DNA of 34,374 bases from a virus. Location of the stretch: positions 1 through 34,374 of the IMG/VR virus record IMGVR_UViG_3300007363_000058; one strand, 5' to 3'. The notes below the pieces were generated by a model. It was not told the origin of the DNA. It searched no databases and saw only the letters and a program-made list of their open reading frames with translations. Each line of letters starts with the position of its first letter. The stretch's first letter is position 1. Shown here piece after piece: positions 1 to 34,374 of this stretch. A program made the translations under genes and the position numbers.

Positions 1-16
1 TGCTCGCAGGCATCCT

Positions 17-649
17 GTGAATGCGAGGACGATTGCGAAGAAGTCTGCGGAGTGGGACATGCGGAAGCGTGAGGAGGCCTTGGCGGTTCGGAGGCCGAAT
101 GCTTCTGCTCCCCCGGGTCGGCCTGACTTGCCGGCCATTGGGAGGGAGGGGAGGGTGAGTTCGGTGCATTCTTGGGTGGAGACCATCTCGGAGATTGAGG
201 ATCCCAAGTGGGATGTGAGGTCTTTTCCCCTGACGGATGTGGCGGAGGCGCTGCACAACATTGCCAGCGGGATGCCTGTCACCTTGGCTGCCGAGGCGGC
301 GGGGATGACGGATCGGGTGCTTCAGAAGTACCGGAACGCGGAGCCTCGGCTGGAGACGTTGTTCCGCAAGGCGCGTGCCCTCTCGGCGGCACCCCTTGTG
401 AAGAAGATCATGGAGGATCGCGACTGGCGTGCGGCGGCTTGGCTGCTGGAGCGCGGGATCGCGAAGGCTGAGTTCAAGCAGGAGGCCGTCGGGAAGGATG
501 ACAAGCTCACCATCGAGATCATGGTGAGCCGGGACGACAAGGATGCCCTTGCCGGAGTCATCGATGTGACGGAGAGCGCGAATGCCACAATGGTCGCTGG
601 GCTACCAGCCATCCGAGAAGCAGAGGATCTTCCACGCGGTAAAGGCTAG
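17..649 (+). CDS. Terminase small subunit (putative)
   Basis: Probable small terminase, the DNA-recognition part of the packaging motor. Assignment rests mainly on position, directly before and overlapping the large terminase, and on a fold pattern typical of these proteins: a basic N-terminus, then a helical region around residues 70-115 with a helix-turn-helix-like stretch (MPVTLAAEAAGMTDRVLQKY), then a region ending in KLTIEIMVSRDD and a variable tail. The GTG at 17 gives 210 aa, but the frame is open to the left edge of the window and no strong ribosome site precedes 17, so the true start may lie upstream. A later ATG at 60 is also possible. The last 68 bases overlap the large terminase in another frame. 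Sequence similarity to a named family was not tested. Confidence 0.72.
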   Translation: MNARTIAKKSAEWDMRKREEALAVRRPNASAPPGRPDLPAIGREGRVSSVHSWVETISEIEDPKWDVRSFPLTDVAEALHNIASGMPVTLAAEAAGMTDRVLQKYRNAEPRLETLFRKARALSAAPLVKKIMEDRDWRAAAWLLERGIAKAEFKQEAVGKDDKLTIEIMVSRDDKDALAGVIDVTESANATMVAGLPAIREAEDLPRGKG

Positions 650-2078
650 GCAGGTCCTCTACGGGGGTGCTGCTGGCGGGGGCAAGAGCCATGCCATCAG
701 GATGGATGGCATCATCTCCTGCCTGCAAAATCCGGGCCTACAGGCGTATCTCTTCCGCCGGACCTACCCGGAACTGAAGGACAACCACCTGATCCCCATC
801 CAGCAGATGGCGATCCCTCCAGAGGTGGCGGTGTGGAAGGAGACGGATCGGAAGCTCACGTTCTACAACGGGGCGTTCCTCCAGTTCTGCTTTGCGGAAG
901 ATCTGGCGGACATCTTCAAATATCAGGGCGCGGAGATGCATTGGCTGGGCATCGACGAGGGTGCCCTGTTCCTGCCCGATCAGGTCAAGTTCCTGCGTAC
1001 CCGCGTGCGTCTTGGCCGCTACAAGGCCGCGCAGGACGAGGTATTCCCGCGCATTGTCATCGGCAGCAATCCCGGCGGCCCGTCCCACAACCTGCTCAGG
1101 GACATTTTCATCGAGCAGGCCCCGCCGATGCACTTCTTCCACGACAAGACGACCAAGACGAAGAACTCGCCGGGCTGGCGGAGCATCTACATACCGGCCC
1201 GGATGGACGACAACCCCCATCTGGATGTGGAGAGCTATGAGGGATCTTTCACCGCCCTGTCCCCAGAGCGGGCCAAGGCACTACGGGACGGCGACTGGGA
1301 TGTGGTTTCGGGAGCAGCCCTATCCATGCTCGACCGAGGCAAGCATCTCGTTCGCGGCTTCACCCCACCACGCCATTGGACCCACTTCATGGCTATGGAC
1401 TGGGGCACAGCCAAGCCCTTCTCCATCGGATGGTACTGCATATCGGAGGGAGCAGTTCTGAAGGCCAAGGACGGGTTCCCTCAGGTGTACCTGCCTCCGG
1501 GGGCCAAGATCCGCTTTGCGGAGTGGTATGGGTGGAATGGAGAGGCGGACATGGGGGCGAGGATGTCTGCCGGTGCGGTCGCCAAGGAGGTACTCCGCAT
1601 GGAGGCCGACATGGGGCTGCCTCCGATGGACTTCCGAGTCGCAGATCCGCAGATGTGGGCCAGTCAGGACGGCCCCTCGCCACAAGAGAACATGCGGTCT
1701 GCCACATCCGGCAGGTTTATTCTGCGCCAAGGGCGACGCGACAGGAAAGCAAACTATACAACGGTTGTGCAGCACCTCATCGGTGAGGAGGATGCGGAGG
1801 GTAAGTGGAATCCGACTTTCTTTGTGACGAACGACTGCCGTCACTTCTGGCGGACCTGCCCCGGTCTGACTCTTGACGAACTTGAGCCGGACAAGGGCCC
1901 GGCTACTCGGAGGCAGGAGGACCATGTGTATGACGAGGTGGCCTTTGCCTTGTCCGCACATTCCCGCGTGACAACGGAAGACGACAGGCATAAAGAGGAG
2001 ATGCTCGAACTTGCCCGGGAACTCTCGGGCGGCTCGATTGCAAGAGACCCATACGCTGTTCGCACAAGGAGGGGCTGA
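582..2078 (+). CDS. terL: Terminase large subunit (ATPase and nuclease)
   Basis: Motor ATPase and headful/cos nuclease that pumps DNA through the portal. The 498-aa protein shows the full set of family motifs. A Walker A P-loop GGAAGGGKS lies at residues 28-36 (Lys35), Walker B HWLGIDEG at 120-127 (Asp125, Glu126), and a coupling motif GSNPGG at 161-166. The C-terminal RNase H-like nuclease shows acidic residues at Asp273 (MAMDWG), Asp355 (VADPQMW) and Asp451 (HVYDEVAFAL). The ATG at 582 is chosen because GGAGAG at 571-576 is well spaced and because the conserved adenine-recognition segment (YQPSEKQRIFHAV) starts only a few residues later. Its first 68 bases overlap the small terminase. Length is normal for the family. 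Confidence 0.97.
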   Translation: MPQWSLGYQPSEKQRIFHAVKARQVLYGGAAGGGKSHAIRMDGIISCLQNPGLQAYLFRRTYPELKDNHLIPIQQMAIPPEVAVWKETDRKLTFYNGAFLQFCFAEDLADIFKYQGAEMHWLGIDEGALFLPDQVKFLRTRVRLGRYKAAQDEVFPRIVIGSNPGGPSHNLLRDIFIEQAPPMHFFHDKTTKTKNSPGWRSIYIPARMDDNPHLDVESYEGSFTALSPERAKALRDGDWDVVSGAALSMLDRGKHLVRGFTPPRHWTHFMAMDWGTAKPFSIGWYCISEGAVLKAKDGFPQVYLPPGAKIRFAEWYGWNGEADMGARMSAGAVAKEVLRMEADMGLPPMDFRVADPQMWASQDGPSPQENMRSATSGRFILRQGRRDRKANYTTVVQHLIGEEDAEGKWNPTFFVTNDCRHFWRTCPGLTLDELEPDKGPATRRQEDHVYDEVAFALSAHSRVTTEDDRHKEEMLELARELSGGSIARDPYAVRTRRG

Positions 2079-2387
2079 GTGCGCGGCGACGTATCTGCGA
2101 AGATCCGCAACCACATCCTCGGCTTGCCCGGGGAGTGGACCGTAGAGTCCGTATGCGACGCGCTTCCTGACATGGATCGGGACGCCATCGCCACGGTCAT
2201 CAACAACATGCTTGTCCGCGAGATGATCATCCGCGTCGCCACGGGGCGTTCGCGCATTCGTGGCGTTATTGCGGTGTACGAAACGGTCAACGGGTACGCC
2301 CCGACGACCTTCGACAAACCAGAAGTCTGGGGAAGGCTGATGAAGGGACAACGCTACGAGGACGTAAGGTTCAAGAGGCCAGCATGA
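2079..2387 (+). CDS. Hypothetical winged-helix-like small protein
   Basis: A 102-aa protein starting with GTG immediately after the terL stop (TGA then GTG), preceded by AAGGAGG inside the end of terL. Residues about 15-60 (GEWTVESVCDALPDMDRDA and following) have the pattern of a winged helix: helix, turn, recognition helix, then a beta wing rich in Arg. This suggests nucleic-acid binding, but I do not recognise a named family. It overlaps the next gene by 4 bases and so belongs to the same transcript as terL. It may be a regulator of the accessory island or a packaging accessory protein; the sequence does not choose between them. Confidence 0.75.
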   Translation: MRGDVSAKIRNHILGLPGEWTVESVCDALPDMDRDAIATVINNMLVREMIIRVATGRSRIRGVIAVYETVNGYAPTTFDKPEVWGRLMKGQRYEDVRFKRPA

Positions 2388-3169
2388 GCCGCAAGTTCTT
2401 TGCGCCGACCAACGCGCCGCACCAGCTTGGCGAGAACCTTGCTCGCAACTGGATGCACGGGGCGGACTACGCTCGCCATGGAGACCCTCTTGCCGAGGTC
2501 AACCTGCACTACGGCATCCTCCACGGAGGCGCGGAGATGTACCGCAAGGCCGAGGAAGAGTGGAAATCCTACGTCCATGTGGACCATGCCTTCTTTGGTC
2601 GCACCGAGGACCTGAACGGCAGGGGTGGGTACTTTCGTTTCTCGCTCAACCACCAAGCCAACGAGCCCAAGAAGACCGTCGAGATCGATGCTCCGCGTCT
2701 GGCGGCACTCCAGAAGAAGGGCTTGCTCAAGCTGGAGCCAAAGCGGGCGCTCAAGAAGAGCCGACTGGTCATCTACCAGCCGCCAAGCACCTTCATGGTG
2801 CAGCACTACGGTCTCTCACCAGACTTCGATGGCGAGTGGAGGGCCACCTTGAGGCGTCTCTACCCCGGCATGATGGTCGTGACGACGCAGAAAAGCCCAA
2901 AAACCGACGATTTCTGGGAGAACGTGGCCGTTGTGGCGTCGTTCAACTCGGGTCTTGGCTACGAGGCCCTGCGAAGGGGTTGCGAAGCCGTGATGACGGC
3001 CCCCCGGACGCTCTGGCCCTACCGCACGGGTGACCTCAACGATGGGAAATGGGCCGCCAAGAGGTACGAGACCTTCTGCCTGATCGCCGGTCGCATGTGG
3101 AACTTCAAGGAAATGGCGAATGGCGAGGCTCTGTCGCACATGAAGGCCAACGGAGAGGTGCCGCTGTGA
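2384..3169 (+). CDS. Capsular-polysaccharide-synthesis / GT-B-like phage protein
   Basis: A 261-aa protein without a firm family name. The N-terminal half has a pattern I associate with a phage protein family: YGILHGGAEMY (43-53), then YVHVDHAFFGR (63-73) and YFRFSLNH (83-90). The C-terminal half resembles the nucleotide-sugar half of capsule-synthesis (KpsC/KpsS-like) GT-B folds: PPSTFM (133-138), a predicted strand MMVVTT, then VVASFNSGLGYEALRRGC (183-200), which matches the usual 'sStvglEAl..G.P' loop. A glycosyltransferase or a degenerate derivative is therefore likely. Starts at ATG 2384 with a 4-base overlap on the previous gene. It fits the sugar-related genes further downstream in this island. 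Function remains inferred. Confidence 0.7.
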   Translation: MSRKFFAPTNAPHQLGENLARNWMHGADYARHGDPLAEVNLHYGILHGGAEMYRKAEEEWKSYVHVDHAFFGRTEDLNGRGGYFRFSLNHQANEPKKTVEIDAPRLAALQKKGLLKLEPKRALKKSRLVIYQPPSTFMVQHYGLSPDFDGEWRATLRRLYPGMMVVTTQKSPKTDDFWENVAVVASFNSGLGYEALRRGCEAVMTAPRTLWPYRTGDLNDGKWAAKRYETFCLIAGRMWNFKEMANGEALSHMKANGEVPL

Positions 3170-3495
3170 TCAAGGCCAAGTCCGCCAAGGCGAAGGGTCG
3201 CCGTCTGGAGCAATGGATCGTCAAGGAGCTTGAGGCAATTGGCCTCAATGCCCATCGGCAGCCCGGATCCGGCGCTTTCGAGGCGTTCCCACATGATGTC
3301 TCGGCCCGCCTGAAGGATGGATCGCAGATCCTCGTTGAGGCCAAGCAGCGCAAGAAGGATGCGTGGGCCACGGGCGAGCGTTGGCTCGGTCAGGCTGATG
3401 TTCTGGTTGTCCGCATCGACCCTGAGCCCTTCAAGCCCGAGAACGAACCCCGCGTCTACATGAAGTGGTCGGTGTTTCGGAGGCTCGTGGGCTGA
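3166..3495 (+). CDS. PD-(D/E)XK nuclease, Holliday-junction-resolvase-like
   Basis: A 109-aa nuclease of the RecB/Hjc-like PD-(D/E)XK fold. The visible catalytic set is Glu15 (GRRLEQW), Asp44 (FPHDVSA) and Glu58-Ala-Lys60 (LVEAKQRK), together with the RQPGSGA loop at 31-37 typical of archaeal-type resolvases and related phage enzymes. Length matches single-domain Hjc-like nucleases. The start is GTG at 3166, which overlaps the preceding stop (GTGA); a longer frame beginning at 3049 would bury it in the previous gene and adds unrelated sequence. In phages such enzymes resolve branched DNA before packaging or degrade host DNA; proximity to the terminase favours the first. Confidence 0.85.
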   Translation: MIKAKSAKAKGRRLEQWIVKELEAIGLNAHRQPGSGAFEAFPHDVSARLKDGSQILVEAKQRKKDAWATGERWLGQADVLVVRIDPEPFKPENEPRVYMKWSVFRRLVG

Positions 3496-3797
3496 TGCCG
3501 CAGGAAATGACCCCTGCCCGCATCATGGGCTACCGCAAGATGGCCGACAATCGTCGCGGGCGTCGCTGCGTGAAGCTGTCGGTCAACGGAAACATGCATC
3601 CGTTGGTGCGACAGTTCTACGAACTGGTGAACGAGAACCCCTTGCTCACCTTAAAGGTGTTGTCGGAGAAGTCCGGCGTGCAGATCGACACGATGAGCCA
3701 ATGGCGATACCAACACTCGCCTGCGCTCGTCACCTTCGAGGCTGTCCTCAACGCTGCTGGCTACGAACTCTGCATCAAGAAGAGGAGGGACGCATGA
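3495..3797 (+). CDS. HTH (Cro/CI-like) DNA-binding protein
   Basis: A 100-aa protein whose C-terminal half is a helix-turn-helix of the XRE/Cro type: LTLKVLSEKSGVQIDTMSQW (51-70), followed by the typical extension FEAVLNAAGYELCIKK (81-96). The N-terminus is basic (YRKMADNRRGRRC). ATG 3495 overlaps the previous stop as TGATG and is preferred over a GTG at 3465 that would run deep into the nuclease gene; GGAGG lies about 13 bases upstream. It overlaps the methyltransferase start by 4 bases. Probably a phage regulator, possibly acting on the island, but no operator site could be identified. Confidence 0.82.
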   Translation: MPQEMTPARIMGYRKMADNRRGRRCVKLSVNGNMHPLVRQFYELVNENPLLTLKVLSEKSGVQIDTMSQWRYQHSPALVTFEAVLNAAGYELCIKKRRDA

Positions 3798-4312
3798 CCA
3801 CGCTTGCGCTCTACAAGCAGATGCATGCCGAGGGCAAGTTCCCCGGCCACAGCACCGAGAAGTGGTCCGACATCGTCGCCAAGGCCATCAAGGACTATGG
3901 AGCCAAGTCCATACTTGACTTCGGCAGCGGCAAGGGGATGCAGTACGACTCCCTGAAGCTGCACGAGAAGTGGGGCGTGGAGAGGCCGACGCTCTACGAC
4001 CCTGCGGTGCCGGGCATCGACAAGTTACCCAATCCGTTCAACGCATTCGATGGCGTGATCTGCCTCGACGTGCTTGAGCATCTTGAAGGCGACGAGTTGC
4101 GACGGGCGATCTTCGACGCAACGATCCGCGCCAAGCGTTTCGTGATCTTCGGTATCGCGACGTTCCCGGCCAAGAAGACGCTGCCGGATGGACGCAACGC
4201 TCACCTCACGATCTGGAGCCAAGATGTGTGGACCAGCTTCATCAACAGCCATCGCTTCATGGGAGATGCGCTGGTGATGGTGCATTTCGACGGAGGCCAT
4301 GATGGACGGTGA
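3794..4312 (+). CDS. Class I SAM-dependent methyltransferase
   Basis: A 172-aa methyltransferase of the Rossmann type. The SAM-binding glycine motif ILDFGSGKG is at residues 40-48 and the motif-IV/post-I block GVICLDVLEHLEGDELRRA at about 87-105, as in Methyltransf_11/UbiE-like small-molecule methyltransferases. No target-recognition domain is present, so a DNA base methyltransferase is unlikely; a sugar, metabolite or protein side chain is more likely. The ATG at 3794 has an excellent ribosome site (AGGAGGGA at 3783-3790). It overlaps both neighbours, and with the glycosyltransferase just downstream suggests a glycan- or nucleoside-modifying pair. Confidence 0.9.
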   Translation: MTTLALYKQMHAEGKFPGHSTEKWSDIVAKAIKDYGAKSILDFGSGKGMQYDSLKLHEKWGVERPTLYDPAVPGIDKLPNPFNAFDGVICLDVLEHLEGDELRRAIFDATIRAKRFVIFGIATFPAKKTLPDGRNAHLTIWSQDVWTSFINSHRFMGDALVMVHFDGGHDGR

Positions 4313-5045
4313 TCCCTTTACCTACTGGATAGGTTTCGATGGCAGGGAGCCGGACGCATACGATGTCTGTTCGTTCTCCTGCCAGCGAAAGAGCAGCATC
4401 CCCCTTCATGTGCGGGCCTTGCGCCACAAGGAACTCCGCAGCGCAGGAGTGTTCACGCGCAGTTGGGGCGTAGACCCCATGACTGGGCAGATGTTCGACA
4501 TGATCGACAAGCTGCCGTTCTCCACGGAGTTTGCGTTCACGAGGTTCCTCGTCCCGCATCTTCAGGGATACAAGGGATGGGCGTTGTTCACGGACTGCGA
4601 TGTCCTTTGGCTTGACGACATCGGCAGCCTCGTGAAGGAGGCGGACGACAAGTACGCGGTCATGGTCGTGAAGCAGATCCACATGCCGCAAAACCAGATC
4701 AAGATGGATGGTCAGGTCCAAAAGCCGTACCCACGGAAGAACTGGTCATCCGTCATCCTCTACAACTGCGGACACCCGTCAAACCGTGTTCTAACGCGCG
4801 ACTTCGTGAACAACGCGACTGGACGCGAGCTTCACACCTTCTCTTGGCTGAAGGACAGCGAGATCGGTGACCTGTCGCCGGGTTGGAACTTCCTCGTTGG
4901 TCACACCAAGCACAACGTGAAGCCTCGCCTGATGCACTTCACGGATGGTGGCCCGTGGTTCCAGCACATGAAGGACACGCCGTTCGCGGGCTGGTGGACG
5001 ACCGAGTACTACTTGATGCTCAAGCAGCAGGGGAAGTACGAGTGA
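4299..5045 (+). CDS. GT-A type glycosyltransferase
   Basis: A 248-aa putative glycosyltransferase with a nucleotide-diphospho-sugar (GT-A) fold. It opens with FTYWIGFDGREPDAYDV and has the metal/sugar-nucleotide motif LFTDCDVLWLDDI with DCD at 99-101, preceded by FTRFLVPHL (80-88), a layout seen in GT8-like and related phage enzymes. The C-terminal half has a conserved HFTDGGPWF block. ATG 4299 is followed by a second ATG at 4302; GGAGG around 4290-4294 serves either. It overlaps the methyltransferase by 14 bases and the FkbM-like gene by 4. Acceptor unknown: host surface glycan, virion protein or modified DNA are all possible. Confidence 0.86.
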   Translation: MMDGDPFTYWIGFDGREPDAYDVCSFSCQRKSSIPLHVRALRHKELRSAGVFTRSWGVDPMTGQMFDMIDKLPFSTEFAFTRFLVPHLQGYKGWALFTDCDVLWLDDIGSLVKEADDKYAVMVVKQIHMPQNQIKMDGQVQKPYPRKNWSSVILYNCGHPSNRVLTRDFVNNATGRELHTFSWLKDSEIGDLSPGWNFLVGHTKHNVKPRLMHFTDGGPWFQHMKDTPFAGWWTTEYYLMLKQQGKYE

Positions 5046-5632
5046 AGAAGATCGGAGACTGGTGGCTGCCGAGCGCAGACCAGCATTTCGTTGGCGACAT
5101 CACGGGATACCAGAAGGCGTCCTACGATCTCGCGATGCAGCATGTCAGCAAGCTGGGAATGGCGATTGATGTCGGCGCGCATGTCGGCATCTTCTCTCGC
5201 CGCATGACGGACGACTTCTCGCTTGTGCATGCGTTCGAGCCCGACTCCCACAACTACGCATGCCTCGTTCGCAACGTCACGTCTTGGACGCTCAAGGCGA
5301 CGTATGGGGCGGCTGGAGCGCAGCGTGGCATGGGCAGCGTGCGCGTGGATGCCATCTCGAACACAGGCGCTCGCGGGTTCGAGTCGTCGGCCATTGGCAG
5401 CGTCCCGATGTATGCCATCGACGAGTTCAAGTACGAGAACCTTGGGCTTGTGAAGATCGACACGGAGGGCTTCGAGCATCGCGTGATTGTCGGTGCCCTT
5501 GAGACCCTCAAGATCTATAAGCCCGTGCTGATCGTCGAGCGACCGAGCGAGGAGGCCGTCAGGGTGCTGATCCTTCTCGGGTACAGGCTTGCCGATGTCG
5601 TCGGCAAGGACAGCGTCTTCGTGGAGAAGTGA
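5042..5632 (+). CDS. FkbM-family methyltransferase
   Basis: A 196-aa SAM-dependent methyltransferase of the FkbM type, which usually O-methylates sugars or polyketides. Visible blocks are motif I AIDVGAHVGIFS (41-52), the acidic strand VHAFEPDS (62-69), and the C-terminal FkbM signature YAIDEFKYENLGLVKIDTEG (124-143) followed by FEHRVIVGA. The segment between the SAM-binding half and the signature is shorter than usual. The start is GTG 5042, overlapping the preceding stop as GTGA; AGGGGAAG just upstream can act as ribosome site. It ends one base before the transporter gene. Its pairing with a glycosyltransferase suggests methylation of a sugar. Confidence 0.92.
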   Translation: MKKIGDWWLPSADQHFVGDITGYQKASYDLAMQHVSKLGMAIDVGAHVGIFSRRMTDDFSLVHAFEPDSHNYACLVRNVTSWTLKATYGAAGAQRGMGSVRVDAISNTGARGFESSAIGSVPMYAIDEFKYENLGLVKIDTEGFEHRVIVGALETLKIYKPVLIVERPSEEAVRVLILLGYRLADVVGKDSVFVEK

Positions 5633-5633
5633 C

Positions 5634-6134
5634 ATGCGGGTGTTTCATGCATACAAGTTTTCAGTTTTGTACCTGTGTGCAATACCATTCACAAATTGGA
5701 TGTTTGCATACATTGGTGTCTTGAGGGTCCCATTTACGGACTATGTGTTCCATCCTTTGGCATTTCTTGTTGGGTTTTGGCTTGTCTTGAGGGATTTTGC
5801 CCATAGGGAGCTTGGCGACAGGTGGATCTTTGCCCCTGTATTTGCTGGCGTTGCTATTTCTTTCGCGACCTCATCTCCTCGCATCGCATTTGCCAGCGCA
5901 ATAGCGTTTCTTGTTTCTGAGCTTGTTGATTACGCAGTTTACAAGCTGTCGAAGCGACCGTTGCATCAGAGAATTGTGCTGTCTAGCGCGGCAAGTGTTC
6001 CTGTTGATAGCGTGATTTTCTCTGGGATGGCGTTTGGCTTGGCAAGCGTGAACCCGGTTACTTTCTTGATAATGCTGGCCGCAAAGATGTCTGGAGCCGT
6101 TGTTGTCGCGTTTGCGATTAGGAGGCTTCGGTGA
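5634..6134 (+). CDS. VUT/YhhQ-family transporter (7-deazaguanine precursor uptake)
   Basis: A 166-aa polytopic inner-membrane protein with about five hydrophobic segments. It matches the VUT (vitamin uptake transporter) family, whose Escherichia coli member YhhQ imports preQ0/preQ1. Diagnostic features are a charged Arg-Asp pair after a membrane helix (VLRDFAHRELGDRW, 51-64), ASAIAFLVSELVDYAVYKL (88-106) and SVPVDSVIFSGMAFG (121-135). ATG 5634 directly follows the previous stop. Base composition drops sharply: bases 5641-5700 are 35% GC and 5701-5760 are 45%, against about 60% in flanking genes, which points to recent acquisition. It overlaps the DpdA-like gene by 4 bases, so a joint function in 7-deazaguanine salvage is inferred. 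Confidence 0.85.
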   Translation: MRVFHAYKFSVLYLCAIPFTNWMFAYIGVLRVPFTDYVFHPLAFLVGFWLVLRDFAHRELGDRWIFAPVFAGVAISFATSSPRIAFASAIAFLVSELVDYAVYKLSKRPLHQRIVLSSAASVPVDSVIFSGMAFGLASVNPVTFLIMLAAKMSGAVVVAFAIRRLR

Positions 6135-6817
6135 CTATCCATTATCACGGCACTCCAATCACGCCAACAGACGCCTTATACAAGCTTTCTGGTCGAAATT
6201 TCTGCGTGTCGTTTGCCAACCCGCAGCAGGTAGCCCATGTCCACAAAATTGGACAGAGTGTGATGCTTGACAATGGTGCATTCACGGCATGGTCCAGCGG
6301 CGCGTCTCCTGATTGGAGAAAATATTACTCTTGGGCAGAGAAGTGGCTTGACCACAGGACAACGTGGTGCGTCATTCCTGACGCGATTGACGGCGACGAA
6401 GATGCAAACGACGCCTTGATAAGGGATTGGCCCCATGGGAACCGGGGGGCTCCTGTGTGGCACCTTCACGAAAGCATAGGCAGGCTTTTGGCGCTATCAA
6501 GCAAATGGGATCGCGTGTGCATTGGGAGTTCTGGGGATTATAAATCCGTTGGAACTCCTCGTTGGCACATGAAGATGATTGAGGCCATGAACGCATTGTG
6601 CGGAAACGGTCCATCGCCAGTATGGCTTCACATGCTTAGGGGAATGAACGTAGCGGATTCAATCTATCCATTTGCTTCTGTTGATTCGACTGACATTGCA
6701 AGAAACCATCATCTCGGAACATGCCCGTCATCCATGGCATCAAGGTGGGATTCATTGCAGTCTCCCGGGCGATGGGTAGTGAGGCCGGTCCAAGAAGATA
6801 TATTCGGAGGAAAGTGA
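6131..6817 (+). CDS. TGT/DpdA-like transglycosylase (7-deazaguanine DNA modification)
   Basis: A 228-aa protein that I read as a phage DpdA/tRNA-guanine-transglycosylase relative, exchanging guanine for a 7-deazaguanine base. Supporting blocks in order are MLDNGAFTAW (45-54, aligns with the family Asp and SGAF/SGGF loop), VIPDAIDGDE (81-90), a glycine substrate loop VCIGSSG (129-135) and FASVDSTDIARNH (181-193), which resembles the TGT 'DCVLPTRxaRN' segment. It lacks the zinc-binding Cys cluster of tRNA TGTs, as expected for compact phage members. GTG 6131 has GGAGG six bases upstream and overlaps the transporter as GTGA. GC is low (40% in 6661-6720). Substrate choice (DNA rather than tRNA) is inferred from the phage context. 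Confidence 0.78.
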   Translation: MTIHYHGTPITPTDALYKLSGRNFCVSFANPQQVAHVHKIGQSVMLDNGAFTAWSSGASPDWRKYYSWAEKWLDHRTTWCVIPDAIDGDEDANDALIRDWPHGNRGAPVWHLHESIGRLLALSSKWDRVCIGSSGDYKSVGTPRWHMKMIEAMNALCGNGPSPVWLHMLRGMNVADSIYPFASVDSTDIARNHHLGTCPSSMASRWDSLQSPGRWVVRPVQEDIFGGK

Positions 6818-6818
6818 C

Positions 6819-8786
6819 ATGAAAGTGATGATCTGCTCGTCGTGGTCGGAGGCGGGATTTGAACTCTACGGGCGTCGCTGGCTTGAGACGGCTGGCGAGC
6901 ATTGGGACCCGAGCATCGACATCAATGCCGTCAATGACAAGCAGTTGGACATGGACTCGGGGTTCCGCGAGTTCATGGTGCGTCATGCGGTTCGCAAGCT
7001 GGACCCCAAGCAGCCGGGATACGACTACCGTCAGGATCTCCTGCGCTTTGCCCACAAGGTCTTTGCGCTCAAGGTTGCGCTGGAGGATGCGACCGAGGAG
7101 GGCCACGACTGGCTGGTCTGGCTTGACGGCGATGTCGAGACCCGCGCCCCGCTCACGATGGACTTCCTCAAGCACATCCTTCCCGAGGACAAGGACGGGG
7201 TGCTTCTTTCTCGTGCGCGCACGGCTCCGCATCCAGAGTGCGGGTTCATGGCGTTCAACCTCCGTCGCAAGGGCGCTGACTTCCTCCGCAAGTTCATCGG
7301 CATGTACGTCAAGGACGACGTACTGAAGCTGGCGGAACTGCACGACAGCTACGTCTTCATGGTCTGCGTCATCGCCCACATGGAGAGCGACAAGAGCGAG
7401 TGGCACGACCTTTGCCCGGTTGGCGGTGGCCCGTATGGTCTGGACGCCTTCGAGGCCAGCCCGCTGGACGGCGTGTTCGTCCACAAGAAGGGCAACCGCA
7501 AGGCCGGTATGACCAACGCGGAGATCGTCCAGCGTCTGCTGGTCGGGGTCGAGCCCGTGTACATCAACCCAAGGGACTTCGACGGCAGCGTGCCGGAAAA
7601 TGCGGTCCCGGTAGTTGATTGCGACATGGTGCCGGTCGAGGACATCCGCCGCGCCATGCTGGCACTTGAGGACAAGCCATTGATTTTCATTGGCTTTTAC
7701 TCCTCGGACGAGAACGGGAAGCACATCGACACAAGCCGATTTGGCATCAATGCGGTGAGGACCGACACGATTGCCTTTGAGTCCGTGGAGCGGGCCAAGG
7801 ACGGCCTTGGGTTCATCCATGTTGCCGTGACCAAGGACTTTCCGGTGATCCCGGACGATCTCCCCGTCTTCCATCAGCGCCAGATGTCTGCCGTGAAGAA
7901 GGAGGAGATCAAGGCGATCACGAACAACTCCTACCAGACGAACATGGTTGTCCAGACGCAGAACTGCGTCCCGCACGAGACCATTCAGTCCAACATCAAG
8001 GCCAATCTCGGCCAGATCCAGAACTGGGTCAGGTACACCCGGCACCACATGCAGCGGGCCATCATCGTCTCTGCCGGTCCTTCGCTGGACATGCCGGAGA
8101 CCTTGGAGGCCATCCGCAAGGAGGTAGACGCGGGCGCGGTGCTGTTCTGCGTCAAGCACAGCCACCAGAAGCTGATCGACGCCGGTCTGGTCCCGTGGGG
8201 TTGCGTCCTGCTTGATCCCCGTCCTCATGAGGGCATCAGTACCCATGGCAAGGCTCGTGCCGATCTCCTTCCGGCGGCCTATCCGGGCGTCCGGTACTTC
8301 TGCGCCTCGATGGTCGATCCCGGCGTCGTGAAGCGCCTGCTGGATACCGGAGGCAAGGTTTACGGCTGGCATGCAGCCGTTGGGGCTGACGAGAAAGAAG
8401 TCCTTCCTCCTGAACACCAGAAGTTCCTGATGGGGGGAGGATCTTCTTCTGCTGGACGCGCTATGATACTCGCGTGGCAGTTCCTAGGCTTCCAGTCGAT
8501 TGGTCTATACGGCTTTGACTCCTGTCATCTGGACGAGAGCAAGCTAGACAAGTCCGCTCGACATCAGGATGGCACCCCCAAGTACGTCCTCATGGACGTG
8601 GCCGTCGGGGGTAGGAACCGGCAGTTCTGGACCGACAGGGACATCCTCTGTCAGGCGCAGGACTTCACCCGGTTCCTTCAGGAGAGCCCGTGGATCCAAT
8701 GGGACGCCCACGGTCCCGGCATGGTTGCGTGGTTGTGGCAGAACACTCGTGGCATCATGCCAACCCTTGAGGAGACCTACACATGA
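6819..8786 (+). CDS. GT-A glycosyltransferase fused to MptE/DUF115-like domain
   Basis: A 655-aa two-domain protein. Residues 1 to about 240 look like a GT-A glycosyltransferase with the motif WLVWLDGDVETRAPL and DGD at 103-105. Residues about 410-570 resemble the 6-hydroxymethylpterin pyrophosphokinase MptE-like (DUF115) domain also found in Maf-type glycosyltransferases: AIIVSAGPSLD (413-423), DAGLVPWGCVLLDP, then GGGSSSAGRAMILAWQF and IGLYGFDSC near 538-570. GC content returns to the phage norm (58% at 7021-7080). GGAGG precedes ATG 6819 with 8 bases between, and the portal gene overlaps its end by 4 bases. A nonulosonate or other sugar transferase role is possible; the acceptor is unknown. 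Confidence 0.85.
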   Translation: MKVMICSSWSEAGFELYGRRWLETAGEHWDPSIDINAVNDKQLDMDSGFREFMVRHAVRKLDPKQPGYDYRQDLLRFAHKVFALKVALEDATEEGHDWLVWLDGDVETRAPLTMDFLKHILPEDKDGVLLSRARTAPHPECGFMAFNLRRKGADFLRKFIGMYVKDDVLKLAELHDSYVFMVCVIAHMESDKSEWHDLCPVGGGPYGLDAFEASPLDGVFVHKKGNRKAGMTNAEIVQRLLVGVEPVYINPRDFDGSVPENAVPVVDCDMVPVEDIRRAMLALEDKPLIFIGFYSSDENGKHIDTSRFGINAVRTDTIAFESVERAKDGLGFIHVAVTKDFPVIPDDLPVFHQRQMSAVKKEEIKAITNNSYQTNMVVQTQNCVPHETIQSNIKANLGQIQNWVRYTRHHMQRAIIVSAGPSLDMPETLEAIRKEVDAGAVLFCVKHSHQKLIDAGLVPWGCVLLDPRPHEGISTHGKARADLLPAAYPGVRYFCASMVDPGVVKRLLDTGGKVYGWHAAVGADEKEVLPPEHQKFLMGGGSSSAGRAMILAWQFLGFQSIGLYGFDSCHLDESKLDKSARHQDGTPKYVLMDVAVGGRNRQFWTDRDILCQAQDFTRFLQESPWIQWDAHGPGMVAWLWQNTRGIMPTLEETYT

Positions 8787-11110
8787 ACGACGACCGCAAG
8801 TGGCGAGGGGACAACGAGAAGGTCAAGCGCACCAAGCGACAGGCCCTGAACGCCCTGCTCGTCAACATTGCGGAGAGCCTTGAGGAGAAGGAGCGGGAGT
8901 CCATTGCACAGGTCTGCATGGAGGACTTCCGCGCGGACCGCGACAGCCGCACCGAGTGGGATGCGATGCATGCCGATTGGGTGGCGGTCTACAACCAGCA
9001 GGATGCCCCCTACAACCGCCCGTGGCCGGGCTCGTCGGATGAGTCGCTTGGCCTGCTGACGGAAGCATGCAACTCGTTTCAGGCTCGCGCCTACAAGGCG
9101 TTCTTCTCGTCTCGCATGCCCGTGGCTGCCGTCTCCACAAACCCGTCCATGCCCGGGTCGTCCGAGCGCGCCAAGCGGGTCAGCCAGTTCCTCCAATGGT
9201 CCCTGTTCTTCAAGGACCAGACCTACAAGGAGGACAAGGCGGCGATGCTGCTGCGCGTGGCAGTCCACGGCAGCGACTTCTCGAAGACGTACTTTGACCC
9301 GGTGATGAACCGGATTGTCACCCGCCCCGTGCGTGCAGAGGACCTGTACGTCCCCTACCACATCGGTCCCATCAACATCGAAGACGTTCACCGCAAGACG
9401 GAACTCATCCACATCCAGTTGAACGAGGGCCGCATCCGGGCGTCCGAGGGCTACTTCCTGTTCCCGCCCGAGCCCATGATGATTGGGCAGATCGAGTCCC
9501 CGATCCAACAGCAGAACGACCGCGACGGCGGCATCCATCCGTCCTCGACACATAGCGAGGACATGGCCCAGATCATCGAGCAGCACCGGGACCTCGACCT
9601 AGACGGTGACGGCATTGCCGAGCCCTACAAGGTCTGGGTTGACGTGACCTCGGAGAAGCTGCTCCGCATCGAGGTCCGCTATGAGGTGGACGAGTATGGC
9701 CGCCCGCTGAATGGCCGGATGCCCATCGAGGAGTACACCCACTACCGCTTCCTCGCGAACCCGGATGGCTTCTACGGTTACGGTCTGGGTTTCCTGCTGG
9801 GCAAGACGAACATCGCCATCAACAAGCTCCTGCGCCAGTTCATCGACGCCACGACCCTGTCGATCCACGGCAACATGAGCGGGTTCATCTCGGAGGCCCT
9901 GAACATCAGCAAGGGGCCGGTGAAGATCGAACTCGGCAGCCTGAAGACCGTCTCCGCAAGTACCGACGACATCCAGAAGGGCATCAAGACGCTCTCCTTC
10001 CCCGCCCCGCCTCCGACGCTGATGCAGGCCATCGCGCAGTTGGAGACCCGCGCCCAGCGCATCGGAGCCACGACGGATGCCGCAGCCGGTGACGTGAACA
10101 AGGTCTTCCAGCCCACGACCATCCAGACCATGGTCGAGCAGTCGCTGGTGATGTTCACGAGCGTTCAGGAGTTCCTGCTGCACTCGTGGAGCAAGGAACT
10201 GAACAAGATCTATCGCCTGCATGGGATCTACTTCCGTGGCATCGAGGGCTTCATCTCGATCAGCCCGGAAGGTCCTCAGGAGATGGTTGTGACGGAGCAG
10301 GACTTTGCCGACGACATGCTCATCATGCCAATCGCAGACCCCCGCATGATGAGCCAGCAGAGCCGCCTCCAGAAGGCCCAGTTCCTGTTTGAGTTTGCCC
10401 AGAAGAATCCGCTCGTGGGCAACAACCCTGAGGTCCTCCTTGCGGTGTCGAGGAGGCTGCTTGAGGAGATGGAAATCGATGGAATTGACAACATTCTTCC
10501 GAAATCTGTGGACGAACTTCCGCAACCTGCGCCAGATCCGAAGGTCATGGCGGAGCAGGCTAAGGTCGAAGTCGAACAGCAGAAGCTCCAGCTAGACGCG
10601 CAGAGGGCGCAGCAGGAGGTTCAGCTTGAGGTGCAGAAGATGCAGGCAGACCAGCAGATGAAGCAGGCGTCCATGATGGGCGACCAGCAGCTTCAACAGA
10701 TGCGGATCGACAACGAGCGCGCCATGCAGGAACTCCGCATCCAGAACGAGGCGGAGATCGCCCGCATGAAGCAGGAGTTCGAGAACCTGCGGATGCAGCA
10801 GGAACTTGCGGCCAAGCAGCAGATGGAAGCTCAGAAGGCCAAGATCGAGGCTGACACCAAGGTCATGGTGGCGCGCATTGGTGCTGCCGGTGCAGATGTC
10901 CCAGAGATAGATGCGGTGAAGCCATTTGCTCAGCAGATGGGTGAAGACCTGCGCTCCATGCTTGAACGCATGGACCAGCAGAACGCTGCTCGCGACCAAC
11001 GGATGATGAGCATGATTCAGGCGATGATGCAGTCCATGACCTCTCCTCGTCGAATTGTTCGCGGGCCTGATGGCCGGGCCATGGGCGTGGAGATGGGTGG
11101 GGCGCAGTAA
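8783..11110 (+). CDS. Portal protein
   Basis: A 775-aa portal, forming the dodecameric ring at the capsid vertex through which DNA is packaged and ejected. The N-terminal part has the pattern of large podoviral-type portals (DRDSRTEWDAMHADW, PWPGSSDESLGLLTEACNSF), followed by a core with AEDLYVPY and a clip/wing region. Residues about 580-710 are a long Gln/Met/Glu-rich helical coiled coil (QQKLQLDAQRAQQEVQLEVQ), matching the C-terminal barrel seen in long portals such as that of P22. Position after the terminase and accessory island and before capsid genes fits. It starts at ATG 8783 with a 4-base overlap and its TAA shares an A with the next ATG. Confidence 0.94.
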   Translation: MNDDRKWRGDNEKVKRTKRQALNALLVNIAESLEEKERESIAQVCMEDFRADRDSRTEWDAMHADWVAVYNQQDAPYNRPWPGSSDESLGLLTEACNSFQARAYKAFFSSRMPVAAVSTNPSMPGSSERAKRVSQFLQWSLFFKDQTYKEDKAAMLLRVAVHGSDFSKTYFDPVMNRIVTRPVRAEDLYVPYHIGPINIEDVHRKTELIHIQLNEGRIRASEGYFLFPPEPMMIGQIESPIQQQNDRDGGIHPSSTHSEDMAQIIEQHRDLDLDGDGIAEPYKVWVDVTSEKLLRIEVRYEVDEYGRPLNGRMPIEEYTHYRFLANPDGFYGYGLGFLLGKTNIAINKLLRQFIDATTLSIHGNMSGFISEALNISKGPVKIELGSLKTVSASTDDIQKGIKTLSFPAPPPTLMQAIAQLETRAQRIGATTDAAAGDVNKVFQPTTIQTMVEQSLVMFTSVQEFLLHSWSKELNKIYRLHGIYFRGIEGFISISPEGPQEMVVTEQDFADDMLIMPIADPRMMSQQSRLQKAQFLFEFAQKNPLVGNNPEVLLAVSRRLLEEMEIDGIDNILPKSVDELPQPAPDPKVMAEQAKVEVEQQKLQLDAQRAQQEVQLEVQKMQADQQMKQASMMGDQQLQQMRIDNERAMQELRIQNEAEIARMKQEFENLRMQQELAAKQQMEAQKAKIEADTKVMVARIGAAGADVPEIDAVKPFAQQMGEDLRSMLERMDQQNAARDQRMMSMIQAMMQSMTSPRRIVRGPDGRAMGVEMGGAQ

Positions 11111-12258
11111 TGGCCCACATCGTCAAGGATAGGGTCAAGGAGACGACGACCACAGCAGGCACCGGAAGCATTGCGCTTGACGGTGCCGCGACCGGCTTCG
11201 TCGCGTTCTCGTCCGTCTGCTCAAACAACGACACCGTTCAGTACGCCATCGTCGAGCAGAGCGGCCCGGAGTGGGAGGTCGGCCTCGGCACTTGGAAGAC
11301 CGGCAACACGCTTGAGCGCACGACGGTCTATGCGTCGAGCAATGCCGGTGCTGCGGTCAACTTCGGTGCGGGAACGAAGGATGTGTTCCTCACGATGGCT
11401 GCGTTCTCTCAGGACATAGATGTGCAGGAGTTCACGACGCCGGGAAGCAGTACATGGACGAAGCCGCCGTGGGCTAGATGGGTGCGCGTCGAGCTTATAG
11501 GCGGCGGCGGCGGCGGCGGCAGCGGAGCGCGTCAAGCTACGACGACGGCTCGCTTTGGCGGTGGCGCTGGCGCAGGCGCTGCTTACACGGTCATCACGGT
11601 CATGGCGTCAGAAGTCCCAGACACGGCAACCGTTGTTGTCGGCGCTGGCGGGGCTGGCGGAGGAAGTCGAACGACTGATTCAACCAATGGCGCAACCGGA
11701 GGAAATGGTCAGGACTCGACTTTTGGATCGTTGTTCAGGGCGCGTGCAATGAACGGTGGAGCTGGCGGAACGACAACCGGCGGAGGAGGTGCAACGGCCC
11801 TTAGCATAAGCGGAAGCCCTTATCAGTCAGTTTCTGCGGCGGGTGGGTCTGGTGTTGCAGGTTCTGGAACTTCGGGAACGTCTGGAACAGCAAATGCCAC
11901 GAACTCAAACACCGGAGGTGGCGGTGGAGGCGGGGCAAGCAGTACTTCAACAGTCACTTCCAACGGCGGATCAGGCGGTTCGTTAGACAGCGGAGCTATT
12001 CATACTGGCAGTACAGCATCAAACAACGGAATTGGAGGTGGGTCCGGGTCTGATGGAGTTGTGCTGTATATAGGTGGACGCCCAATTGGGCGCGGCGGCG
12101 GTGGCGGATCGTATGCAACTGGCGTCGCTACCGGATCTGGAGGGAAGGGTGGCATAGGTGCTGGCGGAGGCGGAGGCGCGGCCAGCGACAACGGTTTTGC
12201 AAGCGGCGCTGGAGGAGACGGCGGCAATGGCTGGGCGAGGATCACGTCATGGCGGTGA
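11110..12258 (+). CDS. Glycine-rich tail/adhesin-like protein
   Basis: A 382-aa protein in two parts. Residues 1 to about 105 are a phage tail-type beta module ending in WEVGLGTWKTGNTLERTTVY and SSNAGAAVNF, a motif common at the start of tail proteins. From about 107 it is a glycine-rich domain opening with EFTTPGSSTWTKPPWARWVR, then runs of Gly (LIGGGGGGGSG at 129-139) and many GGAGG/GGGGG blocks to the C-terminus (GGDGGNGWARITSW). Such domains occur in phage adhesins and can form polyglycine-II bundles. The exposed role is inferred as receptor binding or tail decoration. ATG 11110 overlaps the portal stop (TAATG). Unusually, it is next to the portal rather than in the distal tail-fibre module. 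Confidence 0.82.
   Translation: MAHIVKDRVKETTTTAGTGSIALDGAATGFVAFSSVCSNNDTVQYAIVEQSGPEWEVGLGTWKTGNTLERTTVYASSNAGAAVNFGAGTKDVFLTMAAFSQDIDVQEFTTPGSSTWTKPPWARWVRVELIGGGGGGGSGARQATTTARFGGGAGAGAAYTVITVMASEVPDTATVVVGAGGAGGGSRTTDSTNGATGGNGQDSTFGSLFRARAMNGGAGGTTTGGGGATALSISGSPYQSVSAAGGSGVAGSGTSGTSGTANATNSNTGGGGGGGASSTSTVTSNGGSGGSLDSGAIHTGSTASNNGIGGGSGSDGVVLYIGGRPIGRGGGGGSYATGVATGSGGKGGIGAGGGGGAASDNGFASGAGGDGGNGWARITSWR
11500..11520 (+). repeat. (GGC)7 trinucleotide repeat
   Basis: Seven perfect GGC units encode the seven-glycine run at residues 131-137 of the glycine-rich protein. Length change here would add or remove glycines without shifting frame. Confidence 0.9.
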
Positions 12259-12482
12259 AGCAGTTTCTGCTCAATCCAGACGGCAGCATTCCTGCGGGCG
12301 CGAACATCGCCGCGCTTCTGGAAGCCGGTGTTCCGCTTGTCCTTCCAACGCCTCGCTGGCGTCCCGCTGACGGCATGACGCTTGAGGAGCGCGAGCCGCA
12401 GCGCGATGAACAGGGCGTGTGGCGGCAGGTGTGGGTCGAGGTGCCCGTGCCTCCGCCCGCAGAAGAACCAACTAGCGAGTAA
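12249..12482 (+). CDS. Conserved hypothetical phage protein
   Basis: A 77-aa protein (MAVKQFLLNPDGSIPAGAN... EEPTSE) overlapping the glycine-rich gene by 10 bases. The opening resembles a family of small phage proteins that sit behind tail-fibre-like genes, and its proline-rich acidic C-terminus (VEVPVPPPAEEPTSE) suggests a small fibre-associated or chaperone-like partner. I know no proven function. Its coupling to the glycine-rich protein suggests it serves that protein. Confidence 0.7.
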   Translation: MAVKQFLLNPDGSIPAGANIAALLEAGVPLVLPTPRWRPADGMTLEEREPQRDEQGVWRQVWVEVPVPPPAEEPTSE

Positions 12483-12955
12483 TGCTCGGCTTCCATTCCA
12501 TAAGCGAAGCGCCGATCAGCGCGCTTGTTGGTGGAGTTGTCCCTCCTCCTGTAGTCATAAAGCCATCGGCCCCGACAAGGCTTGCTCGATACGCTTCCTA
12601 CAGGCAGGACGGTAGCGCATTCATCCGCCAGATCGCCCCCGGCATCTACCTGCGCGCCGGGTCGGAGGAACTGCTACCCAACGTCATTGTGGGCCAGCAA
12701 GAGGTCGGGTCTGCGGAGATCCTGTCCGCCAAGGGAAACCACCTTGCCAAGGAGATCCTCGGGGATCGCGTCACAAGGAAGATCCGCCGGGAACTGCGCC
12801 GCATCCGGGATACCGAGACCCGCCTTGCGGAGCAGGAGCGTCTTCTGCGACAGTCCAATTCCGCCCTCCAGCAGATGGAAGCGAAGATCCGCGCCAAGCT
12901 GGAGTGGGAGGCGGCAGACGAAGAGGATGTCGAGTTCATCCTCCTCAACCTGTAA
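12482..12955 (+). CDS. Hypothetical protein with charged coiled-coil C-terminus
   Basis: A 157-aa protein. The N-terminus MLGFHSISEAPISAL is a motif that I recall recurring in phage and prophage structural regions. Residues about 90-150 form a strongly charged predicted coiled coil (RKIRRELRRIRDTETRLAEQ) ending in an acidic DEEDVEFILLNL tail. ATG 12482 overlaps the previous TAA as TAATG. Role unknown; a virion-associated or assembly protein is plausible because every neighbour is structural. Confidence 0.72.
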   Translation: MLGFHSISEAPISALVGGVVPPPVVIKPSAPTRLARYASYRQDGSAFIRQIAPGIYLRAGSEELLPNVIVGQQEVGSAEILSAKGNHLAKEILGDRVTRKIRRELRRIRDTETRLAEQERLLRQSNSALQQMEAKIRAKLEWEAADEEDVEFILLNL

Positions 12956-12962
12956 GGAGGGG
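12954..12962 (+). promoter_or_regulatory. Strong ribosome binding site overlapping a stop codon
   Basis: AAGGAGGGG begins inside the TAA stop of the upstream gene and ends three bases before ATG 12966. It fixes the start of the small basic protein that follows. Confidence 0.8.
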
Positions 12963-12965
12963 CAG

Positions 12966-13214
12966 ATGCCCAAGACACCAGCGTGGCAACGCAAGGAAGG
13001 CCAGAACCCGAAGGGCGGGCTGAACGCCAAGGGCCGGGCCAGTTACAAGGCCGCGACCGGCGGCACCCTCAAGCCACCGCAGCCTGAGGGCGGAGCGAGG
13101 AAGCGGTCATTCTGTGCCAGGATGAGCGGCATGAAGAAGAAGCTGACCTCGGCCAAGACCGCCAACGACCCCAACTCCCGCATCAACAAGTCCCTCCGTG
13201 CATGGAAGTGCTGA
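12966..13214 (+). CDS. Small basic phage protein, DUF6321-like
   Basis: An 82-aa, strongly basic protein beginning MPKTPAWQRKEGQNPKGGL, with the conserved blocks KGRASYKAATGG, LKPPQPEGGARKRSFCARM and NDPNSRINKSLRAW. I recall this pattern as a phage family named DUF6321. The frame extends upstream to 12582, but the ribosome site before 12966 and the family start fix this ATG. Function unknown; the charge suggests DNA or RNA contact. It is the first of two small basic proteins in a row. Confidence 0.85.
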   Translation: MPKTPAWQRKEGQNPKGGLNAKGRASYKAATGGTLKPPQPEGGARKRSFCARMSGMKKKLTSAKTANDPNSRINKSLRAWKC

Positions 13215-13215
13215 C

Positions 13216-13374
13216 ATGAAGAAGCCCATCTGGGACCGCAAGCGTCCCGCATCCCTCGGCAAGCCCAAGAAGCTGTCCCCCGCGCAGAAGTCATCTGCCA
13301 AGGCGGCGGCTGCGAAGGCGGGTCGGCCCTACCCGAACCTTGTAGACAACATGCGCGCGGCTCGTCGCAAGTGA
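13216..13374 (+). CDS. Small basic phage protein (52 aa)
   Basis: A 52-aa protein (MKKPIWDRKRPASLGKPKKL ... NMRAARRK) with about one third Lys and Arg. ATG 13216 follows the previous stop by one base. The pattern KKLSPAQKSSAKAAAAKAGR followed by PYPNLVDNMR looks like a recurrent small phage protein that is often missed because of its length. Its end overlaps the next gene as GTGA. Probably nucleic-acid binding or a virion minor component; no function is known to me. Confidence 0.78.
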   Translation: MKKPIWDRKRPASLGKPKKLSPAQKSSAKAAAAKAGRPYPNLVDNMRAARRK

Positions 13375-13577
13375 TCCACAACATCGACCCTGACGAGATC
13401 GAGAACTGGCGGCGGCACCCCGTCACACAGTTCCTGCTTCAGGAGATCCGAAAGCAGAACGTGAACCACCGCTATCGGGTTGCCAGCGATCTTCTCACGC
13501 TTGGCCGGGCGCAGGGCTTTGACGAGGCTCTTGCCTTGATGGGTAGGTTGCTGAACTCGCCAGATCCGATAGGCTGA
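13371..13577 (+). CDS. Hypothetical protein (68 aa)
   Basis: Starts at GTG 13371, overlapping the previous stop (GTGA). The predicted helical 68-aa product (IENWRRHPVTQFLLQEIRKQ) has no motif I recognise. The overlap and reading through between two real genes support it as coding; the spacing to the next gene leaves room only for a ribosome site (GGAGG near 13587). Confidence 0.7.
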   Translation: MIHNIDPDEIENWRRHPVTQFLLQEIRKQNVNHRYRVASDLLTLGRAQGFDEALALMGRLLNSPDPIG

Positions 13578-13596
13578 CCGTAACCCGGAGGCCGAC

Positions 13597-14571
13597 ATGA
13601 TCCGACGCCAGAACCGCATGAAGACCAGCCAGATCGACGCCGCGATGGATATCCTTCGCAGCAAGGGCCGTTACGGCGACACGGAACTGGCACATGTGAA
13701 CCCGCGCGAGAAGGCCATCCTCAAGGCCATGGGCGGTGCTGGCAGCCGGAATCCTCGCACGGGACTGCGGGAGTATTACGAGGCCGGAGTTGATGTGGGC
13801 GGTGGAGACCAATCTCCGGCCGCTCAGGGCGACCTTGGGCTTGGGACTGGTCCCTCATTCGGAAATGAAAGTGGTCAGGGAGGGGGCCAGATTGCTGACC
13901 TTTCCCAGCAGGATCAGGAGGCAATCGGGCGCGGCGGCTTGATTGCGGGGCAGAATGAGGTTGCCCTATCTGGTCTTGGTGCTGTGGGACGCGGCATGGG
14001 GCGCGCACTTGATAGTGGTGATTTCGCTCCGGGGGCTGGATTGTTCTCCCTTGTCGGGGCTGGGATGGCCGAACTTGGAAGGCAGGCCAGATCTGCTTAC
14101 GGCCCTGACTTTGTTGCTGATCCAACCTTTGAGGGAGGTCGCCAGCGGGAAGCGTTTATGGGTGGCCCAGATTTCCCCGGCAACCGTGCTGGAGGTGGCG
14201 ACAGCCTCGCTATGGCCCTTGGTGCCATTCCTGTCTCCGCGCCAACGCCCCGCTACCTTCGCGGCGGAGAGATGGCTGCCCCGCAGGAAATCTCGTCTTT
14301 CATCGGCCCCGGCATGACCGATCTCCAGCAGCGGGCGCTCATCTCCACCTACGGTACTCAGGGCGTGAACAGCGCCTTCCGCACGGACCCGGTGCGCCGG
14401 TACTATGCCAACCTTCTTTCTCGTGGCCTGATCTCTGACAGGGGCACTCCCGTTCAGAATCCCTATGTCCTGCCCATCGAGCAGCAGTATGCTTCCATGG
14501 TCTTGGGCCGCCCTATGACCAACCCCTCGGATGCGGCGGCGGCCTATGAGTCCATCCGGGAACTCCTGTGA
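13597..14571 (+). CDS. Virion-associated hypothetical protein
   Basis: A 324-aa protein starting at ATG 13597 with GGAGG about 7 bases upstream. The N-terminus carries a conserved phage motif, DTELAHVNPREKAILKAMGG, then GSRNPRTGLREYY, which I have seen at the start of structural proteins of podoviruses. The middle (about 70-230) is Gly-rich with low-complexity stretches. The C-terminus is again conserved-looking (EISSFIGPGMTDLQQRALIS, LPIEQQYASMVLGRP). Between portal and capsid cassette, it may be a minor head or internal protein, but no catalytic motif is visible. Confidence 0.75.
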   Translation: MIRRQNRMKTSQIDAAMDILRSKGRYGDTELAHVNPREKAILKAMGGAGSRNPRTGLREYYEAGVDVGGGDQSPAAQGDLGLGTGPSFGNESGQGGGQIADLSQQDQEAIGRGGLIAGQNEVALSGLGAVGRGMGRALDSGDFAPGAGLFSLVGAGMAELGRQARSAYGPDFVADPTFEGGRQREAFMGGPDFPGNRAGGGDSLAMALGAIPVSAPTPRYLRGGEMAAPQEISSFIGPGMTDLQQRALISTYGTQGVNSAFRTDPVRRYYANLLSRGLISDRGTPVQNPYVLPIEQQYASMVLGRPMTNPSDAAAAYESIRELL

Positions 14572-14581
14572 GGAGCTTGCC

Positions 14582-14623
14582 GTGAAGAAGAAGCCGATGA
14601 AAAAGGGCGGACGGGGCTGCTGA
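14582..14623 (+). CDS. Candidate micro-ORF, basic 13-residue peptide
   Basis: GTG 14582 opens a 13-codon frame encoding MKKKPMKKGGRGC and ending in TGA. GAGGAG at 14570-14575 lies six bases upstream, a good ribosome site that otherwise has no gene to serve. The peptide is very basic, like the two small proteins at 12966 and 13216. So short a frame could be chance or a leader in front of the hairpin that follows. Confidence 0.35.
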   Translation: MKKKPMKKGGRGC

Positions 14624-14649
14624 TCAGCCTGCCAGTCTCGAACGCCCTA

Positions 14650-14694
14650 GGAAGGGTGGGGTCTGTTTCCCCCTCCTGTCAGACCCCCCCTTCC
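14650..14694 (+). terminator. Strong hairpin before the capsid cassette
   Basis: A 15-bp stem (left arm 14650-14665, right arm 14680-14694) with one bulged T at 14657 and a 14-base loop. It falls in the 125-base gap between the portal block and the co-chaperonin gene. There is no clear T-run after it, so it may be a weak or Rho-assisted terminator or an RNA processing/stability element. Confidence 0.6.
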
Positions 14695-14707
14695 GCACTT
14701 TCCTCAA

Positions 14708-14724
14708 GTCGCTAGGTTTGCGAC
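14708..14724 (+). other. Short inverted repeat upstream of the co-chaperonin
   Basis: GTCGC, a 7-base spacer, then GCGAC. It lies in the leader region just before the ribosome site (AAGAGGAAA at 14738-14746) of the co-chaperonin gene. Could be a small RNA hairpin or protein site. No promoter consensus is recognisable in this gap. Confidence 0.35.
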
Positions 14725-14748
14725 GGGCATCCAGCCCAAGAGGAAAGC

Positions 14749-15066
14749 ATGAGCAAGAAACTGAAACCCTTGTTCGCAAGGGTCGTCGTCCGCGCTGAGA
14801 CGCTACAGGCGTCCATCGCAACCAAGTTCTCCGGCCTGTCCAAGATGGGCTTCGAGATTCCCAAGACCGTTGAAGAGAAGATGATCCCCGACGAGGGCAT
14901 CGTCATTTCCGTGGGTGAAGCCTGCGAGGTGATGAAGCCCGGTGACAGGGTCCTGTTCGGCAAGTGGGCGGCCAAGCCCATCGCCTTTGAGCCGGGCCTC
15001 TACGTCATGCAGGAAGAGGACATCATCGGAATCATCGAGGATGACGGGAAGGCGGTGGCCGCATGA
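14749..15066 (+). CDS. GroES-like co-chaperonin
   Basis: A 105-aa GroES/Cpn10-type protein. It opens with a typical strand LKPLFARVVVRAE (5-17), has an extended mobile-loop region (about 18-45), and then the family core DEGIVISVGE (48-57), VMKPGDRVLFGKWAA (61-75) and LYVMQEEDIIGIIED (84-98). Phage GroES analogues such as T4 gp31 redirect the host GroEL to fold the phage capsid protein. Its place as first gene of the scaffold-capsid cassette supports that role. No GroEL is present. ATG 14749 has a good ribosome site and the gene overlaps the scaffold by 4 bases. Confidence 0.9.
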   Translation: MSKKLKPLFARVVVRAETLQASIATKFSGLSKMGFEIPKTVEEKMIPDEGIVISVGEACEVMKPGDRVLFGKWAAKPIAFEPGLYVMQEEDIIGIIEDDGKAVAA

Positions 15067-16004
15067 CCACCGAGCGCATCGGCAGCAGGGTCGAGGTGTC
15101 GGATGACGAAGTCGTCGCTCCTCAGAAGCCTGTTGCGACTCAAGCACCTTCTCCTGAACCCCGAGCCGCCCCCGCTCCCCAAGCCAAAGCGAAAGCGGAG
15201 GAGGGTGAAGAGAAAGGCACGGACTGGGTCGAGATCGAAGACCCAAAGCTGAAGGCCCGCTTCAACCGTCTCTACCGTCACACGAAGGAGGCGAACGAGC
15301 GCGCGGAGAAGACCGAGCGCCAGATCGCCCTGCTTGCCGAGCAGAACGGCAAGCTTCAGAAGGCCCTCGAAAGCATTGCTGGCGGGTTGAAGGACAAGGA
15401 GACGCAGGCAGAGCTTGCCGACCTCAAGAAGAGCGCGAAGGAAGCCCTAGCCACGGGCGACACGGAAGCCTTCATGGAGGTCAACGAGCGCCTGCTGGAG
15501 ATCAAGCAGGAGAACAAGAAGCCTCCTGCTCCTGCTGCGGAAGCCGCTCCGCAAATCACCCAGACCGAGATGCAAGTCCTTCAGGGCTGGCAAACCGCAA
15601 AGGGCGAGGACGGTGAACCGCTTCGTCCTTGGGCCATGCCGAACCATCCCGAGTTTGCCGCGACGCAGGAGATGATCCAGAAGGTCGCGAACGAGCCGGG
15701 CATGGGCAATGCGTCGATCCGCGAACTGCTCAAGGAGGTGGACAAGCGCATGGCTCGCCTGATGGACGATGACGACGACGAGGACAGCGCGCCGAACCCG
15801 GTGCGCCGTGCCTTTGCGTCTCCTCGCGGGCGACCGGCACCGGCCGAGCGCCAGCAGACGAACCTGAGCAATCAGGAGCGCGTCATTGCGGAGGCGATGT
15901 TCATGGGCGGGCGCGGCTCCCTCGCCAAGACGGCGAAGGAAGCGCACGAGCTTTATCTCAAGCAGAAGCGACTGACCGGTAGGGCAGTTGCGGTGGAGGA
16001 CTAA
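15063..16004 (+). CDS. Capsid scaffolding protein
   Basis: A 313-aa acidic, helical protein with the composition and position of a scaffold. It has a Pro/Ala/Glu-rich disordered N-terminus (about 20-50), a long coiled coil (about 60-150, e.g. ANERAEKTERQIALLAEQNG), a second disordered stretch, an acidic DDDDDED run near 238-244 and a basic C-terminal tail (HELYLKQKRLTGR) of the kind that binds the coat protein. It directs procapsid assembly and is usually lost or cleaved. Coupled to the co-chaperonin gene (4-base overlap) and upstream of the coat gene. Confidence 0.88.
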   Translation: MTTERIGSRVEVSDDEVVAPQKPVATQAPSPEPRAAPAPQAKAKAEEGEEKGTDWVEIEDPKLKARFNRLYRHTKEANERAEKTERQIALLAEQNGKLQKALESIAGGLKDKETQAELADLKKSAKEALATGDTEAFMEVNERLLEIKQENKKPPAPAAEAAPQITQTEMQVLQGWQTAKGEDGEPLRPWAMPNHPEFAATQEMIQKVANEPGMGNASIRELLKEVDKRMARLMDDDDDEDSAPNPVRRAFASPRGRPAPAERQQTNLSNQERVIAEAMFMGGRGSLAKTAKEAHELYLKQKRLTGRAVAVED

Positions 16005-16006
16005 TC

Positions 16007-16459
16007 ATGGCAGACAATACTGAAATCGAGACCGGAGTCGGTGCGCTTGCGGAATCGGTGAGGGGCCGAAAGAAGGTCGCGAAAAAGGGAAACCGTAGCT
16101 GGGCTCCCGCCGCGCCACTCGGCATCAAGGCCAAGGACCCGTCCAACAGGCTTCGCTGGGTCCACGCCGAACCGGCCAACATGCTGAAGAAGCGTGCGGA
16201 AGGCTGGGAGCAGGCGAATGTTGGGGATGCTGTCCACGACCGACCCAATGGCGTCGAGTCTGGCAGCGGGACGCCAGCCGGTGTGCTGGAGTATCGGGAC
16301 ATGGTCCTGATGAAGATGCCCGAAGAGATGGCTCGTGAGCGCGAGGCGTACTACCGCAACGCATCTCAGGAGCAGGTTTCGGGCCTCAAGACTCGGGCCA
16401 AAAGGGATATTCGCGCCAAGACGGGTGTGACCGTCGAAGGCGACATCACCATCGATTAA
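16007..16459 (+). CDS. Conserved small protein of the capsid cassette
   Basis: A 150-aa basic protein starting two bases after the scaffold stop. The block NRLRWVHAEPANMLKKRAEG (about 46-65) is a pattern I recognise from phage genes between scaffold and coat protein, with WVHAEPANM the most striking part. Gly-poor, charged, no enzyme motif. Likely a minor head protein or assembly cofactor; function not established. Confidence 0.78.
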   Translation: MADNTEIETGVGALAESVRGRKKVAKKGNRSWAPAAPLGIKAKDPSNRLRWVHAEPANMLKKRAEGWEQANVGDAVHDRPNGVESGSGTPAGVLEYRDMVLMKMPEEMAREREAYYRNASQEQVSGLKTRAKRDIRAKTGVTVEGDITID

Positions 16460-16468
16460 CCCCTCCAC

Positions 16469-16480
16469 AAGGAGATAACC
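16469..16480 (+). promoter_or_regulatory. Strong ribosome binding site before decoration-type gene
   Basis: AAGGAGATAACC is immediately before AATG at 16482 and is close to the ideal phage Shine-Dalgarno, fitting high expression of this virion protein. Confidence 0.8.
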
Positions 16481-16481
16481 A

Positions 16482-17072
16482 ATGACCGACGCTCCCTATG
16501 GCCTTCAGGCCATTCGGAACAAGGCCGCTGGGAATACCCTCCGCACGAAGCTCTACCGAGTGACGGCGTCGGGTAACACTCAGGGCATCTTCATCAACGA
16601 TCCCGTCCGGTTCAATTCGGCGGGTCTCGGCGTCATCCGCCTCTCGTCCAATGCTGCGGCGAACACCCGCTGCCTTGGCGTGGTCTCGGAACTGTTCGAC
16701 GAGAACGGCCGTCCGCTGACGTTCAGCCAGCCGGGTCGTGGCCCCTTCCTCCCCGCTTCGACGGCGGGCTGGGCGGCAGTCTACGACAGCCAGCAGGTCA
16801 CGTTCATGTGTCAGGCGGACGCCTCGGCTGCCGAGACGCTCGTCGGCCAGTACGTCTCGCTGACGGCTGCGACGAACGGCAACACGGCTGCGGGCACCTC
16901 GGTGATGCAGATCCGTGCGGCTTCCGGCGACACCTCGATCAAGACCTTTCAGGTCCTTGGTCTTGCGCCGACTGAGGCCCGTGGCCTTGGCACGGTGGCG
17001 AACAATGCGGCTTGGGGCAATGCTTACATTGACCTTGAGGTCCGCATCGCCCTCCACTCGTACACTTCCTGA
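16482..17072 (+). CDS. Head decoration / minor capsid protein (putative)
   Basis: A 196-aa beta-rich protein opening with MTDAPYGLQAIRNKAAGN and containing IFINDPVRFNSAGLGVIRL and RCLGVVSELFDENGRPLTFS. The order 'YGLrpvr ... y.i ... i..gDpV ... GV' is a pattern of phage head proteins encoded just upstream of the major coat gene and thought to decorate or stabilise the shell. The strong ribosome site, optimal-looking codon choice and position between scaffold and coat protein support an abundant virion component. The precise role is inferred. Confidence 0.8.
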   Translation: MTDAPYGLQAIRNKAAGNTLRTKLYRVTASGNTQGIFINDPVRFNSAGLGVIRLSSNAAANTRCLGVVSELFDENGRPLTFSQPGRGPFLPASTAGWAAVYDSQQVTFMCQADASAAETLVGQYVSLTAATNGNTAAGTSVMQIRAASGDTSIKTFQVLGLAPTEARGLGTVANNAAWGNAYIDLEVRIALHSYTS

Positions 17073-17074
17073 TA

Positions 17075-17082
17075 GGGAGGAG
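17075..17082 (+). promoter_or_regulatory. Strong ribosome binding site of the coat gene
   Basis: GGGAGGAG ends five bases before ATG 17088 of the major capsid gene, matching its expected very high expression. Confidence 0.8.
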
Positions 17083-17087
17083 CGAAC

Positions 17088-17978
17088 ATGACGACCGGAA
17101 CTGGTAATCTTCCCGAACTCCTGTGGCCCGGCATCTCGACGATCTGGGCCGACACCTACCGGCGCTATCCGCCGCTCTGGAACCGCTTCATGATCCTGCG
17201 TCGCTCGAACAAGGCGTTCGAGAAGGAGCAGGGTGTGACGGGCTTCGGCCTTGTCGGGCAGAAGGACGATGGGGATTCCGTCCCCTACGTTGACATGCTT
17301 CAGGGCTATCAGCGCGAGTACGTCAACCTGACCTACGGGCTGGGTACGACGATCACCCGCGAACTGATGGAGGACGAGCAGTACAACGTCATCAACAACG
17401 TGCCGAAGATGCTGGCTGAGTCGATGCGACAGACCGAAGAGACGGTCGCCGCGTCGGTCTTCAACCTCGGCTTCAGCACGATGCTTGGTGCCGATGGCGT
17501 CTCGTTCTTCAACTCGGCGCATCCGAACGTCCGTGGTGGTACGCAGCGCAACACCCCCGCTGTCGCCTCGGACCTCACGCAGGCGTCGCTGGAACAGGCG
17601 TACATCGACATCCACGACTGGCGTGACGATTCGGACCTGAAGATCAACCTCATGCCGGAGAAGCTGCTGGTGGCCCCCACCAACCGCTTCGTGGCTGAGA
17701 AGATCCTCGGGACGAAGTTCGCGGTGGGTTCGGCTGACAACGACATCAATCCGATGGCGGGCCAGCTTGACCTGATCGTGAACCCGTTCCTCACGGACCC
17801 GGATGCGTGGTTCATCATCACGAACGCCAAGGCGGGCGCGACGTTCTACCGTCGTCGCAACGCCGAGATCACCCGTGACAACGAGTTTGACACGGAGATC
17901 CTCAAGACGAAGACGACGGCGCGCTTCTCGGTGGGTGCCACCGACTGGCGCTACGCCTACGCTTCGGCTGGCGCGTAA
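17088..17978 (+). CDS. Major capsid protein
   Basis: A 296-aa coat protein of the HK97 fold, with a pattern like the Mu gpT-type major head subunit: RFMILRRSNKAFEKEQGVTG near the N-terminus, GLGTTITRELMEDEQYNV (N-arm/E-loop to spine helix), the FFNSAHPN block near residue 140, an A-domain LMPEKLLVAPTNRFVAEKIL, and C-terminal FIITNAKAGATFYRR. Codon use is strongly biased to G/C-ending codons as expected for the most expressed virion gene. Bounded by a strong ribosome site upstream and a classic terminator 25 bases downstream. No separate maturation protease is seen in the cassette. Confidence 0.95.
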   Translation: MTTGTGNLPELLWPGISTIWADTYRRYPPLWNRFMILRRSNKAFEKEQGVTGFGLVGQKDDGDSVPYVDMLQGYQREYVNLTYGLGTTITRELMEDEQYNVINNVPKMLAESMRQTEETVAASVFNLGFSTMLGADGVSFFNSAHPNVRGGTQRNTPAVASDLTQASLEQAYIDIHDWRDDSDLKINLMPEKLLVAPTNRFVAEKILGTKFAVGSADNDINPMAGQLDLIVNPFLTDPDAWFIITNAKAGATFYRRRNAEITRDNEFDTEILKTKTTARFSVGATDWRYAYASAGA

Positions 17979-18002
17979 GACCGGAGACAATCCGGCTGGG
18001 AC

Positions 18003-18024
18003 AGGGGGGCTTCGGCCCCCCTTT
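18003..18024 (+). terminator. Rho-independent terminator after the coat gene
   Basis: A perfect 7-bp G/C stem GGGGGGC (18004-18010) and GCCCCCC (18015-18021) closed by a TTCG tetraloop, extended by A18003-T18022, followed by TTTCTC. This is a textbook intrinsic terminator and closes the capsid transcript. Confidence 0.92.
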
Positions 18025-18038
18025 CTCATGGGGTACTT

Positions 18039-18052
18039 GTGGAGGAATCCAC
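18039..18052 (+). other. Small GNRA-loop hairpin in the leader of the triple-repeat gene
   Basis: GTGGA, GGAA loop, TCCAC: a perfect 5-bp stem with a GNRA-type tetraloop, between the terminator and the next gene's ribosome site (AAAGGA near 18075). It may help mRNA stability; no promoter consensus is visible in this 113-base gap. Confidence 0.35.
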
Positions 18053-18091
18053 GGACGGTAGAGTGCCTGAAGATCAACAAAGGATCTCCCC

Positions 18092-19522
18092 ATGACAGGC
18101 AAGACCCAGTTCCTCGGCCCCGTCGCATCCGGCGTGGACTATGGCGCTACCGCGCTCAACACCAAGTCGTATGGGCGCTTTATGGTGTGGACGCCACTTA
18201 CCACCGTCCCCGTGACATCGGTGCCGGTGGCGGTCCTGCCGTTTGATTCCGTCCTGCGCGAGATCATTGTCTGGAAAGTCGGCTCCTTCACGGGCGAGGC
18301 AAACATCCGTTTTGGCACTGTTTCTGGCGGATCTGACAACCTCGGTAGCGTGTCCGTCTCTGGCAACTCGATGTATCGTGTGAATACCGCGACGGCGCAG
18401 ACGACCCTTCCCTTCAACCACGCGGGCGTCTCGGCTGCCGGGACTCCAGTCTACCTCTCAACGGGCGCGATCTCCGGCACGGCCACGGCCCTCTCCTCGG
18501 CGGTTTACGTCGAGGTTGTCTACACCCGCATCACGCTTGATGACCGCCCTGATCTTGTTGCGGCGCACAAGGGCAACGACACGACCTTTCAGGGTCCCGT
18601 TCGCTCTGGCGCTCAAGATGTAGGCATCCCGGCCCGCCTGTCGGTTGGCACGCTCAGGACCGCGCAGCAGGCCACGGCGGCCTCGTCCCCTGTTTCCGGT
18701 CAGGTCATTGGGGTGATCCCGTATGGCGGTTACCTGAACGAGATCAACTTCTATTGCCGCACGGCCCCGGCTGGCGAGGCGACGGTGCGCTTTGCCATCA
18801 ACGGCGACGGCGACAACCTTGGCAGCGTCTCTGTCTCGGCGGCTGGGGTCTACTCAGTCGCCCTGACGACGGCTGTCCGCCTCGTGAGCGCGCGCGTCAT
18901 CAACTCCGGCTCTGCCCTCCCGGTCAGAATGTCGGTCCTCGCGGCCTCGGGCAGCATCGCGGCGCTTCAGGGTGTTGGCGAGATTGTCGTCACTCGCTTG
19001 GGCCAGAGCGACGGCTACCCGGGTGTCGGCCAGAAAGAGACGACCTTTCAGGGTCCAGTTGCAACGGGACAGTACCTTGGAACTTGGGGCAACAATAAGC
19101 CGGAGGTTGGCTGGGGTCGGTTCTCCAAATTGACGAGCAACATCGCCTCCACAAACGGCGTTGTCTCTGGACAGTTTGTTGGATACCTCCCGATTGGCGC
19201 TGCTCTTGTGGAGATCAACTACATTGCCGGGACGGCTGCGGCTGGTGAGGCGACTGTTCGTGCGGGTACGTCCCCCACGGCATTCACCTCTGACACCCTT
19301 GGTAGCGTCTCCGTGTCGGCGGCTGGCATCTACTCTGTGATTCGGTCAACGGCTGCGGTCGCATTCGACGGATCTGGAGTCAACCGCGCAAAGTCCGGTG
19401 CCACGGCACAGGCCATCTACATCAACGTCGCTGCCGCTTCTGGCAGCATCGCGGCGCTCTCTGCCAATGCGGCAATCGAGATCGTCTACACCCGCCTTGA
19501 CCCCTCGATCTACGGAGTCTGA
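18092..19522 (+). CDS. Triple-domain virion surface protein (tandem repeats)
   Basis: A 476-aa protein made of three copies of a domain of about 150 residues. Copies begin near residues 4, 164 and 317 with (T/Q)FLGPVASG, TTFQGPVRSG and TTFQGPVATG. Each contains GEA(N/T)(I/V)R followed by LGSVSVS and closes with a strand VYVEVVYTRI, GEIVVTRLG or AIEIVYTRLD. Composition (Gly, Ser, Thr, Ala, Val) predicts beta-sandwich domains with no signal peptide or enzyme motif. Located directly after the coat gene terminator, it may be a capsid decoration or short fibre protein. The domain family is not recognised. Confidence 0.82.
   Translation: MTGKTQFLGPVASGVDYGATALNTKSYGRFMVWTPLTTVPVTSVPVAVLPFDSVLREIIVWKVGSFTGEANIRFGTVSGGSDNLGSVSVSGNSMYRVNTATAQTTLPFNHAGVSAAGTPVYLSTGAISGTATALSSAVYVEVVYTRITLDDRPDLVAAHKGNDTTFQGPVRSGAQDVGIPARLSVGTLRTAQQATAASSPVSGQVIGVIPYGGYLNEINFYCRTAPAGEATVRFAINGDGDNLGSVSVSAAGVYSVALTTAVRLVSARVINSGSALPVRMSVLAASGSIAALQGVGEIVVTRLGQSDGYPGVGQKETTFQGPVATGQYLGTWGNNKPEVGWGRFSKLTSNIASTNGVVSGQFVGYLPIGAALVEINYIAGTAAAGEATVRAGTSPTAFTSDTLGSVSVSAAGIYSVIRSTAAVAFDGSGVNRAKSGATAQAIYINVAAASGSIAALSANAAIEIVYTRLDPSIYGV
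18581..19056 (+). repeat. Direct DNA repeat marking domain duplication
   Basis: The 17-mer ACGACCTTTCAGGGTCC occurs at 18581-18597 and again at 19040-19056, exactly 459 bases (153 codons) apart. GGCAGCATCGCGGCGCT recurs at 18950-18966 and 19442-19458. These identities show that copies 2 and 3 of the triple-domain protein duplicated relatively recently. Confidence 0.85.
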
Positions 19523-19525
19523 TCC

Positions 19526-19870
19526 ATGGCTCGCCCAAAGAACTGGTCGTTTACCCTCGCCAACGCGGAGGCAACGACGATCTACTGGCCCACGGACACC
19601 TACATCTCGACGCAGGAGTACGCTTTCAACTTTCGAGTTGTTACTGGTTCCGGCAGCTTCCTAACCGGATGCTCCGCATCTTCGACAATCGACCGTATCC
19701 TTGCGACGGGCGTTGTGTCAGCGCATTGGACGGAGCGTGTCGCGTTCAACGCGGGCACGGCCGCCACGTTTACCGGACCAACCTCTGGTTGGCGCTTCAC
19801 GATCCGGTCCAGCGGTGCCGCCACGTTTGAACTGATGGCCCTTCAGGCTGGTCCCGAGCGGGTGGCTTGA
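19526..19870 (+). CDS. Hypothetical beta-rich virion protein
   Basis: A 114-aa protein starting three bases after the triple-repeat gene, rich in Thr, Ser, Ala and aromatic residues with alternating hydrophobic strands (EYAFNFRVVTGSGSFLTG; WRFTIRSSGAATFELMAL). No known motif. Its size resembles one repeat unit of the preceding protein but the sequence does not align convincingly. Probably a minor structural or decoration protein. TGATG overlap couples it to the next gene. Confidence 0.72.
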   Translation: MARPKNWSFTLANAEATTIYWPTDTYISTQEYAFNFRVVTGSGSFLTGCSASSTIDRILATGVVSAHWTERVAFNAGTAATFTGPTSGWRFTIRSSGAATFELMALQAGPERVA

Positions 19871-20244
19871 TGGGACGGTGGACGGAGCGCAACCGCTGGC
19901 GTCGGGGCAAGTGGCTTGTCCAAGACGACGAGAGCGGCTTCGTCCATTACTCGGATCAGGTCGTTCGTCGTTGGGACGGGCTGTATGTCCGCAAGGACCA
20001 AGACGAGCCCATCGACCCGCAATGGTTCATCACTTCGGAGAACGACCCGGCACCGCTTCCGTTCGTTCGCCCTGAGGCCGCTGCTGGCCCCGCTTGCAAG
20101 ACCGGCCCCGCATACGATCCAAACAACAAGCCGATCAAGAGTTTTCCCGGCTACAACCTCTACATCGGGAGCAGCATAGGGAGCATGGAGATCGAATGCT
20201 CCTTCATCGTCTTCCCCGACACAGGCCCCTATCCCCCTCGGTGA
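19870..20244 (+). CDS. Conserved small phage structural-region protein
   Basis: A 124-aa protein. ATG 19870 (TGATG overlap) is preferred over a TTG one codon earlier. The block RRGKWLVQDDESGFVHYSDQ followed by VVRRWDGLYV resembles a widespread phage protein with the layout 'GK..v.cD.sGF.y...e...rWdGl.V', normally carrying zinc-binding cysteines. Here those cysteines are absent, so any metal-binding role would be lost. After a proline-rich linker comes a hydrophobic C-terminus (SMEIECSFIVFPDTGPYPP). Function unknown. Confidence 0.72.
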   Translation: MGRWTERNRWRRGKWLVQDDESGFVHYSDQVVRRWDGLYVRKDQDEPIDPQWFITSENDPAPLPFVRPEAAAGPACKTGPAYDPNNKPIKSFPGYNLYIGSSIGSMEIECSFIVFPDTGPYPPR

Positions 20245-20247
20245 CCC

Positions 20248-20937
20248 ATGGCACAGCAAGACAAGGCAACGCTGAAGCAGGCTTTCGAGACTGGTGACGC
20301 GCCCACGGGTTCCGACTTCGAGAACCTGATCGACAGCCAGCTTAACCTTGCAGAGACCACGGCCCAGACCATCAATGGTCCTGTCAACTTTGCTGGTGGC
20401 GTCACATTCGCCAGCATCTCTGCCGCAACCGTTGGCGGCAATACTGGCATGTTTGGCACGATCAGCACCTCTGGCATCTCTGCCGTCACGGTCTCGGCTA
20501 GCAACATCTTTGGGCTTGCGCGCGCAGAGTGCTTTGCGACCAGCCCGGGCACGATCTCGACTACGGCCATCAACAGCTACGTCGTCACGAACGTAGGCAC
20601 AAGCGCGGAATCCCTCTCCCAGTTTACGCATAATGGCTCTGGCAGGCTTACCTACACAGGGTCCTTGACCAAGAACTTCATGTTCGACGTTGACTTCACG
20701 GTCAGCGGAGTGACGGCGAGCCAGAACGTAGCGGTTCGCTTGGGCAAGGATGGAACCTCTCAGTCGAAAACGACGATTGAGCTTCGCCTTAGTGCCACCT
20801 CCGCCCCGTTCTGCGGGCATGTCGGCGGTATCATCACGCTGACTGCCAACTCCTATGTGGAGGTCTTTGCGACCGCCACGCTGAACGTGAGCAACATCGT
20901 CTTCGAGAAGCTGAACCTTCGCGCCCGCGAGGTCTGA
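20248..20937 (+). CDS. Short tail-fibre-like protein with virion-anchor N-terminus
   Basis: A 229-aa protein. The first 35 residues carry an anchor-like motif, KATLKQAFETGDAPTGSDFE followed by NLIDS, that is shared in form with the protein at 29487 (TALKALWKAYFQPTSADFSN, LIDS). It is followed by Thr/Ser/Ala/Gly-rich repetitive strands (about 45-90) and a C-terminal beta domain of about 120 residues (FMFDVDFTVSGVTASQNVAV, SYVEVFATATLNVSNIVF). The C-terminal layout is reminiscent of C1q/TNF-like trimeric heads of fibres. Likely a head or tail fibre; host range role is inferred. Confidence 0.78.
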   Translation: MAQQDKATLKQAFETGDAPTGSDFENLIDSQLNLAETTAQTINGPVNFAGGVTFASISAATVGGNTGMFGTISTSGISAVTVSASNIFGLARAECFATSPGTISTTAINSYVVTNVGTSAESLSQFTHNGSGRLTYTGSLTKNFMFDVDFTVSGVTASQNVAVRLGKDGTSQSKTTIELRLSATSAPFCGHVGGIITLTANSYVEVFATATLNVSNIVFEKLNLRAREV

Positions 20938-20938
20938 C

Positions 20939-21652
20939 ATGGCATCGCCCTATCTCACGGTTCTCCAGATCGTCAATGAGGTCTGCGACCGGATGAACAT
21001 CCGCCGCGTGACCACGACGACGCAGAACCAGTTCACCAAGAACAGCATCAACCTCCTGAACGACATCATGGAGGAGCTTGCTGACATGGGGACTTGGAAC
21101 GAACTGCAAGCCTCGGCTGCGGTCACGATGGTGTGCGGCCAGTCGATCTACAGCATCGACACGACGGCTCTTGTGACGGCCAAGCAGTTCATCCACTCGA
21201 TCCAAGAGGTTTCGGTCTCTGGTCGCGTTCCCCCGCTGGAGCCGATCTCGGACAAGAACGAGTTCAGGATGCTGAACCGGGTCAACAGCATCGGCCAGCC
21301 GTCGCGCTACATCATCGAGGGCGTGGATACGGTTGGGAACCCGCGCATCGGCATGTTCCCTCGCCCCGGCGCGACCTATGCGGGCAACTCGGCCTACGTC
21401 AAGTTTCAGGTCCTTCCGCCCAAGTACGTCGCAGGCACGGATGACAGCGTGGTCGTTCCGTTCCCCGGTCGCGTGGTCGTGCTCGGCCTGCTTGCGGCGT
21501 CGATCCTTGACGAGAGCGGCGGGGCGGAGACGCGCCAGTATCAGGCAGCGCAGATGAAGTATCTGGCTTCGCGCAACTCGTCGCTTGGCAGGCAGACGGC
21601 CAAGACTGGCGAGTACGTTCGCGTCCAGCCGGGGATCACTTCGAGGTCCTGA
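20939..21652 (+). CDS. Head-to-tail adaptor (tail tubular A-like)
   Basis: A 237-aa helical connector of the podoviral adaptor class (functional counterpart of T7 gp11 or P22 gp4), which docks under the portal ring. The helical N-terminus TVLQIVNEVCDRMNIRRVTT and KNSINLLNDIMEELADMGTW, then QSIYSIDTTAL, and the C-terminal helix YQAAQMKYLASRNSSLGRQT are the expected layout. It is followed immediately by the nozzle gene (1-base ATG/TGA overlap TGATG), the conserved order adaptor then nozzle. The name follows this synteny and fold pattern, not an alignment. Confidence 0.85.
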   Translation: MASPYLTVLQIVNEVCDRMNIRRVTTTTQNQFTKNSINLLNDIMEELADMGTWNELQASAAVTMVCGQSIYSIDTTALVTAKQFIHSIQEVSVSGRVPPLEPISDKNEFRMLNRVNSIGQPSRYIIEGVDTVGNPRIGMFPRPGATYAGNSAYVKFQVLPPKYVAGTDDSVVVPFPGRVVVLGLLAASILDESGGAETRQYQAAQMKYLASRNSSLGRQTAKTGEYVRVQPGITSRS

Positions 21653-23727
21653 TGCCCGAGCGGTATTACCAGATCGCCCGAAGGGGCCTAGCGACGAACT
21701 TCACCGAAACGGAAATCCCGTTGGATTACGCCCAGCGGTTCCGCAATCGGTTCATCAATGCCGCTGGTGGCGCAGAGAAGCGTCCCGGATACGTTGCCTT
21801 GTCTGGTGCGATCCCCACGAAGGGCATCGTTACCGGACTCCACGAGTACGTTGACAGGGACGGCGCGGCCACCCTGTTTGCTTCGTCTGATGGCATCGTG
21901 TTCCGCTACAATGGCTCGTCTGCATGGACGCAGGTCTGGCAGGCCACGACAGCAGCCAGAATCCGAGCGGTGCAGTTCGACGACAAGCTGGTGTTCTGGA
22001 ATGGTGTGGATCGGCAGGTCTACATCAACAGCGCCACGGCCCAATTCGAGAAGCTACAGGCTCTCATGGAGCAGGGGACCTGCGGATCGTCCACTTCGGC
22101 TGCGGCCCTGACTGATGCAGCAATCACAGACTGGACGGCGCAGACCTTCGTGGCACCCGGGGACATCGTCTTCAATGCCAAGCGTGGCGCATACGGTCTT
22201 GTGACGGCTGTGACATCGTCGCGGGTCAGCCACACCCCGATCAGCGCGGCTGCTCGCGGTTTTGGCAACACGCTCTCCCCCATCTCTGGGGCTGCCGTTG
22301 GCGGAGAGCCAACTGCCGGTGACGGTTACAAGATCTACGACAGCATCGAGTTGAACGTGATCTCGAACGACGGGATCATGGACAACGTCGCGACCATTGT
22401 CTCGACCAGCACGAGCCCCACCCAGACATACATAACGGTCTCGGCAGATCGGGTCGGTAACTGGACTACGACGACGATGCGTAACGGCGACATCGTCCAC
22501 AACACAACGAAGAACGCAGCGTCGTTTGTGTCGGAGATCCTGTCCTCCGGGTTCTACGTCTCGCCCTCGATTGCCACGACTTCGGCGGGAGATTCCATCG
22601 TCCTGTACCAGTCGGCCATGCCGGTCGCCTCGTGGATTCATGTCCACTACGGGCGCGCGTGGATGATCGATTCCCGTGACCCGCGCAACGTCGTGGCCTC
22701 GGGCGCTAACGACATCGAGGACTTCACGGTAGACAGCCAGAGCTTGGAGACCCGCACGGTAGCCATTGGCTCCCAGCAGCCCGGTGCCGATCCGGCCAAG
22801 AGCATTGCCTCGTTCCAGACCTACCTCATCATCGGCACGGAACGCGCAGTCTACGCCTATCGAGGAACGGCCCCAGCCGATCTTGAGCCTGCCGGTCTGT
22901 TCCCGCAGGGCATTGTCGCTCCAGACGGCTTCGTGAACACCGGCAACGACCTGTCCTTCGTCGGGTATGACGGACTCCTGTCCATCAGCCTGCTCATCAA
23001 CACCAACAACCTCCAGCGGTCGAACATCTCGGAGCCGATCAAGAACACTCTTCGAGCAATCATCCGTGACGTTGTGGAGAGCCCGAATCCCCAGATCCAA
23101 GTCGCGAACTACCAGCGCAGAAGCTGGATCGTGATGAAGATCGCGAGCAAGCTGTACATCTACAACTACGCCAACTTCGTGATGGACGACGGCAAGATCG
23201 TGGCCGGGGCCAGTTGGTCCGACTTCGACGGCCAGATTGGCCTCCAGAGCGTCGTGTACGTTAGATCCAATTCGGATCTTCTGCTCGGTGGGGCTGATGG
23301 GAAGGTCTATCTGTTCGATCAGGGGACCTACACGGACGATGGCTCCCTGTACCCGACGGAGTACATGCCCGGCTGGCTCAATCTTGAGGAGCCGCGACAG
23401 TCCACGCGCATCAAGACGGGCTCGTACATCGTCCCGAACTTCCAAGTCGGAGGCGCGGTGGTCTACACCATCGAGGCAACCGGCGACTTCAACCTCCAGT
23501 CCTATGACCTGATCACGGTCACGGCGCAGGAAGAGATCGGTGGCCGCCCCATCGGCACGTTCACCATTGGCACGGACTTCGTGGGCATGGCCCGCACGGT
23601 AGAGGGGAAGAACCCCCTTCGCTGGCGGGGGGCTCACTTCCGCCTCTCGTTCCGAACAAATGATCCATACGGCCCTGACGTACTCGCCGGATTTTCGGTA
23701 TACGGGGACATCCATGGGAGACGCTGA
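21652..23727 (+). CDS. Tail nozzle protein (tail tubular B / P22 gp10-like)
   Basis: A 691-aa protein forming the hexameric nozzle of a short tail. The N-terminal block YAQRFRNRFINAAGGAEKRP (26-45) is a hallmark of this family. It is followed by repeated WD-like beta blades (LHEYVDRDGAATLFASSDGI, VQFDDKLVFWNGVDRQVYIN) and a C-terminal domain with RLSFRTNDPYGPDVLAGFSV. Length is within the usual 600-800 residues. Adjacent to adaptor and ejection genes, this confirms podovirus-type morphology. Starts by 1-base overlap with the adaptor and ends by 1-base overlap with the next gene. Confidence 0.9.
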   Translation: MPERYYQIARRGLATNFTETEIPLDYAQRFRNRFINAAGGAEKRPGYVALSGAIPTKGIVTGLHEYVDRDGAATLFASSDGIVFRYNGSSAWTQVWQATTAARIRAVQFDDKLVFWNGVDRQVYINSATAQFEKLQALMEQGTCGSSTSAAALTDAAITDWTAQTFVAPGDIVFNAKRGAYGLVTAVTSSRVSHTPISAAARGFGNTLSPISGAAVGGEPTAGDGYKIYDSIELNVISNDGIMDNVATIVSTSTSPTQTYITVSADRVGNWTTTTMRNGDIVHNTTKNAASFVSEILSSGFYVSPSIATTSAGDSIVLYQSAMPVASWIHVHYGRAWMIDSRDPRNVVASGANDIEDFTVDSQSLETRTVAIGSQQPGADPAKSIASFQTYLIIGTERAVYAYRGTAPADLEPAGLFPQGIVAPDGFVNTGNDLSFVGYDGLLSISLLINTNNLQRSNISEPIKNTLRAIIRDVVESPNPQIQVANYQRRSWIVMKIASKLYIYNYANFVMDDGKIVAGASWSDFDGQIGLQSVVYVRSNSDLLLGGADGKVYLFDQGTYTDDGSLYPTEYMPGWLNLEEPRQSTRIKTGSYIVPNFQVGGAVVYTIEATGDFNLQSYDLITVTAQEEIGGRPIGTFTIGTDFVGMARTVEGKNPLRWRGAHFRLSFRTNDPYGPDVLAGFSVYGDIHGRR

Positions 23728-24434
23728 TGTTTGAGTTCCTCGCCCCCGCACTCGGCCCCGCCCAGACCGCCCTTGGCCTTGCCGGGGCTGGCGCATCTGT
23801 CGCAAATCTCTTCGGCATGGGACGGGACCGCAGGACGGAAAAGGCCCTGCGCGCTCAGGCGGAGCGGGCAACCCAGCTTTCCGAAGCCCTAACCAACCCC
23901 AACAGCCCCCTCTTCCAGAGCATGGCTGCCGACGCCCTCCAGCAGCAGCGCACGGCCCGGCTTCAGGGGATCTCGGACTACATCCGGGAGCAGGAGCGCA
24001 GGGCTCGTCGGTTCCCGGCGTCCTCGGGCAACGTGTCGGCTTATGCGACGAACCCGCGCCGCGACGAGGCCATTGCCCGCGCCCTCATGATGGCTGGGCA
24101 GAACGAGCAGGCGCAGGCCAACCAGCAGGCCCGGCAGACGATCTCTGGAGGCTTGCAGGCCCTTGGCGGCTCCATGCAGGCCCTTGGCACCGCAGGGGGC
24201 ATTCAGGGGCAAAATCGCCTCATGCGTCAGGTCGGCATCCCGTCTGGCCTGTTTGGCGCGGCCCGCTTCCTGCGCGAGATCCCCGGCATGGAAGGTGCCG
24301 GCGCGCAGGCTTCGCAAACAGTTCGAGGAGGGTTCAGGAGCCCAATTGCTGACTTTGGCGGATACGAGTCTGGCATGGGGCCGCGAGTGAGGTTCCCTGA
24401 GTACTCAAGCGGCCTTCTCGGCGGAGGCACCTGA
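23727..24434 (+). CDS. Internal virion (ejection) protein, small
   Basis: A 235-aa protein with a hydrophobic, Gly/Ala-rich N-terminus (PALGPAQTALGLAGAGASVA, about 7-26) followed by a long Gln/Arg/Ala-rich helical region (about 40-140) and a Gly-rich tail. This is the layout of small ejection proteins such as T7 gp14 or P22 gp7, which are packed in the head and leave first to form the channel across the host envelope. It is followed by two larger ejection candidates, matching the common three-gene order small, medium, large. Confidence 0.8.
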   Translation: MFEFLAPALGPAQTALGLAGAGASVANLFGMGRDRRTEKALRAQAERATQLSEALTNPNSPLFQSMAADALQQQRTARLQGISDYIREQERRARRFPASSGNVSAYATNPRRDEAIARALMMAGQNEQAQANQQARQTISGGLQALGGSMQALGTAGGIQGQNRLMRQVGIPSGLFGAARFLREIPGMEGAGAQASQTVRGGFRSPIADFGGYESGMGPRVRFPEYSSGLLGGGT

Positions 24435-26269
24435 TGGCTGGCGAAACTTTTGATGAAAACGGAAACATTGTCCAGCTGGGCGACCAGATCGAGTTCGACC
24501 CAGAAACCGGAGAATACCGATCCTCGCTTTTGAGTGGAGGGGATGGAACGGATTCCCTCCCGGGTGCGGCTGGTGGGCAGACCCAGACGCAGGCTCCGTC
24601 CCCCATGGCTCCGCGAGTGTCTGCCGGTGGCAGGGCGGAGGCCATGCTTCGACAGTTGATGGAGACTGGCGCTCAAGGCAGGACGATGCCGTCCAATGCC
24701 GCTGACCTAGCCATGGCTCAGACGCGAGTTGCAAGCATCCTCTCCAAGGCCCTGAAGGGCATGGATGGGACAAGCGGGCTTGAGCGCGTCGGAAGTGCCG
24801 CATTGCAGACCCTAGCCGGTCAGGGAAGGGTTTCCTTCCCGCAGGCCATGGCTGCCATGGAGCAGCAGGATCTCGGTCGCGCGTACAACATCGCCAACGC
24901 CCTCTCTGGCCTTGCCAAGGCGCAGGGTGCGGGTGCGATGACGCCGCAGCAGATGCTGAACTATGTCCAGCGTGTGCAGGAGAGCGAAGACAGGAACATC
25001 AGGACCTTCGACTCCCAGTTGAGCAACGAGGTCGGTGCCATCGCTCGCGGTGCCGCCAATCCCGGTGCTGTCATTGCTGCTTTCAGGAACGGACTCACAA
25101 ACGCCGGTTACGACCGGGCGCAGACGCTTGAGCAGAGGCGCGAGATTGCGAACAGGGTGTTGCAGTCCGTTGCGTCAGAGCCGTTTGCGCGTCCACGAAG
25201 GGGTGCGGGAGAATCCGTCGCCACACCTGATCGAGGTGGAATTGTCATAGACGAGAACGACAACGTCACGCAGAGGAAGCTGTGGGTGCCGTCCAAGGGA
25301 GAACCTTTGACTGACATCGAGAAGAAGATGAACCTCGCCCTCAGGTCCGGCAACACGTCAGAGTACGACAGGCTCTATTTCGACAACCAAGCGACGCTGG
25401 CCTCCAAGGCCGTTCGGGATCAGCTTGGGACTGAGGGGGTCAAGTCTCTTGGCAAGGTGCGAGACGCACACAGGACTGCCGTAAGTGCCTTTGACCTGTT
25501 CTCGCAGATTGAGGGCAACCTTGACCGCAACTCCAATGTCTATGGCGTTGCCGGTAACATGGCTTCGTTCCTTGGTGGAGTGGCAGGTTTCCTTGGTCAG
25601 ATGAAGAATCAGGTTGGCAACATCTTGAACTCCACGGTTGCCGCTGGTGGTCCTGAGTCGGAAGGCGCTCGTAGAGCACAAGCCGCACTCAACAACCCAG
25701 AGTCTTCCGATTTTGTCAGCACAGCCCTGAATCGTGCCACTTCAAGCCCAATTATTAGGGCACTAATCGCAAATGGTGCTGATGCAGATGTTCTGAAGGC
25801 AAACATCCTGTCTCTTGCCTACGTCAATGCAGCGGCGAATGATCCTAGCGGTCGATTCTCCGACAAGGACGTTGCCGCTGGAATCGGACAGGCTGCCGCA
25901 CAGGCAACCAATCCCGAATCCATGCGCCGGGCTATCGGTGAGCTTCGGACCCGCTACACGAACAACATGAATGCGCTGCTGCGTTCTTCGCCCGTGTTCA
26001 GCGAGAGAGAGGTTTCTTGGTCGCCGCAACTCAATGTCGGGGCACAGGTTGATCAGATACTGCGTCCGGTTCGTCGTCGTGGTGCTGCGCCCGCCCCCGC
26101 TCCTGCCCCTGCTCCGGCCCCCGCGACACCCCCTCCGCCCGTCCCGGCTCCAGACACCGGAAACCCACCGCGAGTGACAAGCAGGGCAGAGTACGAGGCG
26201 CTTCCGTCCGGCTCCCAATACTTCCATCCCAATGATCCACCGGGATCACCTCCTAGGACAAAGCGATGA
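24434..26269 (+). CDS. Internal virion (ejection) protein, medium
   Basis: A 611-aa protein. The N-terminus (TFDENGNIVQLGDQIEFDPE) is followed by long Ala/Gln-rich helical stretches (about 70-230 and 290-520) typical of channel-forming ejection proteins. The end is unusual: an Ala-Pro linker from about residue 549 to 575, then a short terminal module SRAEYEALPSGSQYFHP and a basic tail. No lytic transglycosylase motif was found. It overlaps the large ejection gene by 4 bases. Confidence 0.78.
   Translation: MAGETFDENGNIVQLGDQIEFDPETGEYRSSLLSGGDGTDSLPGAAGGQTQTQAPSPMAPRVSAGGRAEAMLRQLMETGAQGRTMPSNAADLAMAQTRVASILSKALKGMDGTSGLERVGSAALQTLAGQGRVSFPQAMAAMEQQDLGRAYNIANALSGLAKAQGAGAMTPQQMLNYVQRVQESEDRNIRTFDSQLSNEVGAIARGAANPGAVIAAFRNGLTNAGYDRAQTLEQRREIANRVLQSVASEPFARPRRGAGESVATPDRGGIVIDENDNVTQRKLWVPSKGEPLTDIEKKMNLALRSGNTSEYDRLYFDNQATLASKAVRDQLGTEGVKSLGKVRDAHRTAVSAFDLFSQIEGNLDRNSNVYGVAGNMASFLGGVAGFLGQMKNQVGNILNSTVAAGGPESEGARRAQAALNNPESSDFVSTALNRATSSPIIRALIANGADADVLKANILSLAYVNAAANDPSGRFSDKDVAAGIGQAAAQATNPESMRRAIGELRTRYTNNMNALLRSSPVFSEREVSWSPQLNVGAQVDQILRPVRRRGAAPAPAPAPAPAPATPPPPVPAPDTGNPPRVTSRAEYEALPSGSQYFHPNDPPGSPPRTKR
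26075..26145 (+). repeat. Ala-Pro linker, low-complexity DNA
   Basis: C-rich repetitive DNA encoding an (AP)n and PPPP linker in the ejection protein, separating the helical body from the terminal SRAEYEALPSG module. Confidence 0.7.
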
Positions 26270-29094
26270 GCCAGCAGGAAAACGACTGGGGCCTGTCTGA
26301 TCCTGTCGCGCAGCAGCCTGCTGCCGACGACCTTTCTTGGGGTCTTTCCGATCAATTCGCTGGGCAGCAGCCTGCACCAGCACAAGCTCCCATCGCGCCA
26401 TCAGAACCAAGTCGCGAAGAGAGTATGCGACAGGGTACAGCGAGAGGATTGCGCCAAGAAATTGAGATGCTTGGTGCGCCTCCCCAAAATCTTGGAGCCG
26501 TCAAGCCAAGTCAGGAGAGGGCTGCAATTGCGCTTGCGGGCGAACGCACCCGCGCAATGGGTGAACTCCAGCTTCTTGAGGGCAACGTCAAGATTGGCGA
26601 AGCGCCCATCGAGGCTCGCCAACTCTCTGGCTACGGGCTGAACAGGCTTCAAGGATACAAGTCTGTCCTTGAGCCTCTTGGTTATCAGGTGAAGGAGATC
26701 ACTAGCGAAGGCCCGTACAAGGGGGAGATCGTCTACCGTTATTCCAGCAGCGATCCGTGGACGACTGTTCGCGAGCCGGAAGGGTTCATGCGCCCAACCG
26801 ATGTTCAGGCTCGCATTCGCGACATCCAGTCCATCAGGGGGACTGTCATCCCAGAGGTCCTTGGCGCAGCCGGTGGCGCTCTTGGTGCTGCTGCCGGTCG
26901 TCTACCGATACCGGGTTTGAGGAGTGGGGCTGCTGGGGCTGCTGTCGTTGCATTCCCTGCTCGTTATTTCGCAGAGATAAGCCGCATGAGGGAGGGCCGG
27001 AGACTTGGCGTCATCCCGAAAGATGTGTCCGATGCCGAGATCGATGCTGTCGCGATAAACGATGCAGGATGGCAGGCGCTGGGTGAGGCCGGTGGCGTTG
27101 CGCTCTATTCGTTGATGAGAATGGGTGCCATTCGCGGTATGCCTGACATGCAGGGCCTTACCGTCGATCAGTTGAACCGTGGGATTGCACTTGCTCGCGC
27201 CGACGTTGGCCCCGGTGGGGAGAACCTCATCACCATTGGAGACGTTCTTTCAAAGATCAATCACCCGCTTGCCGACTTCTTCAAGTCCGTTGAAGAAAAG
27301 ACTGTCAAGACCTTCGGCAGGCCCTTGCACGCAGAGATGCGCGAGAGGGCGGCTGCTAGAGAGCAGTTTGCTGGCGAGCAGGCCCGTGGCGCGGTTGCGC
27401 CTACGCAGCAGACCGATGTCGTGCAGCTTGGCGAGGATGTTGCCACTCGCGTCGCACCCGGAGTTGCTGAGTTCCGTGAGTTGGTCCTTAGTGCTGGAGG
27501 ACCTGTTGTGCAACGTCCCGATACCGGGTTGCTGGCGAGTGATGTCGTAGAAGCCATAAAGGCGGCCGAGAGAACGCAAAAGGCCGCGATCCAGAGCCTC
27601 TACCGGCGCGCAGAAGCCAGCGTTGCTGGGGCGACTGACACTCTGATTGAGAGCAAGGCGGCCCTTCAGGATATTGCCGACGTTCAGGGTGGTCGACTTT
27701 TCCCATCCCTATCGAAGGATCAGCGCAAGCTGGTCAAGGACTCCCTCAAGACCTTCTATGATGAGGTTCAGGAGCCGGGGAGATTTGACGAAAGCGGTGT
27801 TTGGATACCGGGCGGATCGAGATTCGAGCTTAAGCAGGTTTCCCTTGAGCAGATGAACAAGGCAATCACCGACATCAGGGATGCGATCCGCAACAAATAT
27901 CGTGGAGAGTGGAAGGGCGATCTTGACGAGTTGGCGAACATCGAGGAGGCCCTTGTAAGGGATCGCAACCGACTTCTGATGAAGACTGGCGGCCAGCGGT
28001 CCGTGACGGATTTCGAGACCGCCGAGTCTCAATGGAAGATGATGAAGGACACCTTCCGACGCGAAAAGATCCAGAAGGCTTTCAAGGTAAACCCAAACAT
28101 CTCTTCGGCACGCACAGCCGAGGATGCGCTTGACAGTCTCTCAATCGATTACGACACGGCGCAGCAAATCAATCGCTACATTTCACAGAGCGAACGTGAT
28201 CGAATCCGCGCAATGCTCCAGTTTCAGGTAGCAGACATCGGCCGCGCATACGGCAAAGCCGGGAACGAGATCCGCGATGCACAAGTCCAGCGCCTTGTGG
28301 AGGCGGAGGACTCTCCATTGCGCGTATTCTTCACGGATGCGGAGCGCAGGCGGATGTTCGATGCGGCCAATCTCCAGCGTCTTCGCAGGCAGATTGGCGT
28401 GGCTGAGAACGAGTCCATGTCTGGATGGATCGACAATTTCTACAAACAGAAAGACGTTGACCAAGCCAACGCGACGTTCAACAGGATTCGGCGAGATCCG
28501 TCGCTTGCACCTGTTGCAGAAAGCATCAAGCAGGCGGTCAGGCAGAGGCTGTATAGCGACATCACCAAGCAGGGTCCAATGAAGGATGCTCGCATCCTTG
28601 ATGTTGACAAGCTCACAGAAATGCTTGGAGATCCCCAAAAGGCCAGATGGCTTGGCTTGGTCATGGACCCCGGCTTCCTGACCCGTCTGGAGCAGGTTGG
28701 CAAAGCTACGCAAACCATGTTCCCAAGTGTCGCCCGCGTCGATCTTCCTCAAGGCGAAGGAGCAGCAGTTAGCGGTTTTCAAGCCGCAGCAAGGTTCCTT
28801 AGGACAGCCGTGGGCCCGCTTTCGCGTGAGTCTAGGTTCATCACGGCTGGAATGCGTCTTGCGACAGGAGAAATGCAGCAGCGCATGGCCCGAGCAATAC
28901 TTGATCCGGAATACTTTGGGAAGATCCTGATTGCGGCTCGCGATACCGCTGGTGGCCGGGCGACTTCTGCAACGATTGGCGCTGCCTTGCTTGAGGACAA
29001 GATTGGAGACAAGACTGATCGTGGTGACTGGGTGAGGGAGATACCCGCCGCAATTTCGCGCACAACCGAACGAGGAATGGGAGCCATGCAATGA
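26266..29094 (+). CDS. Internal virion (ejection) protein, large
   Basis: A 942-aa protein, the largest in the window, third in the ejection set. The extreme N-terminus has two copies of a short motif, DWGLSDPVAQQPA and SWGLSDQFAGQQPA (residues 7-19 and 24-37), followed by a disordered Gln/Pro stretch. Residues about 193-240 form a hydrophobic, Gly/Ala-rich segment (VIPEVLGAAGGALGAAAGRL and following) that could insert in a membrane. The rest is mostly long charged helices. No lysozyme-like catalytic motif is visible. Its size and order suit T7 gp16-type channel proteins. Overlaps the small gene downstream by 4 bases. Confidence 0.78.
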   Translation: MSQQENDWGLSDPVAQQPAADDLSWGLSDQFAGQQPAPAQAPIAPSEPSREESMRQGTARGLRQEIEMLGAPPQNLGAVKPSQERAAIALAGERTRAMGELQLLEGNVKIGEAPIEARQLSGYGLNRLQGYKSVLEPLGYQVKEITSEGPYKGEIVYRYSSSDPWTTVREPEGFMRPTDVQARIRDIQSIRGTVIPEVLGAAGGALGAAAGRLPIPGLRSGAAGAAVVAFPARYFAEISRMREGRRLGVIPKDVSDAEIDAVAINDAGWQALGEAGGVALYSLMRMGAIRGMPDMQGLTVDQLNRGIALARADVGPGGENLITIGDVLSKINHPLADFFKSVEEKTVKTFGRPLHAEMRERAAAREQFAGEQARGAVAPTQQTDVVQLGEDVATRVAPGVAEFRELVLSAGGPVVQRPDTGLLASDVVEAIKAAERTQKAAIQSLYRRAEASVAGATDTLIESKAALQDIADVQGGRLFPSLSKDQRKLVKDSLKTFYDEVQEPGRFDESGVWIPGGSRFELKQVSLEQMNKAITDIRDAIRNKYRGEWKGDLDELANIEEALVRDRNRLLMKTGGQRSVTDFETAESQWKMMKDTFRREKIQKAFKVNPNISSARTAEDALDSLSIDYDTAQQINRYISQSERDRIRAMLQFQVADIGRAYGKAGNEIRDAQVQRLVEAEDSPLRVFFTDAERRRMFDAANLQRLRRQIGVAENESMSGWIDNFYKQKDVDQANATFNRIRRDPSLAPVAESIKQAVRQRLYSDITKQGPMKDARILDVDKLTEMLGDPQKARWLGLVMDPGFLTRLEQVGKATQTMFPSVARVDLPQGEGAAVSGFQAAARFLRTAVGPLSRESRFITAGMRLATGEMQQRMARAILDPEYFGKILIAARDTAGGRATSATIGAALLEDKIGDKTDRGDWVREIPAAISRTTERGMGAMQ

Positions 29095-29258
29095 AGAAGA
29101 TGTCCAAAGGCCAGAAGAAGGTCGAGAAAGTGATGGGCGAGTACAAGCGAGGGACGCTCCACAGCGGTTCCCCGAAGGGGCCCATCGTCAAGAAGCGCGG
29201 GCAGGCCATCGCCATTGCCCTGTCGGAAGCCAACATGTCCAAGAAGCGGAGGAAGTGA
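29091..29258 (+). CDS. Small basic protein, DUF6496-like
   Basis: A 55-aa protein (MKKMSKGQKKVEKVMGEYKR ... LSEANMSKKRRK). The layout 'K..KV M.EYK.GTL.SGS...KRGQAIAIALSEA...KK' is that of the phage/bacterial family I recall as DUF6496. It is highly basic and mostly helical; function unknown. Start ATG 29091 overlaps the ejection gene as ATGA, and its stop overlaps the next ATG as TGATG. Confidence 0.85.
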   Translation: MKKMSKGQKKVEKVMGEYKRGTLHSGSPKGPIVKKRGQAIAIALSEANMSKKRRK

Positions 29259-29479
29259 TGAAGAACGAGCCCGGAGAAGGCCCCATGCACGAGAAGCGGG
29301 AAGGCCGCGCCTACGAGAAGCGCGAGTCCATGCGCGAGTACGGCAGCAAGCGGGACAGGAACATGTCCGGGATGCCCTGCTGCGCCACCTTCTCGTACCC
29401 TACTGGCACGATCCCCACGGCCAAGGTAAGCATGGGAGCGCAGAAGACGAACCCGGCGCGCCGCAACCGCAGCTACTGA
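29258..29479 (+). CDS. Small hypothetical protein
   Basis: A 73-aa charged protein (MKNEPGEGPMHEKREGRAYE ...) with no recognised domain. ATG 29258 overlaps the previous stop; GGAGGAAG just upstream is its ribosome site. An N-terminal charged stretch (residues 1-36, with repeated EKRE and YEKRES) is followed by a Cys pair (MPCCATF) and a Ser/Pro-rich C-terminus. Placed between the ejection and fibre modules. Confidence 0.68.
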   Translation: MKNEPGEGPMHEKREGRAYEKRESMREYGSKRDRNMSGMPCCATFSYPTGTIPTAKVSMGAQKTNPARRNRSY

Positions 29480-29486
29480 GGGTGCC

Positions 29487-30191
29487 ATGACGGCCCTGTC
29501 GAAGACCGCCCTGAAGGCCCTCTGGAAGGCTTACTTCCAGCCCACCAGCGCAGACTTCAGCAACCTCATCGACTCGTGGACGGACTACTCCGCCCCGCTG
29601 GAGATGGCGCTTGCACAAGTCTCTGCCGGTGCGACGGGCGTTCCTGTCTTCGACAGCGCCACTTCTGCCCGGGTGGTGCCTGCCGGGGCGACCGGCATCG
29701 CCCTGCTGTCCGCCGCAACCACCACAATCGCCCAGAACACCCTCGGGGCTGGTGCGGTGGGCAAGCAGGTGTTCACGGCTGCCACAACGGCTGATGCCGT
29801 CACGGGATTGGGTGGTGGGACCATCGGGAGCAACGTCTTCCAGTCCTCGCTAGCCAACTCTGCCGCCGGGTTTTTTGGAGCCATCCACAACCACGGTACG
29901 ACCGCCGGGACCATCGCCCTCAACCTGTCGAACGGCTTGAACTTCCGGCTCGTCCTCAACGGGGCCGTGACGTTCAACGCCATGACAAACGTGGTTCCGG
30001 GCGATAGCGGGGTGATCGAGGTCATCCAAGACGGGACTGGAGGGAGGGCAGCCTCCTTCTCCACGTCGTTCATCTGGGAGGGGGGTTCCTTCCCCGGACT
30101 GACCACAACGGCCTCCGCAAGGGACTTGATCGCCTACTACGTTGCGGAGACGAGCCTCGTCTACGCCCGTATCGGGCTGGCCTACGCCTAA
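29487..30191 (+). CDS. Tail fibre protein with virion-anchor N-terminus
   Basis: A 234-aa protein. The first 35 residues (KTALKALWKAYFQPTSADFS, then NLIDSWTDY) share the anchor-like pattern found at 20248 and so may attach to the same kind of virion site. Residues 40-125 are Ala/Thr/Gly-rich, with short repeats of GATGVPVFDSATSA / GATGIALLSAATTT / GAVGKQVFTAATTA type typical of fibre shafts. The C-terminus (ALNLSNGLNFRLVLNGAVTF; IEVIQDGTGGRAASFSTSFI) is beta-rich. It overlaps the large adhesin-like gene by one base. Confidence 0.82.
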   Translation: MTALSKTALKALWKAYFQPTSADFSNLIDSWTDYSAPLEMALAQVSAGATGVPVFDSATSARVVPAGATGIALLSAATTTIAQNTLGAGAVGKQVFTAATTADAVTGLGGGTIGSNVFQSSLANSAAGFFGAIHNHGTTAGTIALNLSNGLNFRLVLNGAVTFNAMTNVVPGDSGVIEVIQDGTGGRAASFSTSFIWEGGSFPGLTTTASARDLIAYYVAETSLVYARIGLAYA

Positions 30192-32557
30192 TGTTCGGCG
30201 CACACCCCATGCTGCGGACGGGCGGCGCTGTCTCGTACAGCGTCCCCTATTCGCTGCGCTTCCGCGCAAGCAATAGCGCATATCTAAGCAGGACGTTTGG
30301 TTCCCCAACCGACGCCAAGAAGTTCACTCTCTCGTGGTGGATGAAACGCGGCACGGTGGGGACGGCAGTCAGCATACTTTCTGCCATCAACGTCACCTCC
30401 ACTTTTTCGATGCAGTTCTCCACCCAGACCACTAATGGCGATGGAGATTATTTTAGGGTTGCGAACCCTAATGCCGGGACGACGTACCTATACACCGATG
30501 CGGTCTTTCGCGACCCTTCAGCTTGGTATCACTTCGTTTTCGTGTTCGACAGCGCCAACGCGACGGCCAATGACCGTGCCATCCTCTACTGCAACGGCAC
30601 TCGCCTCTCGACCACGGTGAGCGTCACGCTGAATGCGACCAGCCGTTGGAACGAAAGCGGAGCGACGGCGCGCATCGGCCTTGGCGGCGCGGGCTTCGCA
30701 AGCGTCAAGGACTACTTCGACGGCTACAAAGCCAATTTCTACATGATCGACGGCCAAGCCCTGACGCCCTCCTCCTTCGGCCAAGCCGACGCCACAACGG
30801 GCGTGTGGGTGCCGAAGGCGTACAGCGGCACCTATGGCACCAACGGCTTCTTCCTTCAGTTCAAGGACGCCGCCAGCACCACCACTATCGGCTACGACAC
30901 CAGCGGCAACTCCAACAACTTCACGACCAGCGGCATCTCGGTGACGAGCGGCACGACGTTCGACCAGATGACCGACACGCCGACAAACAACTATTCTACG
31001 TTCGATGCAATCTCGCCTGTCGGGTCTGCTTCTTCTATCGGCACGCTTTCTGCCGCCAACCTGACATTCGACCACTCGGCGGCTAACTACGCGCAGCGGT
31101 TTGGTTCTTTCGCGGTGGCGAACGGTAAGTGGTACTTTGAATACACGATCACGACGCTGTCTTCTGGTTCTGGTCTGGCGTTTGGAATTGGGAAAACCGC
31201 CGATTATCCTTCTGGGACGGGCGTCCCCGGATCTTGGACGGGCTGCGTTGGATACGGTGAGTTTGGAGACAGCTACCTTCGCCCCATTACCGAAGCGGCT
31301 GGACTTACAAACATAAGCGGCGTTGCGTCCACAGATTTTCTAGTCAACGACATCATTATGATTGCCTTTGATGTCGGGGCCGGAAAGTTCTGGATGGGCA
31401 AGAACGGCACATGGTTTGACAGCGGAAACCCCGCAGCGGGAACAAACGAGAAGCAGACGTTCACGGCGAACATCAACTGGCGTCCGTGGTGCGTCACATA
31501 CGGCTCCAGCGCCGCGCAGAATGTCGTCAACTTCGGCCAGCGCGCCTTCTCCTACACGCCGCCCACCGGCTTCAAGGCTTTGAACACCGCCAACCTCCCG
31601 ACGCCCTCCATCAAGAAGGGTTCGCTCTACATGGACGCGACCCTTCGCACGGGCACGGGTGCGACGGCTTCGGTGTCCTCTCTCGGGTTTCAGCCGGACT
31701 TCGTGTGGATCAAGAGCCGGAGCGCGGCTACGGACCACGGCCTCTACGATGCGGTGCGAGGCGTCCAGAAGCAGCTTGAGTCCAATACTCTCACAATTGA
31801 GACAACAGAGACTACGGGCCTCACGGCCTTCAACAGCAACGGCTACACGGTCGGCTCGTTGGCCCAGCTCAACACCAATACCGCCACCTATGTGGACTGG
31901 GCGTGGAAGGAAGGCGTCACGCCGGGCTTTGATATTGTTCCCTACGCTGGAAATAGCGTGGCTGGTCAGACAATCAGCCATGCTCTTGGGTCTACTCCCG
32001 CAATGATGATTCTAAGGAGTAGAAGTGCCGCACGAACATGGGCCGTCTACCATAAGAACCTGACAAGCGCGGCTTACTACCTTGGTCTCGAAACGACCAA
32101 TGGTCAGCTTGTTGACAACACCATGTTTAACAGCACGGCACCAACCTCTTCTGTCTTCTCCGTCGGGACGTACCAGAACACCAGCGGAGAGAATTACATC
32201 GCCTACCTCTGGTCCGAGATCGAAGGCTTCTCCAAGTTTGGCAGCTACACCGGCAACGCTTCGACGGATGGGCCGTTCGTGTGGTGCGGATTCCGGCCTC
32301 GGTACGTCCTCATAAAGAGCACGGGTGTAGAGAACTGGTCGGTGCAGGATTCTGCGCGCAATCCGTCCAACGTGGTGAACGCACGGCTGAAGCCGAATAG
32401 CGCCGATGCCGAAGGCGTTGGATCGGCGCAGAACGTCGATTTCCTGTCCAACGGGTTCAAGCTCAGAACAACGGACCCAGAAAAGAACTCCAGTAGCGTC
32501 ACCTACATCTTCGCCGCATTTGCCGAAAACCCCTTCAAATATGCGAGGGCACGATGA
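30191..32557 (+). CDS. Receptor-binding-type tail protein: LamG, SPRY and DUF7483-like domains
   Basis: A 788-aa multi-domain protein. Residues about 20-200 resemble a LamG/ConA-like lectin sandwich (FTLSWWMKRGT at 46-56, WYHFVFVFDSANATANDRAI near 113-132). Residues about 290-455 resemble a SPRY domain (GKWYFEYTITTLSSGSGLAFG, FDVGAGKFWMGKNGTW). Residues about 475-788 match the repeated layout of a phage tail domain I recall as DUF7483 (FQPDFVWIKSRSAATDHGLY; GFRPRYVLIKSTGVENWSVQ). These are sugar- or protein-binding folds, so it is the best candidate for host recognition. GC dips near 50% across the SPRY part, against 58-63% on each side, suggesting module exchange. A 4-base overlap joins it to the small protein downstream. 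Confidence 0.85.
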   Translation: MFGAHPMLRTGGAVSYSVPYSLRFRASNSAYLSRTFGSPTDAKKFTLSWWMKRGTVGTAVSILSAINVTSTFSMQFSTQTTNGDGDYFRVANPNAGTTYLYTDAVFRDPSAWYHFVFVFDSANATANDRAILYCNGTRLSTTVSVTLNATSRWNESGATARIGLGGAGFASVKDYFDGYKANFYMIDGQALTPSSFGQADATTGVWVPKAYSGTYGTNGFFLQFKDAASTTTIGYDTSGNSNNFTTSGISVTSGTTFDQMTDTPTNNYSTFDAISPVGSASSIGTLSAANLTFDHSAANYAQRFGSFAVANGKWYFEYTITTLSSGSGLAFGIGKTADYPSGTGVPGSWTGCVGYGEFGDSYLRPITEAAGLTNISGVASTDFLVNDIIMIAFDVGAGKFWMGKNGTWFDSGNPAAGTNEKQTFTANINWRPWCVTYGSSAAQNVVNFGQRAFSYTPPTGFKALNTANLPTPSIKKGSLYMDATLRTGTGATASVSSLGFQPDFVWIKSRSAATDHGLYDAVRGVQKQLESNTLTIETTETTGLTAFNSNGYTVGSLAQLNTNTATYVDWAWKEGVTPGFDIVPYAGNSVAGQTISHALGSTPAMMILRSRSAARTWAVYHKNLTSAAYYLGLETTNGQLVDNTMFNSTAPTSSVFSVGTYQNTSGENYIAYLWSEIEGFSKFGSYTGNASTDGPFVWCGFRPRYVLIKSTGVENWSVQDSARNPSNVVNARLKPNSADAEGVGSAQNVDFLSNGFKLRTTDPEKNSSSVTYIFAAFAENPFKYARAR

Positions 32558-32877
32558 GGTTCTCTCTCCCCGACGGCCAGACCGTCCGCATCGACCAGCC
32601 GTTCACGATGGGAGGCGTCAACTACCCGTACAACTGGCTGCGACTGATGACGCCGAGCGAGCGCATGCAGTTTGGTGCCATTGAGCTTCCCGAGCCCGCA
32701 CCAGAGGTGACGCCTTACGTCCCCACCCCGCTTGACGAGATCCGCAATCTGGAAGCCCAGATCACTCCTCGCCGTCTCAGGGAGGCTGTCTTGACTCCGG
32801 AGGGCAAGGCATGGCTTGAGGGAATCGAAGCACAGATTTCGGCCCTTCGCCCGCCCAAGCAGGAGGTTGCGCCATGA
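32554..32877 (+). CDS. Tail-fibre assembly-like small protein
   Basis: A 107-aa protein opening MRFSLPDGQTVRIDQPFTMG, then VNYPYNWLRLMTPSERMQFG, a pattern shared with small proteins that follow tail-fibre genes and help them fold. A long C-terminal helical segment (EIRNLEAQITPRRLREAVL) suggests a partner-binding coil. It is coupled to the preceding adhesin and the following holin-like gene by 4-base overlaps. The chaperone role is inferred from position. Confidence 0.7.
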   Translation: MRFSLPDGQTVRIDQPFTMGGVNYPYNWLRLMTPSERMQFGAIELPEPAPEVTPYVPTPLDEIRNLEAQITPRRLREAVLTPEGKAWLEGIEAQISALRPPKQEVAP

Positions 32878-33053
32878 ACGAGTCCACGAAGCACGCCATC
32901 GACGCAGCGTCGTTCTCGACGGCACTTGCAACCGTGGCCGGATGGCTTCCTTCTGTCGCCGCGATCTTCACCATCGTGTGGACCGGCATTCGCATCTACG
33001 AGACGAAAACCATCCAGCATCTCGTCGAGCGGCTTCGGAAGCCCTCGGAATGA
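32874..33053 (+). CDS. Holin-like small membrane protein
   Basis: A 59-aa protein (MNESTKHAIDAASFSTALAT ... VERLRKPSE). Residues about 12-42 are one long or two closely spaced hydrophobic segments interrupted by WLP (TALATVAGWLPSVAAIFTIV then WTGIRIYET), with a charged C-terminal tail. Size, charge layout and position after the fibre genes are typical of small phage holins, which open the inner membrane for lysis. ATG 32874 overlaps the previous gene as ATGA. A holin role is inferred; family was not searched. Confidence 0.72.
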   Translation: MNESTKHAIDAASFSTALATVAGWLPSVAAIFTIVWTGIRIYETKTIQHLVERLRKPSE

Positions 33054-33056
33054 GCG

Positions 33057-33206
33057 ATGGAAGCTCTAGAGGCCGTCCTCAAGCTGTGGCCGCTTGCGAT
33101 TGGATTCATCACGCTGGTGATCGTCCTCGCCAAACTTGACCAGCGTGTCCTCGTGATCGAGGAGAAGGTCAAGGCGCTGTTCGATCTCTGGAACAAAAGG
33201 GGGTGA
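33057..33206 (+). CDS. Second small membrane protein of the lysis region
   Basis: A 49-aa protein with one membrane segment (LWPLAIGFITLVIVLAKL, residues 10-27) and a charged amphipathic C-terminal helix (DQRVLVIEEKVKALFDLWNK). ATG 33057 follows the previous stop by three bases. It could be a holin partner or antiholin; it is too short for a standard two-component spanin. No lipobox or SAR motif is present. Confidence 0.7.
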   Translation: MEALEAVLKLWPLAIGFITLVIVLAKLDQRVLVIEEKVKALFDLWNKRG

Positions 33207-33208
33207 CC

Positions 33209-33454
33209 ATGGATGGGCTTATTCTCGTCGCGCAGAATGACAAACCCCTGTGCATGCCGATCCACCAGATCGAAGAGGTCTTGGACAAATACCGGGAGAA
33301 GGCTTTCGTTGCTGGCAGGGTAGACAACGGCAACATGCTGGTGATCTACACCTCCCCAACCGGCACATGGACAGCGGTCGTCATCGCCCCCAACGGGACT
33401 GCCTGCGTTGGTCCGATGGGGAGGGACATGAAGCTCGTCGGCAAGGGTGCCTGA
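33209..33454 (+). CDS. Conserved-looking hypothetical protein (81 aa)
   Basis: ATG 33209, with AGGGGG about 4 bases upstream, is chosen over a GTG at 33203 that sits on the ribosome site itself. The product (MDGLILVAQNDKPLCMPIHQ ...) has two beta strands ending in LVIYTSPTGTWTAVVIAPNG and no known motif. Position in the lysis region suggests a lysis-timing or virion accessory role but nothing in sequence proves it. Confidence 0.68.
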   Translation: MDGLILVAQNDKPLCMPIHQIEEVLDKYREKAFVAGRVDNGNMLVIYTSPTGTWTAVVIAPNGTACVGPMGRDMKLVGKGA

Positions 33455-34374
33455 ATGCCCAATCCGGGGCTGAGCCGCGAAGAAGCCTTGCGGCGCGTGG
33501 AGACCGTTGAGCAATGTCTTAGGGAGGGACATGTCCCACCCGGCATGACGCCACAGAACGGCATGCGCGGGGCTTGGGCGGAAGCCATGTTCCGGCTTGG
33601 CAAGCGCATCAACGGCAAGACCAGCACCGTAGCCCAGCTTGAGGAAAGTGCCGGTCGGCAGATTGACTGGTCTCAGTACGTCACAAGGGGCCGCAGGGAG
33701 GCGCTGGGGCAGAGGTACACCCCTCCCCCTATCCCAGACCCCGACATCCCCGTCGAGGCCCTCATAGACCGTCTGGCGGAAGGCTACACCCGCCGTTCGG
33801 AGCATCGGGCTGCCAAGAAGTGGATGCGCTTTGGGTTGAATGAGGATGGTCCCTACTGCATTGCGGTAGTCGGTGACCCCCATCTCGACGATCCCGGCTG
33901 CAACTGGCCTCTACTGAAGCGGGACGTGGAGTTGATGAGGACTCCTAACGTCCATGCTGTCTGTCTCGGGGATGTGACGAACAACTGGTCAGGGAAGCTG
34001 GTGCGCCTGTACGCGGAGCAGGAAACCACCCGGACGCAGGCTTGGAAGCTGGCCGAGTGGTTCTTCGGGGCCGTGCCGTGGATCGTTATCATTGCTGGCA
34101 ACCACGACATGTGGAGTGGGTCTGGCGATCCGCTGGACTGGATGGCTCGCGGGCATGCGGTCAAGCAGGACTGGACGGCGCAGTTCGAGGTCTCGACGCC
34201 ATCTGGCCATGTGGTTCGGATCGACGCCCGCCATGACTTCAAGGGAAGCTCCATCTACAACCCCCTGCATGGGTTGATGCGAGCGCGCAGGTTCTCTGAC
34301 GGAGAGGCTGACATTCTCGCTGCCGGTCACCAGCACCATGCCGAGATCTACCAAGGTCAGGACCCGGAGAAGGG
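33455..34374 (+). CDS. Calcineurin-like metallophosphoesterase (cut by window edge)
   Basis: An open frame from ATG 33455 to the right edge (306 full codons, no stop). Residues about 135-295 show all five metal-site blocks of the calcineurin-like phosphoesterase fold: VVGDPHLDD (138-146), LGDVTNN (171-177), IAGNHDMW (213-220), DARHDF (257-262) and AAGHQHH (289-295). The N-terminal 90 residues contain a helix-turn-helix-like stretch (GMRGAWAEAMFRLGKRINGK) and are unlike the catalytic part. Phage members include nucleases and phosphodiesterases; substrate unknown. It begins immediately after the previous stop (TGAATG). Confidence 0.88.
   Translation, partial: MPNPGLSREEALRRVETVEQCLREGHVPPGMTPQNGMRGAWAEAMFRLGKRINGKTSTVAQLEESAGRQIDWSQYVTRGRREALGQRYTPPPIPDPDIPVEALIDRLAEGYTRRSEHRAAKKWMRFGLNEDGPYCIAVVGDPHLDDPGCNWPLLKRDVELMRTPNVHAVCLGDVTNNWSGKLVRLYAEQETTRTQAWKLAEWFFGAVPWIVIIAGNHDMWSGSGDPLDWMARGHAVKQDWTAQFEVSTPSGHVVRIDARHDFKGSSIYNPLHGLMRARRFSDGEADILAAGHQHHAEIYQGQDPEK

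What the first reader, a model, noticed from the sequence alone, without database searches (positions are those of the whole stretch)
5634..6817. Minimal 7-deazaguanine salvage module: VUT/YhhQ-type transporter coupled to a DpdA/TGT-like enzyme
Seen: a 166-aa polytopic protein with VUT-family blocks overlaps by 4 bases a 228-aa protein with TGT/DpdA-like blocks (MLDNGAF, GSSG, VDSTDIARNH). Known: YhhQ of E. coli imports preQ0/preQ1, and DpdA inserts 7-deazaguanines in DNA, including phage DNA, where they block restriction. No QueC/D/E/F-type biosynthesis gene is in the window. Inference: the phage may import or retain a host or environmental base and insert it in its genome, an 'import and insert' route without its own synthesis.
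Basis: partly seen in the sequence, partly recalled or inferred. Interest (0 to 1): 0.82.

Follow-up and report, generated by a model that had tools for sequence, protein, structure and literature searches.

The report
Phage cassette: base importer plus DNA-base swapper
A phage has acquired a neat two-gene cassette that probably lets the infected cell take up a modified guanine (a 7-deazaguanine) and swap it into phage DNA, most likely to dodge restriction enzymes; the idea is already in the literature, but here the pair shows up as a mobile unit whose importer is replaced, in related phages, by genes that make the base instead.

Summary
5634-6134 encodes a VUT/QPTR (YhhQ-family) membrane protein (Pfam Vut_1, 3e-10). 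6131-6817 encodes a short DpdA-type transglycosylase (phrog_887, 2.5e-53) predicted as an eight-strand TIM barrel whose closest solved folds are tRNA-guanine transglycosylases. Its TGT-like Asp residues (D47, D84, D185) are invariant in 114 homologues. A profile comparison ties it to the DpdA of phage CAjan, whose deletion abolishes dPreQ0.

The two genes are one acquired unit: third-position GC is 0.50-0.53 against a mean of 0.75 elsewhere, and a sister phage has the empty site. The 1185-bp insert sits between flanks that share AAGTGACATG.

In 206 loci with this short DpdA, 72 have VUT, always same-strand and within 631 bp; 35 have QueD-like genes (10 of them also QueE); none has both (clusters 48/24/0, Fisher p = 2.7e-6). 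No QueC was found. So the partner is either an importer or early synthesis genes. This supports "import and insert".

That hypothesis was published in 2019, and several deposited phages carry the pair. Substrate, DNA incorporation and anti-restriction effect remain untested, and the window is about three quarters of the genome. Verdict: a well-supported new member of a known kind.

The parts
5634..6134 (+). VUT/QPTR (COG1738, YhhQ-family) six-helix membrane protein, 166 aa; putative 7-deazaguanine precursor importer
   Evidence: Pfam Vut_1 3.1e-10 above curated cut-off; phrog_4899 2.3e-29; AlphaFold2 model pLDDT 92, closest solved folds ECF S-components, Z 9.2
6131..6817 (+). short DpdA/TGT-superfamily transglycosylase, 228 aa, GTG start, 4-base overlap with VUT; invariant D47, D84, H111, G132, D185
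   Evidence: phrog_887 2.5e-53; model pLDDT 95.8, eight-strand barrel; VIA-align top matches all TGT family, Z 14.9-13.7; hhalign to CAjan/EC151 DpdA 97.4%; invariants in 114 homologues
5634..6818 (.). 1185-bp acquired cassette (VUT + DpdA), inserted at an operon gene boundary
   Evidence: GC3 0.50/0.53 against mean 0.75, sd 0.064, min 0.58 in 33 other genes; sister locus L228 has the empty site, FkbM stop + C + ATG
5627..5636 (+). left copy of the junction repeat AAGTGACATG
   Evidence: 19-nt, 79% direct repeat with exact AAGTGACATG core, spacing 1185
6812..6821 (+). right copy of the junction repeat AAGTGACATG (single copy in the empty site of L228)

Best explanation
The pair is a mobile salvage-and-insert cassette. 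The VUT protein imports a 7-deazaguanine base (preQ0 or preQ1 most likely; inferred) into the infected cell. The short DpdA then exchanges guanine in phage DNA for that base by TGT chemistry, with D185 as the presumed nucleophile and D47 as general acid/base (inferred from motif correspondence with TGT/DpdA). The modified DNA would resist some host restriction enzymes (inferred from characterised DpdA phages). Shown here: family membership, fold, conserved acidic residues, co-transfer of the two genes as one unit, strict genetic linkage of VUT to this DpdA family, and replacement of VUT by QueD/QueE in other members. Not shown: transport, base identity, DNA incorporation, effect on restriction.
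For: Families. DpdA fold: top 28 chains aligned are all TGT family or the TGT-like Cap10, Z 14.9-13.7, above the first unrelated barrel at 13.4. Profile match to the DpdA of phages CAjan/EC151, 97.4%, E 1.2e-11, aligning D47 with D63 and D185 with D206; CAjan delta-dpdA loses dPreQ0 (PMC6884629). D47, D84, H111, G132, D185, S186 invariant in 114 homologues. Linkage: in 72 of 206 loci VUT lies within 631 bp on the same strand, never farther away. Exclusivity: VUT 48, QueD/QueE 24, neither 56, both 0 of 128 clusters, Fisher p 2.7e-6. Whole records: VUT-type 18/18 Vut_1 and 0/18 PTPS; QueD-type 10/11 PTPS and 0/11 Vut_1; QueC 0/47. Partner state changes at least 34 times on the DpdA tree. Acquired unit: composition, empty site. 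MED16, which carries a 36%-identical DpdA and no Que genes, has dADG at ~0.13% of G (PMC8306585).
Against: No experiment on this family's enzyme. MED16 DNA holds only traces of dADG and was cut by the G-containing-site enzymes tested apart from methylation-sensitive ones, so protection may be weak. Orion, a DpdA-only phage, had no modified base, although its DpdA belongs to another subgroup. The transporter scores below the NCBIfam equivalog cut-off, and COG1738 substrates vary and are hard to predict (PMC5372724, PMC11130926). Hosts often make preQ0 themselves (QueC clearly present in 5 of 8 VUT-type prophage hosts), so import may be unnecessary. 56 of 128 clusters carry DpdA with neither partner.
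Confidence: 0.66

Rival explanations
1. The transglycosylase acts on host tRNA rather than DNA: with the importer it raises queuosine-type tRNA modification to favour phage translation.
For: The fold is TGT-like and PHROGs calls the family queuine tRNA-ribosyltransferase. Hutinet et al. suggest that phages with preQ0 genes but no DpdA may boost host Q (PMC6884629).
Against: The protein ends soon after barrel strand 8. None of the 114 homologues has the CxCxxC zinc motif of bacterial TGT and Pfam TGT does not match. The profile match is to a DpdA genetically tied to DNA modification. All 18 host genomes tested already have a full TGT.
Confidence: 0.13
2. DpdA modifies phage DNA but uses host-made preQ0; VUT is an auxiliary that only matters in hosts lacking synthesis.
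For: QueC clearly present in 5 of 8 hosts of VUT-type prophages. 56 of 128 clusters have DpdA alone. The DpdA-only phages 7-11 and MED16 carry dADG.
Against: VUT is held tightly beside this DpdA in 48 clusters and moved with it as one unit here, which suggests a regular contribution.
Confidence: 0.15
3. The short DpdA has diverged to another use of 7-deazaguanine, such as base removal or interference with deazaguanine-based immunity (type IV CBASS Cap9/Cap10), and the transporter adjusts the free base pool.
For: Cap10 (9ntn), a TGT-fold enzyme acting in protein conjugation, is among the top fold matches (Z 14.4; PMC11996544).
Against: The acidic TGT/DpdA residues are invariant. Cap10 scores no better than TGTs. 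No PADLOC match for either protein.
Confidence: 0.04

Closest known systems
Phage DpdA singletons with YhhQ (Hutinet et al. 2019 'third group'); deposited examples PEAT2, Opt-719, Tbat1_6, RHph_N3_2, RHph_X2_30, Pam5
   Same: Same short DpdA family next to a VUT/DUF165 gene on the same strand: overlapping in PEAT2 and RHph_N3_2, within 500 bp in the others
   Different: A different phage backbone; here the pair is seen with its empty site and foreign composition. The 2019 paper reported no correlation of YhhQ with any phage group, whereas in this DpdA family VUT is strictly DpdA-linked and exclusive with QueD/QueE.
Pantoea phage MED16 DpdA (DpdA/TGT_1 cluster)
   Same: Homologous DpdA (36% identity over the aligned protein), no preQ0 synthesis genes; its DNA carries dADG (PMC8306585)
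   Different: 261 aa, no VUT among the annotated genes within 5 kb of dpdA
Queuovirinae preQ0 system (CAjan, EC151)
   Same: DpdA superfamily (hhalign 97.4%), VUT-type 'preQ0 transporter', same acidic motifs
   Different: Long DpdA (306 aa) with the full FolE-QueD-QueE-QueC set in the same cluster, so VUT and synthesis co-occur there
Bacterial/archaeal TGT (e.g. 1iq8, Z. mobilis TGT)
   Same: TIM barrel and, by motif, D102/D156/D280 counterparts
   Different: No zinc site, no extra tRNA-binding domain, no significant profile match to bacterial TGTs with a shallow alignment

Membership tests
DpdA / TGT superfamily | (beta/alpha)8 barrel of the TGT type | tested here: met
   Model pLDDT 95.8, pTM 0.91, eight strands; TGTs top the VIA-align list, Z 14.9-13.7, about 200 residues. 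Foldseek alone gave no E <= 0.001.
DpdA / TGT superfamily | Catalytic acidic residues (TGT D102, D156, D280 equivalents) | tested here: met
   D47 in LDNGAF, D84 and D185 invariant in 114 homologues; D47 and D185 align with D63 and D206 of CAjan DpdA. Equivalence to the TGT numbers is by motif, not by superposed coordinates.
DpdA (phage, DNA-acting) | Sequence-profile relationship to a DpdA with genetic proof | tested here: met
   hhalign to CAjan/EC151 DpdA, probability 97.4%, E 1.2e-11
DpdA (phage, DNA-acting) | 7-deazaguanine in phage DNA dependent on the gene | not testable with these tools
   Needs LC-MS of virion DNA
Bacterial TGT (PF01702, tRNA-acting) | CxCxxC...H zinc site and match to the Pfam TGT model | tested here: not met
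   No CxCxxC in any of 114 homologues; no Pfam match for the window protein
VUT / QPTR (COG1738, YhhQ) | Match to Vut_1 above the curated cut-off and six transmembrane helices | tested here: met
   41 against 27.2 bits; model with six long helices and an ECF S-component-like fold, Z 9.2, rmsd 4.7 over 157 residues
VUT / QPTR (COG1738, YhhQ) | NCBIfam equivalog TIGR00697 (queuosine precursor transporter) | tested here: inconclusive
   27.3 bits against a cut-off of 50.95: homologous, not called as equivalog
VUT / QPTR (COG1738, YhhQ) | Import of preQ0/preQ1/queuine | not testable with these tools
   Known for E. coli YhhQ (PMC5372724); not tested for a phage member here
preQ0-synthesising phage system | QueC/QueD/QueE/FolE in the genome | tested here: inconclusive
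   Absent from the window but the window is about 75% of the genome. Five near-complete same-backbone relatives have no PTPS or QueC match.

The most novel reading that the evidence does not exclude
Base supply is an exchangeable slot in a mobile phage DNA-modification cassette. The same short DpdA is paired either with an importer or with QueD/QueE, never both, so phages carrying the importer version would have DNA modification, and hence restriction resistance, that depends on the nutrients around the host cell.
Probability: 0.4. Interest if true: 0.68.

Novelty: new member of a known kind. Interest (0 to 1): 0.48.

Why it matters
Hutinet et al. left open whether DpdA-only phages take their base from the host or from outside. 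The strict VUT linkage, the exclusivity with QueD/QueE and a clean two-gene transfer make that question directly testable: two nearly isogenic phage backgrounds, with and without the cassette, exist in nature, and isolated phages with the same pair (PEAT2, RHph_N3_2, Pam5) can be grown with and without added precursor. If true, a phage's resistance to restriction would depend on a scavenged micronutrient.

Tried and rejected
(1) That the neighbouring methyltransferase, glycosyltransferase, FkbM and MptE-like (DUF115) genes belong to the module, e.g. glycosylating the base: rejected, because they are conserved in some 20 same-backbone loci that lack VUT and DpdA. (2) That the 655-aa MptE-like gene supplies a pterin precursor: rejected for the same reason. 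(3) preQ1 riboswitch or other known RNA in the window: Rfam scan found nothing. (4) A promoter of its own for the cassette: the consensus scan gave no more than shuffles. (5) Direct profile link to bacterial TGT: hhalign with eight TGT sequences found none. (6) PDB sequence search: nothing significant. (7) PADLOC: no match. (8) Host dependence: QueC is missing in 3/8 hosts of VUT-type prophages against 1/17 others (p 0.08), and a second VUT is present in about 7/8 against 4/17 (p 0.007); suggestive only, since several are MAGs, the second copy was not checked to be chromosomal, and kinship was not controlled. (9) The independent-pairs test of exclusivity on starred branches was underpowered (median p 0.25), so the Fisher value does not fully correct for relatedness.

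Full report
OBSERVATION. The first matches Pfam Vut_1 at 3.1e-10, above the curated cut-off, and phrog_4899 at 2.3e-29; the NCBIfam queuosine-precursor-transporter model matches only below its cut-off. The second has no Pfam match but hits phrog_887, 'queuine tRNA-ribosyltransferase', at 2.5e-53. The window is a 34,374-base IMG/VR virus record with terminase, portal, capsid and tail genes on the + strand. Same-backbone records of 44.5-46.3 kb show that roughly a quarter of the genome is missing.

FOLD AND ACTIVE SITE. AlphaFold2 with 114 homologues gives the 228-aa protein pLDDT 95.8 and pTM 0.91 with eight barrel strands. Foldseek found many TIM barrels without a significant E-value. VIA-align on the same candidates puts TGTs first: 1iq8 Z 14.9, 1j2b 14.6, the TGT-like Cap10 (9ntn) 14.4, Z. 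mobilis TGT about 14, with the first unrelated barrel at 13.4. G7, D47, D84, H111, G132, D185 and S186 are invariant in 114 homologues. LDNGAF and VDSTDIARN resemble the D102 and D280 motifs of Z. mobilis TGT (inference from motifs; TGT numbering is from my own knowledge). hhalign links the family to the 306-307-aa DpdA of phages CAjan and EC151 (97.4%, E 1.2e-11), aligning D47 with D63 and D185 with D206. CAjan without dpdA loses dPreQ0 (PMC6884629). The zinc motif of bacterial TGT is absent in all 114, so this is a DpdA-type enzyme, not a bacterial TGT. The VUT model (pLDDT 92) has six long helices and resembles ECF S-components (Z 9.2 to 5edl), as expected for this kind of small transporter.

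ONE ACQUIRED UNIT. GC at third positions is 0.50 and 0.53 in the two genes, against a mean of 0.75 (sd 0.064, minimum 0.58) in 33 other window genes. A sister phage, L228, is 97% and 95% identical over the flanks and has FkbM stop + C + ATG of the DUF115 gene with nothing between. The window differs by a 1185-bp insert whose ends share AAGTGACATG, the core of a 19-nt direct repeat with spacing 1185. Some 20 further same-backbone loci that span the site also lack the pair; the only other carriers found (L091, L227, L264) come from one contig that is identical to the window over these genes. The glycan-type genes around it (methyltransferase, glycosyltransferase, FkbM, MptE-like) are thus backbone genes, not part of the module.

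LINKAGE AND PARTNER EXCHANGE. I collected 206 loci with this short DpdA from viral contigs, bacterial genomes and annotated phages. VUT was found in 72; in every one it lies within 631 bp of DpdA on the same strand, upstream or downstream. QueD-like genes were found in 35 (10 of these also with QueE), within 632 bp on the same strand. No locus has both VUT and QueD/QueE. After clustering DpdA at 85% identity: 48 VUT, 24 QueD/QueE, 56 neither, 0 both (Fisher p = 2.7e-6; with at least 3 kb of flank on both sides 30/18/43/0, p = 2.8e-4). Pfam searches of 47 whole virus records agree: Vut_1 in 18/18 VUT-type and 0/11 QueD-type records; PTPS in 0/18 and 10/11; QueC in none. One QueE partner passes the NCBIfam equivalog cut-off (L162, 290 against 240 bits); two QueD partners examined are divergent, above the Pfam PTPS cut-off but far below the QueD equivalog. 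On the DpdA tree the partner state changes at least 34 times, and starred branches force at least 11 changes for VUT and 6 for QueD, so the partner has been swapped repeatedly. Relatedness is not fully corrected: the independent-pairs test on starred branches had too few pairs. The sample holds the best matches per scan and is biased to closer relatives.

MECHANISM. Best reading: VUT imports a 7-deazaguanine base and DpdA exchanges it for guanine in phage DNA. Shown: families, fold, conserved residues, linkage, alternation with QueD/QueE, co-transfer. Inferred: substrate, direction of transport, DNA as target, restriction resistance. In support, MED16, with a homologous DpdA and no Que genes, carries dADG at about 0.13% of G (PMC8306585). 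Against a strong protective effect, MED16 DNA was still cut by enzymes with G in their sites. QueD/QueE without QueC would depend on host QueC or yield 7-carboxy-7-deazaguanine; I could not tell which. Rivals are tRNA modification, use of host-made base with VUT as an accessory, and a diverged role in deazaguanine-based immunity.

NOVELTY. The concept is published: Hutinet et al. 2019 describe DpdA-only phages that could use host preQ0 or uptake of exogenous precursors and mention phage YhhQ, seeing no correlation with phage group. Deposited phages PEAT2, Opt-719, Tbat1_6, RHph_N3_2, RHph_X2_30 and Pam5 carry the same neighbours, mostly annotated piecemeal. A library search found no paper naming both genes together in these terms. 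Two relevant papers were not held and could not be read: the 2024 review on 7-deazaguanines in bacteria and phages and a 2023 paper looked up by DOI, so parts may already be reported. What looks new is the quantified linkage, the exclusivity with QueD/QueE within this DpdA family, and the clean empty-site evidence.

Noticed in passing
L063:3312-3659, L006:5708-6001, L033:1256-1948, L162:6628-7281: Short DpdA genes of other phages and prophages are paired with divergent PTPS/QueD-like genes, sometimes plus QueE, but never QueC or FolE nearby. Two PTPS-like proteins (L063, DMCA) appear to lack the usual Cys before HGH, so their chemistry may differ.
   Followed up: partly
window 3794-5632 and 6819-8786: Conserved operon of a methyltransferase, a phrog_28018 protein (glycosyltransferase-like by my reading), an FkbM methyltransferase and an MptE-like/DUF115 protein between terminase and portal in this phage group; perhaps glycan or virion decoration.
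   Followed up: partly
window 14749-15066: Phage-encoded GroES-like co-chaperonin (Pfam Cpn10, 7.7e-9) among the structural genes.
   Followed up: no
L034:6553-7239 and L034:7983-8678: Two short DpdA genes close together on the same strand in one phage contig; possible paralogues with different targets.
   Followed up: no
G001 contig C24, about 473050-479173: Bacterial genome segment with QueC, a partial TGT-family match and a VUT gene within about 6 kb; looks like a separate 7-deazaguanine island.
   Followed up: no
GenBank OR850331.1 (1719 bases): Record named 'Staphylococcus phage SA 1298 Kay' carries the Salmonella-phage type DpdA (same identity and E-value as BTP1); probably mislabelled or contaminated.
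   Followed up: no
window 11110-12258: Glycine-rich protein (Pfam Gly_rich_2, 3e-7) directly after the portal gene, with unusually low third-position GC (0.58) for this phage.
   Followed up: no
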